NCBI RefSeq assembly: GCF_009026825.1
Contig: NZ_CP045032.1
Location: 1-64,000, forward strand
DNA from: Corynebacterium urogenitale
Lineage (GTDB): Bacteria; Actinomycetota; Actinomycetes; Mycobacteriales; Mycobacteriaceae
Reading direction: 5' to 3'
Length of the DNA stretch: 64,000 nucleotides
Position numbers and translations under genes: made by a program. Shown here one piece after another: positions 1 through 64,000 of this stretch. Positions within the stretch are counted from its first letter, which is position 1. Each line of letters begins with the position of its first letter. The notes beneath the pieces were generated by a model. That model saw only the letters and a list, made by a program, of their open reading frames with translations. It made no database searches and was not told where the DNA came from.

Positions 1-1782
1 ATGAATGATTCCCCCTCCATGTCTCCAGAAGAGCTGTTCCGGCACCAGTGGAATGACATCATGGATCGCTGGATGTCGGCGGAAGCCGGAGACCCGGAGT
101 ATCCACAACTAACCGGACGGCAGCGCTCCCTCCTCCAACAGATTCGCCCGATCGAGCTCGCTGGCCGGTACATGATTCTCGAGGCGGACAGCCGCTATGC
201 CCGCGAAGAGGTGGAATCCAACCTACGGCCGAAGATTCTCACTGTTTTCAGCCGCGAATTGGAACGCGATATCAAGCTCACGATCGACGTCAAGCAAAAC
301 GATCAGCTCAGCGGTGACGCACAACCTCAGCAGGCAGGGCCAGGCAAGGTGCACTCCGGCGGCGCACCGGCTCATCGGGCCTCTCAAAGCCAGCACTCCT
401 CCCCATCAGCCGCAGAGCACCGCCCCCACTCCGGCGAAGAACGCTTCCATCGACCTCAGACCACTGAACCTGCGGCTCCTACCCGGCAACAGCTGGCAGA
501 GGAACACGCACGGGGCTACGAAGCCTCCCTCCACGGTTATGACAAAGAGCCTTCACCCAATCCTGAAGGATGGGGCCACATGGCTAGCCCCAGCCTGGAC
601 ACAACTGCTCCACCCACGGATCCAAGCGTTAGTGGAACAGGGTTGGCGTCGACACAGAAGGAAAACCAGGAGGCCCACGGCGGCAACGCAGGACAGACGC
701 ACGCCGGTCAAACGCCACGACCTGCTCCACAGAACAACGGTGTGGAAGAACCGCACATCAACCCCGCGTACACCTTCGAAAACTTCGTGACGGGCAGCTC
801 CAACCAATTGGCTTATGCCGCGTGTCGAGCGGTAGCCGAATACCCTGGTGCGTCTTATAACCCGCTGTTGATCTGGGGCGAATCCGGCCTGGGCAAGACC
901 CACCTTCTGCATGCGATCGGGCACTATGCCCGCGAGCTGCAGCCCAATATGCGCATTAAGTATGTCTCCAGCGAGGAGCTGACGAACGACTTTATTAACT
1001 CCATTTCTGCTGGTCAGCGGGATGACTTTAAACGGCGCTACCGTAACCTCGACTTGCTGATCGTGGACGATACGCAATTCCTTCAGGGCAAGGAATCCAC
1101 CCAGGAGGAGTTTTTCCACACCTTCAACGCGCTGCACCAGGCCGGCAAGCAGATCGTGCTGAGCTCCGACCGTCCACCGCAGAAGCTGACGACGCTGGAG
1201 GACCGCCTGCGCACACGCTTCGAATCCGGTCTTATCACCGATGTGCAGACCCCGGACTTGGAAACCCGCATGGCGATTCTTTCCCGCAAGGCGGAGTCCC
1301 GGAATGTGGAGCTGCCGCAAGATGTCAAGGAACTGATAGCCAGCCGCTACGAGAAGTCCATCCGTGAACTGGAGGGCGCCCTGACCCGTGTGATTGCGTA
1401 CTGCTCACTGGGGCATCAACCGCTGAGCCTGCAATCGGCTACTGCTGCGCTTCGGGACATCATGCCGGATGACGCGGACACGGAGATCACCCCACAGCTA
1501 GTCATTGATGTTGTGGCCGAGTTCTACAACATCACGTCCGCGGAGATCTTGGGGAAGGGACGTGCGCGCACGATCGCTAATGCCCGCCAGATTGGTATGT
1601 ACCTCTGCCGTGAACTCACTGACCTCTCCCTGCCGAAGGTGGGTGCGGCGTTCGGCGGTCGCGATCACACGACCGTGATGTATGCGGAGCGCCGTATTAA
1701 CGACAAGATCCAGGAAGATCACAAGACCTTCAACGAGGTGCAAGAGTTGACGCAGAGGATTAAGACTCGCGCAAGGAATTAG
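1..1782 (+). CDS. dnaA: Chromosomal replication initiator DnaA
   Basis: DnaA binds DnaA boxes at oriC, oligomerises in the ATP form, melts the origin and recruits the helicase. The 593-residue product has the usual four-domain plan: a small N-terminal domain, a long low-complexity His/Gln/Pro/Ser-rich linker (about residues 100-245), the AAA+ core and a C-terminal DNA-binding domain. Visible motifs are Walker A GESGLGKT at 293-300, Walker B LLIVDD at about 352-357, and the box-recognition signature GRDHTTVM at 553-560. The long linker makes it larger than E. coli DnaA, as is common in actinobacteria. The window starts exactly on the ATG, so the promoter is not visible. The DnaA-box array directly downstream and dnaN after it make the identification secure. 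Confidence 0.98.
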   Translation: MNDSPSMSPEELFRHQWNDIMDRWMSAEAGDPEYPQLTGRQRSLLQQIRPIELAGRYMILEADSRYAREEVESNLRPKILTVFSRELERDIKLTIDVKQNDQLSGDAQPQQAGPGKVHSGGAPAHRASQSQHSSPSAAEHRPHSGEERFHRPQTTEPAAPTRQQLAEEHARGYEASLHGYDKEPSPNPEGWGHMASPSLDTTAPPTDPSVSGTGLASTQKENQEAHGGNAGQTHAGQTPRPAPQNNGVEEPHINPAYTFENFVTGSSNQLAYAACRAVAEYPGASYNPLLIWGESGLGKTHLLHAIGHYARELQPNMRIKYVSSEELTNDFINSISAGQRDDFKRRYRNLDLLIVDDTQFLQGKESTQEEFFHTFNALHQAGKQIVLSSDRPPQKLTTLEDRLRTRFESGLITDVQTPDLETRMAILSRKAESRNVELPQDVKELIASRYEKSIRELEGALTRVIAYCSLGHQPLSLQSATAALRDIMPDDADTEITPQLVIDVVAEFYNITSAEILGKGRARTIANARQIGMYLCRELTDLSLPKVGAAFGGRDHTTVMYAERRINDKIQEDHKTFNEVQELTQRIKTRARN

Positions 1783-2323
1783 CAAATTTTCCTCACGGTG
1801 GGCGGTTCGCGGCGAAGTTATCCACAGTTATCCACAGACTTCTGGGGACAAGTGGACTCTCCTGTGGATAAAAATTCGCAAATTCACCTGTGCAGACCGA
1901 AGTTATCCACAATTCCACAGTGTTTTCCACAGATGTAATTACAAATTTGTAATTTCGGGTGACCCCGGCGAAAGAATCCCAGACCTGTAATTTCATTCTC
2001 AATCTGGGGATAACCTAGCGTGGATTGGGCACAGAGAGGTGGAGAACCTGTGGAAAACTCGTTCGGTTCGGAAGTTATCCACAAGAGCCCCTAGTTATCC
2101 ACAGTCTTCTCCACCGGAAACTCACAACCGAAAAATTGCTTTGACCAGCGGTGATGGCAGCTACTCACACAACTCACAGCACCTAACACTGCTACTAAAT
2201 CTCTAACTAAGAGAAAAAGAGAAGCAACTTGGGGTTGTGAGTTAGTCTTGAAACACATCTCGCACACCACGCGCGGCCAAGCCCGCGCGGACGGCAATGA
2301 ATGACAAGGATGGCTATAGCGCT
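1783..2323. other. oriC: oriC: dnaA-dnaN intergenic replication origin with DnaA boxes
   Basis: About 540 bases without a gene, between dnaA and dnaN, hold a cluster of DnaA boxes. Perfect TTATCCACA copies lie on the plus strand at 1818-1826, 1828-1836, 1903-1911, 2075-2083 and 2095-2103, with one on the minus strand at 1863-1871. Degenerate copies are at 1923-1931 (TTTTCCACA), 2005-2013 (minus strand, TGGGGATAA) and 2049-2057 (minus strand, TGTGGAAAA). The first two are spaced by one base. AT-rich DNA at about 1930-2000 and 2180-2220 is a candidate unwinding element. This is the normal actinobacterial oriC position. Confidence 0.95.
1937..1954. repeat. Perfect 18-bp AT-rich palindrome inside oriC
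   Basis: AATTACAAATTTGTAATT reads identically on both strands. It lies just right of the degenerate DnaA box at 1923-1931, in the largest box-free stretch of the origin. It could be an operator for a dimeric regulator or part of the unwinding region. Nothing in the sequence decides between these. Confidence 0.7.
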
Positions 2324-3508
2324 ATGGATCAGCAGAACGTGAGTTTCACCGTGCCGAAGGATGACTTCGCCTCCGCACTGGCATGGGTTGCACGCTCGTT
2401 GCCGTCCAAGCCAACCCAACCCATCCTTCGCGGCGTGATGATTGTGGCGAATGACGAAGGTTTGGAACTTTCCGGTTTCGACCGTGAGGTCTCCACCCGC
2501 GTCCACATCAATGCAGAGGTCGATGAACCCGGCAGCATCCTGGTCGCAGGCAAGCTCCTGTCCGACATTGTTGGTTCCCTGCCAAACAAGCCGATCACCA
2601 TGCGTTTGGAGGAGACGACTGTCACCCTCTCCAGCGGTTCCTCGCGCTTCGAGCTGCGACCGATGACGATTGAGGACTACCCCGTTTTGCCGGCACTGCC
2701 GGAAACAACCGGCACCATCGACCCACACTTATTCTCCCAGGCCATCAACCAGGTCGCTACCGCAGCAGGGCGCGATGACACGCTGCCGATGCTCACAGGT
2801 ATTCACGTGGAAATCGATGGTCCGAATGTGGTGATGGCAGCGACCGACCGTTTCCGCCTGGCTGTCCGTAATTTCACGTGGAACCCATCTGCCGATTCTG
2901 CTCAGGCCACCTTGTTGGTTCCTGCGCGTACATTGCACGACGCCGCGAGGTCCCTGGATCCGCACAATAACCAGGACATTTCAATTGCCGTGGGCTCCGG
3001 GGAGAACATCGGCAAGGATGGGCTGCTTGGCATCGAGATGGATGAGCGTCACATGACCACCCGCCTGCTCGACGCAGAATTCCCGAAATTCCGTCCACTG
3101 CTGCCAAATCACCATTCCGCACTGGCGAGCGTGGAGATCGCTCCGCTCAATGATGCAATTCGCCGTGTGTCCCTGGTTGCGGATCGAAATGCGCAGATTC
3201 AGATGGAATTCGCACCGGGTTCCCTCACCCTGTCCGCTGGCGGTTCCGAGGTGGGTAAGGCTACCGAGCAGCTGGATTGCGCTTTCACTGGTGAGCCACT
3301 GACGATCGCCTTCAACCCTGGTTACCTCAAGGATGGCCTGGCGGCTATCGACTCGCAGCGTGTTGTCTTCGGTTTCACCATGCCTTCGCGCCCTGCGATC
3401 CTCATTCCTGAGCCACAGGAACTGCCGGAGGCTGATGCGGACGGAAATTACCCGACCCCTGACACGGAGTTCATCTACCTGCTGATGCCAGTGCGCCTGC
3501 CGGGCTAA
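2324..3508 (+). CDS. dnaN: DNA polymerase III beta sliding clamp
   Basis: The beta clamp is a ring dimer that tethers the replicative polymerase and many repair proteins to DNA. The protein shows typical clamp features: an N-terminal stretch on IL..VMIVA, the central AAGRDDTLPMLTGI block and the C-terminal YLLMPVRLPG, close to the mycobacterial C-terminus. I start at 2324 (MDQQNVSF, 394 aa) because this matches the usual corynebacterial length and the preceding residues look non-conserved. An in-frame ATG at 2297 would add nine residues, and an AAGGA at about 2306 lies between the two. It sits between oriC and recF in the conserved origin order. Confidence 0.96.
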   Translation: MDQQNVSFTVPKDDFASALAWVARSLPSKPTQPILRGVMIVANDEGLELSGFDREVSTRVHINAEVDEPGSILVAGKLLSDIVGSLPNKPITMRLEETTVTLSSGSSRFELRPMTIEDYPVLPALPETTGTIDPHLFSQAINQVATAAGRDDTLPMLTGIHVEIDGPNVVMAATDRFRLAVRNFTWNPSADSAQATLLVPARTLHDAARSLDPHNNQDISIAVGSGENIGKDGLLGIEMDERHMTTRLLDAEFPKFRPLLPNHHSALASVEIAPLNDAIRRVSLVADRNAQIQMEFAPGSLTLSAGGSEVGKATEQLDCAFTGEPLTIAFNPGYLKDGLAAIDSQRVVFGFTMPSRPAILIPEPQELPEADADGNYPTPDTEFIYLLMPVRLPG

Positions 3509-3576
3509 GTCGGCGCGGCGAGCCCTAGCTCTGTGGGATTCGCGCCTGAGTCCCAGAGAAGGCATCATCTATAGCT

Positions 3577-4866
3577 ATGTACGTCCGTTCTTTGCAGCTT
3601 GAGGACTTCCGCTCGTGGAAGTCCCTCGATTTGGAGCTAGAGCCGGGCGTCACAGTCTTTTCCGGGCCAAACGGGCACGGGAAAACCAATATCGTCGAGG
3701 CCCTCGGCTACCTGGCGCATCTTGGGTCCCACAGGGTGAACTCCGATGCCGCGCTGGTACGGGAGAACCAGAATATGGCGATGGTCTCCGCCACGGCGGT
3801 CAATGGCACTCGTGAGCTCACCGCGCGCATGACCATTCGCCCCCACGGGTCCAATAAGGCGCACATCAACAGAACAACCCTGGCCACTACGCGCGAATTG
3901 CTGGGGATTGTGCGCACCACGTTGTTTTCCCCGGAGGATCTCGCCCTGGTCCGCGGAGAGCCGGAGCAGCGGCGCACATTCCTGGATACGATCATGATCG
4001 CCCGTTATCCACGCCTGGGGGCGGTCAAGGCGGATTACGATAAAGCACTGCGCCAGCGCAATGCGCTGCTGCGTTCCAACGCCATGCGCACCGCCGTGGT
4101 GGGTGGCAAGCATTCGGAGGATGAACTCGCGGCGCTCACCACGTTGGACGTGTGGGACGCGCAGCTGGCCGCGCTCGGTGGTCAGATCATCTCCGCGCGT
4201 GTGCAGATTGTTCACGACCTCGCGCCACACCTTGCGGAGACTTACAAGCGCCTCGCTCCAGAGTCCCGTCCTGCGCACATGTCGTACACCTCGACCATCG
4301 ATGCTCTGCTCGCCGAGTCCGGTGTGCAGCTGGCCCATTCGGTTCCCGGTGAGCCGACTGCCCTGGTCACGCCACAGGTTGCCGAAGCCACGCTGTTGCA
4401 GGCTTTTGCTGACAAGCGGCAGCAGGAAATCGACCGCGGTACCACGCTTTTGGGCCCGCATCGCGATGATGTGATCCTCATGCTCGGCACGCAACCGGCG
4501 AAGGGCTTCGCTTCGCACGGTGAGTCTTGGTCCTTTGCGCTATCGCTGCGCCTCGGGGCGTTTTTCATGCAGCGCGGTGACGGGATGGAGCCCGTGGTCA
4601 TCCTCGATGATGTTTTCGCGGAGCTCGATGCAGCTCGACGCCAGGCTCTCGTGGGTCTGGCACAGGAAGCCGAACAGGTACTGATCACTGCGGCGGTGGA
4701 TCAGGACATCCCCGCCGAGCTCAAGGATGGTGCCCGCATCATCAACATTGAGGCCCGGGTGACAGAGGATGGCCGCATCTCTGAGGTCATAGAACCCGCC
4801 GTCGGTGAGGGTGCTGTCGGTGGTGCTGATGTCAGTGATGCCGGTGCTGGTGGTGCTGATGAGTAA
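3577..4866 (+). CDS. recF: DNA replication and repair protein RecF
   Basis: RecF is an SMC/ABC-like ATPase that helps load RecA at single-strand gaps. The N-terminus MYVRSLQLEDFRSW is the standard RecF opening. Walker A GPNGHGKT is at residues 30-37, and the C-terminal region has GPHRDDV and the Walker B-like VVILDDVFAELD. At 429 aa it is slightly long: after the conserved end there is a Gly/Ala/Val-rich tail (about the last 30 residues) whose coding sequence overlaps the next gene by 8 nt. The order dnaN-recF-dciA is the conserved actinobacterial one. Confidence 0.97.
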   Translation: MYVRSLQLEDFRSWKSLDLELEPGVTVFSGPNGHGKTNIVEALGYLAHLGSHRVNSDAALVRENQNMAMVSATAVNGTRELTARMTIRPHGSNKAHINRTTLATTRELLGIVRTTLFSPEDLALVRGEPEQRRTFLDTIMIARYPRLGAVKADYDKALRQRNALLRSNAMRTAVVGGKHSEDELAALTTLDVWDAQLAALGGQIISARVQIVHDLAPHLAETYKRLAPESRPAHMSYTSTIDALLAESGVQLAHSVPGEPTALVTPQVAEATLLQAFADKRQQEIDRGTTLLGPHRDDVILMLGTQPAKGFASHGESWSFALSLRLGAFFMQRGDGMEPVVILDDVFAELDAARRQALVGLAQEAEQVLITAAVDQDIPAELKDGARIINIEARVTEDGRISEVIEPAVGEGAVGGADVSDAGAGGADE

Positions 4867-5419
4867 CCAGGATGAACCACAGGACCGCCACTTGGATCCA
4901 GTGGCGCAGGCTGTTGCAGCAGTCCGCCGTGCCGGTGGGCAGCCAACTGGTGATTTGCCGCCGGTGGCGTCGAAAAAGAGGATGAGGGATACCCGCGGCA
5001 AGGGCCCCAACGTGCACAAACGGCCGACCGGGCAGGACGGGAGGGCCGACCGGAGTTACAGGGATCCCGCGCAGTTTCACGACCTCATTCAGAAGACGAT
5101 TGGGCGCTTTGGTTGGGCCGAGGATTTTGCCATCGGCTCGGTGATGAACAGCTGGGAGGAGATCGTGGGGCCGACCGTGGCCGAGCGGACCACTCCCGTG
5201 CGTTTCAACAAGTCAAAGCGGGAATTAGTGATTCAGTGCGATTCCACCTCGTGGGCGACACAGTTGCGCTTTATGAAGACACAGATCCTCGAGGCCATCG
5301 AGCGACTGGCGGGCGAGGATCTGGTGCGCGAGGTGAAGATTCTGGCGCCGGATTTAGGGCCGAAGCCGAAGGGGCGGTTCCGCGTCAAGGGGCGTGGCCC
5401 GCGTGACGACTACGGCTGA
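4859..5419 (+). CDS. dciA: DciA/DUF721 family protein (replicative helicase loader type)
   Basis: DUF721/DciA proteins work with the replicative helicase DnaB; the mycobacterial member in this same position (Rv0004) is essential for replication. The 186-residue product has a basic disordered N-terminus and a C-terminal DUF721 domain with WEEIVGPTVAERTTPVRF and LVIQCDSTSWATQLRFM. I chose the ATG at 4859, which overlaps the recF stop by 8 nt and suggests translational coupling. An in-frame upstream ATG at 4805 lies inside recF and would add a hydrophobic stretch not expected for the family. Confidence 0.9.
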   Translation: MSNQDEPQDRHLDPVAQAVAAVRRAGGQPTGDLPPVASKKRMRDTRGKGPNVHKRPTGQDGRADRSYRDPAQFHDLIQKTIGRFGWAEDFAIGSVMNSWEEIVGPTVAERTTPVRFNKSKRELVIQCDSTSWATQLRFMKTQILEAIERLAGEDLVREVKILAPDLGPKPKGRFRVKGRGPRDDYG

Positions 5420-5461
5420 TGGTACTTCCCGGTGTTGGAAGCAGACGTATGATAGATCGTC

Positions 5462-5974
5462 ATGGAGGACTTATCTTTTCGTGCGTTGGATGTTACTGAT
5501 CGAGCACACGTTGCAGAAGTGTTCCAGGATGATGGGGGATTCTCCGAGCGAGTGAATGGCAGGCCATTCATTGATGCAGACCTGGAAGGCTTCTTTGATT
5601 CAGTACCGCCAGAGGTAGCGGCAGAGAAGAAGCTTGTCCTTGGAGCTTTTCAACCTGCTAGTGATATGAAGCGGGAGGAGCTTGTTGCGGTTGCTCATGT
5701 TGTGAAGGACTGGCCACAACAAGGGATCGCATATATTGGGCTACTACAGGTTAAAGCCTCAAAGCAGGGTAGGGGAATTGCGCGAGAGATACATGAAGCG
5801 CTGAGGAGACGGATTCCTGATGCCACTGTGTGGCGTTTGGCAGTGGTTGATAGTAATTCTGGGGCCATGGGCTTCTGGGAGAAGCTAGGGTACCAACGGA
5901 CTGGTGAGGAAAAGCCGTGGGTGAGCCCCACCGGAATTAGGAGAAAAGCGATTATCTTCGAGCTTATTGAGTGA
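5462..5974 (+). CDS. GNAT family N-acetyltransferase
   Basis: A single-domain GNAT protein of 170 aa that should transfer an acetyl group from acetyl-CoA to an unknown amine. The acetyl-CoA loop region reads LLQVKASKQGRGIAREI (about residues 95-112), followed by the helix and the LAVVDSNSGAMGFWEKLGYQRTGEE block near the C-terminus. A TATGAT -10-like element at 5448-5453 lies 8 nt before the ATG and no clear ribosome binding site is seen, which suggests a leaderless transcript. Its base composition is visibly more AT-rich than dnaN-recF and gyrB, so recent acquisition is possible. Confidence 0.85.
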   Translation: MEDLSFRALDVTDRAHVAEVFQDDGGFSERVNGRPFIDADLEGFFDSVPPEVAAEKKLVLGAFQPASDMKREELVAVAHVVKDWPQQGIAYIGLLQVKASKQGRGIAREIHEALRRRIPDATVWRLAVVDSNSGAMGFWEKLGYQRTGEEKPWVSPTGIRRKAIIFELIE

Positions 5975-5994
5975 AGATTCCACACAGCCACACA

Positions 5995-6081
5995 TTCTTT
6001 GCCGATTGTAGGTCTTAGCTGTCTTCACGACCTGTAGTTCATGTAAAACCTCAGATCGTGAGTTGTTGGGGAGGCAAAGAA
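5995..6081. repeat. Inverted repeat downstream of the GNAT gene
   Basis: TTCTTTGCC (5995-6003) and GGCAAAGAA (6073-6081) are exact complements across a 69-nt interval, between the convergent GNAT and lipase genes. The interval contains a further short dyad CACGA/TCGTG. It could be a bidirectional terminator or a structured element; there is no T-run. Confidence 0.4.
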
Positions 6082-6184
6082 CGGGCAGTCCTGTCGCGAG
6101 ATGAACCCTAAGGGCACTAGTCAGAACTAGTAGGAAGAGTTACCCAGTGCTGCGGAGTTGGGGGGAGCCTGCAGAAGAGCCCTC

Positions 6185-7669
6185 TTAGGAGCCACTCAGG
6201 TTATCACCGCCGGAGTTAGCCGCACTGCTGCCTGAGCCATTGCCATTGAAACCACTGCAGGTGCCGCTCAGTGGGCGGTTGTTAAAGCGGTTGAGCAGGA
6301 AGCCGATGCCGAAAGGCCCACCGGAGACAGCCTGGATGAAGTGGTTGTAATCAGCCAGTGGCGGCATGATGTCATCCCGGTAGACGACCTGCGAGCCCTT
6401 CTCACACCACTGTTTCGCCAGGTTCTTGGCCTGGTTGTACTCCACATTGGCATCGTAGCGCCCGGAGATAATCATCACCGGCGCTGCTGGAGTGCCATTG
6501 CCAATGCGCTGCTCATTCATGGCTTTCTCGCCCTCTGGCAGGTCGTCCAGCAACTCATCCAGAGAACGGCCATCGACCGTCCATTGGCCAGTGGTCTGGT
6601 AGCCATATTTGTCTTCGATCTCATCCGTACACATCGTGGACAGATCCTCGATGGTGGCCTTACCTTCCTCGGAGAGGTGCCGGTTCAGGTCCTCCGCCAG
6701 GTGCGGGTAGCGGACAACGAGGCCGTTGATGGTGAAGCCGATTGCCCCCATCAGGTCGGAGCCATCGATCTTCTTCTGCACTTCGTCCAGGTTTGCCGGT
6801 GGTGCGGAAGCATAGGCACCTGCGACATCTAGATCCGGTGCATAGCCTGCGGCTTCCTCCACCGCAGCAGCCGAGGCGCCGCCGCCCTGGGAGTGGCCGT
6901 AGAAGCCGACCTTGCCGAAGTTGCCGCCGCGGGATTCCACGAGGTTGCGCGCCGCACGGGCTCCATCCAGCATGGCGTGCGCTTGCTCTAGGCGGTTCAT
7001 GTAGGTGTGCATGCCGGGAGTGCCCATGCCCACATAGTCGGTGACGAAGACACGCACGCCTTGAGTGGCAAAGATGCCGTCGTAGAGGCCTTCGAGGGAG
7101 ACGAGTCGCCCAGTGGTGAAAGGGTCCGGTGCGTCGTTGAGTGGCCAGTTCCGTGATGGCGCGCATTGGTCGCCTTGGCCGACTGTGCCACGCCCGATGA
7201 CGACGGTTGGGCGCTCGCCTTCGCCTTTCCAAGGAGTGTTGGGTTCCACCATGTAGCCGGAAACGGGCACTGTGGTGCCGTCGGCCAGCGTCGTCGTGTA
7301 GATGACCTTCGTTGCTGTCTTGGGCAGGGATAGGCGTACGCCGGGTAGTGGGCCGGAGATATTTGTTTCTTGGTCGCGGAGGATTTCGCCGGCTTTGCTT
7401 GGAGTGAGGTCGCCGGTTTCGTAGAACGGGTCTACGTCGCCCTTTTCGGTGCGGGGGTTGGGCGAGGAGGAGCCGGTGGAAGGGCCGTTGGGGTATTGGT
7501 TGTCGCTGACGGAGGAGAGCAGGGAGCTGGCTTGCGCGCCGGAATCTTCGGAGTCGTCGGCGGCGTGGGCGACGACGGGGAATGTCAGCAGTGCCGTTGC
7601 AGTGGCCAGGGCGGTGGTTGTTGAGCTGGCGGCCTTGAGGGCGCCGCGGAGAGTGTGTGTGGTGATCAT
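6185..7669 (-). CDS. Secreted lipase (LIP family, alpha/beta hydrolase)
   Basis: Predicted exported triacylglycerol lipase/esterase of 494 aa. The N-terminus is a signal peptide with a hydrophobic stretch and a likely cleavage after AHA at about residue 36, followed by a low-complexity Asp/Ser region. The nucleophile elbow GHSQGG places the catalytic serine at about residue 260. Further signature blocks are VVIGRGTVGQGDQCAPS, VFVTDYVGMGTPG, and near the C-terminus VMIISGRYDANVEY and DYNHFIQAVSGG, likely contributing the acid and His. These match the secretory lipase (LIP) family. A lipid-dependent skin corynebacterium would use it to release fatty acids. It is transcribed away from gyrB. Confidence 0.88.
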   Translation of the reverse strand: MITTHTLRGALKAASSTTTALATATALLTFPVVAHAADDSEDSGAQASSLLSSVSDNQYPNGPSTGSSSPNPRTEKGDVDPFYETGDLTPSKAGEILRDQETNISGPLPGVRLSLPKTATKVIYTTTLADGTTVPVSGYMVEPNTPWKGEGERPTVVIGRGTVGQGDQCAPSRNWPLNDAPDPFTTGRLVSLEGLYDGIFATQGVRVFVTDYVGMGTPGMHTYMNRLEQAHAMLDGARAARNLVESRGGNFGKVGFYGHSQGGGASAAAVEEAAGYAPDLDVAGAYASAPPANLDEVQKKIDGSDLMGAIGFTINGLVVRYPHLAEDLNRHLSEEGKATIEDLSTMCTDEIEDKYGYQTTGQWTVDGRSLDELLDDLPEGEKAMNEQRIGNGTPAAPVMIISGRYDANVEYNQAKNLAKQWCEKGSQVVYRDDIMPPLADYNHFIQAVSGGPFGIGFLLNRFNNRPLSGTCSGFNGNGSGSSAANSGGDNLSGS

Positions 7670-7936
7670 GCGGACGATTATGTTTGGAAAAGAAATAGCA
7701 CGCTGGATTTTCGCGAGATTTGCTGTGATTTCCTGTAAAACCCCGAGTGGCAGCTCCCTCGTTCGGGGGAGAAAACAATCTTCGTTGGGGTACTGGTGGC
7801 GTCGAGCTTGACGGGGGGAGGGGAGGCACGGTGATGAGGAACGACGCCAGCAGGACAGCGGGCCACAGCCTTCATGAATTTAGACCAGCGACGGGGTAAG
7901 ATGGGGTGGTTAATGTCCACAGCTAAAGGAGCTTGA

Positions 7937-9970
<2,034 letters not shown>

Positions 9971-10028
9971 GAGTTTTCGCGAACTAAGTGGTGGGATTTC
10001 CGCATGCGGAGGCCTTTTGTGGCGTTAA

Positions 10029-11021
10029 ATGGTCTCCGTGACTACTTCTGATCCCAGCAATAGTTCCGAGTTCGCTAACAACACCCGCTCCGGCACCGGC
10101 TCTGGGGCGGGTGCCAAGGAGTCCCCGCGTCTATTCGATGCGCGGATGCCGGATGGTGAAACCTCCACGCTCCGCCTGTTCGCCCCTACTGTGGGCAGCT
10201 CAAGTGCGTCAGGCGAAAGCGGTGACGAGCGGCCATTAGTTGTGATCTGGCCAGGCTTCGGCGTGGGTAACCGCTACTATGATCCGATCGGCCGGGAGCT
10301 CGCAGCTCGAGGGTTCCACGTAGCTTCGGGGGAGCTGAGGGGCCAGGGGTCATCGACCGCCGTGGCATCGAGGAAGCGGACGTGGGGATACCACCATGTG
10401 GCGTCGGAGGACTACCCAGAAACGGTCCGCGCGGCGAAGAAGGCGTTCGGACTCCCGGCGGATTACCCCACGGTGTTTCTCTGCCACTCGATGGGCGGGC
10501 AGATCGCGGCGCTGTTCATGGCGCGGGAAGAGGCCGACGAGCTCAACGTGCTGGGCTTCATGGGTGTGGGCACGGGGACGCCGTACTTCCGTGGTTTCGA
10601 GGGGAAGCAACACTGGCGGTTGCGTATCGGTGCGTGGCTGATCAAGGGCATCATTACCGTGTTCGGCTATCAGCCCGAGGGAGCTTTGGATCTGTCTGGG
10701 TACGGCCGCCAGGCGAAGGGGCACCTCACGGAGTGGATTCGCTACTCGCAGACCAATCACCTGACGGATCTCATGGATGCGGACCGGGATTATGAGGAAG
10801 CGAAAAAGCAGGTCACGAAGCCGATTTTGCTGACGCGCTTCGTCAATGACGAGGATTGTCCGGTGAAGTCCGCGGAGAATTTGGCGATGAGTTTGCCGAA
10901 GGCAGATCTTGAGGTGGAGGAGTTTCCCAAGAGCAAGGGGCTGCTGGGGCACAACCGCTGGGCACGGGAGCCGGAGGTGGTTTCCACGCGTCTTGAGCAC
11001 TTCATTGCTGAGAAATTCTAA
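10029..11021 (+). CDS. Alpha/beta hydrolase
   Basis: Cytoplasmic alpha/beta hydrolase of 330 aa with no signal peptide. The oxyanion region LVVIWPGFGVGNRYYDPIGRELAARGFHV is followed by GELRGQG, then a nucleophile elbow CHSMGG with Ser at about residue 154. A later PILLTRFVNDEDCPVKSAENL should carry the acid, and the C-terminal LLGHNRWA the His. The elbow has Cys instead of the usual first Gly, which some serine aminopeptidase S33/monoglyceride-lipase-like members tolerate. The substrate cannot be told. It follows gyrB after 58 nt and may be cotranscribed. Confidence 0.8.
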   Translation: MVSVTTSDPSNSSEFANNTRSGTGSGAGAKESPRLFDARMPDGETSTLRLFAPTVGSSSASGESGDERPLVVIWPGFGVGNRYYDPIGRELAARGFHVASGELRGQGSSTAVASRKRTWGYHHVASEDYPETVRAAKKAFGLPADYPTVFLCHSMGGQIAALFMAREEADELNVLGFMGVGTGTPYFRGFEGKQHWRLRIGAWLIKGIITVFGYQPEGALDLSGYGRQAKGHLTEWIRYSQTNHLTDLMDADRDYEEAKKQVTKPILLTRFVNDEDCPVKSAENLAMSLPKADLEVEEFPKSKGLLGHNRWAREPEVVSTRLEHFIAEKF

Positions 11022-11278
11022 TGTAGACCAGGCTGGCTCGGTGGTGGTCAGTAGTGGTGTGGTATCGCACTGCTCACTACCTGGAAGGTTACTAGGGAAG
11101 GTCTGAAAAAAGTCTGAGATTAAGTATTGAGCTGGCGTTATCGCGGTGATATTTTCTGCTTAGATATACTCGATGCATACAGAGCTCAGGCTCAATGGCA
11201 CTCTTTTAGATTTTCATCGTTTGACGTGTCTTCTCGTGTCGGGTCATGTCCCACTATGACGCTCTCACTTGAGGAAGA

Positions 11279-13402
11279 ATGACGAAAAAGACACGCTCAG
11301 TGCTTTCACTTGCTGGATCGCTGGCGCTTCTCGGGGGAGTATTTGCCCCGGTAGCGACCGCACAAGAGACCCCCGTGCTCCCAGATATGCTCACTGCTGA
11401 GCAGTGCGCGAAGGATGCAATTCAGTGGTCCACGACCGGCAACATCGCTGGACCGGTAGGCGAAACGCGGGAAGAACTCGGCTCACTTCACTTGGATGCT
11501 AGGGCGGAGAACGTCTCGACTTATTACCGAGAAATTAGCCTTGCAGTAGGAACCGAGTATTCGATCTTCAACTCGGTTGTACGCATCAGCATGCCAGAGG
11601 GTACTCAGCTGCCCGAAGGATATGTGCCCGAAATACGTAGTGAAAGAGTTGAAAGTAACCAGGCTCTTCAGGCTGCTGTCGCCGCCGGCTACGATCCCGC
11701 TCGTATTCCCCCAGCTGGTGAACTCACAATTACCGAGGTCAGCCCAGGCGTGTGGGATGTGTACGTGGGTAGCATCCAAGGTTCCTCCTCCAGCGGTGTC
11801 ACGCTGGGCTTCCCGTTGAAAAACAAAGGCATCGTTTTTCCAGAGGAGGGCGAAGTCAAGGCTGAGTTAGTAGCAACCTACGCTCAGGGCACGGCCTACG
11901 AAGACCTGCGGGACTACCGCTTCTTTGAGGAGTACTACAAGGGTGGCCTTTACGCAGCCTGCCCGTCGGGTCAAGAGGTGCCAGCTCTGCCCGAGACCGG
12001 TGAATGTGAAGATTGTGTGGTTGAGTTCGCGGGTCAAAGCCGTTGGAACAAGGCCAGCGGAGGCCCGGAGCGCGTGAAGTTCTTCAACGGCGAAGTTGAC
12101 ACCGCAACTGGTGGACTCTGGGGTGAGGTTAGCACTGACGGCTTCGGTGTTGGCGCTGATGCATGGGAGCAGGGCGATCAGCGCACCACGCGTCTCTTCG
12201 CAGCAACCCGCGAGGCCATCCGCAATGCAACCTATGTGATCACGGCTGAAGCGGGTGGTGCTTTTGATCCAAGCGCGAATGTGAAGATCGATTCACCAGG
12301 CGGCGGACAGCTGCAAGGTAACGGCTACAAAGTGGCGGTTGAAGGCGCAGAGGTTAAGGTCAGCGAGGACGGTAAAACCGTCACCATCACTGTTGACTAC
12401 ATGCCAGCGAATTCCTCGCTTTCGGTGAATGTTCCATTTGCTTCCGATGGCGAGAACAATGACATCTACCTCAACCATCACCTCGTGGGCACCTTGGACG
12501 ATTGTGTGAACTACTCCAGGTCCGTGGATAAGGAGCAGGTGGCTCCCGGTGATGAACTGACCTACACGCTCACCTTCGAAAACACCAAGGATCAGTCAGT
12601 GCCGATTGCCTTCCGTGATGATCTTCGCGGTGTTCTCGACGACGCTGAACTGCTGGGCGACAGCATCACCTCCGAAGGCTTTGCGGAGGATACTGAGGAA
12701 ACTCCGCTGGATCTCAACCTCAGCGGATACAGCCTCAATATTTCAGGCGTTGTGCCAGCGAACTCCACCGCGACGGTGACCTACAAGGTAAAGGTCAATG
12801 GCAAGGGCGATAAGTCTCTCGCCAACACTCTCACTACACAGGAGGACACCCTCAATCCGAACTGTGACCCAGAGGCGACGACCGAGACCCCAGTAGTCGA
12901 TGAGCCACTCGGATCCCTGCCGGGATCTACCGAAGGTTCTCTGGCTGGTAGCTCCGATGATTCCGATGGCAGCAGTTCCTCTGGCCTCGTCCCAGGCGTT
13001 GTCGTCGGCGGAATTATCGGCAGTCTCGTGGGTAGCTCCATTCATGGCTCGTCTACCCCTGATTCCTCCACCCCAGATGCACCAAAGTCTCCGGGTGACT
13101 CCGCGGATTCTGAGAGCCCTTCTACCCCTGAGGATCCACAGACTCCGGATTCCTCTGAGTCTCCGGCGGACCCAGCGGGTCCTCAGACGCCGGGGGATTC
13201 AGCAGATGCTGAGTCCCCTGCGACCCCTGACCAGCCATCAGCTAGCGAAGGCCCTAACACCTCCCCTGCCCCTCAGGCTGGGCAGCGTGGTGGTCAGCTT
13301 GCGCTGACTGGTGTCAGCGGAACCTCTGTGGTTCTGGGTGTGGCAGCATTGCTGACTCTTGCGGGCGCTGCGCTGCTGATTGCTCGCCGCCGCGAGAACT
13401 AA
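11279..13402 (+). CDS. Cell-surface protein with LAxTG-type sorting signal
   Basis: A 707-residue exported protein. It has a signal peptide (positive start, hydrophobic core, cleavage near TAQ at about residue 29), a large unassigned ectodomain, and a DUF11/adhesin-like domain (KEQVAPGDELTYTLTFENT, about residues 418-520). A Ser/Pro/Asp-rich stalk follows (about 555-670) and then the sorting signal LALTG at 674-678, a hydrophobic helix and the charged tail ARRREN. LAxTG is the preferred motif of class E sortases in high-GC Gram-positives; LPxTG is absent. An anchored adhesin or surface-layer component is the natural inference. GAGGAAGA precedes the ATG. The 257-nt upstream gap shows no confident promoter. 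Confidence 0.85.
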   Translation: MTKKTRSVLSLAGSLALLGGVFAPVATAQETPVLPDMLTAEQCAKDAIQWSTTGNIAGPVGETREELGSLHLDARAENVSTYYREISLAVGTEYSIFNSVVRISMPEGTQLPEGYVPEIRSERVESNQALQAAVAAGYDPARIPPAGELTITEVSPGVWDVYVGSIQGSSSSGVTLGFPLKNKGIVFPEEGEVKAELVATYAQGTAYEDLRDYRFFEEYYKGGLYAACPSGQEVPALPETGECEDCVVEFAGQSRWNKASGGPERVKFFNGEVDTATGGLWGEVSTDGFGVGADAWEQGDQRTTRLFAATREAIRNATYVITAEAGGAFDPSANVKIDSPGGGQLQGNGYKVAVEGAEVKVSEDGKTVTITVDYMPANSSLSVNVPFASDGENNDIYLNHHLVGTLDDCVNYSRSVDKEQVAPGDELTYTLTFENTKDQSVPIAFRDDLRGVLDDAELLGDSITSEGFAEDTEETPLDLNLSGYSLNISGVVPANSTATVTYKVKVNGKGDKSLANTLTTQEDTLNPNCDPEATTETPVVDEPLGSLPGSTEGSLAGSSDDSDGSSSSGLVPGVVVGGIIGSLVGSSIHGSSTPDSSTPDAPKSPGDSADSESPSTPEDPQTPDSSESPADPAGPQTPGDSADAESPATPDQPSASEGPNTSPAPQAGQRGGQLALTGVSGTSVVLGVAALLTLAGAALLIARRREN

Positions 13403-13553
13403 TCCGGGGAGTGCCATGGAGCGCGGTGAGAGAACCTCCCTGCGCTCCAGCCAGCCCCTGCCACCCCCACCAGCCTCCAGCGCACCTGCGCTTGCGTGTG
13501 GAACAATGGCAGGCAAAGAACACGCTGGCGAATCCCTACAAGGAGAATTATCC

Positions 13554-14147
13554 ATGCGCAGCACCACCGCCCTCAGCTCCGCTCGGCCCACCGGCTCCCG
13601 CTCAGGCTCTCGCTCCCGCGTGCGTCTCGCCGCAGCCGGCCTGTGCGCTGTCGCTACACTGAGCATCGCTGCATGTTCCACTGAGGAGGGGGGCGAGGTG
13701 GCGCCGGATAACAACGCGACAGCCGCCGAGCAAAGCCAGGCGGATAACGGCACGCCGGACGAAGGCGAACAGGCGGAAGAAAAAGACAACGTCTTCACCG
13801 TCACCAAGGGCGACTGCCTGCAATTGGGCGACAGCGTCGACGGCGAGGTTGAAGACCTAGAAAAGCGCGACTGCGAAGAAAAGCACGATGCCGAGGTCTA
13901 CGCCGAAACCGAGATGACCGAGTCCACCTTCCCCGGCCCAGAAGCTGCCAGCGAGCAGGCACAGCAGTTCTGCGCCGAACAATTCGAGCCATTCATCGGC
14001 GAAAAGGGCAACAAATCCGAGTTCAAGGTTCACTTCCTGCACCCCACGCAAGCCAGCTGGGATCAGGAGGAAGACCGGACGATTCAGTGCATCGTCCTCG
14101 ATCCTCAAGGCGGCGTGACTGGGAGCCTCAAGGACTCCGCGCGCTAA
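13554..14147 (+). CDS. Septum-formation-like lipoprotein
   Basis: A 197-aa exported lipoprotein. The ATG at 13554 is chosen because AAGGAG stands 7 nt upstream; the open frame extends further 5' but has no such signal. The N-terminus has an Arg-rich n-region, a hydrophobic core and a lipobox IAAC, then an acidic linker. The C-terminal part (VTKGDCLQLGD, RDCEEKHDAEVYAE, FCAEQFEPFIG) has the paired-cysteine layout of the actinobacterial septum-formation domain family. The role is not known precisely. It stands alone and is followed by a clear terminator before gyrA. Confidence 0.75.
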   Translation: MRSTTALSSARPTGSRSGSRSRVRLAAAGLCAVATLSIAACSTEEGGEVAPDNNATAAEQSQADNGTPDEGEQAEEKDNVFTVTKGDCLQLGDSVDGEVEDLEKRDCEEKHDAEVYAETEMTESTFPGPEAASEQAQQFCAEQFEPFIGEKGNKSEFKVHFLHPTQASWDQEEDRTIQCIVLDPQGGVTGSLKDSAR

Positions 14148-14206
14148 AGCCCCGTCATTTTCGACGCCACGAGCGCGCCCGTCACAGTCGGCCCTGAAAG
14201 CCCGCC

Positions 14207-14233
14207 ACCCGCCCGCGCACAGGGCGGGTTTTT
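14207..14233 (+). terminator. Rho-independent terminator before gyrA
   Basis: ACCCGCCC at 14207-14214 pairs with GGGCGGGT at 14222-14229 around a 7-nt loop, followed by five Ts. It ends the lipoprotein transcript. Confidence 0.85.
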
Positions 14234-14313
14234 GCTGCGCCCAAAGCGCCGGATTAGCGCCTTAACGTGCTAGAATGGTTCGGTCTGTCCCTAGTAGAAA
14301 GGAACGCTCTCAC

Positions 14314-16821
14314 GTGAGCGACGATACTAACGGCGGAGATAGCCTCTTCGACAGGATCGAACCCATTGACCTGCAAGAAGAGATGCAGTCCAGCTACATC
14401 GACTACGCCATGAGCGTGATTGTCGGCCGCGCCCTGCCGGAGGTGCGCGATGGACTCAAGCCCGTCCACCGCCGCATCCTCTACGCGATGTACGACAACG
14501 GCTACCGCCCGGACCGTAGTTACGTGAAGTCCGCCAAGCCAGTGGCGGACACCATGGGTAACTACCACCCACATGGTGACTCGGCGATCTACGACACCCT
14601 CGTGCGCCTCGCCCAGCCATGGTCCATGCGCTACCCAATGGTCGACGGCCAGGGCAACTTCGGCTCCCGCGGTAACGACGGCGCGGCCGCCATGCGTTAC
14701 ACCGAGTGCCGCATGACCCCACTGGCGATGGAGATGGTGCGCGATATTCGCGAAAACACCGTCATCTTCCAGCCGAACTACGACGGCAAGACCCAAGAGC
14801 CGACCGTGCTGCCGTCCCGCGTGCCGAACTTGCTGATGAACGGCTCCGGCGGTATCGCCGTGGGCATGGCAACCAACATTCCGCCGCACAACCTCAACGA
14901 GCTGGCGGAAGCCATCTACTGGATGCTGGAAAACCCCGATGCGGAGGAAAGTGATGCCCTCGAGGCATGCATCGAGCGCGTGAAGGGCCCAGACTTCCCA
15001 ACGGCCGGCCTCATCGTCGGCGATAAGGGCATTGAGGACACCTACCGCACCGGCCGCGGTTCCATCCGCATGCGCGGTGTGACTTCCATTGAGGAGGAGG
15101 GCAACCGCCAGATCATCGTCATCACCGAGCTGCCGTACCAGGTCAACCCGGATAACCTGGTCGCCTCCATCGCGGAGCAGGTGCGCGACGGCAAGATCGC
15201 CGGCATCTCCAAGATTGACGACGAATCCTCCGACCGCGTAGGCATGCGCATCGTCGTCACCCTCAAGCGCGACGCCGTTCCGCGCGTGGTGCTGAACAAC
15301 CTCTACAAGCACTCCCAGTTGCAGACCAGCTTCGGTGCGAACATGCTCGCCATCGTCGATGGTGTGCCGCGGACCCTGCGCCTGGACCAGATGATCCGCC
15401 ACTACGTGGATCACCAGATTGACGTCATTGTCCGCCGCACCCAATACCGCCTGGATGAGGCAGAAAAGCGTGCCCACATCCTGCGTGGCCTGGTGAAGGC
15501 CCTGGACATGCTCGACGAGGTCATCGCGCTGATCCGCCGCTCCGCCACCGTGGACATCGCCCGCGAAGGCCTGAAGGATCTGCTGGACATTGACGATGTT
15601 CAGGCGGATGCGATTCTCGCGATGCAGCTGCGCCGCCTTGCGGCCCTGGAGCGCCAGAAGATCATCGACGAGTTGGCGGAGATCGAGGAGATCATCGCCG
15701 ACCTGAAGGACATCCTCGCTTCCGAGGAGCGCCAGCGTGAGATCGTGCGCGACGAGCTCGCCGAGATCGTGGACAAGTACGGCGATGAGCGCCGGACCCA
15801 GATCATCGCAGCCTCCGGCGATGTGTCCGAAGAGGACCTCATCGCCCGCGAGAACGTGGTCGTAACCATCACCTCCACGGGATACGCCAAGCGCACGAAG
15901 GTGGATAGCTACCGCAACCAGCGCCGTGGCGGCAAGGGTGTGCGTGGTGCCGAGCTGAAGCAGGACGACGTGGTGCGCCACTTCTTCGTCTGCTCCACGC
16001 ACGACATCATCATGTTCTTCACGAACTTCGGTCGCGTCTACCGCCTGAGGGCCTTCGAACTGCCAGAGGCCTCCCGCACCGCGCGCGGCCAGCACGTGGC
16101 GAACCTGCTGGAATTCCAGCCAGGGGAGCAGATCGCCCAGGTTATTCAGATTCAGAGCTACGAGGACGCACCGTACCTCGTGCTGGCGACCGCGCACGGC
16201 CGTGTGAAGAAGTCCCGCCTGACGGATTACGACACTGCTCGTTCCGGTGGTCTCATCGCCATCAACCTCAACGAGGGCGATCGCCTCGTAGGTGCGCAGC
16301 TGTGCGGTGAAAACGACGATCTGCTGCTCGTGTCCGAAGAAGGCCAGGCACTCCGCTTCACCGCGGACAACGAGACGCTGCGACCAATGGGCCGCGCGAC
16401 CGCCGGTGTGAAGGGTATGCGTTTCCGAGGCGAGGACCAGCTCCTCGCGCTGACCCGCGTGCGCGAGGATTCCAGCCTGTTCGTCGCTACCTCCGGCGGC
16501 TACGGCAAGCAGACCCGGATGGACGAGTACCCAGCGAAGGGTCGCGGTGGCTTGGGTGTTGTCACCTTCAAGTACGACCCGAAGCGCGGCAAGCTCATCG
16601 GCGCACTCACCGTGGGTGCTGACGACGAGATTCTCGCCATCACCTCCGCCGGTGGCGTGATCCGCACCGAGGTCAAGCAGATTCGATCCACCTCCCGAGC
16701 CACCATGGGCGTTCGCCTCGTGGACCTGGGCAAGGGCGTGGAGTTGCTGGCTGTGGACCGCAACATCGAAGAAGAAGCTGAGGAGCACGCCGAGGCGAAG
16801 GCCAAGGAAGACGGTAAGTAA
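14314..16821 (+). CDS. gyrA: DNA gyrase subunit A
   Basis: GyrA is the DNA cleavage-religation subunit of gyrase. The 835-aa protein carries the winged-helix/tower core and six-bladed C-terminal domain. Catalytic Tyr129 lies in [10 protein letters not shown]; GyrA-box-like residues QRRGGKG are near residue 540. In the quinolone-resistance region [10 protein letters not shown] the two key positions are Ser90 and Asp94, the susceptible-type residues. I chose GTG at 14314 because AAAGGA stands 10 nt upstream; an ATG at 14275 would overlap the TAGAAT -10 box at 14271-14276. It is separated from gyrB by about 4.3 kb of accessory genes. Confidence 0.98.
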
Positions 16822-16853
16822 CACAGCCAGCGCTGTGTGGCATTGCTACCACC

Positions 16854-16907
16854 AGAAACCACCCGTGACGGGGTGCCATGCGGCACCTGCTGACACGGGT
16901 GGTTTCT
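16854..16907. terminator. Nested hairpin downstream of gyrA
   Basis: AGAAACCACCCGTG (16854-16867) and CACGGGTGGTTTCT (16894-16907) form a perfect 14-bp stem. Inside it a second hairpin GGTGCC/GGCACC forms around ATGC. There is no T-run, so it may stabilise the gyrA 3' end or act as a terminator of the T-less kind. Confidence 0.6.
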
Positions 16908-17015
16908 AGTGTGTGGTTTCTCGTGTGTGGGGGGCGGGGAAGTGGCGTCGGGTAAAAGGGTGAGCGGGTACGGTTAAGGGAACACAAAACGCAAACGCGT
17001 GAGGAGACAACGAGC

Positions 17016-17855
17016 ATGGCCTTCCACAGCCCGGGCAACGGACACCAGAGCAAGGACGGTTCCAACCCGTACTCCAAGGACGGGGAGGCAGGCTCTGCCG
17101 CTGGGCAGGCCAAGGCACCGGGTGCCACGGAGGGGAAGAACGCCGCTGGGGCGGGTAAGGCACCACGGCCGGGGCAGAAGCCGGCTGCGGGAAAGAAGAG
17201 CAAGAAGAAGCGGAAGAAGGGGGCAAAGCAGCAGAACTCGCAGAACCTGCAGAAACAGTCGCAGCCCGCTGAGCAGCAGCGGCAGCAAGCTCCGCAGACG
17301 GAAAAGCAGCCGCAGCAAGACACACCATCCACGCCGTCGAACGCCACCGGCAGCGTGGTTGGTAACGCCACGGCAGGCGCGTCGGGTGAGGCGGCTGGGA
17401 ACGGCAAGGAGTTGGCGTCGAGTGTGGAAAACAAGGACGCGGATAAGACCGTGGACAAGGGCGCAGACAAGCCCGCAACCAGCCGGAAATTTGGTTGGGG
17501 GCTCGGGTCGCGGGACGAGCGGGTGTACGAGGAACGGTCGATCACGCGCATCGACCCGATCAGTGCGCTGAAGGTGGGATTCCTGATGAGCGCGGCCCTC
17601 TTTGCTGTATGGCTCGTTGCGGCGCTGGTGATTTACATCGGGTTGGCAATCGCCGGAGTCTGGGACAAGCTCAATGGACTGATTGGTGACCTGACGGGTA
17701 CGGGCGAGTTCGGGTTCGGAACGTACTTCGGTGCGGTGTTCGCCCTGGGGCTGCTGGAGTTGGTGGTGCTGACGCTGCTGGCCCCCGTGGCGGCAGTGGC
17801 CTACAACGCCTCTGCGCAGCTGCTCGGCGGGTTGCGCGTGAAGCTCGATAACTGA
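17016..17855 (+). CDS. DUF3566 family membrane protein
   Basis: A 279-aa protein: the first two thirds are disordered, rich in Lys, Gln, Ala and Gly, and the C-terminal domain is DUF3566 (SITRIDPISALKVGFLMSAAL onward, about residue 170). It has two predicted transmembrane helices, at about 190-215 and 235-262. The family is found next to gyrA in mycobacteria and corynebacteria; its function is not established. GAGGAG precedes the ATG. Termination is not obvious before the tRNA promoter. Confidence 0.88.
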   Translation: MAFHSPGNGHQSKDGSNPYSKDGEAGSAAGQAKAPGATEGKNAAGAGKAPRPGQKPAAGKKSKKKRKKGAKQQNSQNLQKQSQPAEQQRQQAPQTEKQPQQDTPSTPSNATGSVVGNATAGASGEAAGNGKELASSVENKDADKTVDKGADKPATSRKFGWGLGSRDERVYEERSITRIDPISALKVGFLMSAALFAVWLVAALVIYIGLAIAGVWDKLNGLIGDLTGTGEFGFGTYFGAVFALGLLELVVLTLLAPVAAVAYNASAQLLGGLRVKLDN

Positions 17856-17934
17856 AGCTCGATAACTAGGGTGCAGAACAAGGTTGAATACTTAAGCATT
17901 GGATGTGCGTAATTTAGTGCTCTGACCAGCGGAT

Positions 17935-17963
17935 TTGGTAATAGTTACGTTGGTAGGTAGAGT
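17935..17963 (+). promoter_or_regulatory. tRNA-Ile promoter
   Basis: TTGGTA (17935-17940) and TAGAGT (17958-17963) are spaced by 17 nt. They lie 15 nt before the mature tRNA-Ile 5' end. Confidence 0.65.
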
Positions 17964-17978
17964 ACTTTCTTGTTCGAC

Positions 17979-18055
17979 GGGCCTATAGCTCAGGCGGTTA
18001 GAGCGCTTCGCTGATAACGAAGAGGTCGGAGGTTCAAGTCCTCCTAGGCCCACCA
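17979..18055 (+). tRNA. tRNA-Ile (GAT anticodon)
   Basis: The acceptor GGGCCTA (17979-17985) pairs with TAGGCCC (18045-18051). The anticodon stem CTTCG/CGAAG encloses the loop CTGATAA with anticodon GAT at 18013-18015, and the T-arm reads GGAGGTTCAAGTCCTCC. The discriminator A is at 18052 and CCA is encoded (18053-18055). Confidence 0.97.
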
Positions 18056-18079
18056 TTCGGACACTCTCGAATGAGATTC

Positions 18080-18152
18080 GGGGCATTAGCTCAATTGGTA
18101 GAGCATCTGCTTTGCAAGCAGAAGGTCAGGAGTTCGATTCTCCTATGCTCCA
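18080..18152 (+). tRNA. tRNA-Ala (TGC anticodon)
   Basis: The acceptor GGGGCAT (18080-18086) pairs with ATGCTCC (18145-18151). The anticodon stem TCTGC/GCAGA encloses TTTGCAA with anticodon TGC at 18113-18115. CCA is not encoded. It lies 24 nt after tRNA-Ile, so the two share a transcript. The Ile-Ala pair is usual downstream of gyrA in this group. Confidence 0.97.
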
Positions 18153-18157
18153 CAACT

Positions 18158-18188
18158 AAGAGGCTCGCCGGAAGGCGGGCCTCTTTTC
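18158..18188 (+). terminator. Terminator of the tRNA-Ile/tRNA-Ala unit
   Basis: AAGAGGCTCGCC (18158-18169) pairs with GGCGGGCCTCTT (18174-18185) around a GGAA tetraloop, with one T-G wobble, followed by Ts. Confidence 0.9.
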
Positions 18189-18265
18189 TGTTTGCGGTGT
18201 GGACTGCGACCCGGCTCTCGGGTTCAAAGTCGTGGGGGTGTTCATCCGGGCGCGAGGTCGGGGAA

Positions 18266-18367
18266 ATGTCCCAAACAGCCCCAGACCCCACGCCGCTATG
18301 TCACATCTGTCACAGCGACCTGCGGAAATGAATTTGCAGAGGTCGTGCATGGGGCTGTTTGGGACAT
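18266..18367. repeat. Palindromic element, copy 1 (18-bp perfect arms)
   Basis: ATGTCCCAAACAGCCCCA (18266-18283) and its exact complement (18350-18367) flank 66 nt. The interior contains GCGACCTGCGGA followed by TTTGC, a block also found inside the palindromic element at 30013-30103. This element occupies most of the 340-nt stretch between the tRNA terminator and the dipZ remnant, in which I see no gene. Confidence 0.7.
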
Positions 18368-18492
18368 CCTCACCTCCGCAATCACCCTGCGACCCGCCCG
18401 CGACTCGTGCGCTTAGGCGTGCGTCGCGGATTCTGGTGCCAGGATGCCTGCAGGTCGCCCGCGCCCCCGCCCGCACCGAAGGAGTAGAGGAC

Positions 18493-18885
18493 CTAGCCAA
18501 AGGTGAAGGAATAGAGCTCGACGTCACCAGTCACCCGCAGCGCCAATTCCCCCAGCTGTTGAGTGTCTTCCTTGAACAGATCAATCGTGCCATCGGATCG
18601 CACCGGGAACGCCTTAGTGGAGCCGTCGCCGAAGGTCACCTGCACCTCGCCCCGGCCGGAAACCACCAGCTGCACCCGTGCCGCCCGGTAGTTCAGGCGC
18701 AGCACCGAACTCTTCCCATCGCCACCAGTGCGGGTAGACTGCCGATCCAGCACCCACAGCCCTTCCAGGCTGTAGTGCAGCTCCGCGGGATCCACCTTGG
18801 CAAAGTCATGGTCCCCGGCCGTGTACTCACCAGCCGGGTTGGAAAAGTACTGGGCACGCTCCACACCCAGGTACGTCTCCGGATT
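18493..18885 (-). pseudogene. 3' remnant of a DipZ-type thioredoxin/cytochrome c biogenesis gene
   Basis: The last 130 residues of this reverse-strand frame, from NPETYLGVERAQYF to VELYSFTFG, match the C-terminal beta-rich domain of DipZ-family proteins, which follows the CcdA-like membrane part and the thioredoxin domain. Upstream of NPETYLG the frame turns into unrelated sequence, and no CxxC thioredoxin motif or membrane region is present. The gene has lost its 5' three quarters. The frame stays open to 19344 but the added residues look non-coding. Confidence 0.7.
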
Positions 18886-19025
18886 TCGGAGAATGCACGC
18901 TCGGCGGGAGTGATCGGCCAGGATCCGCACGACAATGTGTGGATGCCGCTGCCAGCGGCCACGATGAAGGTGCGCGTCACAGAAGAGCCGGCGGCTGGCA
19001 GCGAGCAGCCGAGCGGTTCGATCTT

Positions 19026-19092
19026 GGCTGAGGGTGCGCTGTAGCACTACTGGCCGAGGGTGCGCTTTTGTTCTTCGGGCCGAGGGTGCGCT
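19026..19092. repeat. Three direct repeats with a 26-bp period
   Basis: A 15-nt unit GGCYGAGGGTGCGCT starts at 19026, 19052 and 19078, exactly 26 nt apart, with unrelated 11-nt spacers. The stretch 18886-19330 has no convincing gene; this repeat is the only structure I see there. It may be a binding-site array for the downstream ORF or debris of a coding repeat. Confidence 0.6.
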
Positions 19093-19330
19093 GCCTTTCT
19101 CGAGGTTCGGGGCGTGTAGTCGTTCGGGGGTTGGGGACGAGCAAGAGCGCGTGGTCGGCGAGTAGAAATAGACCAAGCTGTCTGTTAAGGTTTTTGGTGG
19201 ATCAAGAAGCGTGGCTCTAAGCCCTCCACTAGGCCAGCTAGCAACCGCGATCATTCGCACGGTGCTCTTGGAGGAAGATCCGCCCCGGTGGCAGATGTTC
19301 CCGGGGAAGATCGAATGAGAGGCCAGGACA

Positions 19331-20458
19331 GTGGCAGAAAACAACGACGACAGTCGCGATATGCGTGGGCGGGGTAATCAAGATCAGGGCAACCAGGGGC
19401 GGGAGCAACAGCAAGCTTTCACCCTCTTCGAGCTACTCGCAGATGCACAGGACCAACCGGATCCGCGATTCTGTCTCCGCATCGAGGCACATGATCAGAC
19501 CGACCTAGAGTTGTGGAGGCGACTGAGGACATTCGAAGAGCGTCGGCTGTCTGAGGGTGCTTTTTCCTACCTTGAGGAGTACTTCAAGGACGGTCTGGCT
19601 GTTCCATTCAGTTGGGACGTAGCTGAGGATCCTGAGTGCTTCCGACAACAGGTTGTCAGTCTGCCGCTCAAGGACGCTCTGGAACTGATGAATATCGTCG
19701 CTTTGAAGAGCGGGGATCTCGTTTACCGGGCGATTCGCTCTCGATGGTTCAGTGTTCGAGGCGTCACCATCGCCTACCTGATGAGCTTGGTTGAGCGCGG
19801 ATGGGCACAGCAGATTGTGTACTTCAACCAGCTCGCATCCTTCCAACACCGCATCATGGAGACGGTGCCGTTATCGATCAGGGATTCTGTGGTTTTTCAC
19901 TGCGGGGTTGGTGCGGAAGTCCTCGCATACGGGCGCACTAAAGCCAACTCAGAGGCGCCCGTGAAGGGGTTTCTAATCGGCAGAATGGATGCCCAGTCAC
20001 TCGAGTTCTCCATTGACTATGACGCAATTCGTGAGCTGACTGCGTCGCGTGCTGAGACCATCGAGGTCGTCATACCCGAGCCTGGCACACTGTACGAACA
20101 CAAGGGGCAGTACAGAATGAAGTACGACCGGGAAGGGGGACTGTGGACGCTGCGATTCAGCGATAAGAACACCGCCGAGCGCTTCTTCACAGACAAGCGC
20201 CATCAGCCACTCTTGGATTCCTATAGGGTGCTGATCCACGCCGTCGCTTACGAGGGGATGCGTCCAGTGGCCGTCGATGACACCTATTTCTTTGTCCAGC
20301 CCGATTTCACTCTGCAAGCGTTAAAGATGCTCCCACCGGTTTTCCCGACGATCAACGGCATGGCCGAGACAGCGTGTGGACGCCGTGCTTCGTCCAGGCC
20401 GAATACGATCCTGCCAAGGATGAGTTGCGGCGTTTCTAAGGACGACGCCCACCCTTAG
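19331..20458 (+). CDS. Unknown protein, probable frameshift near the 3' end
   Basis: I do not recognise this 375-aa product. The start is GTG with a modest GAGAGG upstream. It is soluble-looking: a polar Gln/Gly/Asn/Arg N-terminus, then an alpha/beta mixture with LKDALELMNIVALKSGDLVYRAI and a C-terminal half rich in beta-strand patterns. The last 35 residues in this frame are Cys/Arg/Ser-rich and look wrong. In another frame from about 20341 the sequence reads DSVWTPCFVQAEYDPAKDE and stops at 20437-20439, a far more natural ending. A one-base slip between about 20338 and 20368 is likely. The gene neighbours decayed DNA and may be accessory. Confidence 0.6.
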   Translation: MAENNDDSRDMRGRGNQDQGNQGREQQQAFTLFELLADAQDQPDPRFCLRIEAHDQTDLELWRRLRTFEERRLSEGAFSYLEEYFKDGLAVPFSWDVAEDPECFRQQVVSLPLKDALELMNIVALKSGDLVYRAIRSRWFSVRGVTIAYLMSLVERGWAQQIVYFNQLASFQHRIMETVPLSIRDSVVFHCGVGAEVLAYGRTKANSEAPVKGFLIGRMDAQSLEFSIDYDAIRELTASRAETIEVVIPEPGTLYEHKGQYRMKYDREGGLWTLRFSDKNTAERFFTDKRHQPLLDSYRVLIHAVAYEGMRPVAVDDTYFFVQPDFTLQALKMLPPVFPTINGMAETACGRRASSRPNTILPRMSCGVSKDDAHP

Positions 20459-20479
20459 CAGGACCGAGTCTCTGCAGCC

Positions 20480-21835
20480 TTAAGACAGCACGTTGTGCGG
20501 ACGCAGCTTCTTCAGCATCTTCAGGCCCTTGCGCAGCTCACGGTGTCCGGTGGACTCGCGAACCTCGTCGTAGCCGCCACCGACGTGGGTGAAGGCCTCG
20601 TCGGAGCGGACCTCCGGGGCGTTGAAAGCATCCGCCTTGAGCATGCTGTTCGGCAGGGACAGCTTCAGCAGGGTGCGCTGCACCTCCAGGAACTGCTTTG
20701 GGAAGCTATCGGTGTTGTACGGCAGACCGAATTCCTCGGCGATACCCTCCACCTTCTTGCCAATTGCCGCCAGGCGGTTGGATGGCATGTCGGGGAAGAG
20801 GTGGTGCTCGATCTGGTAGTTCAGGTTGCCGGACATCACGGTGAGCAGCTTGCCGCCGCGGAAGTTGGCGGAACCCAGCATTTGGCGCAGGTACCACTCG
20901 CTGCGGCTTTCCTCTTCCAGCGTGCGCTTGGTGAAGGTTTCCACATCGTCCGGGAAGTGGCCGCAGAAGATCACCGCGTAGGCCCACACGTTGCGCAGCA
21001 GGTTGGCCGCGAGGGCGGCCTGGCCAGCGCGGGTTGCCCTGTGCTTGGCCTCCGCGAAGCGGGTGCGGCGGGCCTTCTTGCCGCTCCAGCCCAGCTTGGA
21101 CTTCTTAGCGAACAGGCCCTTCTTCTTGCCGGATCCCGATCCAACGCCGGCCAGCAGGTAGCCAGCAGCGCCGGCGACCAGTGGGAATGCCACGTAGTCC
21201 TTGGAGACCTGCTTGCCGACTTTCCGCAGGGTTTCGAACAGGCGCGGCTTGGTCTCCTCCCACGTCTGTCGACCTGCGAAGAAGCGTCCCAGCTCTACAT
21301 CGTAGAAGCCCACGGCGTACTCGAACAGGGAGGCGAGGATGACGTTCTTCACTGGCTGCAGCAGCATGTCCGGGGTCCACTTACGGTCGCGGGTGACGCG
21401 CAGCAGACCGTATCCCACGTCGTTGTCCATGCCGAGGATGTTGGTGTAGGTGTGGTGCACAACGTTGTGGCTGTGCTTCCATCCGCTGGACGGGCCGGTG
21501 TTGTCCCATTCCCAGGTGGAGGAGTGGATCTCCGGGTCGTTCATCCAGTCCCACTGGCCGTGCATGACGTTGTGCCCGATCTCGAGGTTTTCGAGGATTT
21601 TGGCGATCCCCAGCGCCGCACCTGCGGGGATCGCTGCGGCGGGGGAGAGGATTGTTGCTACTCGAGCCGCGAGGTCGGTGGTGCGCTGGGTGCGAATGAG
21701 GTTGCGGATGTACTGCGCGTCCTTCTCACCGAGGGATTCGCGGTGTTCGCGTTCGATTTCCGCGAGGCGGCGGCCGATCTCCTCGACATCTTCGTCGGTG
21801 AGATGGGCGTAGGCCTTGATGTCCTGAACTGCCAT
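20480..21835 (-). CDS. Fatty acid desaturase (DesA3-like, membrane di-iron)
   Basis: A 451-aa membrane acyl desaturase that should introduce a double bond into fatty acyl chains using O2 and electrons from the neighbouring reductase. The three histidine boxes are visible: HNVMH (88-92), HSHNVVHH (121-128) and QIEHH (H344-H345). The start is the ATG at 21835 (MAVQDIKAY) because AAGGA stands about 10 nt upstream; the longer frame to 21958 runs into the preceding gene. The order reductase then desaturase on one transcript copies the mycobacterial Rv3230c-desA3 pair, which makes oleate from stearate. In a lipid-dependent corynebacterium it would tune membrane and mycolate precursors. Confidence 0.92.
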   Translation of the reverse strand: MAVQDIKAYAHLTDEDVEEIGRRLAEIEREHRESLGEKDAQYIRNLIRTQRTTDLAARVATILSPAAAIPAGAALGIAKILENLEIGHNVMHGQWDWMNDPEIHSSTWEWDNTGPSSGWKHSHNVVHHTYTNILGMDNDVGYGLLRVTRDRKWTPDMLLQPVKNVILASLFEYAVGFYDVELGRFFAGRQTWEETKPRLFETLRKVGKQVSKDYVAFPLVAGAAGYLLAGVGSGSGKKKGLFAKKSKLGWSGKKARRTRFAEAKHRATRAGQAALAANLLRNVWAYAVIFCGHFPDDVETFTKRTLEEESRSEWYLRQMLGSANFRGGKLLTVMSGNLNYQIEHHLFPDMPSNRLAAIGKKVEGIAEEFGLPYNTDSFPKQFLEVQRTLLKLSLPNSMLKADAFNAPEVRSDEAFTHVGGGYDEVRESTGHRELRKGLKMLKKLRPHNVLS

Positions 21836-21912
21836 TTTTCGTGGTCCTTCTTTCTTTTTCTCCGACGCCACCGCGCCCACACCGCCAAGGTGTTTGCGCG
21901 AGGTGTTCGGGT

Positions 21913-23040
21913 TTATTTGCCTGGGATTGTCAGCGTGCCCGAGGGGACGCTGCAACACGTTCGTATTTGCTCTCCCGGCCCGTAGGTGGATCCGTCGCGC
22001 AGGTCCACGGCGGCCCCGTCCTCGATGGGGGCCACGCAGGTGCGGCAGATGCCCATCCGGCAGCCGTGTATGAGGTTGATGCCCTCAGCCTCAGCTGCCT
22101 CCAGGATTGTGGTGGATCCGGTGGAGGTGGTGGTTTTGCCCAAAGCGGAGAAGGTGATCTCGCCACCATAGTCGGAGCCATCCACGTCGATGTGGAACTT
22201 TTCCGAGCGCATGCCCGGGTAGTCCGCCCTGAAGGCATCCAGCATGGGGCCTGGGCCGCAGGCGTAGAACTGCCGACTGGTGGCGTCGGGAACAAGGGAG
22301 GGGAAGTCCGCCGGAGTAAGGCGGCCGCGCTCGCTGGAATCCCAGTTGACCAGGCGGTAACCGGGGGCATCGGCGTGCAGGGTGGCGAGTTCCTCTCCGT
22401 AGGGGTCGGCGGCTGCGGGGCCGCGCTCCGAGTGGACGTGAATCACATCGGGGAAGGGCGTGCCGGAATCGCGCTCCTGCTTGAGCCACCGGAGCATGGA
22501 GATCACCGGGGTGATGCCAGCGCCTGCGGTGAGGAACAAGAGCTTTGAGGGGACGGGTTGCGGGAGGTAGAAATCCCCGCCGGGGGCGCTGAGGCGGATA
22601 ATCTGTCCGACCTTTGCCCTGTCGGCGATGTGCTGGGTGAATTCGCCGCCGGGAACGGGCTTGATGGAGACGGTGAGGGAGCGGTGGCTGCGCTTCGGCG
22701 CGTCTGTCAGTGAGTAGCAGCGCCAACGCCAGCGGCCGTCGATCTGCAGGCCGAGGCCGATGAACTGTCCGGCGTGGAAATTGGTCGGCATACCGGGCCC
22801 TGGTGTGAGGGTGACCGTCAGGAAGTCTGGGTGCTTGTCGATCTTCGTGATCTGTCCGCGGACTTCACGGCCCCGCAGGGGATTGACCAGGCTGACATAG
22901 TCGACGGGGGTCAGTGGCGTGGTGAAGGTCTCGAGGAAACGGCTCAATGGTCCCTCGGTCGCCTGATCTAGCGAGCCCCGCGCTGCTTTGCGGAGGGTCT
23001 TTCCCGTTTTATTGAGGAACGAGGAGGTCCGAGCGTTCAT
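21913..23040 (-). CDS. Ferredoxin reductase-type oxidoreductase (desaturase partner)
   Basis: A 375-aa flavoprotein with three modules: an FAD-binding barrel (WRWRCYSLTDAP at about residue 105), an NAD(P)H domain (LLFLTAGAGITPVISMLRWL), and a C-terminal plant-type 2Fe-2S domain. The cluster cysteines are C327, C332, C335 and C362 or C363, in the C-x4-C-x2-C arrangement. It should pass electrons from NADPH to the desaturase encoded 77 nt downstream; the mycobacterial homologue Rv3230c does this for DesA3. The 282-nt upstream region towards the cupin gene contains an inverted TTTGCAC/GTGCAAA pair at about 23140 and 23205 but no confident promoter. Confidence 0.92.
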   Translation of the reverse strand: MNARTSSFLNKTGKTLRKAARGSLDQATEGPLSRFLETFTTPLTPVDYVSLVNPLRGREVRGQITKIDKHPDFLTVTLTPGPGMPTNFHAGQFIGLGLQIDGRWRWRCYSLTDAPKRSHRSLTVSIKPVPGGEFTQHIADRAKVGQIIRLSAPGGDFYLPQPVPSKLLFLTAGAGITPVISMLRWLKQERDSGTPFPDVIHVHSERGPAAADPYGEELATLHADAPGYRLVNWDSSERGRLTPADFPSLVPDATSRQFYACGPGPMLDAFRADYPGMRSEKFHIDVDGSDYGGEITFSALGKTTTSTGSTTILEAAEAEGINLIHGCRMGICRTCVAPIEDGAAVDLRDGSTYGPGEQIRTCCSVPSGTLTIPGK

Positions 23041-23322
23041 GGGCGAATGCTAACACCAGAGTGCGCTGTTTCCTGATTACTCAACCTGCACACCCCTGAA
23101 AACCGCCCTATGGGGGTGAAATTGGAGAAATCAGGCTGAAATTTGCACGCCAAAACCTTATAGAAACATAGTTATGGCAGTAGACAGAAGTTCCAGAGGG
23201 GTGCAAAAATTCCTCGGTGTTCGTTTCGCCGCGTTTGGCATCAATTGATGTAGCTCGCCTAGCTGTCCTTTTCTCTACAGTGGGTAGTAGAAGCCATTCA
23301 CCACGAAGGAGATAAGCACATC

Positions 23323-23799
23323 ATGGCAATTGATGACATCGGACCACAGCCACAGGCCTTCGATATCGAGAAGGAAACCCTCGCCAACGAAAACTATCGT
23401 TCCACCGCGTGGACCGGTAAGTACCTGCAGGTCACGCTCATGAGCATTCCCGTCGGAGAATCCATTGGCCTGGAGGTTCACCCAGAGACCGATCAGTTCC
23501 TCCGTCTAGAACAGGGCACCGGCAGGTGTGTCATGGGCGATTCCGAGGACAACCTGGACTTTCAACAGGAGGTCGCAGATGATTGGTCCATCTTCGTGCC
23601 CGCCGGCAAGTGGCACGACGTGATCAACACTGGCGACGAGCCACTGAAGCTCTACACCGTCTACGCCCCAGTCCATCACGCTCATGGCATCGTGCAGGCA
23701 ACCGCCGAAGATGCCGAGCGTGACGAGGAATCCGGCAAGGATGTCCCACCGGAGTGGACCGTGCAGCCTGGAACCGGTGCTGCCGACGGCCACGCTTAG
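23323..23799 (+). CDS. Cupin-domain protein
   Basis: A 158-aa single-domain cupin. Motif 1 reads VGESIGLEVHPETDQFLRLEQGTG (about residues 46-70), with His and Glu as candidate metal ligands. Motif 2 is PAGKWHDVINTGDEPLKLYTVY. The layout resembles small cupins related to mannose-6-phosphate isomerase, but no substrate can be inferred. GAAGGAG lies 12 nt before the ATG. It converges with the GT87 gene only 6 nt away. Confidence 0.85.
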   Translation: MAIDDIGPQPQAFDIEKETLANENYRSTAWTGKYLQVTLMSIPVGESIGLEVHPETDQFLRLEQGTGRCVMGDSEDNLDFQQEVADDWSIFVPAGKWHDVINTGDEPLKLYTVYAPVHHAHGIVQATAEDAERDEESGKDVPPEWTVQPGTGAADGHA

Positions 23800-23805
23800 A
23801 AAAGT

Positions 23806-25095
23806 TCATCGATGACCTGAGGGTGCGGGCTGGTGGCGTCGGGCAGGAGGGGAGAAGAGGAACCACAACGCTGGATAGGCCGCGAGCGTCCACCACAGGT
23901 ACGCGTTACCGATAATGTGCCAGCCGAGGTTCCATTCCAGCTCCACATTGCCCGTCGATGGTGTGTAGGCCGTGGGGATCAGCGCGAAACAGAGCACTCC
24001 CATGATTGAGAGGCACATCCATACTCGGCGTTGCGCGATGTTCCACGTGAAACGCTCCGCAACGGCCGAAGAGGCCGGAGTCTCTACGCGCTGGCGCCAG
24101 GCCAAGAGACCCAGGACGAGCAGGAAAATCGGCACCCACACGAAATGATGCGCCCAAGATACCGGGCTGGCTAGCAGGCCAAAAAAGGCGTTGACGCACA
24201 ACGCGAGCAGAGGCTGTCCAGCGCGCAGGAGTCGCAGCATGAGGGCGACCGTGGCAGCCAGGGCTACGAGCACCAAGGCGATCCACACCACGCTGCCCGC
24301 GTCCTCCGTGCGCAGACCCAGGCGCCATAACTCGCCATTGAGTGATTGGTTGGAGGAGTAGCCGAGGCCGCCGATGCGCTCGGTTTCCGCGAGGGTGTGC
24401 AGCCAATAGTCCGCTGAATCGCGCGGGGTGATGAGGTGGGCGATCGCGGTGAGGCCAAGAGTGCCGATGCCCATGCGAACAATGGACGCCCAATCCTTGC
24501 GCAACAATAGCCACAGGCCAAAAACGGCAGGCGTGAGCTTCAGCGCCGTGGCGAAGCCGGTGAGCAGGCCACGGAATTTGCGGGGGACGAGTAGCGCATC
24601 CGCCAAAATCATCGCCGCGAGCAGCATGTTCACCTGCCCGAAGTTCAGGGTAGAGACGATGGGGCCGATCAAGCTGAGAACCGCTGCGAGCCCGGCGGCG
24701 ACCCACGATGCGGAGGTGCGATCAAGATTGCCCAAGCGGCGCAGGAGGAACCACACCGTGCCGTAGAGCAACGCGATGTTCACGAAGTTCATCGCAATGG
24801 AAACAGACAGTGGCCCAAAGAGGGTCAGGGGTACGAAGAGGATCGCGGAGATCGGGGGATAGGTAAAGGGCAGGGAGATGTCCTCATTGATGGGGAAGCT
24901 TCCCTCGTACAGGGGTTGACCGTCTAGGAGGCGCTGCGCACCGAGCCGGTAGACATTGACGTCCAGTGCGTAGCGGATGCCGGTGTGATCGAAGAAGATC
25001 CAGGCCATGGCGAGGATGGAGGCCACGGTGATCAGCCACTTCGAGCGCGTGCTGAGGTGCAGGTGGCGCGGGCGACGGGGGGGTTTGGAGGTCAT
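23806..25095 (-). CDS. GT87/DUF2029 polyprenyl-phosphate-mannose mannosyltransferase
   Basis: A 429-aa integral membrane protein with about ten hydrophobic helices. Near the N-terminus, after the first helix, it has GIRYALDVNVYRLGAQRLLDGQPLYEG, whose acidic residue matches the catalytic loop of GT-C fold enzymes. DUF2029/GT87 members in mycobacteria and corynebacteria add mannose (or arabinofuranose) from a decaprenyl-phosphate donor to lipomannan or arabinan on the outer face of the membrane. Which glycan this one builds cannot be told. Confidence 0.85.
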   Translation of the reverse strand: MTSKPPRRPRHLHLSTRSKWLITVASILAMAWIFFDHTGIRYALDVNVYRLGAQRLLDGQPLYEGSFPINEDISLPFTYPPISAILFVPLTLFGPLSVSIAMNFVNIALLYGTVWFLLRRLGNLDRTSASWVAAGLAAVLSLIGPIVSTLNFGQVNMLLAAMILADALLVPRKFRGLLTGFATALKLTPAVFGLWLLLRKDWASIVRMGIGTLGLTAIAHLITPRDSADYWLHTLAETERIGGLGYSSNQSLNGELWRLGLRTEDAGSVVWIALVLVALAATVALMLRLLRAGQPLLALCVNAFFGLLASPVSWAHHFVWVPIFLLVLGLLAWRQRVETPASSAVAERFTWNIAQRRVWMCLSIMGVLCFALIPTAYTPSTGNVELEWNLGWHIIGNAYLWWTLAAYPALWFLFSPPARRHQPAPSGHR

Positions 25096-25275
25096 GCTTA
25101 AGGAATCTCGCTTGCGTGATGAAGGTGTGATGGGGGCCTGATAGGGGCGTGATGGAGGGTGCGGTGAGTGTGTGGGGACGGTGCGGCGAAAGCGTGGTGC
25201 CTACATGCTAGGCCACAGTTATCCACGCTGGGAAATGGCTGTGAGGATGCTACTTCGTTGTGCGTAGCTCTTGTG

Positions 25276-25293
25276 ACTGACTGGTCGGTCAGT
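25276..25293. promoter_or_regulatory. TetR-type operator over the ABC/YhgE promoter
   Basis: ACTGACTGGTCGGTCAGT is an interrupted palindrome with perfect 6-bp arms. It immediately precedes TAGGAT (25295-25300), a -10-like box, and the GTG start at 25307. A TetR-family gene ends this cluster, so local autoregulation is the natural reading. Confidence 0.6.
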
Positions 25294-25306
25294 TTAGGAT
25301 AGCGGC

Positions 25307-26149
25307 GTGGACGAAACACACTACATCTCTGAGAGCGCCGTGGCCCGCGCCGACGTCGAGACCGCCGAGGCCCGCGCCGACGTCGAGACCGAACTCGATA
25401 ATGCAGTCAGCGACGAGGCCGAGGCTCGCACAGACAAAGAAACCGAAGAGCAGCCAGCCGCCGCTATCTCCGCACACGGGCTGACCCTGCGCACCAGGCA
25501 GGGCGCCGTGTTCCACGACGTGGATTTGGAGATCCCGGCTGGCAGCATTCACGCGCTCGTGGGGCCGCAAGGCTCCGGGCGCTCCTCACTGCTGCTCGTG
25601 CTCGCCGGACGGATGAAGTTCTCGGAAGGCGAGCTCACCGTGGATGGAACGCCGGTTAAACACGGTCCCTTCGCCCAACTGCTCGGCAAGCTCGGCACAG
25701 TGCAAAACGCGACCGCCATCGCAGGATTCCGCGATATCGATGACCTCGACACATCCACGAAGGTCGGCGAGATCGTCAACGAACTGCTCGGGCTGACATC
25801 CCCACTGCTGCGCCGGGCGGAAACCTGGCACGCGCCCCGCGTGAAAGCCCTGCGCGAGCTCATCATCCCCGAGCTGGAACCGAAGACCTGGGTGCGCAAC
25901 CTCAGCGCGTACGAGGATTTCGCCATGCGTATCACCATGGCGATGCTCAGCGAACCGCGCATCCTCCTGGTCGATAACGTGGACCAGCTCTCCGCCCCGG
26001 AAGACCAGCGCAAGGCGTGGGGGATGCTGCGCCGCATCCAAGAAACCGGCGTGACCGTGGTGGCCTCCACGACGAATACCGAAACGCTGCCGGAGAACAT
26101 CCCGCGCACGGTCACGCACCGGCCCAAGGAAGAAAAGGAGACACGCTAA
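25307..26149 (+). CDS. ABC-type ATP-binding protein with altered catalytic motifs
   Basis: A 280-aa ABC ATPase-like protein with an acidic, repetitive N-terminal tail (about 1-50). The Walker A loop is GPQGSGRSS (86-94): Arg92 replaces the invariant Lys. The signature is LSAYE (199-203) instead of LSGGQ, and Walker B is RILLVDNVD with Asn224 where the catalytic Glu is expected. It may bind nucleotide but hydrolyse poorly. It overlaps the YhgE gene start by one base, so the two are a transcriptional and translational unit. The GTG start is either leaderless or served by AGGA at 25296-25299. Confidence 0.82.
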   Translation: MDETHYISESAVARADVETAEARADVETELDNAVSDEAEARTDKETEEQPAAAISAHGLTLRTRQGAVFHDVDLEIPAGSIHALVGPQGSGRSSLLLVLAGRMKFSEGELTVDGTPVKHGPFAQLLGKLGTVQNATAIAGFRDIDDLDTSTKVGEIVNELLGLTSPLLRRAETWHAPRVKALRELIIPELEPKTWVRNLSAYEDFAMRITMAMLSEPRILLVDNVDQLSAPEDQRKAWGMLRRIQETGVTVVASTTNTETLPENIPRTVTHRPKEEKETR

Positions 26150-28041
26150 TGTCCCGTCCTCGCGCTACCCGCTGGTGGCACGGCAATAGTGAGATCCGGC
26201 GATTCCGCGCCTTTCCGGCCATGATCATGGTCGTGCTGCTGATCCCGCTGTTCTACGGCGGAATGTTCCTGTGGTCCATGTGGAACCCGACGGAGAAGGT
26301 GGACAACATGGCCGTCGCGGTGGTCAATGAGGACACCGGCGCAAAGACCTCCGACGGTGAGCAGCTGCAGGCCGGGCAAAAAATCGTGGATAACCTGCGC
26401 GAAAACGACAAGGTGGATTGGCAGTTCGTCAGCGCGCAGGAGGCAGCCGATGGCTTGCGCGATGGCCGGTTCTTCGTCTCCGTTACGATTCCCAAAGACT
26501 TTTCCGCCGCGGTGACGTCGATCGGCAGCAAGGAGCCTCGCGCGGGCACGTTGGAGGTTCATTACAACGACGCCACCGGCTCCACGGCCAAGACCATCGT
26601 GGAGACGATCATCAATAACCTGCACAGCAGTGTCGCCACCTCGATCGGTGCCCAGGCAGCCGACAAGGTGTTTGTGTCCATTGACCAGATCGCACAGGGC
26701 GTGGGGGATGCCGCTAATGGCTCCAACAGAGTCAACGATGGCGCCCAGCAGCTCAACACCTCCGTGCGAGACGAGCTTGCCCCAGGGGCCACGAAGTTGA
26801 ACGACTCTGTGCGGGACGAACTGGGGCCGGGCGCGGCGAAGCTTGCGGATGGCGTGAACAACCAGTTGCTGCCAGGGGTAACAACCCTGCGCGATTCCGT
26901 TCGCGACCAGTTGGGTCCAGGTGCCGCGCAGCTGGCGGACGGCAACCGGCGGTTGGCCGATGGTGTGCAGCAGCTGCAGGACAAGATTGCCCCTCTGCGG
27001 GAAAATCCGCTGGCTATGCAGATTCCACAGGTCGAGGAGTTGGTTGATGGTGTGGAGAAGCTCAACGATGGTGCAGTTCAGGCCCGCGATGGAGCCAACC
27101 AGCTGAGCAATGGCATCAATACTGATCTGCTCAACGGCACCAATGATTTGGAGAAGTCCGTGCGCGAGCAGCTCGCGCCGGGCGCGCAGGACTTGTCGAA
27201 TGGCATCAATAACCAGCTGGTGCCGGGCGTGCAGAAGCTCTCCGATGGCATCAATGGCAAGCTGCTGGACGGGACCGGGCGCCTAGCTGAGGGCACCCAG
27301 CAGCTCAGCACAGGTTTGGGCGATGCGAGGGAGAAGATCCCGCAGTACAGCGCGCAGCAGGCTAAGGACAATGGTGAGGTGGTCGCGGATCCCGTCAGCG
27401 TGAAGAAGGAATGGCTCCATCGCCAGGTCAACAACGGCGAGGGCATGGTTCCATACTTCGCCGCGTTGGCTCTGTTTATCGGCGGCATCTTCACATGGCA
27501 GGCCTTGCGCCCGCTATCCCGCCGCGCACTGAGCGCTAGCCTGAGTGCGTTCCGCGCGATGATCCACAGTCTTGCTCCGGGGCTGCTGCTGGCGACGGTG
27601 CAGGTGGTGCTGCTGGTCGGAATCGCCATCGTGCTGTTCGGTCTTTCTGCCGACCGCTGGGTTCCGGCGTTCTTCCTGCTGCTGTTGGCGGGTTGGGCTT
27701 TCACCTCCATCCAGCAGACCTTCGCCATCTGGGTGGGGCCTGCGCCTGGACGGCTGCTGTCGATTATCTTCCTGCTGGTGAATCTGGCGAGTGCTGGCGG
27801 AACCTACCCCCTGGAGACGCTGCCAACGGGCCTGCGCGCGATCGGACCGGCGCTGCCGTTCTACCACGTGGTGCAGGGCTTGCGAGAGGCGTTGATTGGC
27901 TCTGTGGGCAGTGGCTATGGGACGACGATCGCGTACCTGTCCGCCATGCTCGCCGTGAGTATGGCCGTGGCCATCTTTGGCGCGGCGAAGCGCAAGGTGT
28001 TCACGATGCGCGAGCTGCACCCAGCTATTCCGGTGGCCTGA
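26149..28041 (+). CDS. YhgE/Pip family membrane protein
   Basis: A 630-aa membrane protein of the YhgE/Pip (phage infection protein) type, with ABC-2-like topology: one N-terminal transmembrane helix (MIMVVLLIPLFYGGMFLW), a large extracytoplasmic domain with repeated LxDGxxxLxxG heptad-like units (about 200-430), and five to six C-terminal helices. The start is the ATG overlapping the previous stop, with AAGGAG upstream; the open frame runs 5' to 26017 inside the ATPase gene. Related proteins serve as phage receptors in lactococci and as ESX/T7SS-linked or drug exporters. With its ATPase partner it likely forms an exporter. Confidence 0.88.
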   Translation: MSRPRATRWWHGNSEIRRFRAFPAMIMVVLLIPLFYGGMFLWSMWNPTEKVDNMAVAVVNEDTGAKTSDGEQLQAGQKIVDNLRENDKVDWQFVSAQEAADGLRDGRFFVSVTIPKDFSAAVTSIGSKEPRAGTLEVHYNDATGSTAKTIVETIINNLHSSVATSIGAQAADKVFVSIDQIAQGVGDAANGSNRVNDGAQQLNTSVRDELAPGATKLNDSVRDELGPGAAKLADGVNNQLLPGVTTLRDSVRDQLGPGAAQLADGNRRLADGVQQLQDKIAPLRENPLAMQIPQVEELVDGVEKLNDGAVQARDGANQLSNGINTDLLNGTNDLEKSVREQLAPGAQDLSNGINNQLVPGVQKLSDGINGKLLDGTGRLAEGTQQLSTGLGDAREKIPQYSAQQAKDNGEVVADPVSVKKEWLHRQVNNGEGMVPYFAALALFIGGIFTWQALRPLSRRALSASLSAFRAMIHSLAPGLLLATVQVVLLVGIAIVLFGLSADRWVPAFFLLLLAGWAFTSIQQTFAIWVGPAPGRLLSIIFLLVNLASAGGTYPLETLPTGLRAIGPALPFYHVVQGLREALIGSVGSGYGTTIAYLSAMLAVSMAVAIFGAAKRKVFTMRELHPAIPVA

Positions 28042-28126
28042 TGCTTGCGTGACGTGCGATCGAGAGCTTCGTTGCCCGTAGATAAAATGGACAGATGTCA
28101 ACGTAATTTATGAGGAGAATCCCGCA

Positions 28127-28972
28127 ATGGCGTCGATTAATCAAGAACCCCGAACCGCGATCGTTACACCGCGCGTGACGGATCTGCTCGTGGCGCTGAG
28201 CGGCCCCGACGCCGAGGCAGTTACGCCGGAGCAGCGGCGCGAGCGCTTCCGCAAGCTGCTGGATTCCGGAGATTACAACACCAAGGAGCGCATCACGCTG
28301 TCCGCAGTGGAGGCGATCTTCGATCAGGGGATCCACAACGCGCCGATCGACCGCATTGCCGCCAATGCGCGCGTCTCCAAGGGCGCGGTGTTTTACTCCT
28401 TCGGTTCGCGGGAAAAGCTCATTCGCCACATCCTTGGCACGCTGATCGACGTCATGTCCATGACAGTTTCGCAGGCCCGCGGGGAATTGAAGGGCGTGGA
28501 TGCTCTGGAGTCTGTCTTCCGTGCGGTGCTGAACCTCACGGTGAATAACCACGCCTCCGTGCACACAATCTTCAGTGAGATCACGCGCCCGGATTCGCCG
28601 TGGAATTTCGCCCAGGATGCGCTCGTGGAGGGTGTGCATCGTCCGGTGATGGAGATTCTGCATGAGATGGGTTTAGCGCGCACGCTCGTCGATGATCTCG
28701 CTGCCGACTCTGGCGCCGACTCTGTCGCTGAGGCTAATGCTGAAGCTGTTGCCGAAACTCGCATCGGTTCCGTGGAAGTTGCGGGCAGGCCAGTGGATGC
28801 GCAGCGGTCTGGCGATGCGCGCAGGCCTGCCGATGTACAGCGGGTACGCATCACCGTGACCGCGATCATCGGTGCGCTGTTCCTGGTCGGCCAATCGCTC
28901 GCCGCTGAGCACGCGGATGAGGAGATGATCGACGCCGCGACGGCGCAACTGGTAGCCATCGCCCAAAAATAA
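28127..28972 (+). CDS. TetR family transcriptional regulator
   Basis: A 281-aa TetR-type repressor. Its HTH lies at about residues 60-95 (IFDQGIHNAPIDRIAANARVSKGAVFYSFGSREKLI). It is longer than the usual 190-220 aa because of an extended N-terminus and a repetitive insert (VDAQRSGDARRPADVQRV) before the last helix. GAGGAG precedes the ATG. It follows the ABC/YhgE pair by 86 nt on the same strand and probably binds the operator at 25276-25293. Confidence 0.88.
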   Translation: MASINQEPRTAIVTPRVTDLLVALSGPDAEAVTPEQRRERFRKLLDSGDYNTKERITLSAVEAIFDQGIHNAPIDRIAANARVSKGAVFYSFGSREKLIRHILGTLIDVMSMTVSQARGELKGVDALESVFRAVLNLTVNNHASVHTIFSEITRPDSPWNFAQDALVEGVHRPVMEILHEMGLARTLVDDLAADSGADSVAEANAEAVAETRIGSVEVAGRPVDAQRSGDARRPADVQRVRITVTAIIGALFLVGQSLAAEHADEEMIDAATAQLVAIAQK

Positions 28973-29088
28973 CGACAATAGTTACCAGTAGGGGGTGATG
29001 ACGGTCGTGCATGCAGCCATCGCGCGCCCAAACTGTTAGTTTTGGTCTAGTTTTCCTTAATCCCACGGCCCCAAGGAGCTAAACACTC

Positions 29089-29898
29089 GTGGAGTTCTCA
29101 CCGGCGACAGTCGCTTTCGCCTTCGGCCTGACGCTGTTTGCGGGCCTGGCCACTGGCGTCGGTGGTCTTTATTCCGTGCTGAAAAAGAACCCCACGGATC
29201 GCTTCCTCGCCGGGTCGCTGGGCTTCTCGGCGGGCGTCATGCTCTACGTCTCCATGGTGGAACTGCTGCCGGAAGGTGTGTCCTCGCTGGCGGAGGAGAT
29301 GTCGGAGAAGGGCGCCAACTGGCTGGCCGTTGCGGCGTTCTTCGCGGGCATTGCGATCATCGCGGTCATCGACCGGTTGGTGCCGGAGAACATTAACCCG
29401 CACGAGCCGGACATGACGTCCGAAAAAGAAAAGAAGCTCCGGCGTCAGGCCCTGATGAAGACGGGCATGATGACCAGCGTGGCGATCGCGATCCACAACT
29501 TCCCGGAGGGTTTCGCCACGTTTGTCTCGGGGCTGGGGGATGCGACCATTGCGATCCCGGTGGCGGTGGCGATCGCGATCCACAATATCCCGGAGGGCAT
29601 CGCGATTGCCGTGCCGATCCGAGAGGCGACGGGTGATCGGAAGAAGGCCTTTACCTGGGCGATGCTCTCTGGCCTGGCAGAGCCCGCAGGGGCGCTTGTT
29701 GGTTTCCTGCTTTTCATGCCGTTGTTGGGGCCGATGACGCTGGGTGTCATCTTCGCCGCGGTGGCCGGCATTATGGTGTTCATCTCCCTCGATGAGTTGC
29801 TGCCGGCGGCCATCGCCACGGGCAGGCACCACTCGGCTATCTATGGCCTGGTCGCTGGCATGGCCGTGATGGCGGTTTCCCTGCTGCTCTTCCTCTAG
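29089..29898 (+). CDS. ZIP family divalent metal transporter (ZupT-like)
   Basis: A 269-aa polytopic membrane protein of the ZIP superfamily, probably importing zinc and possibly iron or manganese. The paired metal-site motifs HNFPEG and HNIPEG sit in the middle helices, and a cytoplasmic loop (about 103-122) is charged. The GTG start at 29089 has AAGGAG ending 10 nt upstream. It stands alone, convergent with the DUF1846 gene. Confidence 0.92.
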   Translation: MEFSPATVAFAFGLTLFAGLATGVGGLYSVLKKNPTDRFLAGSLGFSAGVMLYVSMVELLPEGVSSLAEEMSEKGANWLAVAAFFAGIAIIAVIDRLVPENINPHEPDMTSEKEKKLRRQALMKTGMMTSVAIAIHNFPEGFATFVSGLGDATIAIPVAVAIAIHNIPEGIAIAVPIREATGDRKKAFTWAMLSGLAEPAGALVGFLLFMPLLGPMTLGVIFAAVAGIMVFISLDELLPAAIATGRHHSAIYGLVAGMAVMAVSLLLFL

Positions 29899-30012
29899 TG
29901 GCTGCCTATGGGGACCGACGGGGGTTATTGCCTGGCTAGTTGGCTGGCCGGCCGGCCAATTGCCTGGTGCTTTTGAGTGGGCCTGGGTGGGTAGCCCTTC
30001 GCAGCCGCGCCA

Positions 30013-30103
30013 TTTGAACAAATCTCCCTCACGTTGCACACCGCGCCGGCAAAATCCCAGGTCGCGATTTCCAAAGCAGCAACGTGAGGGAGATTTGTTC
30101 AAA
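30013..30103. repeat. Palindromic element, copy 2 (25-bp perfect arms)
   Basis: The arms at 30013-30037 and 30079-30103 are exact complements over 25 nt (the arm begins TTTGAACAAATCTCCCTCAC) and flank a 41-nt interior. On the minus strand the interior reads GCGACCTGGGATTTTGC, closely matching the interior of the element at 18266-18367. It lies between convergent genes and could also terminate transcription from both sides. The rest of 29899-30175 holds only a GC-rich GGCCGGCC run and the tandem repeat described next. Confidence 0.8.
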
Positions 30104-30127
30104 CCTGGCCGAGACCCCTCCCCGCCG

Positions 30128-30193
30128 GGTAGAGCCGGCCAGGTGGGCAACTTCCGGTAGAGGCGGCCAGGTGAGCTACTTCCGGTAGAGGCG
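30128..30193. repeat. 28-bp tandem repeat over the 3' end of the DUF1846 gene
   Basis: A 28-nt unit beginning GGTAGAGSCGGCCAGGTG occurs at 30128-30155 and 30156-30183, and its first ten bases recur at 30184-30193. The second unit contains the stop codon of the DUF1846 gene, so the gene end has been tandemly duplicated. Confidence 0.7.
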
Positions 30194-31678
30194 CTTACGC
30201 TGGAACTTCGGATCGGTGGTGATCAGCACGCCGAGGCTGTGGAACACCCGCTCGTCCACGGATCCCAGAATGGTCGTGACGTGCGCATTGCACCCGCGCA
30301 GGTTCTTCAGCTCCGCCAGCGCCTTCTCGGCCTCCGGGCTCGTCTCCGCGGACACGCTCAGCGCGATGAGCACCTCGTCGGTGTGCAGGCGCGGGTTCTG
30401 ACTACCCAGATGCTTGGTCTTCAGCGTCTGGATCGGCGCGATGGAACCTGGCGACAGCAGGTGCACATCGTCCGGAACACCCGCCAAGTGCTTGAGCGCG
30501 TTGAGTAGCATCGCGGCCGAGCATCCCAGCAGATCACTAGTGCTGCCAGTGACGATGGTGCCGTCCGGCAACTCCAGCGCCGCGCCGGGTTGCTGTGTTC
30601 TTTCTTCGACGCCACGAGCCGGCGCCACCACCGTTCGCTGATCCGCGGAGATTCCCGCCTTTGCCATCACCACAGCGGCGCGTTCGGATTGGGTGGAGTC
30701 CAAACCTTCGCGGGCTTCCTCCACCAGGGCTTTGAAGTAGCGGCGGATTATTTCCTGGTTGGATGCTTCCCGGCACACCGCATCGTCGGTGATGCAGAGG
30801 CCAGCCATGTTCACGCCCATGTCCGTGGGGGACTGGTAGGGGGTCTCGCCAGTGAGGCGTTGCAAGAGGGTCTTGAGCAGTGGGAACGCCTCGACGTCGC
30901 GGTTGTAGTTCACGGTGGACTCACCGTAGGCGCTGAGGTGGAAGTGGTCGATGACGTTCGCATCGTTGAGGTCGATCGTGGCGGCTTCGTAGGCCAGATT
31001 GACCGGGTGCTCGAGCGGGAGGTTCCAGATGGGGAAGGTTTCGAATTTCGCGTAGCCTGCGTGAATGCCGCGCTGGTGCTCGTGGTAGATCTGCGAGAGG
31101 CAGGTGGCGAGCTTGCCGGAGCCAGGGCCGGGGGCGGTGACCACGACGAGGTCGCGCGTAGTGGCTGCGTACTCGTTGCGGCCCAGGCCTTCTTCGGAAA
31201 CGATGAGGTCCAGGTTGGAGGGGTAGCCGGGGATCACACGGTGGCGGGCCACGCTGATGCCCAGGCGCTCAAGGCGCTGGATGAAGGCCACAGCCAGGCG
31301 GTTGTCTTCTTCGAACTGGGTAACCACCACGTGCTCGACAAGGAAGCCCCTGTCACGGAAGACGTCCACGAGGCGTAGTAGGTCGTCTTCATAGGTGATG
31401 CCCAGGTCGGCGCGGATTTTTTGGCGCTCGAGATCCTTGGCATTGATGCAGATGAGGACTTCCACTTCATCGCGAATGTGGTCGAGCATCGCGACCTTGT
31501 TGTCAGGGGTGAAGCCCGGCAGCACTCGGGAGGCGTGGAAATCGTCGAAGAGCTTACCGCCCATCTCTAGGTAGAGCTTGCCACCGAGTTGTTCGCGGCG
31601 TTGTTTGATGTGGTGCGACTGCAGTTCGATGTACTTTGCGCGATCAAATCCGACGCGATGGGCAAGGCTCTCACTCAT
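30176..31678 (-). CDS. DUF1846 domain-containing protein
   Basis: A 500-aa cytoplasmic protein of the DUF1846 family. Characteristic stretches are [35 protein letters not shown] at the N-terminus, [37 protein letters not shown] (a P-loop-like GPGSGK) and YKKALVEE-like helices. The biochemical function of the family is not established. The start is the ATG at 31678, giving the family's usual length of about 500 aa; the longer frame adds unrelated residues. Confidence 0.9.
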
Positions 31679-31883
31679 GCCTGTCGATACTAGCAACCGC
31701 CCGAACGGCGGTAGGGCAGTGTTCAACGCTGCGGTTCACCACTGCAGGAGGTGTTGTCCCCGCACCGCCTAGGCATGAATTCACGCCACGCTCGCGCTCG
31801 CGCGAGCGGCACTGGTGTGGGGTGCGGACCTGCTGGCGTCGAACGACGACGGACAGGAACGCACACCCACAGTCAGCGAGGGC

Positions 31884-34097
31884 TTAGCGGTGCAGATCGA
31901 AGCGATCCGCCTCCATGATCTTCACCCAAGCGGCAACGAAGTCCTCGACGAACTTGTCGCTGGCATCGTCGGAAGCATAAGCCTCAGCGACGGCGCGCAG
32001 CTCAGAGCTGGAGCCGAAGACCAGGTCAGCACGGGTACCGGTGAAGGACTTGCCCGTGGTTGGGTTGGTGCCGTTGTAGCGGGTGGACTTCTCGTCCGCT
32101 GCGGTCCACTCGGTGTCGATGTCCAGCAGGTTGACCAGGTAGTCGTTGGTCAGCACGCCCGGACGGTCGGTCAGCACGCCATCCTTGGAGCCATCCCAGT
32201 TGGTGTCCAGAACACGCAGGCCAGCGACCAGAACGGTCATCTCCGGCGCGGTCAGACCCAGCAGGTTAGCGCGGTCGATCAGCAGGTGCTCGGCAGGCAG
32301 GGAGTGCTTGCCGGAATCGTAGTTACGGAAGCCGTCAGCCCATGGCTCGAGGTAGCCGAAGGACTCCTCGTCGGTCCACTCCTGGGTAGCGTCGCCGCGG
32401 CCAGGGGTGAATGGCACGGTCAGCTCCTTGCCGGCAGCCTTGGCAGCCTGCTCGATGCCCACGCCACCGGCCAGGACGATGAGGTCTGCCAGGGAGACGT
32501 TGATACCGGTGGAGGACTTCACCTCGTTGAGCTTGTCCAGAACCTTGGACAGCTGAGCTGGGTTGTTGACCTCCCAGTCCTTCTGCGGAGCCAGGGCGAT
32601 GCGAGCACCGTTGGCGCCACCGCGGAAGTCGGAGTTACGGAAGGTGGATGCTGAAGCCCACGCGGTGGAGACCAGCTCGCTGACGGACAGGCCGGACTCG
32701 GCGATGGCGGACTTCAGGGTGGAAATTTCCGCATCGGTGACGACGTGCTCCGGAGCAGGAATTGGGTCCTGCCAGATCAGGTCCTCGGTTGGGGCTTCCT
32801 TGCCCACGTAACGGGTCTTCGGGCCTAGGTCGCGGTGGATCAGCTTGAACCATGCGCGTGCGTAGGCATCGGAGAAGGCGTCGAAATCGTCCTTGAAGCG
32901 ACGGGAGATCTTGTCGTACTCAGGGTCGAAGCGCAGTGCCAGGTCGGAGGTCAGCATGCGAGGCTCGCGACGCTCGTCACCCTGTGCCATTGGCACCATG
33001 TCGGAGCCGCCGCCGTTGATTGGGCGCCACTGCTTGGCACCAGCTGGGGACTCCATCAGCTCCCACTCGTAGGCGTAGAGGATGTGGAAGAACTCGTTGT
33101 CCCAGCGGGTTGGGTGGTAGGTCCAGGTGACCTCTGGGCCGCCACCGAGGGTGTCGTTACCTGTTGGGCCACGCCAGCCGATGCCCTGGTGCTCCAGTGG
33201 GGACTCCTCAGGGGACTCGGTGATCTGGTCAGGGGTGGAGGCACCGTGGGTCTTGCCGAAGGTGTGGCCACCGGCGATGAGGGCGACGGTCTCCTCGTCG
33301 TTCATACCCATGCGCTTGAAGGTCTCGCGAATGTCGATCGCGGAGAGCTTTGGATCTGGGTTGCCGTCCGGGCCCTCTGGGTTGACGTAGATCAGACCCA
33401 TCTGGACTGCTGCCAGTGGGTTGTCCAGCTCGCGCTCACCGGAGTAGCGCTCGTTGGCCAGCCAGGTGGTCTCTGGGCCCCAGTAGACCTCCTCTGGCTC
33501 CCAGGCGTCTACGCGGCCGCCGGAGAAGCCGAAGGTCTTGAAGCCCATGTCCTCCATGGCCACGTTGCCGGCCAGGACGATGAGGTCGGCCCAGGAGATG
33601 TTGCGGCCGTACTTCTTCTTCACTGGCCACAGGGTGCGGCGTGCGCGGTCGAGCAGCACGTTATCTGGCCAGGAGTTCAGTGGGGCGAAGCGCTGCTGGC
33701 CGGTGGAGGCGCCACCGCGGCCGTCCTGCACGCGGTAGGTACCGGCGGAGTGCCATGCCATGCGGATGTAGGCGCCACCGTAGGTGCCGAAGTCAGCTGG
33801 GTACCAGTCCTTGGAAGTCTTCATCGCGGTGGCGATGTCGGCCTTCAGGGCGTCTAGGTCGAGGGACTCGAAGGCAGCCTGGTAGTCAAAGTCGGCGCCG
33901 TATGGGTTGCGCTCTGGGGAGTTCCAGGCCAACAGGTCCAGGTTCAGGCGCTCTGGGAACCAGCGCTGGTTCTGGTCGCCTGCGGTTGGAGGGGTTGCGG
34001 CCTTACCGTGGCCGAATGGGCAGCCGCCCTGGGCGTCGTTGGTGTCCGGCTGGGTATCGCCAGCGGGGACGTCCTTGCTCTGATCAACATCAGACAT
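31884..34097 (-). CDS. katG: Catalase-peroxidase KatG
   Basis: A 737-aa bifunctional haem catalase-peroxidase that removes H2O2. The N-terminal half has the distal site [11 protein letters not shown] and the residues for the Trp-Tyr-Met adduct (Trp in AWHSAG, Tyr in [11 protein letters not shown], Met in [11 protein letters not shown]). The proximal haem ligand is His in [10 protein letters not shown]. The C-terminal half is the usual degenerate duplicate ([22 protein letters not shown]). In mycobacteria this enzyme activates isoniazid. No furA gene is adjacent, unlike the mycobacterial furA-katG arrangement. Confidence 0.97.
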
Positions 34098-34125
34098 TGT
34101 GGATAACCTTCCTTAATCTTCTCAG

Positions 34126-34139
34126 ATAGGCAAAGCTAA
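34126..34139 (-). promoter_or_regulatory. Possible iron-regulator (DtxR-like) site upstream of katG
   Basis: The minus strand reads TTAGCTTTGCCTAT, 29 nt before the katG start. It resembles half of the DtxR/IdeR consensus (TTAGGTTAGCCTAA) at about 11 of 14 positions. It is weak evidence on its own. Confidence 0.3.
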
Positions 34140-34306
34140 TTGGTCGTTTAGCTGTGGATGCGTATTCCTATCAATTCACAGTATCACTTTCGAGGATACT
34201 TGGAATCCCCGCAGCATGAGGGGGTAAATGCGGACCTCAAAACTAACTCTCAGGCCTTCGCCAGCGAACTAACCCCCAGCTTTCAGCTCCGCGCCCCGGC
34301 ACTCCC

Positions 34307-35938
34307 TCACACCTCATCCACAAACTCCGCGCCGAGCGCCTCCAGCAGCGCACTCGCCTTCACCAAAATCTCCTGCCACTCCGCCTCTGGGTCCGAATCC
34401 GTCACGATCGCCCCGCCCACACCGAAGGTCGTCGCGCTCCTATCCGTGACGAGCGTGCGGATCGTAATCGCCAGATCCGCCGCGCCGCCCAGCCCCAGCC
34501 ATCCGATCGCCCCCGAGTACAGCCCGCGCGCTCGTCGTTCCAAGTCCTCGATGAGCTCCATCGTCCGTACCTTCGGCGCCCCGGTCATCGACCCGCCCGG
34601 AAAGGCCACTTCCAGCGCATCGACGGCAGTCTTCCCCTCTGCGAGCTGCGCCTCGATCGTGCTCACCATTTGGTGCACGTGGCTGTAGCTCTCGATCCCG
34701 AATAGCCGCGTCACACGCACGGTCCCAGGTGCGGCGACCATGGATAGGTCGTTGCGCAGCAGGTCGACGATCATCAGATTCTCTGCCCTGTCCTTCTCGC
34801 TCTCCATTAAGTCACGACGCCACCAGTCACTATCCCGACCCCTCCCCGAACGTGGACGCGTGCCCTTGATCGGCTTGGCAGACAGCTGACCCGCCTCAGA
34901 GACGGAGAGGAAGCGTTCGGGGCTCGCGGAAAGAATATGCACATCGTCAAAGCGCAGGTAGGAGCCGTAGGGAACAGGGCTGGTGGTTCGCAGCTGCAGG
35001 TAGGCCCGCCATGGATCGCTCAGTGGTGGTCCTTCTGCGGTGTTCGTCAGGCAAATTTCGTAGCTATCGCCAGCGGCAATGGATTGCTGTGCTTGGCGGA
35101 TGCTCGCAAGGTACTGGGCGTGGTTCTGGTCGAAACGAAAGCGCAGCGGGGCTTCCACATAGTGTGCCGACGGTTCCACAGAGTGTGCAGACGAGTGCTC
35201 AGAGTGTGCCGTTGGATGGTCGGAATTAGCCTCCCTGGTGGGTTCTTCCGCCGAAGCTGCACGGACGAGCTCCTCCAACCGCGCGCACGTGGTTGTGGCC
35301 CATGTTCGCTGCGCGCGTGCCATCGCCGCATTGTCAGCGGTTTCGTGATCGGAACCGCCCCGGTGGACCGGTTCCAGATAGAGCACCCGCATCACTTGCC
35401 GGGCGTGATCGACGACGATTGCTCGATCCGTCCAGAGCAACGCGGCATCGGGTAGGGGACTGGTGTGTGGATTGGAAATGGCCGTGGGAGAGTGGCGAAC
35501 CATCGCCGAATGGTGTTTGAGCTCATAACCAAAGGCGCCCACCCACCCAAGGCTGAACTCGTCATCTACCTGGGAGTTCACCAGCTGGGGTGTGAGCCCC
35601 GCGCGGAGGACGTCGTAGAACGTTGCGCGGCCAGCGTGAGTCTCCGTGACCACCGAGCGGACGCTTGTGGCCACAGCTCCCTCCCCCTCAATCTCGTAGC
35701 GCCCTGAACCATGGTTAGGCCCCTGATCCACAACCCAGTGCTTGAAGGTGAAGCCGAGAGGTCCAGAATGCTCCCCACCAGGGAAAATGATGGAGGATGT
35801 CTGGGCATAGGGCTCGCTGCTTGTCAGGGAGGAGTCCAGGAAGGCGAGGGTGGTGGCGTCGGGAAAGAGGGAATCCACCACGGCAGGGGCAGCGACAACG
35901 CCGGGGACGGTGCGGCAGAAGAGGTGGAGAGCGAGCAT
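34307..35938 (-). CDS. pabB: Aminodeoxychorismate synthase component I (PabB)
   Basis: PabB converts chorismate with ammonia to 4-amino-4-deoxychorismate in folate synthesis. The 543-aa protein has the N-terminal anthranilate-synthase-like domain and the chorismate-binding domain with AGDSYEICLTN, SPERFLSV, PIKGTRPR, DLLRNDLSMV and PGGSMTGAPKV. The PIKGT lysine is typical of PabB-type enzymes. A Ser/His/Glu-rich insert (about residues 235-265) sits between the two domains. No glutaminase domain is fused; the partner pabA is about 6 kb away at 41837. The ATG used begins a hydrophobic stretch and the true start could be slightly downstream. Confidence 0.88.
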   Translation of the reverse strand: MLALHLFCRTVPGVVAAPAVVDSLFPDATTLAFLDSSLTSSEPYAQTSSIIFPGGEHSGPLGFTFKHWVVDQGPNHGSGRYEIEGEGAVATSVRSVVTETHAGRATFYDVLRAGLTPQLVNSQVDDEFSLGWVGAFGYELKHHSAMVRHSPTAISNPHTSPLPDAALLWTDRAIVVDHARQVMRVLYLEPVHRGGSDHETADNAAMARAQRTWATTTCARLEELVRAASAEEPTREANSDHPTAHSEHSSAHSVEPSAHYVEAPLRFRFDQNHAQYLASIRQAQQSIAAGDSYEICLTNTAEGPPLSDPWRAYLQLRTTSPVPYGSYLRFDDVHILSASPERFLSVSEAGQLSAKPIKGTRPRSGRGRDSDWWRRDLMESEKDRAENLMIVDLLRNDLSMVAAPGTVRVTRLFGIESYSHVHQMVSTIEAQLAEGKTAVDALEVAFPGGSMTGAPKVRTMELIEDLERRARGLYSGAIGWLGLGGAADLAITIRTLVTDRSATTFGVGGAIVTDSDPEAEWQEILVKASALLEALGAEFVDEV

Positions 35939-36000
35939 GAGAAAATCATGCGCGACGGGTCAGCACCGGTGCAAACAGGCGCACGGTGAGGCACGCGGAG

Positions 36001-36053
36001 AGGCGGGCCCACGGGGAACCGGGGAGACGCGCGGGTAGGCGGGCCCACGGGGA
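36001..36053. repeat. 17-bp direct repeat between pabB and the Lys-rich gene
   Basis: AGGCGGGCCCACGGGGA occurs at 36001-36017 and 36037-36053, 36 nt apart, just upstream of pabB. No function is apparent. Confidence 0.5.
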
Positions 36054-36063
36054 CGGATAGGCG

Positions 36064-36114
36064 AAACCCCGCCGCACCAGGGAGATTGTCGCGTCTCAGT
36101 GGTGGACGGGGTTT
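36064..36114 (-). terminator. Imperfect hairpin after the Lys/Ala-rich gene
   Basis: AAACCCCG (36064-36071) pairs with CGGGGTTT (36107-36114), and ACCA/TGGT continues the stem. It follows the stop of the reverse-strand gene ending at 36148 and probably ends its transcript. Confidence 0.4.
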
Positions 36115-36147
36115 AAATGACGTGTTCGCGGGTGCGAGGTCACGGGG

Positions 36148-37758
36148 TTAGAGGCGGTGGCGGCCACCCTCATCTGGGCCTTCGCCTGGGCCGTCGGTCA
36201 GCGGGAAGTCGCTGTCGGCATCGTGCTCAGTTGCGGCTTCGGAATCCTTCGTCTCTGCATCCTTGCCCTGTGCATGGTGCACAGCTGGAGCTGCCGGTGC
36301 GCCTGGGGCGGACGGCACACCAGGAGCACCTGGCATCTGGGAAGGCTTCGGAGCGTCATCCTTCTCGGTCTCTGTAGGCTTCGCGGCTGGCTTCGGGGCA
36401 GCAGGGGCAGCCTTAGGAGCGGCAGGCTTGGCAGCTGGCTTGGTGGCTGGCTTGGCCTCCGCAACCTTCTCCGGCTTGTCCTCAGTAGCCTTCGCAGCAG
36501 CGGACTCTACGGTCTCAGCCTTCGCTGCATCAGCGGCCTTGGCCTTCGCTGCGGCACCAGTCGTGGACGGCGCGAAGTCCTGGACCTTCGGGGTGGTTGC
36601 CGGTGCAGGCTTCTTCGCGGTGAGGAACTTGAATGCAGCAGCCGCGCCCGCAGCCAAGGCGAGCAGCAGGAAGAACAGGCCAAACTTGTTGGACTTCTTT
36701 TGCTTCTTCAGGCCCTTGGAGGCCAGAATCTTATCCGCCTTCTTACCGGCGACGGCCTTGCGCTTAGCCACATCCTTCTGGAACTTCTTCTTGTTCTTCA
36801 GGTAGGCCTTCTTGTTGCGCTTAGCGTCCTTCTTCGCCTGCTTCTGCGCTGCCTTGTTGCGCTTCTTCAGGTTCTTTTCGGCCTGTGCAGCACGCTTCTG
36901 GAGCTTCTGCTCCGCGTTGCCTGCGCGTGCCACAACATCCTTCTCCAGCGCAGCTCCGCGCTCCTTGGCTCCGTCCAGCGCCTGGTTGGCCGCAGCGGCA
37001 AAAGCGGCACTGCGGGAGGCGACGGTCTCACGACCAGCCTCCACACGCGGTGCCAGGGCTGCCTGACCGGCGGCGAACTGCGCGGATGCCTGCTTCTTGA
37101 AAGATTCGGACTGCTTCGCAGCAGCCTTCTTGTTCTTCGCGAAGGACTTCTTGAGTGCCTTGCGCTGTGGCTTGGTGTTCTTCAATGCCTGTTTACGCAG
37201 CTTCTTCGCGCGCTTAGCTACTTCCTTCTTATCCACGCCCGTCTTTTCGGCAACCAGATCGGCGCCCTGAGAGGCCAGATCCGCAGCCTGACCCTGGGTC
37301 TGCTTAGCGGCGACGGCAGCGCTCTTACGGAAGCCCTTCAACTTAGCGGATAGATCAGCGTTCTTCTGACGCTTCTTGGACACGCGGTTCTCCTTCTCCT
37401 GGGCTGCTGCAGCCTTTGCTGCCTCAGTCCCTACATAAGAATTAGTCTCAGAAGCGTTGCCCCGGGCCTTATTCAGTCCGTTGTCGCGGGTTTCCTCGCT
37501 GTGGGCCAATGCGTAGGCGCGGGCCTTCTGCAAAGCCTTCGCTGCGCCGTCCTCCTTGCGCATGTGCTCGGCTACTGCGCGGATGTGTGCAGGGGAGTTA
37601 GCCAGCATCGCATCGCGCTCTTCATCAGTCAGCATGCTGCGACGGAGGGAATCGATCGCGTCGAAATTCTTCCGTTCGCGATCCTGCTTCCACTTATCCA
37701 GCAGCCCCTTTGACTGCCGAGCGCCGTTGAGCACGAGCTTCAAGCTAGCGGTGTTCAT
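36148..37758 (-). CDS. Lysine/alanine-rich protein with one transmembrane helix, unknown function
   Basis: I do not recognise this 536-aa protein. Residues 1-110 form a folded-looking N-terminal region (WKQDRERKNFDAIDSLRRSMLTDEERDAMLA). Residues 120-350 are extremely rich in Lys, Ala, Arg and Gln, suggesting long basic coiled coil or histone-like helices. A single transmembrane segment (FGLFFLLLALAAGAAAAFKFL, about 365-385) follows, then an Ala/Pro/Lys-rich tail with an acidic end. The basic segment on the probable cytoplasmic side could contact nucleic acid or acidic envelope polymers; this is speculation. Its ATG is followed by consistent coding bias across the whole frame. It is monocistronic. 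Confidence 0.75.
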   Translation of the reverse strand: MNTASLKLVLNGARQSKGLLDKWKQDRERKNFDAIDSLRRSMLTDEERDAMLANSPAHIRAVAEHMRKEDGAAKALQKARAYALAHSEETRDNGLNKARGNASETNSYVGTEAAKAAAAQEKENRVSKKRQKNADLSAKLKGFRKSAAVAAKQTQGQAADLASQGADLVAEKTGVDKKEVAKRAKKLRKQALKNTKPQRKALKKSFAKNKKAAAKQSESFKKQASAQFAAGQAALAPRVEAGRETVASRSAAFAAAANQALDGAKERGAALEKDVVARAGNAEQKLQKRAAQAEKNLKKRNKAAQKQAKKDAKRNKKAYLKNKKKFQKDVAKRKAVAGKKADKILASKGLKKQKKSNKFGLFFLLLALAAGAAAAFKFLTAKKPAPATTPKVQDFAPSTTGAAAKAKAADAAKAETVESAAAKATEDKPEKVAEAKPATKPAAKPAAPKAAPAAPKPAAKPTETEKDDAPKPSQMPGAPGVPSAPGAPAAPAVHHAQGKDAETKDSEAATEHDADSDFPLTDGPGEGPDEGGRHRL

Positions 37759-37934
37759 ACTCTGCGAACTCCTTCACGCGTATCGCTTCTGTGTCACTAA
37801 AAGTGAAAATTTATTGGTATTCGTTGAGAAGGCGCAGCTCACCGCCACGCCTAACGAGTTACTCTCCATACTATGCAAAAGCGCTGGCTGGGGGGTGAGG
37901 AATATGTGTTCTCCCAGGTAAGAACCCCAGTCTG

Positions 37935-38531
37935 GTGGATGAGCGGCGTGGGAAAAGCGGGCTGAAGCCTTGTTTACCTGTGTGTGCGAGGCCTAGCGGA
38001 TCAAGTCAAGTCGGTGTCGGCCGTCCGCTTATTAACCATCTTTGCTTGACCGATGATTTGGGGTCTCTTGTTGACGAAGACCCTTCGCATTTTCGCTCTA
38101 AATTCGACCATTTCGACCATCTGGATTGGATGCGCACAGTCTACAATCGTCTTTCCCATGCAAAAAGCCGGAGCGAACCCATCAAGCATTATCAATCCAA
38201 CTACGCTGGAAAATTTCCTCTCTGGGTTGTTGCAGACACCCTAGATTTTGTTGATATTTCGAAACTATATGCGGGGATAAGTTCAGATGATCAGCGGTCA
38301 GTCGCGGAAGGACTGAAATCAACTGGAGCATTGACACTGCTTCCCGCCGGGCAGAGCGAAAGAGTGTTTGGAACCCTCGTTGTCATGGCGCGCCTCCTTC
38401 GAGGTGTATCTCCAGGAACTACATGTCCGGACAAGGTTCTCGAACTACTCAAGGAGTCTTTTCTCTCTAACCCATTGGTAAATGCAGCTAGTCTTGGCAT
38501 TCCCCGAAACTGGGATCAGTCGACGAGTTAA
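37935..38531 (+). CDS. Abi-like (abortive infection) protein, 5'-truncated
   Basis: The 198-aa product matches the C-terminal half of Abi_2 (AbiD/AbiF-type) proteins: HFRSKFDHFDHLDWMRTVYNRLSHAKSRSEPIKHY, then the family block FPLWVVADTLDFVDISKLYAGIS and a C-terminal NPLVNAASLGIPRNW. Full-length members run 300 aa or more and begin with a conserved region around an NYYRLSGY-like motif, which is missing here. The first 40 residues look non-homologous. The central RNxCAH-type motif is also not evident. It is more AT-rich than its neighbours. I read it as a decaying phage-defence or toxin-like gene, possibly not expressed. Confidence 0.6.
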   Translation: MDERRGKSGLKPCLPVCARPSGSSQVGVGRPLINHLCLTDDLGSLVDEDPSHFRSKFDHFDHLDWMRTVYNRLSHAKSRSEPIKHYQSNYAGKFPLWVVADTLDFVDISKLYAGISSDDQRSVAEGLKSTGALTLLPAGQSERVFGTLVVMARLLRGVSPGTTCPDKVLELLKESFLSNPLVNAASLGIPRNWDQSTS

Positions 38532-38542
38532 GAATTTAGTCG

Positions 38543-39727
38543 CTATTCTCCGTCGATGGCCTGCTTGACCTGCGCCGCCGAAAGGTTGGAGTCCTCGATC
38601 TCGCGGCGTGCCTCCGAGCGGTCACCGACCGCAAGCAGCCGGGCAATGCGACCACGACGGCTGGCTTCCTCGCTAATGCGTCCGCGGCCACGCAGCCAGG
38701 CAACCAGCATGACTGCGATCAGCAGCAGGCCGATGTAGCCGAGCACCGGATACACCCAGCCAATGAGGTTCTGGAAGCCAACGAAGCTCAGGACGAAACC
38801 GAGCACCACGGTCGCGACATAAACCACGTGAAAACGCTCTGGGCGCGACGCAGTCAGGCGCCTAGCCAGCGCGTAGAACATGCCGAGCGCGGTATTGAAG
38901 ATCATGCCGAAGATCACCACTGCCATGGCCTGCCCAAGCCACGGGTGCAAACGGTTGATAACGCTGAGCATCGGCACCGCATCCGTCGCCACCGTGCCGA
39001 CGGTGTAGAACAGCGTGATCGCGGAGATTAGCAGCAGTGCCGAATAAATGAGGCCACCGAGGAAACCACCGAGACCAGCAACACGAGGGTTGAACATGCT
39101 GCCGCCGATGACGATTGCCATCGACACGGCCACCATCAGGTTAAAGCCCACATAGTTGACGGCCGCGACTGTCCAATGCGGAAGGGTTGTTGGGACGGAT
39201 GCAACGGCGTCGGCACGCTCCGCCACACGAGTCGGATCGGTGAAAACGAGCGTATAAATGCTGGCCAGGACGATAAACGCCACAATGAACGGGGTGATCG
39301 AACCGATGATTGTGGTCACGCGGTCAACATCGAGGAACCCGGCCGCGATGGTGATCACCACCATAATCACGGCACCGACCCACACAGGCGTTCCCCACTG
39401 TTGATGCAAATTCGCGCCAGCACCCGCGAACATCACAAAACCAGTGGCGAACAGGGTAATCACCACACCGATATCCAGAACACGGGAGAAAATCGGGTGC
39501 GAGACGCGCCGGAACACCTCGCCGTGCTCGGAGGCACGAAAGTAACTGCCGAGTTGCAGGATAATCATGGCCCACAAGCTCATAATCACTGCAGAAAGCA
39601 CTGCACCCCAGATGCCGTTGCCGCCGAATGCGACAAAATACTGCATGATTTCCTGGCCGGTCGCAAAGCCCGCGCCGACGATAATTCCGACGAACGCGAA
39701 CGCGACGCGCAGCACTTTCATAACCAC
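38543..39727 (-). CDS. YkvI-family integral membrane transporter
   Basis: A 394-aa polytopic membrane protein with about ten helices and the N-terminal signature VGIIVGAGFATGQEIMQYFVAFG, typical of the YkvI branch of APC-like transporters. The substrate is unknown. The C-terminus is a basic/acidic cytoplasmic tail. AGGGGAG lies 8 nt before the GTG at 39727; an ATG two codons later is an alternative. It converges with the Abi remnant. Confidence 0.82.
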   Translation of the reverse strand: MVMKVLRVAFAFVGIIVGAGFATGQEIMQYFVAFGGNGIWGAVLSAVIMSLWAMIILQLGSYFRASEHGEVFRRVSHPIFSRVLDIGVVITLFATGFVMFAGAGANLHQQWGTPVWVGAVIMVVITIAAGFLDVDRVTTIIGSITPFIVAFIVLASIYTLVFTDPTRVAERADAVASVPTTLPHWTVAAVNYVGFNLMVAVSMAIVIGGSMFNPRVAGLGGFLGGLIYSALLLISAITLFYTVGTVATDAVPMLSVINRLHPWLGQAMAVVIFGMIFNTALGMFYALARRLTASRPERFHVVYVATVVLGFVLSFVGFQNLIGWVYPVLGYIGLLLIAVMLVAWLRGRGRISEEASRRGRIARLLAVGDRSEARREIEDSNLSAAQVKQAIDGE

Positions 39728-39964
39728 AGGAGTAACTCCCCTTGTTGCACGGTGATAGAACGGTCAAAGTCACGAAGGCTCATTGCCTCCACAGCGTTTA
39801 ACATTACGACCGTCGCCACCCAGCGCTGAACAGAATGGCAAAAGATCGAGCCACAGACCCGGCTCCTACCCGCCCCATTGATAACCCCTAGACCGCCGAT
39901 CAACACACAACCAAAAGCGCGGACTGGTGGCGTCGAGCAGAACAACACACGTACAATCGCCAAC

Positions 39965-40489
39965 GTGACTAACAAGACTGCAACCGCAATTTTCCACACC
40001 AACCACGGAGACATCACCGTGGACCTCTTCGGTAACCACGCGCCAGAGACCGTCGCCAATTTCGTCGGCCTCGCGCAGGGCACCAAGGAGTACTCCCAGC
40101 CAAACGCCAGCGGCACCAACGAAGGACCGTTCTACGATGGCGCGATTTTCCACCGCATCATCGATGGCTTCATGATCCAGGGCGGCGACCCAACCGGCAC
40201 CGGCCGTGGCGGCCCTGGCTACCAGTTCGGTGACGAGTTCCACCCAGAACTGCAGTTCGACCGCCCATTCCTGCTGGCCATGGCAAATGCAGGCCCAGGC
40301 ACCAACGGCTCCCAGTTCTTCATCACCGTCACCGCCACCCCACACCTGAACAACCGCCACACCATCTTCGGTGAGGTCACGGACAGCGAGTCCCAGAAGG
40401 TTGTTGCCAAGATCTCCCGCGTGGCGACCGACCGCATGGATCGTCCAAACGACGACGTGGTCATTGAGTCCATCGAGATCCAGGAGTAA
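39965..40489 (+). CDS. ppiA: Cyclophilin-type peptidyl-prolyl cis-trans isomerase
   Basis: A 174-aa cyclophilin that catalyses proline isomerisation. Motifs seen are FHRIIDGFMIQGGDPTGTG, the catalytic Arg in HRI, LLAMANAGPGTNGSQFFIT and HTIFGEV. No signal peptide, so cytoplasmic. The GTG at 39965 is chosen: TACAAT at 39952-39957 is a good -10 box 7 nt before it and no ribosome binding site is visible, indicating a leaderless mRNA. Position relative to crgA and pabA matches the mycobacterial ppiA locus. Confidence 0.95.
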   Translation: MTNKTATAIFHTNHGDITVDLFGNHAPETVANFVGLAQGTKEYSQPNASGTNEGPFYDGAIFHRIIDGFMIQGGDPTGTGRGGPGYQFGDEFHPELQFDRPFLLAMANAGPGTNGSQFFITVTATPHLNNRHTIFGEVTDSESQKVVAKISRVATDRMDRPNDDVVIESIEIQE

Positions 40490-40514
40490 GATCTCCGCTC
40501 ACCGGACTTACTAG

Positions 40515-40542
40515 CGCCCGCGCAGCTTGCGTGGGCGTTTTT
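40515..40542 (+). terminator. Terminator after ppiA
   Basis: CGCCCGCGC (40515-40523) pairs with GCGTGGGCG (40529-40537) around AGCTT, with one wobble, followed by five Ts. Confidence 0.85.
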
Positions 40543-40601
40543 GCTGGTTGCGGTGGAGGCTTCCGCAGACCGGGCGGGAACTGGCCGCTAGCATGTCAGG
40601 C

Positions 40602-41378
40602 ATGTCGCAACAGTCGCAACCGTTGAGGAAGCTTGGCGCCGGAGCGCCCGTCGTCGCCATGTTCGTGGCTGTGTGCTGCGCTACCTACGCGCTGGCGGCG
40701 CTGCTGGGGCGGAGTGTGAGCAATCCGGTGCGCACGCCCGCGGACTGGGGCTGGGATTTTCTGCTCGACGCCGGGAGGATGGAAGCCTACGGCCAATGGT
40801 GGAGGCCCCTGAGTGCGGCGTTCATTCACTTGGACCCGGCGCACCTGTTTTTCAACATGTTCCTCATCTTCCTTATCGGCCGTGAGCTGGAGCAGTACTA
40901 CGGTTCAGTGGTTGTTGGATGGTCGATGCTTGCCGCGGCTAGCGGTGGTGCGCTGGCGTGCCTGGTGATGCAGCCGGAGGTGCCGATGGGAGGGGCGTCC
41001 ACCATTGGGTATGCCTTCTGCGTGATGTTGATTGGCCTAGCGTTTGTGAGAAAACAGGGCCTTGTTGCGCCGTTTGTGCTGCTGGCGGTGAATTTTGGCT
41101 ACACATTCTTCGCCGGCGGGGTGTCGTTGTGGGGCCACGTGGGAGGGGCAGTGACCGGTGCGGTCATCGCCGTGCTGCTGGCTGGTGGGGGCCGGGTTCG
41201 CGGTAGGAGATTGCGCGGCCAGGGGATTCGCGGCAGTGGCTTGCGCGAAAGGGGGTTGGGTGGCAGGGGACGCATGGCTAGCGAGCGCCTGGTTGTGGGG
41301 CCTGGGTTGGCAGGGTTCGCCGTCGCGTTGACGGTTTTTACCTGCTGGGCCGGTGTCACAGGCTTCTTCTGGCACTAG
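40602..41378 (+). CDS. Rhomboid family intramembrane protein
   Basis: A six-helix rhomboid-type protein of 258 aa, a putative intramembrane serine protease. Counting from the ATG at 40593, it has HLDPAHLFFN in the second helix, GGAST with the candidate catalytic Ser136, and WGHVGG with the candidate His182. The usual GxSG is GAST here, so activity is not certain. An Arg/Gly-rich loop follows, then a seventh hydrophobic segment. The start is uncertain: ATGs at 40593 and 40602. I prefer 40602 because a TAGCAT -10-like box at 40589-40594 would make it leaderless; the longer frame runs through the ppiA terminator. Confidence 0.82.
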   Translation: MSQQSQPLRKLGAGAPVVAMFVAVCCATYALAALLGRSVSNPVRTPADWGWDFLLDAGRMEAYGQWWRPLSAAFIHLDPAHLFFNMFLIFLIGRELEQYYGSVVVGWSMLAAASGGALACLVMQPEVPMGGASTIGYAFCVMLIGLAFVRKQGLVAPFVLLAVNFGYTFFAGGVSLWGHVGGAVTGAVIAVLLAGGGRVRGRRLRGQGIRGSGLRERGLGGRGRMASERLVVGPGLAGFAVALTVFTCWAGVTGFFWH

Positions 41379-41479
41379 CTTCCTTGGCGCCAGGCGCGTC
41401 GGGGCTTTTCAGCGCCTGCGGCTCCATGGCTGCTCGCCACGACCACGCGAGGGCTGTGGGCCACGGGTGGTGAATAGGG

Positions 41480-41752
41480 CTACTTCCAGCCCATGGTCAT
41501 CAGCAGCCCCACGATGAACAGACCGAAGCCGATGAGGTAGTTCCACGCACCGAGCTCAGCCATCAGCGGAATGGAAGGGCCGGCGATGTAGTTGACAACC
41601 AGCCACGCCAGACCCAGCAGCATCAGGCCCAGCATGAGGATGATGTACCAGCGCGGGGTGGATGCGGAGTTCAGCTTGACGGGTGAGCGGCGGTCTACGC
41701 CACTGCTGGAGCTGGAGAAATCGTCGTAGGAATTGACCTTAGACTTTGGCAT
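41480..41752 (-). CDS. crgA: Cell division protein CrgA
   Basis: A 90-aa membrane protein with a polar N-terminus ([12 protein letters not shown]) and two transmembrane helices ([22 protein letters not shown] and [20 protein letters not shown]). This is the CrgA layout; the mycobacterial protein links FtsZ, FtsI and FtsQ and the kinase operon. It is divergent from pabA in the conserved order ppiA-rhomboid-crgA-pabA. Confidence 0.93.
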
Positions 41753-41836
41753 GCTGTGGGCACCTCAGGGCTGGTTGTGGGCAAAAGTTACACCGGGGAT
41801 TCTAGCAGCCTGCGGTCATGGCTAAAATCTATGAAC

Positions 41837-42526
41837 ATGCGCATCCTCGTCATCGACAACTTCGATAGCTTCGTTTACAACTTGGTGCAGTACGTCGGTC
41901 AGCTGGGCTTCACCGGCGAGCAGTGCACGGTGTGGCGCAATAACGCGCCGGAGCTTGGCGCCTCCCGCGAGGATCTTATCGCCGTTGTTTCTTCTTTCGA
42001 CGCCATCCTGATCTCCCCTGGACCGGGCGAACCATCCGAGGCCGGTCGCACGATGGACGTGATCGATGTGGCTGTGGAACTCAACAAGCCCCTGTTCGGC
42101 GTGTGTCTGGGTCACCAGGCGATCGGCAAGTTCTTCGGTGGCGACGTGGTGCGTGCCGAGGAGCTTTTTCATGGCAAGACTTCCCCAGTGGAGCATGATG
42201 GCACCGGCGTGTTGGTAGATGTTCCTAGCCCGTTCCGGGTGACGCGCTACCACTCGCTCACTGTTGATCCAGAGACGTTGCCGGGGGAGCTGATCGTCAC
42301 TGCTAAGAGCGATTCCGGCATGATCATGGCCATGCGCCACCGGGAGTTGCCGATCCACTCGGTGCAGTTCCACCCGGAATCCGTGATGACGCAGTACGGC
42401 CACCGGATGCTCGCTAACTGGTTGGCTGAGGCTGGTCACCTGGTGGATGAGCAGCTGGTGGGGAAGCTGGAGCGGGAGCAGCTGGCCGTGACCGGCGCGA
42501 TCTCCGCCACTGCCGACATGCTGTAA
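41837..42526 (+). CDS. pabA: Glutamine amidotransferase, aminodeoxychorismate/anthranilate synthase component II
   Basis: A 229-aa class I glutamine amidotransferase that supplies ammonia to PabB (or TrpE). Motifs are VIDNFDSFVYNL, ISPGPGEP, the nucleophile in FGVCLGHQAIG and the His/Glu of VQFHPESV. The ATG at 41837 (MRILVID) is preferred because a TAAAAT -10-like box at 41823-41828 lies 8 nt upstream and no Shine-Dalgarno is present; ATG 41831 is an alternative. It stands in the conserved slot of Rv0013. The amphibolic PabA/TrpG role cannot be separated by sequence. It converges with pknB. Confidence 0.92.
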   Translation: MRILVIDNFDSFVYNLVQYVGQLGFTGEQCTVWRNNAPELGASREDLIAVVSSFDAILISPGPGEPSEAGRTMDVIDVAVELNKPLFGVCLGHQAIGKFFGGDVVRAEELFHGKTSPVEHDGTGVLVDVPSPFRVTRYHSLTVDPETLPGELIVTAKSDSGMIMAMRHRELPIHSVQFHPESVMTQYGHRMLANWLAEAGHLVDEQLVGKLEREQLAVTGAISATADML

Positions 42527-42632
42527 GTAGCGCTGGTGATAGTTCTGACTCGCGGGCGGTGAGCCCCGACCCGCGGCAAAAAGCCTTGGCCCGTGAGGGG
42601 CGCCGGGGAAAGCGAGTCTCTCGCGAGTGCCC

Positions 42633-44747
42633 CTACGGCAGGAGGCTGAAGACGTAGACGTCGATAGTGATGGACGCGTCACGTCCGGCGGGTTCACCAG
42701 CGCGGATGGATTGCTGTGCCACCTGATCGACACGTCCCAGATCCGCGGTGTTCACGTTGCGGCGCTTGATCTGCTCCGGCGTGCCACGCCAACCTGCGCG
42801 CTGCAGCTCGCGGTAAACCTCGTTGAACTTCTTGCCCTGCAGGCTCGGCATCTCAAACTGGTTGCCCTTGGAGACGGTGAGGGTGATCTCGCTGCCCTCA
42901 GGTAGCCGCTCGCCTTCGCTGGAGGCGGAGAGCACCTGGTTTTCCGGCTCCATGGAATCCACAGAGTTCACGAGTACCACGAACCCAGCGGCCTCCAGGT
43001 TGGAGCGAGCGTCCTCGAGATCCTGCCCAGTGACAACCGGCACGCGAATCTCCTCTGGGCCACTCGAGACCGTGATGGTCACCTTGGTGCCCTTCGACAC
43101 CTGGGAACCTTGATCAGGGGATTGTGACACGACCTGACCGGCCGGGGTATCGCTGCTTGGTTCCTCCCTGACCTGCGGATTGAGCTCCAGCCCGGCGTCG
43201 ATCAAGGCTTGGCGGGCGGCGTCGGTCGTCAGGCCGGTGAGGTCGGGGACGTCGGTGATTTCCTTGCCGGAGGAGATCACGAGCGTGACGCGGGAGCCAG
43301 ACGGCACGGAGGAACCCGGTTCCGGTTCCGTACCAATGGCCATGCCGCGTTCAATTTCCGCGTCCGAGCGCTCCGTGACATCCACCTCGAGGTTGGCTTC
43401 GCGCAGCTTCTTCTCGGCATCTGCACGGCTGAGGTTGGCGACATCGGGGATGGCGACCTTGACGGTTTCTTCCGTCCGAGGCTCGTCATTGTTGAGGTAG
43501 GTGTACGCTACGTAGCCTCCACCACCGAGCAGGGCGAGAACCACAAGCGTCCACAGGATGGGAACCCAGGGGCGGCGACTTTTACCGTCGTAGTACTCAT
43601 CTTCGTAGTACTCGTCGTCGTAGTCGTCATAATCGCCATCGCCGTATCCGTCGTCGTAGCCTTGGTCGTAACCATGGGCTGCGGAACCGGCGCTACCGGC
43701 GAAGTCGGCGTTATCGTATTCGTCCGGCAGATTATTCGACGCCGCCGCGTGCTCGCCTCCAGCCGCACCTGCAGCTCCGGCACCAGCTGCGGCACCCGCA
43801 GCGCCCGCAAGTCCGGCAGCTCCAGCGGCGGGCATCACAGAAGTGTTGGATTCCTCGTCGTCCACGTAGGCCTGGGCCACAAGTGGTAGCTGATCCTCGC
43901 TGAGTCGCCGCAAGTCGATGGACATCTGGTTGGCGTCGTCGTAGCGATCATCCGGCTTTTTCGCCATCGCAGTGAGCACGATGGAATCGAGGGACAGCGC
44001 CTCGCGCTTAGACAGGTGGAGACCTTGCACGCTGCTCGGCGGCTTCGGGTCGTCCTGCACGTGTTGGAACGCCACGGAGAAGGGGGATTCGCCCTCGAAT
44101 GGCGGCCGGCCGGTGGTCAGCTCGTAGAAAACGCACCCTGCGGCGTAAATATCGGAGCGGGAGTCGGCGGATTTGCCGCGCGCCTGCTCGGGGGAGAGGT
44201 ACTGTGCCGTGCCGATCACCGCCGCAGTCTGGGTCATCGCTGCGGAAGAATCCGACAGGGCGCGGGCGATGCCGAAGTCCATCACCTTCACTGCTCCGGT
44301 GTTGGTGATCATGATGTTGGCGGGCTTAATGTCACGGTGGATAATGCCCGCTTCATGGCTGAAATGCAGAGCATCGCAGACCTGGGACATCACCTTGGCG
44401 GCTTCCGTGAGCCCCATCTTGCCCTGGTCGTTGATGATGTCCCGTAAGGTATCGCCGTGCACGCGCTCCATCACGATGTACGGCACAGAGCCATCTTCCT
44501 CCGGTGTTTCACCGGTGTCATAGACGGCCACGATATTGGGCTGGTTGAGCCGCGCCGCGTTTTGAGCTTCGCGGCGGAAACGCTCGAGAAATGTGGTGTC
44601 GCGAGCCAGGTCGGGTCGCATCATCTTGACGGCGACGTCACGGGTGAGCAGTTCATCGGTCGCTGCGTACACATCGGACATTCCGCCGGTGCCGATTTTG
44701 GCGTCTAGGCGGTAGCGTCCGCCCAAAACTGTGCCGCGTCGGTCCAC
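42633..44747 (-). CDS. pknB: Serine/threonine protein kinase PknB with four PASTA domains
   Basis: A 704-aa receptor kinase that senses peptidoglycan fragments and phosphorylates growth and division proteins. The kinase domain (about 11-270) has the Gly loop GTGGMSDVY, Lys41, HRDIKPAN with Asp139, DFGIA and the activation loop through SPEQARG. A Gly/Ala- and Asp/Tyr-rich juxtamembrane region follows, a transmembrane helix at about 393-415 (ILWTLVVLALLGGGGYVAY), then four extracellular PASTA repeats. The last is longer and closes with a hydrophobic end. The gene is separated from pknA by 137 nt, so it may have its own promoter; the rest of the operon overlaps. Confidence 0.97.
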   Translation of the reverse strand: MDRRGTVLGGRYRLDAKIGTGGMSDVYAATDELLTRDVAVKMMRPDLARDTTFLERFRREAQNAARLNQPNIVAVYDTGETPEEDGSVPYIVMERVHGDTLRDIINDQGKMGLTEAAKVMSQVCDALHFSHEAGIIHRDIKPANIMITNTGAVKVMDFGIARALSDSSAAMTQTAAVIGTAQYLSPEQARGKSADSRSDIYAAGCVFYELTTGRPPFEGESPFSVAFQHVQDDPKPPSSVQGLHLSKREALSLDSIVLTAMAKKPDDRYDDANQMSIDLRRLSEDQLPLVAQAYVDDEESNTSVMPAAGAAGLAGAAGAAAGAGAAGAAGGEHAAASNNLPDEYDNADFAGSAGSAAHGYDQGYDDGYGDGDYDDYDDEYYEDEYYDGKSRRPWVPILWTLVVLALLGGGGYVAYTYLNNDEPRTEETVKVAIPDVANLSRADAEKKLREANLEVDVTERSDAEIERGMAIGTEPEPGSSVPSGSRVTLVISSGKEITDVPDLTGLTTDAARQALIDAGLELNPQVREEPSSDTPAGQVVSQSPDQGSQVSKGTKVTITVSSGPEEIRVPVVTGQDLEDARSNLEAAGFVVLVNSVDSMEPENQVLSASSEGERLPEGSEITLTVSKGNQFEMPSLQGKKFNEVYRELQRAGWRGTPEQIKRRNVNTADLGRVDQVAQQSIRAGEPAGRDASITIDVYVFSLLP

Positions 44748-44884
44748 GTTGTGCTCCTTGTTGTGTACGTTGTCGATGTAGTTGATGTTTACGGATAGAG
44801 GTTAAGCCACCCGATGAAAAACTTCTTTTTACATCATCTGCTTACAGAATAGTAAATAACGCCCTATGCTCGTCCGGTTCCATG

Positions 44885-46462
44885 TCAGTTTCCAGGTGTG
44901 GGCTCCAGTCCGTTGAAGAGGTCTTCCAGTCCCGGTGGAGCCTGCCCGCCTGGCGGAGCATTGCCAGTGGGGGCGCTGGCGCCACCGTCGCCGTTGTCGG
45001 TGGAATTGCCGCCATCGTTGCCACCAGTACCGTTGCCGGGACCCTGTGGCTCACCTGGTGTTTCCACTGGTGGAGCAGTGTCTTCCGGCTCAGGAGCGGG
45101 ACGTTCCGGCGATGGGGATGGTCGCTGGCTGGTCGATGAACGCTCGCTGGTACTACGGCGTTCGGAGGTGTCGGTGGGCGTAGTTTGCCGGATCGTCGTC
45201 AGCGGTTCCAGCGTGGTTGGCTGCTCGGAGGTCGGCTCGCTCGTCACCTCACTGGTGACGGTCAGCGTTTCCGAGTTCGGTGCCGGCTCATCGTCCCCAG
45301 ATAGCAGCAGGAAACCGATAGCGCCCAGGGCCAGTGCCGCGACCGCCCCCAGTGCAATGAGCGCGCCCTTACCGTTGCCCGAGGAGGACTCCTTGCGCGG
45401 CTGACGGGAGGCAGACCTCTTGGCAGTGCCGGAATCGCGCCGGGCGGCGGGCCCAGCGTGGCGTCGGGCAGCGGAAGGGGCGGAAGGGGCAGGGCCTTGA
45501 CGTGGGGGAACAGCAGTTCCCTTCCCGGTGGCCACGGCACCCAGCTGCTCGGTGTGCTGCTGTGTATCCACGTCCACGTCAGGGACGAGGTGCGGTTGTG
45601 GTGGGCGCTGGCCCATTGCGACATACTGCGCGGCGGCAGCTAACTCCGCACCGTCGGCGTAGCGTGCGCGGTGGTTTTTGCGCAGGCAGATTCCGATGAG
45701 CTCGCGCATGGGGCCAGAGATGTCATCGGACAGTGCTGGCGGAGCTTCAGAAATGTGCTTGATCGCCACGGACACCGTGGAATCGCCGCTGAAGGGACGC
45801 CTGCCAGCGACCATCTCGTAGGTCATCACGCCGAGGGAGTAGATATCGGAGGCCGAACCCACGGGATTGCCCTGCGCCTGTTCCGGGGAGACGTATTGGG
45901 CGGTGCCAACGACCATGCCGGTACGTGTCAGCGGAACCGCGGCGGCGGCTTTGGCGATACCGAAGTCCGTGATTTTCACGACACCCTGCGGGGTGATGAG
46001 CAGATTGCCCGGTTTGATATCGCGGTGGACCATGCCGGCCTCGTGGATCGTGGCCAGCCCCAGCGCGACTTGAGTCATCACATCCAGGGCGAGTGCTTCG
46101 GGTAGCGTGCGCTCTCGGGAGAGCACATCCGCCAGGGACTCGCCGCGCACGTACTCCATGACGATGAAGCAGAACATCGCCCCGCCCTCGTCCTTGACTT
46201 CGCCGTAATCGTAGGTGGCAACGACATTCTCGCTACGAAAGTCTTCGGACGCTTCTGCCTCATTGCGGAAGCGGGAGCGAAACTCCTCGTTCTCGGTGTA
46301 CTCCGGCTTGAGGATCTTCACTGCGACGTCGTGCTCTTCGCGGTGGTCCCAGGCCAGCCAGACAGTGGACATACCGCCGCGCCCGATGATCCAGCTGAGT
46401 TCGTAGCGGTCGCCGAGTAGGCGCTGGATGCGTTCGATATCTGTGCGGTCGGGTTGTGCCAT
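44885..46462 (-). CDS. pknA: Serine/threonine protein kinase PknA
   Basis: A 525-aa transmembrane kinase controlling cell shape and division. The kinase domain has IGRGGMSTVW, Lys49, HRDIKPGN with Asp148, DFGIAKA and SPEQAQG. A basic Pro/Ser/Arg linker precedes one transmembrane helix (ALIALGAVAALALGAIGFLLL, about 375-397), and the extracellular tail is Thr/Ser/Pro then Gly/Asn-rich with no PASTA domain. Its start overlaps the pbpA stop by one base. Confidence 0.96.
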   Translation of the reverse strand: MAQPDRTDIERIQRLLGDRYELSWIIGRGGMSTVWLAWDHREEHDVAVKILKPEYTENEEFRSRFRNEAEASEDFRSENVVATYDYGEVKDEGGAMFCFIVMEYVRGESLADVLSRERTLPEALALDVMTQVALGLATIHEAGMVHRDIKPGNLLITPQGVVKITDFGIAKAAAAVPLTRTGMVVGTAQYVSPEQAQGNPVGSASDIYSLGVMTYEMVAGRRPFSGDSTVSVAIKHISEAPPALSDDISGPMRELIGICLRKNHRARYADGAELAAAAQYVAMGQRPPQPHLVPDVDVDTQQHTEQLGAVATGKGTAVPPRQGPAPSAPSAARRHAGPAARRDSGTAKRSASRQPRKESSSGNGKGALIALGAVAALALGAIGFLLLSGDDEPAPNSETLTVTSEVTSEPTSEQPTTLEPLTTIRQTTPTDTSERRSTSERSSTSQRPSPSPERPAPEPEDTAPPVETPGEPQGPGNGTGGNDGGNSTDNGDGGASAPTGNAPPGGQAPPGLEDLFNGLEPTPGN

Positions 46463-47910
46463 TACTGCTCCTCCTGCACAGCCGCGTTGATCACGGCGCG
46501 GCCGATGGGTGCTGCGAGGGAACCACCGGTGGCGGCCTGGCCTGCGTTACCTCCGTTCTCCACGAGCACGGCTACGGCCACGTCGCCGGTGGTGGAGAAA
46601 GCGATGTACCAGGCGTGCGGGTTGGAGTTGCGGGAATCCTCGCCGTGTTCCGCGGTGCCGGTCTTGGAAGCGATGGTGGAATCGCCGCCAGCGTAGAGCT
46701 CGGCATCTTTCATCAGGTCGGTCAATTGATCAGCGACGCCACGATCAATCGCCTGACCAGCCTTCTTTGGACGCGTTGTCTTCAGTGTCTTGAGGTCCGC
46801 ACCGGTGACCTTGGAGACCAGGTGTGGCTCCATGCGGGTTCCGCCGTTGGCGATGGTGGCGGCGATCACGGCGTTTTGCAGTGGGGTGAGGGCCACATCG
46901 CGCTGGCCGATGGAGGACTGCGCGAGGGCAGCCTGGTCGGGGATATCCCCGAGGCGGGATGGGGTGACGGGCAGGCCAAGGTCATCAATGCTTTCGCCCA
47001 CGCCGAAGCCTTCCGCGGTCTTGCGGAAGCTCTCCGTATCGTGACGGGTCGAAAGGTCCACGAACGCCGTGTTGCAGGAGCGGCGGAAGGCTTCACGCAA
47101 GGTCACCTGGCCACCGCCGCCACAGGTGGCGCCGCCGTAGTTTTCCAGGGTGGTGACGGTATCCGGGAGGGTGATCTGGTTGGCGCCGGTGACCATGGAA
47201 TCTGGGCTTTCGCCCTCGGCGAGGGCAGCCGCGGTGGTGATCACCTTAAATGTTGAACCCGGGGGTTGCGTCTGCTGCGTGGAGCGGTTGAGCAGCGGGG
47301 CATCCGCATCCTGGGAGTAGGCCTCGAAGGCTTTGGCGGAGGCGTCCGCGTCCGGCTGGACGATCTGGGCTGGGTCGAAGCTCGGGGTGGAGGCCATGGC
47401 GAGCACCTCGCCGGTGGATGGCTTGATCGCCACGACAGATCCGGAGTAGCCCTGGCTGCTCAGCTGCTCGTAGGCGACTTGCTGCACGTTCGGCTTGAGC
47501 GTCAGCTCCACGTTGGCGCCGCGCTTTACCTTGCCAGTGAGTTGGTCCCAGATCTGGCGCGCGAAGAGGGAATCATCCTCACCCGTGAGGATCGAGTTCT
47601 GGCTGGACTCGATGCCGGAGGCGCCGTAGCGGTCGGAGAGGTAGCCGATGACGGAGCCGTAGGCGGCGGAGTTGGTGGGGTAGGAGCGGTCAAAAAGGCC
47701 GTTGTCATCGGCGGAGGATTCCGCCAGGATCTGCCCACCGGCGATGATCTTGCCGCGCTCGACGGACTTGGCCGCCAGGAACTGGCGTGAGTTCAGCGGG
47801 TTGTAGGCCAGGGAATTGGTTTGGAAAGCCTGAATGAACGTGAGGTTGGCGATGAGGACGAGCACCAGGATGAAGGAGAAGATCGTCACCGCGCGGATGG
47901 ACTTGTTCAT
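46462..47910 (-). CDS. pbpA: Penicillin-binding protein 2-type transpeptidase
   Basis: A 482-aa class B PBP that cross-links peptidoglycan, working with RodA. One N-terminal transmembrane segment (AVTIFSFILVLVLIANLTFI), a short dimerisation domain, then the transpeptidase domain with STFK (Ser219 nucleophile), SCN (Ser278) and KTG (Lys416). It overlaps rodA upstream by 4 nt and pknA downstream by 1 nt. Confidence 0.96.
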   Translation of the reverse strand: MNKSIRAVTIFSFILVLVLIANLTFIQAFQTNSLAYNPLNSRQFLAAKSVERGKIIAGGQILAESSADDNGLFDRSYPTNSAAYGSVIGYLSDRYGASGIESSQNSILTGEDDSLFARQIWDQLTGKVKRGANVELTLKPNVQQVAYEQLSSQGYSGSVVAIKPSTGEVLAMASTPSFDPAQIVQPDADASAKAFEAYSQDADAPLLNRSTQQTQPPGSTFKVITTAAALAEGESPDSMVTGANQITLPDTVTTLENYGGATCGGGGQVTLREAFRRSCNTAFVDLSTRHDTESFRKTAEGFGVGESIDDLGLPVTPSRLGDIPDQAALAQSSIGQRDVALTPLQNAVIAATIANGGTRMEPHLVSKVTGADLKTLKTTRPKKAGQAIDRGVADQLTDLMKDAELYAGGDSTIASKTGTAEHGEDSRNSNPHAWYIAFSTTGDVAVAVLVENGGNAGQAATGGSLAAPIGRAVINAAVQEEQ

Positions 47911-49253
47911 GCCACAGCCTCCTTATTTTGCGCGTCCGAGCCTTGCTTTGGGGACGCGCTGACTTCCATCACGGCGCGGGCCGAGTGGGAAATGCGCAGA
48001 AGGATCGCGAGCAGGATGTAGTTCGCCAGCAGGGAGGAGCCACCGTGTGCCAGGAATGGCGTGGTCAGTCCGGTCATTGGCAGCAGGCGGGAGATACCAC
48101 CGGTGACCACGAAGATCTGCACGGCGATGGTGAGGGACAGGCCAGCGGCGACGAGCTTGCCGTAGGAATCCCGGGTCATCATCGCTGCGTTGAAGCCACG
48201 GGAAATCAGCAGTGCGTACATCAGCAGAACGGCCGCGAGACCGATGAGCCCCAGCTCCTCGCCGATGGCGGCGAGGATGAAGTCAGAGTGCGCGACGGGC
48301 ACGTTGTCCGGGTAGCCAGAGCCCAGTCCGGTACCTGTCACACCGCCCCAGGACATGCCGAAGAGTGCCTGGGATAGCTGGAAACCATTCGATTCGTAAT
48401 TCGCTACGGGGTCGACAAAGTTCGCCACGCGGTCCTGGATCTTTGCGGAAATCTGGTACACACCAACCGCACCGATGGCAGCCAGGCCGAAGCCGAGCAC
48501 CAGCCACGAGGCGCGACCGGTGGCCATGTAGAGCATGCCCAGCACGGTGCCGAAGAGCAGCAGCGCAGGGCCGAAATCGTTCTGCAGCGCCATGATCACC
48601 AGCGCGATGCCCCACACCAGGAACAGCGGTCCCATGTCTCGCAGGCGCGGGAACTGCAGGCCCAGGAAGCTCTTGCCGGCCACGGTGAATAGTTTGCGCT
48701 TGTTGACCAGCAGGGCGGCGAAGAAGAGCAGCAGCATGATCTTTGCGAACTCGCCTGGCTGGATGGAGAACGGTCCGATGGAGATCCACACCGCGGCATC
48801 CGCGTTGATCGCGGACTTCGGCCACACGATGGGCAGTGCGGACAGGATCAGACCGCACAGGCCGAGGATGTAGGAATAGTTCTCCAAACTGCGGTGATCG
48901 CGCAGGAAGATGAGCACGGCGATCATCATTGCCACGCCAACGACTGTCCAGACGATCTGCGAGTTCGCCAGCGAGTAGCCCTTGGCCAGGTCGAGGCGGT
49001 AGATCATGACCAAGCCAATGCCGTTGAGCAGGGCGACGACGGGCAGCATGATCTGGTCGGCGTCTGGCGCCACCTTGCACATGACGAGGTGCGCGACCAA
49101 GAAGATGCCGATGAATCCACCGATGAGCAGGAATACGTTGCCGGTGAGCTCGTTGCCCTGCGAGAGCTCCAGCGTCACCAGGGCGACGAGCACCACGAGT
49201 GCTGCAAGGAGGAGCAGGCCGGCCTCGGTCTTTCGACGGAGAATCGCCTTCAT
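47907..49253 (-). CDS. rodA: RodA/FtsW/SpoVE-family peptidoglycan glycosyltransferase
   Basis: A 448-aa polytopic SEDS protein that polymerises glycan strands from lipid II with PBP2. Typical segments are ALQNDFGPALLLFGTVLGMLYMATG, GLGSGYPDNVPVAHSDFILAAIGEELGLIG and SRLLPMTGLTTPFLAHGGSSLLANYILLAILLRIS. It directly adjoins the pstP stop. Confidence 0.96.
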   Translation of the reverse strand: MKAILRRKTEAGLLLLAALVVLVALVTLELSQGNELTGNVFLLIGGFIGIFLVAHLVMCKVAPDADQIMLPVVALLNGIGLVMIYRLDLAKGYSLANSQIVWTVVGVAMMIAVLIFLRDHRSLENYSYILGLCGLILSALPIVWPKSAINADAAVWISIGPFSIQPGEFAKIMLLLFFAALLVNKRKLFTVAGKSFLGLQFPRLRDMGPLFLVWGIALVIMALQNDFGPALLLFGTVLGMLYMATGRASWLVLGFGLAAIGAVGVYQISAKIQDRVANFVDPVANYESNGFQLSQALFGMSWGGVTGTGLGSGYPDNVPVAHSDFILAAIGEELGLIGLAAVLLMYALLISRGFNAAMMTRDSYGKLVAAGLSLTIAVQIFVVTGGISRLLPMTGLTTPFLAHGGSSLLANYILLAILLRISHSARAVMEVSASPKQGSDAQNKEAVA

Positions 49254-50822
49254 TTATTCCACCTCCCGGCAGGAAACACCCGGTGTCGTCAGATCTTCAG
49301 GAGCTGACGATTGCGGGGCTGCTGTCTCGCTTTCTCGTGCGTTGTCGTTATCTGTGTTGCCGTCTTGGCTGTCAGTTCTGTCATCCCGCCGTTGGCTCGA
49401 CGATTCGCCGGCGCGGCCACCGCTGTCGCGTGCACTGTCCGCGCGATCGCGGTCATCCTTGTTATCGGTTTGTGCGGGGCTGCGTGTCACGCATACGGGC
49501 AAGGTTTGTTCGGCGAGCCGTTGGACCTGCTGGATCACGGCATCGTAGTTGTCCTCCGGTAGGGCTTCGAGGGCTCCTTGTGCCGCAGGCGTGAGGTCCG
49601 ACGTCATAAATCGGTGGCAGTCAGACGGCGACTGATCCCCGAGGATGAGCACCTTGGACTTCTCCGTCAGGCAGACCTCTTGGTAGCGCTCGCTGATCTG
49701 GATTCCCGCGATCGGCTCTGACATGCCCTTGTTGATGACGATTTGTTCGCCATCTTCTGCCACATAGTAGGTGTCTTGGATCTTCTGGTAGCCCATATAT
49801 CCGGCGGCACCAACTCCGAGGAGTATGAGCAGAAGAACAGCGAGGATGGCCCACACCCGCTTCGATTTCTTCGGCGCGCGTGATTTCCTGGCGGGGGTCG
49901 CTTCCTGGGCCTCAGCTTTTCTCGATGGCGCCGCGGGTCTGTTTGTGGTCTTGAGGCCGCTGAGTGCGGCGGCACGGGAGGCTGGGGAATCCGGGCGCTG
50001 TTCTTCTACCGCCTCACCAGCGACTGCGCCGACCGTGATGGCGGTCTGTGGCAGCGTGAGGGAGGAGTCTGCCGGCTGGCCCGTGGCGTCGTCGTACTCA
50101 ACGACGTCGGCGACAACGACGGTAACGTTGTCCGGACCCCCTCCCCGCAGCGCCATTTCCACCAGCTTGCGTGCCGCCTGGGCAGGTGGGAAGGACTTGA
50201 GGACTTCGAGGATCGTGTCCCGGCTCACCGGGTCGGAGAGACCATCGGAGCACAGCAGGTAGCGGTCGCCTACCTGTGCCTCGAAGGTGTCCAGTGTCGG
50301 TTCGACTGGGCGGCCGGTGAGAGCCTTCAAGATGAGCGAGCGCTGGGGATGGCTGGAGACGTCCTCTGGATCCAGTTTTCCCTGGTCGACGAGGGACTGA
50401 ACGAATGTATCGTCTTTGGTGATTTGCTCCAGCTCACCGTCACGCAACCGGTAGCCACGGGAATCGCCCACGTGGCACAGGCCAACTTCCGAGCCGCGGA
50501 AGAGCAGCGCGGACAGGGTGCAGCCCATGCCTGCGAGGGTGGGGTTTTCATCCACGTGCATCGCGATGTTCTGGTTGCCCTCATCCATTGCCGTGGCGAG
50601 GAGGGTTTCTAGGCGTTCGTGGTGGTCAGGGTCCTCGATGAGTGGGCTGTCCAGGGGCTCGAGGGCTTTGATCATGAACGCCGAGGCGACCTCGCCGGCG
50701 GCGTGACCACCCATGCCGTCCGCGAGGGCGATCAGCCGTGGTCCCGCGTAGGCGGAGTCCTCGTTATTTCCGCGCACCAAGCCACGGTCGGAGCATGCGG
50801 CGTAGTTGAGGGTCAGCTTCAT
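49254..50822 (-). CDS. pstP: PP2C-family Ser/Thr phosphatase PstP
   Basis: A 522-aa membrane phosphatase that reverses PknA/PknB phosphorylation. The PP2C domain (1-240) shows metal-binding Asp22, Asp35 and Gly36 in NEDSAYA and LADGMGGHAAGE, and CSDGLSDPV and GGPDNVTVVVADV further on. A variable linker, one transmembrane helix (VWAILAVLLLILLGVGAAGYMGY, about 312-334) and an extracellular domain ending in an Arg/Asp/Ser-rich tail complete it. It overlaps fhaB by one base. Confidence 0.96.
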   Translation of the reverse strand: MKLTLNYAACSDRGLVRGNNEDSAYAGPRLIALADGMGGHAAGEVASAFMIKALEPLDSPLIEDPDHHERLETLLATAMDEGNQNIAMHVDENPTLAGMGCTLSALLFRGSEVGLCHVGDSRGYRLRDGELEQITKDDTFVQSLVDQGKLDPEDVSSHPQRSLILKALTGRPVEPTLDTFEAQVGDRYLLCSDGLSDPVSRDTILEVLKSFPPAQAARKLVEMALRGGGPDNVTVVVADVVEYDDATGQPADSSLTLPQTAITVGAVAGEAVEEQRPDSPASRAAALSGLKTTNRPAAPSRKAEAQEATPARKSRAPKKSKRVWAILAVLLLILLGVGAAGYMGYQKIQDTYYVAEDGEQIVINKGMSEPIAGIQISERYQEVCLTEKSKVLILGDQSPSDCHRFMTSDLTPAAQGALEALPEDNYDAVIQQVQRLAEQTLPVCVTRSPAQTDNKDDRDRADSARDSGGRAGESSSQRRDDRTDSQDGNTDNDNARESETAAPQSSAPEDLTTPGVSCREVE

Positions 50823-51331
50823 TAGCCCTCCATCCTCACGAGAGTCTTACCGATGCGGACTTCCATGCCCGCAGACAGCTTCTCTGGTTGGTCAATGCGC
50901 TGGCTGCCAATGAAGGTTCCGTTGCGGGAATCGAGGTCTTCGAGGAACCAATCGGGACCGCGCTTAATCAGGCGCGCGTGGCGACCAGAGGCGAAGTCAT
51001 CCTCCAGTACGAGCGTGGCGCTCTGGGAGCGGCCGATCGTAACTTCCTTGTATCCCTGCAGCTCAAGGTGCGTTCCCATGAGTGGCCCGGATACGAGCGT
51101 CAGGGCACTCGGAGCCTTGGCGCGCCGGAATGCGCCGAAGCCACGTCCGCCGCCGTTGTGCGAGTTGTCCTCATTCTGCACAAAAGGTGCAGCTGCGACG
51201 ACGGGAGCCGCTGCGGACAGGCCTGAGGCGCGGTCTGCATCGGAACGCATCGCGCGGACTGTCATCCAGATGAAGAACCACAGGAGTAAGAGCAGGCCGA
51301 TCTTGGCTACCAGTAGCAATGTGGCTTGCAC
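50822..51331 (-). CDS. fhaB: FHA-domain membrane protein FhaB (FipA)
   Basis: A 169-aa protein with an N-terminal transmembrane helix (LVAKIGLLLLLWFFIWMTVRA) and a C-terminal forkhead-associated domain (VTIGRSQSATLVLEDDFASGRHARL, DLDSRNGTFIGSQRI) that binds phosphothreonine. In mycobacteria the homologue joins PknA and FtsZ at division. Second gene of the operon after fhaA. Confidence 0.95.
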   Translation of the reverse strand: MQATLLLVAKIGLLLLLWFFIWMTVRAMRSDADRASGLSAAAPVVAAAPFVQNEDNSHNGGGRGFGAFRRAKAPSALTLVSGPLMGTHLELQGYKEVTIGRSQSATLVLEDDFASGRHARLIKRGPDWFLEDLDSRNGTFIGSQRIDQPEKLSAGMEVRIGKTLVRMEG

Positions 51332-51520
51332 GGTTGGTCACTCCTAGTTGTCTGTATCGCCGTTGTCAGTAATGCCCTGGAGCTGCAGGGACAGCGAGCC
51401 AGTGCTGACGGGCGCGGCGGTTCGCGCGTAGGGATAGAAGTACTTACCGTGAACAGCCTAGTAGACCAGTGGGACAAGAGGGAGTGGATGTGGCGAAGGC
51501 GCCCAATGAGCAGGGGCTTT

Positions 51521-52690
51521 TTAGCCGAATTGAACCTCGATTTCAGAATGACCCATGACGATGATGTCGCCGTCGGCTAGCAGCCAGTTCTCAATCGGCG
51601 TCTCATTCACGGAGGTGCCATTGGTGGATTGCAGGTCGGTGAGCACCGCATCGTAGCCATCCCAGGCAATTTCTGCGTGCTGGCGGGATACTCCTGTATC
51701 CGGAATGCGAAGATCCACGCCATTTCCGCGACCGATGAGGTTGGAGCCCTCGCGGAGTTCGTAGCGGCGGTCGGAGCCATCGCGCAGGATAAGCGTGACC
51801 TGCGTCTGTGCCTCGTTGTGGTCGCCGGAGGCTCCGGTGATGGGGTCTTCCGAATAAACGTTCTGCGCCATCACCTCAGTGCCTGGGTAGCTCTGAGGGT
51901 AACTATTCGGGTTCTGCTCCGAGCCTGGCTGAGCACCTTGAGGCTGGGCACTTTGAGGATAGGATGCGTTGGCTTCAGGGTTCTGCTGCGGTTGCTGTGC
52001 CTGCTGCGAGTACTGCGGGTAGGAGTCCTGCTGGGAGGACTGGTACGCGTCCTCACCGGGATGGCGGTTCCACTCGTTGGTGAAGGTACCAGCGGCAGCG
52101 GCACCGGAGGCGCCAGCGGTACCTGGGGCGGAGGCTTCTTGGGGGTCGGCGTCCGCCCCAGATGTGGCACTACGGCTCTGCCCGTAATCCGCCTGGCTGT
52201 AGTCGTGGCTGCGCTCAGAACCCGGGGCTTCCTGAACTACTGAGGACAGGCCAGGGTTGGCGTCGGACGAAGAAGAAGGGGAACCAGAGGACTCAGCGCG
52301 TGGGGCAGGAGGCGCATTGAACAGCGAGTTCGCCTTGAGCTGGCCGGTGTGCAGGTTGGCGTCCGTATCCATGTGGACCTGGACCGAGGCATTGGTCCTC
52401 CAGCCAGAGTTGCGAATGAAGCGCTGCAGGCGGTCGGAGAGATCCTCGGCCAGATCGGGGTGCTTCTGCACGAGTGAATCGTAATCGCGCTGGGAAACAT
52501 TGACCATGAAGTGGCATGGTGCCCACCGGTTGCCGTCCGGATCCATCATGACGGAAGATTCGGCCTGCTGCTTCAGCAGTTCATCGATCTCAGCTGGCAC
52601 AACTTCGCCGCCGAAAACGCGCGCGAAGCCGTTATCCAACCCGCGCTGCAGCGAGCTGTCCAGCTTGCGAAACCTTCCAAACAAATCCAT
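51521..52690 (-). CDS. fhaA: FHA-domain protein FhaA with DUF3662 N-terminus
   Basis: A 389-aa cytoplasmic protein: an N-terminal DUF3662/FhaA domain (MDLFGRFRKLDSSLQRGLDNGF to about residue 125), a Gln/Ser/Pro/Tyr-rich disordered linker (about 130-280) and a C-terminal FHA domain (LIGRGNGVDLRIPDTGVSRQHAEI, TNGTSVNETPI). The mycobacterial protein binds the phosphorylated pseudokinase domain of MviN and restrains peptidoglycan synthesis. It heads the operon; a 189-nt gap separates it from fhaB. The 383-nt stretch between fhaA and tRNA-Leu holds this operon's promoter region and the tRNA promoter, and no gene. Confidence 0.95.
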   Translation of the reverse strand: MDLFGRFRKLDSSLQRGLDNGFARVFGGEVVPAEIDELLKQQAESSVMMDPDGNRWAPCHFMVNVSQRDYDSLVQKHPDLAEDLSDRLQRFIRNSGWRTNASVQVHMDTDANLHTGQLKANSLFNAPPAPRAESSGSPSSSSDANPGLSSVVQEAPGSERSHDYSQADYGQSRSATSGADADPQEASAPGTAGASGAAAAGTFTNEWNRHPGEDAYQSSQQDSYPQYSQQAQQPQQNPEANASYPQSAQPQGAQPGSEQNPNSYPQSYPGTEVMAQNVYSEDPITGASGDHNEAQTQVTLILRDGSDRRYELREGSNLIGRGNGVDLRIPDTGVSRQHAEIAWDGYDAVLTDLQSTNGTSVNETPIENWLLADGDIIVMGHSEIEVQFG

Positions 52691-52975
52691 GACGAGGACG
52701 GTCCTTTCTCCGATGGTCGAGGGCCCTAGCTCCAGTTGTGCTCTGAGTGAGAGCGGGGAAGCGGGGCCCAGGGGTGTTCAGGCAGCGAGGGCATCGCTGC
52801 AGAACAGAGCGCCGTACGTCCCTGTGTAGTGCATATATACCGTAAAAGCTGCACAGGTGAAACGTGGAAAGCGGTTACTCCGGCTCGGGTTTGTGACGAG
52901 AGTGAATGATGTGAATAGATGTTTTCATGTAAACGCTCGGTTTGAAGTGGTGTTTGAGCAGGTAGTTGCGTGTTT

Positions 52976-53004
52976 TTGGATGTGTTGCGGTATGCTGCTA
53001 TAGT
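52976..53004 (+). promoter_or_regulatory. Putative tRNA-Leu promoter
   Basis: TTGGAT (52976-52981) and TATAGT (52999-53004) are spaced by 17 nt, upstream of tRNA-Leu. A second candidate pair is TTGCGT (52966) with TATGCT (52991), spaced by 19. Confidence 0.45.
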
Positions 53005-53073
53005 TTCACTTTGTCGCAAGGCACAAGTTGGTAACAACTCGCCTAGCAACACCATGCGGATGCAAATCCACTC

Positions 53074-53156
53074 GGGCGAGTGGCGGAATGGCAGACGCGC
53101 TGGCTTCAGGTGCCAGTGTCCTTCGGGACGTGGGGGTTCAAGTCCCCCTTCGCCCA
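53074..53156 (+). tRNA. tRNA-Leu (CAG anticodon)
   Basis: The acceptor GGGCGAG (53074-53080) pairs with TTCGCCC (53149-53155) with one G-T. The anticodon stem CTGGC/GCCAG encloses TTCAGGT with CAG at 53107-53109. A long variable arm (TGTCCTTCGGGACG) marks a class II tRNA. CCA is not encoded. The same tRNA lies beside fhaA in mycobacteria. Confidence 0.97.
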
Positions 53157-53183
53157 CAGCGAGCAGTTCAACAAACTGCTACA

Positions 53184-53234
53184 CCGGAGGTCACAAACTC
53201 GAAAGGGTTTGTGACCTCCGGATTCTTTGTTTTT
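53184..53234 (+). terminator. Terminator after tRNA-Leu
   Basis: CCGGAGGTCACAAAC (53184-53198) pairs with GTTTGTGACCTCCGG (53207-53221), extended inward across a GAAA loop with one T-G wobble; a T-rich stretch follows. Confidence 0.85.
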
Positions 53235-53329
53235 CTGAACTTGAGCGGTCGAGGATTGCAAGTGTGGGGATTTACATCCTAACTCCCGCTCTCGCCTGTC
53301 GAACTCTTGTTTTCGATGGTGTCAATAAG

Positions 53330-53725
53330 TCATCTTGATTGTTGTCTTGATCTGACGGCCTTGGCCAGGAAACGCTTCGCTGCGGCCACGTTCTGCTTCG
53401 GAGAGAGGTAAAAAGTCCAGGGTCTGGCCACCGGCGGTGTTCGCCCGATAGAGGTAGCACCACCTGCCGCCGACCCGGATATAGATCTCATCCACTCGCC
53501 AGGAACTGGCCTGCCAGTCAGGTACCTGCCGGTACCACTGTGTTTGCTTGTCCAGCTCAGGGGCGTATTTCTGGTCCCAGCGGTAGGTCGTGGTGTGATC
53601 GACTGGCACGCCCCGCGCGGTCATCATTTCCTCCAGATCGCGGTAGCTCACCCCGTAGCGGCAGTACCACCGCACTGCCCACAGAATGATGTCACGGGGA
53701 AATGACGACCGGAGAAGATACCCAT
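53330..53725 (-). pseudogene. IS6-family transposase, two frameshifts and 3' truncation
   Basis: Assembled across frames the product reads MGIFSGRHFP then RDIILWAVRWYCRYGVSYRDL, VDHTTTYRWDQKYAPELDK, WRVDEIYIRVGGRWCYLYRA (first catalytic Asp), QTLDF then FYLSPKQNVAAAKRFLAKAV, a typical IS6 transposase N-terminal half. One base is missing in the C-run near 53693-53698, and one extra base lies in the A-run at 53408-53412 (T-run on the coding strand). The frame ends at 53330 before the second Asp and Glu, so the gene is inactive. Confidence 0.8.
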
Positions 53726-53780
53726 GGCTGTGATTATTTCACGTCGCTCTTCCTACTGCCCCCAACTTTGCAACAGCACC
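53330..53780 (-). mobile_element. IS6-family insertion sequence remnant
   Basis: The 5' end of the element is intact: on the minus strand from 53780 it reads GGTGCTGTTGCAAAGTTGGG, matching the IS6-family terminal repeat type. The 3' end of the transposase and the other terminal repeat are missing. It forms the left boundary of the copper island; 16 nt separate it from the island's first gene. Confidence 0.75.
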
Positions 53781-53796
53781 GTTCAGGGTGGCTGGA

Positions 53797-54411
53797 CTAT
53801 TCGGCGGGTTGGATCTCGCTCTCGGTGACCCACTTGTGGTTGGTCATCGTCATCCCGTCGACGGTGAGATCAACCATGTAGACCGTCTCCTCGGTGGAGT
53901 AATCGATGGTGGCCTCAGCACCCTTCATGCCGGACATGTGCTCGGCATCCAGGACAACGCTCGCCCCGTCGGGCAGGGGGGCCTGACCCGGATCGACGAG
54001 CTCCTCATGGACGACCCAGCGGTGGTCGGTAACCGGGGCCCCACCCTCGGTGGGGGTGTAGCTGACCGAATAGGTCGTGGTGTCAAACGCCCCGGAAATG
54101 GTGGCGGTGGCCCCGTCCATGCCGGGCATGTGGTCAGCGGTGAGGATGACCTCGGTGCCCACCGGGTACGTGGGATCCTCGGCCTCTTCAATGCCTGCCG
54201 GCGGTACCCCGCCGTCGGCAGGGTGGTCGTGCCCGCCGTGCTCTTCGTCGGCAGTGCTGGTGTCTTGCTGGTGGGTCTCGTGGGTCTCTGCGGTTGCCGT
54301 CGTGGTGCTGGTGGTGTCGGCATCGTCGGAGTTGTCGGTGGCGTCGCTGCAGGCGGTCAGCGCTAGGGTGGAGGTCAGTACCAAGGCGGCGAGGGTAATA
54401 CTGCGTTTCAT
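53797..54411 (-). CDS. YdhK-like lipoprotein with two DUF1541 repeats
   Basis: A 204-aa exported lipoprotein: the signal peptide ends in the lipobox LTAC, then a His/Asp/Glu-rich spacer (EEHGGHDHPADG) and two copies of DUF1541 (AEHMPGMDGATATI-type starts HMPGM and HMSGM, each ending HRWVV or HKWVT). YdhK proteins occur in copper clusters and presumably bind metal on the outer face of the membrane. The ATG at 54411 has AAAGGA upstream. Same strand as the P-ATPase, 47 nt downstream of it. Confidence 0.82.
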   Translation of the reverse strand: MKRSITLAALVLTSTLALTACSDATDNSDDADTTSTTTATAETHETHQQDTSTADEEHGGHDHPADGGVPPAGIEEAEDPTYPVGTEVILTADHMPGMDGATATISGAFDTTTYSVSYTPTEGGAPVTDHRWVVHEELVDPGQAPLPDGASVVLDAEHMSGMKGAEATIDYSTEETVYMVDLTVDGMTMTNHKWVTESEIQPAE

Positions 54412-54458
54412 GAGTGTTCCTTTCAAAGGTGGTGTGAGTTAGGGGTCGAGAGACAAGG

Positions 54459-56693
54459 TCAGTCAGTAACGGTTACGGGGGATATCGACCCACTGTGTTC
54501 CTCCTTCCCGTCGGTCGGAGCCAGGTGAGCCGGCTCCAGATCAATGCGGCGCAACAGCTGGGCGTTCAGGGCCACCACGATGGTCGAGGCAGACATCAAG
54601 ATCGCGCCCACGGCCGGGGACAGCACGAACCCGATCGAAGCAAGCACTCCGGCAGCCAGCGGCACGGCGAGGATGTTGTAGCCAGAGGCCCAGATCAGGT
54701 TCTGGATCATCTTGCGGTAGCTGGCCTGGGACAGCTCAATCATCGACAGCACTGCCCGCGGGTCATCACTGGCTAGGACCACCCCGGCTGATTCCATGGC
54801 CACATCCGTGCCGGCACCGATGGCGATACCGACATCCGCGCGGGTCAGAGCGGGGGCGTCATTGACACCGTCACCGACCATGGCCACGCTCAGGCCACGC
54901 TCCTGTAACTGGGTGACCTTGGTGTCCTTGTCCTGGGGCAGGACCTCGGCGAAGACCTCATCGATCCCCAGGTCCTTGCCCACTGCCTGGGCCACCTGCT
55001 GCGCGTCACCGGTGATCATCGCGACCTTCACCCCGCGGTCCTGCAGGGCTTTCACGGCGGCGCGGGATTCGGGGCGGATCTTGTCCTCGACGGCCACGGC
55101 ACCGATGATCTGACCGTCGCGGACAATATGGAGCACGCCGGCCCCACGCCCGGTCCAGGCGCTGGTGGTGTCGGTGAGCTCGGCCGGGGTGGTGAGGTTG
55201 AACTCGCGCAGCATGTTCGGCCCACCCACGAGGATCTCAGCGCCATCGACAGTGGCCCGGACCCCCCGGCCGGAGGCGGCGCTGAAACCAGTTGCACGGA
55301 TTTGCCGACGGGAGGCCTCGGGATGGGCGGCCGCGGCCGCCACGATGGCGCGGGCCACGGGGTGTTCACTATCGGCCTCGGCGGCGGCGGCCAGGGCCAG
55401 CAGCTCGCCCTCGGTGACGCCGACAGCTGCCGCGACACCGGTGACCGCGTGCGCACCCTCGGTCAGGGTGCCGGTTTTGTCGAAGAGCACCACGTCGATG
55501 GTGCGCATCCGCTCGAGCGCCATCCGGTCCTTGATGAGCACCCCGGATTTCGCGGCCCGTTCGCTGGAGATCGCAATGACCAGCGGAATCGCCAGGCCTA
55601 GGGCGTGCGGACAGGCGATGACTAGCACCGTAACCGTGCGCACCACGGCATCGTCTGGGCTGCCGATGGTGGTCCACACCACCGCGGTGATCAGAGCGGA
55701 GATCAGCGCGAACCAGAACAATAACGCTGCCGCCCGATCCGCCAGGGCCTGGGCCCGGGAGGAGGACTCCTGGGCGTCGGCAACCATGCGTTGGATCCCG
55801 GCCAGGGCGGTGTCCCCGCCGGTAGCCTCCACCCGGATGCGGACGGTGTTGTCGGTGGCCACGGTACCGGCGACCACCTTGTCACCGGTGTCGCGGAAGA
55901 CGGGACGGGATTCGCCAGTGATCATCGCCTCATCGAATTCGGCGGCTCCGTCGAGGATGGTTCCGTCGGCCGGCACCCGGGCACCGGCCCTCACCAGCAC
56001 GACGTCGTCGACGACCAGCTCGGAGATGGCCACGGTGCGGGTGGTCCCGTCGATGACTTTCTCGGCCTCATCCGGCAGCAGGGCAGCCAGTGCGTCAAGC
56101 GCGGAGGACGCGGCCCCGAGAGCGCGCATCTCCAGCCAGTGGCCCAGCAGCATGATGGTCACCAGCAGGGCCAGCTCCCACCAGAAGTCCAGGTCAAAAC
56201 CGCCCAGCCCCAGAGTGGTGACCCAGGAGGCGACAAACGCTACGGTGATGGCCATGGCGATCAGGAGCATCATCCCGGGTTGGCGGGATTTCAGTTCTTT
56301 CCATCCGCCCTTGAGGAAAGGCGTTCCGCCGTAGACGAAGATGATCGTGCCCAGCACCGGGGGGATCCAGGTGGAACCAGGGAATGCCGGGAGATGGTAG
56401 CCGAGCAGGTGGGCGACCATGGGGCTGAAAATAACGACGGGAATGGACAGAATCAGCGACCACCAGAAGCGGCCCCGAAACATTGCGGTGCTGTGTCCGG
56501 CGTGTTCGCCGTGACCATGAACGTGGTGGTCTTCGTCTAGGGCGGAGTGCGGGTGATCGTGGGGCATCGCCTGGCCGTGGGTGTCGGCATCCGCGTGGTG
56601 TTCGTGGCTGGCATGATCCGGGTGGTGGGTGTGGTCTGTTTCCGGAGCGGGGTGATCACCATGGTGATCGCCGGAATGATGGGGAGTGCTCAT
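54459..56693 (-). CDS. copB: Copper-translocating P-type ATPase (CPH type, CopB-like)
   Basis: A 744-aa P1B ATPase exporting copper. The N-terminus is extremely His-rich (about 1-70) and carries no HMA CxxC domain. Eight membrane helices surround the transmembrane metal motif CPH (Cys361-Pro-His363), diagnostic of the CopB group. The phosphorylation site DKTG has Asp405; TGE (MITGES) and MVGDGVNDAPAL are present. The ATG at 56693 follows GAAAGGA by about 6 nt. It lies 51 nt after the HMA gene, so a metallochaperone-like partner is coexpressed. C. glutamicum has the same gene in its cop cluster. Confidence 0.93.
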   Translation of the reverse strand: MSTPHHSGDHHGDHPAPETDHTHHPDHASHEHHADADTHGQAMPHDHPHSALDEDHHVHGHGEHAGHSTAMFRGRFWWSLILSIPVVIFSPMVAHLLGYHLPAFPGSTWIPPVLGTIIFVYGGTPFLKGGWKELKSRQPGMMLLIAMAITVAFVASWVTTLGLGGFDLDFWWELALLVTIMLLGHWLEMRALGAASSALDALAALLPDEAEKVIDGTTRTVAISELVVDDVVLVRAGARVPADGTILDGAAEFDEAMITGESRPVFRDTGDKVVAGTVATDNTVRIRVEATGGDTALAGIQRMVADAQESSSRAQALADRAAALLFWFALISALITAVVWTTIGSPDDAVVRTVTVLVIACPHALGLAIPLVIAISSERAAKSGVLIKDRMALERMRTIDVVLFDKTGTLTEGAHAVTGVAAAVGVTEGELLALAAAAEADSEHPVARAIVAAAAAHPEASRRQIRATGFSAASGRGVRATVDGAEILVGGPNMLREFNLTTPAELTDTTSAWTGRGAGVLHIVRDGQIIGAVAVEDKIRPESRAAVKALQDRGVKVAMITGDAQQVAQAVGKDLGIDEVFAEVLPQDKDTKVTQLQERGLSVAMVGDGVNDAPALTRADVGIAIGAGTDVAMESAGVVLASDDPRAVLSMIELSQASYRKMIQNLIWASGYNILAVPLAAGVLASIGFVLSPAVGAILMSASTIVVALNAQLLRRIDLEPAHLAPTDGKEEHSGSISPVTVTD

Positions 56694-56744
56694 GACGTTC
56701 CTTTCGCTCAACCCGGTCGGGGTCGAGATGATGGGTAGAACTGA

Positions 56745-57071
56745 TCAGGACAAGACGGTGTAGCCGGCCTCCTCGATGGCCCGGCGAACCATCTCCGGAG
56801 GTACGACACCGGTGACCGTGACGGTGGAAACACCACCAGCAGCGAGATCAATCTGGACGTCGTCGACCTGGGGGAGGGCCTGAAGGGCCTGGGCCACGCT
56901 TTTCGCGCAGTGCCCGCAGGTCAGGCCGGTGATCTGGTAGCTAGGGGAGGACCCTCCTGCTGACGAGTCGCTGGCGGCAGGGATGGAGGCGGTGTCGGCA
57001 CGTGAGGCAGGTCCGCAACAGCTGCAGCCGTGGGAGACCATCGGCAAGAGACGGGGCGGGGAGGTGATCAT
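56745..57071 (-). CDS. Heavy-metal-associated (HMA) domain protein, CopZ-like
   Basis: A 108-aa protein. The C-terminal two thirds form an HMA fold with GLTCGHC (Cys52 and Cys55, the metal-binding pair) and the closing VRRAIEEAGYTVL. The N-terminus has an extra cysteine cluster HGCSCCG (Cys16, 18, 19) and a Ser/Ala linker, which is more than a minimal copper chaperone. It probably hands Cu(I) to the adjacent ATPase, which lacks an HMA domain itself. Confidence 0.85.
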   Translation of the reverse strand: MITSPPRLLPMVSHGCSCCGPASRADTASIPAASDSSAGGSSPSYQITGLTCGHCAKSVAQALQALPQVDDVQIDLAAGGVSTVTVTGVVPPEMVRRAIEEAGYTVLS

Positions 57072-57119
57072 GGGAAAGCTCCTACGGGTCGGTGGGATGC
57101 GGTGATGCTACTCTCTAGC

Positions 57120-57140
57120 ATATACCCCCTGGGGGTATAT
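57120..57140. promoter_or_regulatory. CsoR-type G-tract palindrome in the copper promoter
   Basis: ATATACCCCC and its exact complement GGGGGTATAT flank a single T. It sits 49 nt upstream of the HMA start, overlaps a TATGCT -10-like box (minus strand, 57117-57122) and fills the -35/-10 spacer. C-tract/G-tract palindromes with AT ends are the operator form of CsoR/RcnR repressors. No csoR gene is in the window. Confidence 0.65.
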
Positions 57141-57185
57141 TTTTAATGGGTGGAGGGCACGGCCCTCACGCGGGGCAGGGTGTGG

Positions 57186-58313
57186 TCACTGAGCAGCCTC
57201 CTCACTGTCGGGAGGGGAGAGCGGGAGGCGGAGGGCAAACACCGCTCCGCGACCGGGTCCGGGGGAGGTGGCGGTAAGAGTGCCGCCGTGGGCCTCGATC
57301 AATGCCTTGGAGATGGTCAGACCGATACCGGCCCCGCCGTCGTCCCGGCTGCGGGCGGCATCCCCCCGGTAGAAGCGTTCGAAGATGTGTCCGAGCTGGT
57401 CAGGTGGGATGCCCTCGCCGTCATCGGCGACGTGGATGAGCGCGGTCGACGCCCCCTGTCGATGGACGCTGATCCGGACCTGCCCGCCGGCCGGGGTGTG
57501 CCGTAGCGCGTTCGACAGGAGATTGCTCATCACCTGGCCGAAGCGTTGCCGGTCCACGAGCACCCGGATGGTGTCCGTAATGGTCTCGACCTGTAAATCG
57601 ACGCCTTTGTCAGCATAAGCTTCCTCCGCGGCAGCAGCGGCGGTATGGAGCAGATCCCCGAGCCCTTCCTCCGCCAGGTCCAAATCGATCCGGTGTTCCT
57701 GGGCCCGGGAGACATCGTCGATGTCTTCCATCAACCGCGTCAGGCGGGTGAGCTGGTCAGCCATGATCGTGTGGGTGGCATTATTCCAGTCCACGACCCC
57801 GTCCTGGAGACCATCGAGGTAGACCGTGAGCACCGATAAGGGGGTACCCATTTCGTGGGCCAGATCAGAGAGCATCTGGCGGCGGACTTGTTCGGTGTGT
57901 TCCAGCCGGTCGGCCATGGTGTTGAAGGCATGCGCCAGGGTGGTGACCTCGGGGCCTGCTTCTCCGGCGGGCACGCGGATACGGTAGTTGCCGGCCGTCA
58001 GGCTGGTAGCGGCGCGGGTGAGATCCTGCAGGGGGGTGCGCAGACGACGCGATAACCACAGGCTGGCCAGCAGGGCGCTGATCAAGGCAGTGGGCAGGGC
58101 GACGGCCAAGGTGATCAGGCTGGCGCCCCGGTAGGCCTGCTCGGCATGGAACAGCTCCAGCGAGGGGTCCTCCCGGCCGGTCATCAACATATGATCATGG
58201 AACAGGATCGGACCCACCATCGTGGCCACGGCCGCGGCCACCAGCAGGCTAATCACCACCACCAACACCTGGGCGGCCAGGAAGCGGAAGGTCAGGCCGG
58301 GTCCGTGATTCAT
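57186..58313 (-). CDS. copS: Sensor histidine kinase CopS
   Basis: A 375-aa two-helix sensor kinase: an N-terminal transmembrane helix, a short extracytoplasmic loop (about 35-75), a second helix, a HAMP domain, the dimerisation box SDLAHEMGTPLSVL with the phospho-acceptor His, and the HATPase domain with NLLSNALRH, DDGEGIP and GAGIGLTI. It overlaps copR by 4 nt (ATGA). It should sense extracytoplasmic copper. The compact sensor loop contains several acidic and His residues. Confidence 0.9.
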   Translation of the reverse strand: MNHGPGLTFRFLAAQVLVVVISLLVAAAVATMVGPILFHDHMLMTGREDPSLELFHAEQAYRGASLITLAVALPTALISALLASLWLSRRLRTPLQDLTRAATSLTAGNYRIRVPAGEAGPEVTTLAHAFNTMADRLEHTEQVRRQMLSDLAHEMGTPLSVLTVYLDGLQDGVVDWNNATHTIMADQLTRLTRLMEDIDDVSRAQEHRIDLDLAEEGLGDLLHTAAAAAEEAYADKGVDLQVETITDTIRVLVDRQRFGQVMSNLLSNALRHTPAGGQVRISVHRQGASTALIHVADDGEGIPPDQLGHIFERFYRGDAARSRDDGGAGIGLTISKALIEAHGGTLTATSPGPGRGAVFALRLPLSPPDSEEAAQ

Positions 58314-59032
58314 GGCTGCCCCACCCGGTAGCCCACGCCACGCACGGTGTCGATAAACCCCCGGCCCCGGGTGTCGGTGCCGAGCTTGCGACGCAAGTTG
58401 CCGATGTGGACATCGACGATGCGTTCATCACCGACCCAGGTGGTGTCCCAGACCTCGGAGACCAGGTCGTGGCGGGTCAGCACCTGGCCGGGGCGCAGGG
58501 CCAGGGCAACCAGCAGCTCGAACTCCGTGCGGGTGAGCTCCACGGTCGTCTCCCCCACCCGCACCTGATGGGCGACGGGGTCAAGGATGAGGTCACCAAC
58601 GATCAAGGGAGTGGTCACCTGCGGTGGGGTGGTGCTGGTGCGCGGGCGGCGCAGCACCGCATACACCCGGGTCACCAGTTCCCGGATGCTAAAAGGTTTG
58701 GTGATGTAGTCATCCGCCCCCAAGGTCAAACCGCTGATCTTGTCGTCCTCGCTGCCACGCGCGGTGAGCATGAGGATGTAGCAGTCCGAGAAGGTGCGGA
58801 TCCGTCGGCACACCTCCAGGCCGTCGAGTTCGGGCAGCCCCAGATCCAGCACCACAACATCGGGGGAAAAGCGACGGGCCTCGTCCACGGCCTGGGTGCC
58901 GGTGTGCGCCTGGCGGGTATCGAAGCCGGCCCGGATGAGGTAAGAAGCCACCATCTGAGCTAGGGGTTGTTCATCATCGACGACCAGCACCCGCCCCGGG
59001 GGCGTGGCGGTGGTCGGTGTGCGGTCAGCCAT
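58310..59032 (-). CDS. copR: OmpR/PhoB-type response regulator CopR
   Basis: A 240-aa response regulator: a receiver domain with the phospho-acceptor Asp in VVLDLGLPELDG, and a winged-helix DNA-binding domain (VELTRTEFELLVALALRPGQVLTRHDLVSEVW, VDVHIGNLRRKLG). The close match of the upstream direct repeat to the C. glutamicum CopR box supports the copper role. It is cotranscribed with copS. Confidence 0.9.
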   Translation of the reverse strand: MADRTPTTATPPGRVLVVDDEQPLAQMVASYLIRAGFDTRQAHTGTQAVDEARRFSPDVVVLDLGLPELDGLEVCRRIRTFSDCYILMLTARGSEDDKISGLTLGADDYITKPFSIRELVTRVYAVLRRPRTSTTPPQVTTPLIVGDLILDPVAHQVRVGETTVELTRTEFELLVALALRPGQVLTRHDLVSEVWDTTWVGDERIVDVHIGNLRRKLGTDTRGRGFIDTVRGVGYRVGQP

Positions 59033-59090
59033 AGGCCCTAGTATCGCTCCGGCCAGGGGGGAATACCACCCTCGCTCAGTGCCCGGCGGG

Positions 59091-59110
59091 AAATCTTCAT
59101 CAAATCTTCA
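59091..59110 (-). promoter_or_regulatory. CopR box (9-bp tandem direct repeat)
   Basis: The minus strand reads TGAAGATTT, two bases, TGAAGATTT. As I recall it, this is exactly the CopR recognition motif described in C. glutamicum. It lies 58-78 nt upstream of copR and 325 nt before cueP. The rest of the 403-nt copR-cueP gap has a CCCTG/CAGGG hairpin with a T-run at about 59309-59336, and a TAGATA box near 59366; I see no gene in it. Confidence 0.8.
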
Positions 59111-59435
59111 AACATCACCCGTCGACCGCCGTCACCCCTGTGCCCCACCCCGGGTCGGCGGCATCGCCTCCCCTGGTCAGCTCAGCAGGCGCCACCAGGG
59201 ATTTCACTGCCTGCACCGCATACCCGGGGCGGGTAGAAGGACATCGCCCACGGCTGTGGGGTGGTGTCCCGGTGGTGACCCAGCCCACCGGAGTCACCCC
59301 CTTTTCGCCCTGTTATAAGGCTGTGAGCAGGGTTTTTTATTTCTGGGCCGTCAGGCACCCGTGCTAGATAAAAGTATGGCATTGACCTTGAGGCGGTGTC
59401 TTCTCACCGTCTTACCACGATCCAAGGAGATTGAC

Positions 59436-60011
59436 GTGAACCGAGCAGCGATCGCAGCCGCCGCCCTTGCCCTCGCCCTCGCGGGGTGTTCGGCCACCGA
59501 CCCGGAACCCACCGCCGACGGGACGGTGTCCCAGAATACATTCCTGACTACCCATGGCCTGGCCGCCATGGACGCGGTGGAGATCATTGATCACCTCGAC
59601 CGGCAGAAGGTCACTGAGCGCCCCACGGATCTGATCGCCTCCGTGCGTGCCGATGAACTGCTGCTCTCGAGCGATGACCAGGAAGTCGTGGTCGATCTTC
59701 CCGACAATCAGACGTATGTCTCGATCGCCCCCTATCTCACCTCCACCCACGACTGCTTCTACCACAGCCTCACGACCTGCCTGGGGGAACTCGACAATGA
59801 GGACATCCAGGTCACGATCACCGATGAGGCGACCGGTGAGGTGCTGGTGGACGAGGCGACAACCACCTTCGACAACGGGTTTATTGGCTTCTGGCTTCCC
59901 GATGATGTCACCGGCCTGATTGAGGTCAGCTACCAGGGGCGTACCGGCACCACGGAGTTTTCCACCGCCGACGACGGTGCCACCTGTGTCACAGACCTGC
60001 ACCTGACGTGA
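59436..60011 (+). CDS. cueP: CueP-like copper-binding lipoprotein
   Basis: A 191-aa exported protein related to CueP, which in Salmonella is the main periplasmic copper protein. The family block SIAPYLTSTHDCFYHSLTTC holds Cys107 and Cys115, and the C-terminal half has FDNGFIGFWLPDD and the closing DDGATCVTDLHL with a third cysteine. A lipobox LAGC (Cys18) makes it a lipoprotein with a very short n-region. The GTG start at 59436 follows CAAGGAG by 6 nt; the longer frame has none. The oxidase follows after 71 nt. Confidence 0.87.
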   Translation: MNRAAIAAAALALALAGCSATDPEPTADGTVSQNTFLTTHGLAAMDAVEIIDHLDRQKVTERPTDLIASVRADELLLSSDDQEVVVDLPDNQTYVSIAPYLTSTHDCFYHSLTTCLGELDNEDIQVTITDEATGEVLVDEATTTFDNGFIGFWLPDDVTGLIEVSYQGRTGTTEFSTADDGATCVTDLHLT

Positions 60012-60082
60012 TGGCTCAGCAGGGTCCTCACCTGCGCCTGTCTCCCGTATCACTGAAATCTAACACCAAGGAAGGTTAAATC

Positions 60083-61564
60083 ATGATAAACGGATTTTCC
60101 CGACGACAGTTTCTGCTCGGCGGGCTCGTCCTCGCCGGCACCGGGGCCGTGGCCGCCTGCACCAGCGACCCTGGACCCGCTGCCTCGGCACCAGGTTCCT
60201 CCCTTCGCCCCACTCCCACCCCCAATGCGCTCGGTGAGCCGACGGTGCGCCGGACACTGACCGCCCGGCCCCTCTCTCTGGATATCGGCGGCATCGAAGC
60301 CAAGACGTGGGGATACGTCTCTGACACCGGGGATGCGGCCATTGAGGCCACCGCCGGCGACGTCCTCCAGGTCGATGTCACCAATGAACTGCCTGAGAGC
60401 ACCTCCATCCATTGGCATGGCATCGCACTCCACAACGCAGCCGACGGTGTGCCCGGCATGACCCAGGACCCCATTGAACCTGGCGAGTCTTTCTCCTATG
60501 TTTTTGAAGTCCCCCACGGTGGCACCTACTTCTACCATTCCCACAGCGGCCTGCAGCTTGATCGCGGTCTCCACGCCCCACTGATCGTCCGTGACCCGCA
60601 AGACGCTGAGGACCAGGACGTCGAGTGGACCATCGTGCTCGACGACTGGGTCGATGGCATTCAGGGCACTCCCGACGATGAGCTCGACAAGCTCACCGGA
60701 ATGGGTTCGGGCGACCATAACGGGAAGAAGGGGATGGGAGGTCACGGCCATATGATGCACGGCACCCCGGACCGGGTACTGGGCGGGGATGCCGGCGATG
60801 TGATGTATCCGCACTACCTCATCAACGGACGTATCCCCCGTGCTCACCGGACCTTCGAGGCTCGCCCGGGCGACAAAGCCCGCCTGCGGTTCATCAATTC
60901 CGGCGGTGACACCATCTTCAAGGTGGCCCTCGGTGGTCACCGCATGACCGTCACCCACACCGACGGCTTCCCTGTCCAGCCCTGGGAGACCGAATCGATC
61001 TACCTGTCGATGGGCGAGCGTGTCGACGTCGAGGTCATCCTCGGCGACGGCGTCTTCCCGCTCACGGCTTTGGCGGTGGGTAAGGACGACCGCGCCTTCG
61101 CCGTCATCCGCACCGCCGGCGGCCAGGCCCCCCGCCCCGATGTTGACTTCCCCGAGTTGTCGTCCACCGGACTGCTTCTGTCCTCCCTGAAGCCAGCAGA
61201 CCGTGCACTCCTGCCCGAGGGCACACCAGACCGAGAAGTCAGCATCGACCTGGGCGGGCAGATGATGCCATATGAATGGCGCATTCTCACCGACGGCCAA
61301 TCCTCCTCCGCGACCGTGCAGGAGGGCCAGCGCCTGCGGATGGTCATGCGCAACAGGACCATGATGCCCCATCCCATGCACATCCACGGCCACACGTGGG
61401 CGCTGCCCGGCAGCGGCGGACTACGCAAGGACACCGTCCTTCTCCGCCACGGTGAAACCATGATCGCCGACCTGATCGCTGACAACCCCGGGGAGTGGGC
61501 ATTTCACTGCCATAACGCCTATCACATGGAAACCGGGATGGTCAGCTCGCTTCGCTACGAGTAA
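60083..61564 (+). CDS. copO: Tat-exported multicopper oxidase (CopO/CueO-like)
   Basis: A 493-aa multicopper oxidase that should oxidise Cu(I) to Cu(II) outside the membrane. The Tat motif is SRRQFLL, followed by a hydrophobic region and a lipobox-like VAAC. All copper ligands are present: HWHG (His110, His112), YHSH (His152, His154), HPMHIHGH (His430, His433, His435) and HCHNAYHMETGM (His475, Cys476, His477, His481, Met486 for type 1 copper). A Met/His-rich loop (DHNGKKGMGGHGHMMHGT) near residue 215-235 may be an accessory Cu(I) site. GAAGG precedes the ATG. Confidence 0.93.
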   Translation: MINGFSRRQFLLGGLVLAGTGAVAACTSDPGPAASAPGSSLRPTPTPNALGEPTVRRTLTARPLSLDIGGIEAKTWGYVSDTGDAAIEATAGDVLQVDVTNELPESTSIHWHGIALHNAADGVPGMTQDPIEPGESFSYVFEVPHGGTYFYHSHSGLQLDRGLHAPLIVRDPQDAEDQDVEWTIVLDDWVDGIQGTPDDELDKLTGMGSGDHNGKKGMGGHGHMMHGTPDRVLGGDAGDVMYPHYLINGRIPRAHRTFEARPGDKARLRFINSGGDTIFKVALGGHRMTVTHTDGFPVQPWETESIYLSMGERVDVEVILGDGVFPLTALAVGKDDRAFAVIRTAGGQAPRPDVDFPELSSTGLLLSSLKPADRALLPEGTPDREVSIDLGGQMMPYEWRILTDGQSSSATVQEGQRLRMVMRNRTMMPHPMHIHGHTWALPGSGGLRKDTVLLRHGETMIADLIADNPGEWAFHCHNAYHMETGMVSSLRYE

Positions 61565-61820
61565 CCCCCACAGCAGGGTTGAGCGCCGAGGTGGGCGGGG
61601 GTGTCCCCCGAGTAGTGGACACGGCGTTGGTGTCAGGGTTGAGCAGTGTGTGCCAGGAGTCGACGGGTTTGAAGTATGCGTCAGCGCGCACGGCAGCAAG
61701 TTCAATGATGTGGTCGTAGCGCTTGTTAAAGCCGGTGGTTTCGGTATCAATGACTGCAAAGACCGGCGTGCCCGATGTGCGCGGGGTGTAGCGGTTGAGG
61801 AGGTTTTCTAAAAGGCCCAT
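61542..61820 (-). pseudogene. DnaQ-type 3'-5' exonuclease, 5' stump truncated by the island
   Basis: Residues 1-66 (MGLLENLLNRYTPR, then VFAVIDTETTGFNKRYDHIIELAAVRADAY and WHTLLNPDT) are the N-terminus of a DEDDh exonuclease, with the first catalytic pair Asp25 and Glu27. After about 61623 homology stops and the frame ends inside the end of the oxidase gene. The remaining motifs are absent. The island, or an IS event, has cut this gene. Confidence 0.7.
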
Positions 61821-62041
61821 GGCCTTGAGCCTAGAGGCCCATACCGACATGCCCGCCTAAATGCTATCGAACACTGTAACCAACGTGGATTTCTGTGGAT
61901 AACCACACTGGCCCCGGTTGCGTCCGCTGGCGTGGTGTATCTGTAGCCCGCGGTAGGCCTTGTGCCGGTGCACAATGAGGCGACCATCGCGGGAACCTTT
62001 CGAATCAACTCCTACATATCCTCGAAAGGACGTACCCTGCG

Positions 62042-63284
62042 ATGGCCGCTGATCCTCATCATATCGACCCAACCTCCTATCTCGAAGAACTGCTTACCCA
62101 AGCCTCCCCGGACTTGATGCGGCAGATGCTTGCTGACTTCATCAACCAAATTCTTCTCGGCCCAAGCCGATAGTGTGTGCGGGGCTGACTACGCCACCGT
62201 GTCACCAGAGCGGACGAATAGGCGCAATGGCTACCGCCATCGCCAACTCGACACCCGTGTTGGTTCCATCGATGTGGCTATCCCGAAGCTGCGCACAGGC
62301 TCGTTCTTCCCCGATTGGCTGCTCGAACGACGCTCCCGCACCGAACGAGCCCTGACCACCGTTGTCGCCACGTGTTACCTCAAAGGGGTCTCTACCCGCA
62401 GGATGAACGATCTTGTTGCCACCCTTGGGATATCCAACCTGTCGAAGTCCCAAATCTCCGACATGGCCAAAGAGCTTGACACCATGGTCGACGAGTTTCG
62501 AACCCGCCGCCTTGACCAAGGCCCGTACTTTTACCTGTCGTGTGACGCGCTCACGATGAAGGTTCGTGAAGGCGGTCGCGTCGTCAAAACCAGCGTGCTC
62601 ATCGCCACCGGCGTCAACAACGAAGGCTACCGGGAACTATTAGGCATGCAGGTGGCCACCTCAGAGTCGGTGGAATCATGGACCGGGTTCTTCCAAGACC
62701 TTAAAGCCCGCGGACTAGGCGAGGTCTACCTCGTTACCAGCGACGCACACCTTGGCATCCAAGCAGCCGTGGCCCAGGTGCTGCCGACGGCTAGCTGGCA
62801 GCGCTGCCGCACGCACTGTGCAAAGAACCTCTCGTCCAAAGTCTCTAGGCGTGGCTGGACAACCTTGTCTGGGATGTTTCATTCGATATTTCAGCAAGCT
62901 GACGCTAGGTCCACCTGGGGCCAGGCAAGGGAAGTTGTTGAGTTTTGTCACCAGCGTTTCCCCGAGGTTGCAGACTATCTGGAGGAGTCCTGGGAGGAGA
63001 TTCTCGCGTTTACCTGCACACCGAAAGCGGTGTGGACAAAGGTGTGGTCGAACAATCCGACAGAGCGTTGCAACCGTAAAATCCGCCGGCGCACCGACGT
63101 CGTCGGAATCTTCCCCAACCGAGCAGCAGTCGTCCGACTCGTCGGAGTGGTACTCGCCGAACAGCATGACGACTGGCTTCAGCAAAAGCGCTACATGTCA
63201 CTAGCCAGCCTTGAACAAACCAGAGCGCTCATCGCTGCCAACACCGTCGACACAGGCGAACACCCCAGAAACGACGCCGCCTAA
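62042..63284 (+). mobile_element. IS256-family (Mutator-type) transposase, single frameshift
   Basis: The first frame starts MAADPHHIDPTSYLEELL and runs through MLADFINQIL, ending at the TAG 62171-62173. A second frame continues SAQADSVCGADYATV to the end, giving a complete transposase of about 413 aa with the three catalytic regions YFYLSCDALTMKVREGG, VYLVTSDAHLGIQAA and the C-terminal NPTERCNRKIRRRT. An extra C near 62156 explains the break. Downstream of the transposase I could not define a matching terminal repeat, and upstream bases 61851-62041 include only the possible left end and nothing else recognisable. Confidence 0.85.
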
Positions 63285-63787
63285 CGACCCGAACTCAAGC
63301 CCGCGCCAGACACCACAACTAGACCTCTCGAAGCCCCAGATTCAAAAGGAACAGAAACACCACTCAAAAGGACTTGACCAGAACGATTTGTGGGGTGAGC
63401 AAAATTGGCGCCTTTCTTGTGCAGAGCGAAGGCCTTATCCGGGCACAGGTCGACGAATGAAGGCGAGATTTTCAACATCAGTTGTGATCGTTAATTGTTG
63501 CAGATCGATTTTCGATGTCTGGCTCGTAGCTGCATTTACTAGTTATTGAAGCTGCTGTTTCAAGAATTTTGGTGCATATTGCACCGCAAATCTGCGGATT
63601 TATTATTGCACTATCTGGGAAAACACTTCATTGTGATTTCTTTTCCTGATTTCTACTGCGAGTGCCGGTTCCATCCGGTAGTGTGCATAGTGACTTTCAA
63701 GGTTTAGTCAGCTTGCAGTCCTTGTACTTACTGGCTTTTACGTGAAACGACCCTGGGACTAACCACCCCAAAACGGGAGAAACCATC
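63285..63787. other. Region with no recognised gene
   Basis: Between the transposase and the next short frame I see no convincing gene. It contains small dyads (GTGCATATTGCAC near 63572) and is more AT-rich than the copper genes. Short open frames here have no recognisable homology. Confidence 0.4.
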
Positions 63788-63835
63788 GTGAACGTGCGGC
63801 AAAACGTTTGCCGTTGCCGGGAAACCGGAAAATGA
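63788..63835 (+). CDS. Possible 15-residue leader peptide
   Basis: A GTG at 63788 preceded by GGGAG opens a 15-codon frame (MNVRQNVCRCRETGK) ending 42 nt before the next gene. It contains the dyad GGCAAA-ACG-TTTGCC (63798-63812). It could be a regulatory leader, but chance is not excluded. Confidence 0.2.
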   Translation: MNVRQNVCRCRETGK

Positions 63836-63877
63836 TCGTCGGATCGTTACTCAGATGGTGTAGAAGGAACTTGTTTC

Positions 63878-64000
63878 ATGGAAATCCCGCCCCCGCATTT
63901 TGGCCGGAGGAAAACACGCGTAGTCTCCGCGAACGAATGCGTTCGTGTTGAGCTGATGCTTCCTGCACCGATTGTCCAACGCCTGGCTGCCGAGTCGGCG
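63878..64000 (+). CDS. Partial CDS at the window edge, function unknown
   Basis: The ATG at 63878 follows AGAAGGAA by about 8 nt and the frame stays open to the window end. The 41 visible residues (MEIPPPHFGRRKTRVV, then CVRVELMLPAPIVQRL) are too few to assign. Confidence 0.5.
   Translation, partial: MEIPPPHFGRRKTRVVSANECVRVELMLPAPIVQRLAAESA

Follow-up and report, generated by a model that had tools for sequence, protein, structure and literature searches.

How a set of copper-resistance genes came to lie close behind a tRNA-Leu gene in Corynebacterium urogenitale, and where the DNA that brought it begins and ends, is the question raised by this locus. The window, that is the whole stretch of DNA that was analysed, is the first 64 kb of a single-contig chromosome of 2,351,892 bases. 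Genes in it were named with Pfam and NCBIfam, and the tRNA with ARAGORN and Rfam. An original prediction, made from the letters alone, had described a horizontally mobilised copper island that replaced the normal chromosome, with insertion sequence debris at one edge and a truncated exonuclease gene at the other. The copper genes and the associated regulatory site are as follows.

53797..54426, minus strand: YdhK-type lipoprotein with two DUF1541 stretches (Pfam/NCBIfam)
54459..56711, minus strand: CopB-type copper P1B ATPase, 750 aa, with a CPH motif and a His-rich N-terminus
56745..57071, minus strand: heavy-metal-associated (CopZ-like) protein
57186..58313, minus strand: CopS sensor histidine kinase
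58310..59032, minus strand: CopR response regulator
59091..59110, minus strand: perfect CopR box, TGAAGATTTGATGAAGATTT, between copR and cueP (motif from PMC3140484)
59361..60011, plus strand: CueP periplasmic copper-binding protein
60083..61564, plus strand: multicopper oxidase (CopO type), 493 aa

Every copper gene that had been named from its reading frame (YdhK, CPH ATPase, HMA protein, kinase and regulator, CueP and oxidase) was recovered with Pfam or NCBIfam, and the gene order was confirmed as that of the Corynebacterium glutamicum cop cluster by comparison with the accessible part of PMC3140484. As described there, cg3281-cg3289 likewise holds copB, an HMA protein, copS, copR, a secreted protein and copO in order, in divergent operons that share an identical CopR box. 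The set in C. urogenitale differs in having no tlpA, in the added YdhK/DUF1541 protein, and in being the probable cargo of a tRNA-associated element. The box at 59091-59110 has no mismatches, compared with a chance mean of 0.01 sites with three or fewer mismatches. A survey of 67 loci, 7 of them without an alignable stretch, found a perfect box in 35 of the 60 other module copies that have one. Positions 59140-59367 are the counterpart of a hypothetical 9-kDa ORF, which the same source places between copR and cg3286 in C. glutamicum and C. diphtheriae, and its frame is lost in some module copies. By analogy the cargo should function as in C. glutamicum: CopS would sense copper as it does there, CopR would bind the single box and switch on both operons, CopB would export copper, CueP would bind it, and the oxidase would convert Cu(I) to Cu(II). 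A copper phenotype in this host would be expected on the same grounds.

Matches to the module at E <= 1e-50 occur in 124 of 242 Corynebacterium genomes. A near-complete module, defined as a match running from query position 41 or earlier to 7109 or later of 7392, is present at no less than 94% nucleotide identity in 56 of the 242, C. urogenitale included. In a collection of named genomes, relatives of the oxidase are encoded at 68 loci, of which 63 (L088-L150) were analysed after five distant ones had been dropped. In this set Rothia, Dermabacter hominis and Pseudoglutamicibacter carry all or part of the module with roughly 93-97% identity, and IS6 copies flank it in many genomes. Positions 53781-62659 are 96% identical to genome G044, against only 69-82% in the alignable pieces of flanking genes, and this difference, together with the wide distribution in the genus, bears out the claim that the copper set is horizontally mobile. 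Some match to the module region is found in 49 plasmid records, many of which match the IS6 part only. The plasmids Rothia terrae p1 and p2, C. marinum pCmarinum1, pLEW279b and C. halotolerans pCha1 share the same core, with 80-96.5% identity over the covered part, and plasmid homology to the window stops at or before 61600. Their modules differ in what surrounds the core: a DUF305 gene lies beside the ATPase gene in the Rothia, C. marinum and C. halotolerans plasmids, cytochrome c maturation genes come next in the latter two, and pLEW279b has YdhK and a four-helix-bundle protein. Transfer of the cop cluster through pLEW279b was previously proposed by the C. glutamicum authors, as far as the accessible text of PMC3140484 shows.

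The module lies within 20 kb of fhaA in 20 of 80 module-bearing genomes, and on the fhaA contig in 53 of them. About 2% would be expected near fhaA by chance, an estimate that ignores shared ancestry. Placement near the tRNA is enriched but is not the rule, and since most copies are distant from tRNA-Leu, the tRNA-associated element is not their chief vehicle.

The edges first proposed for the island were an IS6-family end on the left and an exonuclease stump, followed by an IS256-family transposase, on the right.

53349..53780, minus strand: IS6-family stump with a single end and a disturbed transposase frame, inside the element
61597..61622, no strand: transition from the standard module, which ends at 61596, to the exonuclease stub
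61615..61850, minus strand: stub of a DEDDh (RNase_T) exonuclease, first ~75 residues, a passenger of the module
61915..63380, plus strand: IS256-family element, approximate ends

IS6-family sequence is indeed present up to 53780, where the left edge had been placed, but the true left edge lies at 53161, after the tRNA. The stump scores 108 bits with the IS6 transposase profile, below the cut-off of 125, and by eye it has one terminal repeat instead of two, only one end being left. It meets the element's left end at 53349, a junction common to ten genomes, C. urogenitale included, and a deletion at 53349 peculiar to C. urogenitale was rejected for that reason.

The exonuclease stub is not the right edge either; it lies inside the element, whose right edge is at 68479, beyond the window. 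Nor does the view that an exonuclease was inactivated at the C. urogenitale locus hold, because the stub travels with the module and recurs at other chromosomal places. Among 242 Corynebacterium genomes, 20 have it joined to the oxidase end (counting matches that extend at least to query position 7315, window 61773), in either orientation and at various points of the chromosome; so do 12 of the 63 named loci. Most simply, this fusion arose once and then spread. A search of the C. urogenitale genome for the missing 3' half gave no match, only paralogues of 27-37% identity; a full gene of 231 aa is present in another genome at L052:1507-2202. In C. tuberculostearicum (L095) and in G005 the stub stands behind the terminator that is itself 3' of the right end of a related element, a position that suggests the exonuclease was a native neighbour of tRNA-Leu in the C. 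tuberculostearicum lineage. Two further neighbourhoods were recorded: at L052:1507-5123 (G125) the intact exonuclease gene is convergent with an MmeI-like restriction-modification gene, and in G108 a gene for a ribosomal RNA adenine dimethylase (L050:11693-12589) lies ~3 kb from the exonuclease end of the module. The IS256 transposase frame runs from 62130 to 63284, with its N-terminal part from 62043 in another frame (by eye), and is the sole Transposase_mut match in the C. urogenitale genome.

The outer limits of the element, and the genes at its right side, are listed next.

53074..53157, plus strand: tRNA-Leu (CAG), the insertion target (ARAGORN; Rfam RF00005 at 53074-53156)
53156..53160, no strand: left ACAGC target duplication, discriminator A plus 4 nt
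53161..53349, plus strand: left end of the element, with a hairpin at 53162-53180, a 17-bp hairpin at 53184-53221 and a T-rich tail
63878..64000, continuing to chromosome 64111, plus strand: small ORF, 77 aa, before the recombinase-like gene
chromosome 64328-64852 and 64771-65403, outside the window: tyrosine-recombinase-like protein in two frames
chromosome 65403-67163, outside the window: DDE transposase, 586 aa
chromosome 67312-68202 (L045:7312-8202): Abi_C / AbiJ-like defence-type gene, beside the right end

The element occupies chromosome positions 53161-68479 (15,319 bp), beginning 3 nt past tRNA-Leu(CAG), and the right copy of ACAGC is found past the window at 68480-68484. Its first 80 positions (53161-53240) fold at -41.1 kcal/mol (z -7.9) and are terminator-like by both fold and terminator scan. 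The left-end sequence has a whole or partial match in 70 of 242 genomes at E <= 1e-8, and tRNA-Leu is directly upstream of it in 20 of 29 other fetched left-end loci. It was not found after the tRNA-Leu of G071, the closest by fhaA among 80 genomes compared. The island had been thought to replace the chromosome at this point, but it is inserted: 8 of the 12 genes that follow tRNA-Leu in G071 are found in C. urogenitale at 91.6-102.4 kb and one more has a homologue at 121.2-121.9 kb, while 3 of the 12 have none in the 80 kb examined. These displaced homologues indicate that the accessory zone at tRNA-Leu extends past the element.

Left-end units also occur in other settings. Directly behind the right-end duplication in C. 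urogenitale, at chromosome 68485-68550 (L045:8485-8550), is a second, divergent unit, probably left behind by an earlier insertion at this tRNA. Three units stand in tandem behind tRNA-Leu in G088 (L211:7262-7601). In G094 a unit lies directly behind tRNA-Ala (CGC) (L277:1034-1114), so tRNA-Leu may not be the sole target. Units of a related subfamily are found at L270-L276, six of the seven in one identical non-tRNA context in different genomes.

Matching 5-bp duplications flank 13 of 13 elements in which both ends were located. Twelve of these lie at the identical tRNA-Leu position and one at a non-tRNA site, and sizes range from 8,748 bp (G241) to 44,889 bp (G035). The ends, duplications, gene content, CopR box and spread can be read directly from the sequences. 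The copper module lies between both ends in four elements, those of C. urogenitale (15,319 bp), C. pseudokroppenstedtii (13,471 bp, at the non-tRNA site), C. curieae (13,401 bp) and G142 (17,747 bp). From left to right all four run from the left end through an IS6 piece, the copper genes and the transposase genes to the right end. The exonuclease piece is present in three and missing from G142. In C. curieae the left end and the IS6 piece lie about 1 kb apart. The C. pseudokroppenstedtii element, with its own duplication GATTG, is the most telling, because tandem insertion at a tRNA cannot account for that duplication.

The right boundary was taken from the homology break among relatives in G000, G142, G084, G035, C. 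curieae and G122, and from position plus duplication in G005; right ends of the divergent elements and G515 were located with the duplication in mind. The same 5-mer recurs elsewhere in the downstream stretch of 6 of 12 elements (G000, G035, G122, G005, G176 and G026). Kept outside the duplication count were G216 and G160 (left ends not located), G076 (right flank the same as that of G122), G030, G221, G079 and G174 (not examined at both ends), G230 (truncated transposase), and G472 and G380 (no tRNA in the fetched stretches, the G472 contig ending after the gene). Terminal inverted repeats match at 16 of 16 positions in G090, at 9-11 in four others and at 9 in G515, and are weak (6-8 of 16) in seven elements of the C. 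urogenitale subfamily. In a control, the right end ranked first among repeat-like positions in four of five divergent elements (jointly with another in G169 and G026) and third in G241. It was not the best in the seven close-group elements; in the C. urogenitale subfamily 7 to 122 other downstream positions per stretch matched the left end better.

Searches of Pfam, NCBIfam and PHROGs gave no family name for the two proteins that accompany these ends, and the 586-aa transposase of C. urogenitale has no Pfam or NCBIfam match. Among the matches listed, named homologues are 'hypothetical' or 'uncharacterized', save two 'Transposase' entries. Pfam DDE_Tnp_1 matches 3 of 46 transposase members weakly (best E 0.063). 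An RNase H-like fold is predicted for the transposase, with three invariant acidic residues, D, D and E; which of the invariant residues are catalytic we infer. Foldseek returned no match to it at E <= 0.001 (best E 0.026), and re-examination by VIA-align gave Tn5 as a match. A PDB sequence search with both protein families found no match at E <= 1. The partner has a predicted tyrosine-recombinase-like fold, and 3 of 15 members match Phage_integrase weakly (best E 0.023). Read by eye, the 15-sequence alignment conserves neither the catalytic tyrosine nor the box-II histidine, and some members lack the first Arg. The partner gene is broken in C. urogenitale and intact in relatives. An ORF 39% identical to the 77-aa ORF occupies the same place in L090, and the Abi_C gene also occurs in C. 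pseudokroppenstedtii (in two frames) and G230. To judge by Pfam, NCBIfam and PHROGs, the transposition machinery of the element appears to represent a family that has not yet been annotated.

On this evidence the copper module is probably the cargo of a transposon inserted at tRNA-Leu(CAG). The locus could also have grown by accretion, serial insertions at tRNA-Leu being fused by deletions while the copper module came separately, through IS6 or homologous recombination, so that the present ends never moved together in C. urogenitale. Tandem units exist, as the row of three in G088 demonstrates; a second unit lies directly behind the right-end duplication in G090, G160, G176, G030, G035, G216 and G230, and probably also at 68485 in C. 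urogenitale. Many genomes have IS6 copies next to the module, and the wider spacing between left end and IS6 in C. curieae makes the internal layout variable. Moreover, tandem insertions remake the same duplication, and given the left-end-like sequence after 68484 the two ends here could stem from different insertions. We nevertheless consider accretion unlikely, because C. pseudokroppenstedtii has the complete composite with both ends and its own duplication at a non-tRNA site, and because the internal junction of left end and IS6 is common to ten genomes. The history of the tRNA-Leu locus may still be more complex than a single insertion.

That IS6 alone brought the copper genes here, as a translocatable unit, is scarcely credible. 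An IS6 end does adjoin the module directly at 53780, as IS6 copies do in other genomes, but it is a single end with none seen on the other side of the module, and the outer ends with their 5-bp duplications differ from IS6 ends. IS6 insertion generates 8-bp duplications. A classical genomic island, formed when a tyrosine integrase joins a circular form to the tRNA 3' end by recombination, would agree with the insertion point and with the fold and weak Phage_integrase match of the partner protein. We regard it as very improbable, since the repeat is exactly 5 bp and tracks the local target sequence, the non-tRNA site included, since the catalytic tyrosine and box-II histidine are not conserved in the alignment, and since the elements are defined by a DDE transposase gene. 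The integrative conjugative element RUSTI of Glutamicibacter is likewise an actinobacterial island at a tRNA-Leu 3' end; in the accessible part of PMC5526665 it has an imperfect tRNA repeat, and a DDE transposon is not described.

The transposon favoured here has partial counterparts among known systems. With Tn5-type (IS4-like) DDE transposases it shares the predicted fold and the three invariant acidic residues, and it departs from them in the 586-aa length, the recombinase-like partner, the preference for a tRNA site and the lack of a Pfam or NCBIfam match. Tn7-like transposons make a 5-bp duplication, insert in a specific orientation beside an essential gene and carry cargo, and in all three respects the element resembles them. 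Two different proteins stand in place of the Tns set, and within the subset of ORFs scanned Pfam named no TnsC, TniQ, TnsA or TnsB-type domain.

Transposition, and the role of each protein in it, are deduced from sequence and fold. The transposase would cut the target with a 5-nt stagger, taking in the discriminator base and the next 4 nt. The recombinase-like protein lacks a conserved catalytic tyrosine and may assist in locating the tRNA. Since the tRNA-side end carries a terminator-like hairpin, the tRNA would keep a terminator after insertion. We tentatively raise the possibility of a new actinobacterial transposon family, in which a catalytically dead protein of tyrosine-recombinase fold reads tRNA-Leu and directs a Tn5-like transposase to cut at the discriminator base, the element's own end serves as replacement terminator, and elements of ~9 to 45 kb spread their cargo, copper resistance included, by way of a single safe site. 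No tRNA-Leu transposon of Corynebacterium was named in the open-access literature searched, which is weak evidence of novelty, and the accessible part of PMC7478629 held nothing bearing on the tRNA-Leu element.

These results correct the picture of a locally inserted island and reveal a metal-resistance set that appears to ride in an element exploiting a safe tRNA site. Because its proteins have no family name and their named homologues are almost all 'hypothetical' or 'uncharacterized', islands of this type escape recognition. With a transposase and a recombinase-like protein, a fixed target position and a built-in terminator-like hairpin, the element offers a testable case of target choice.
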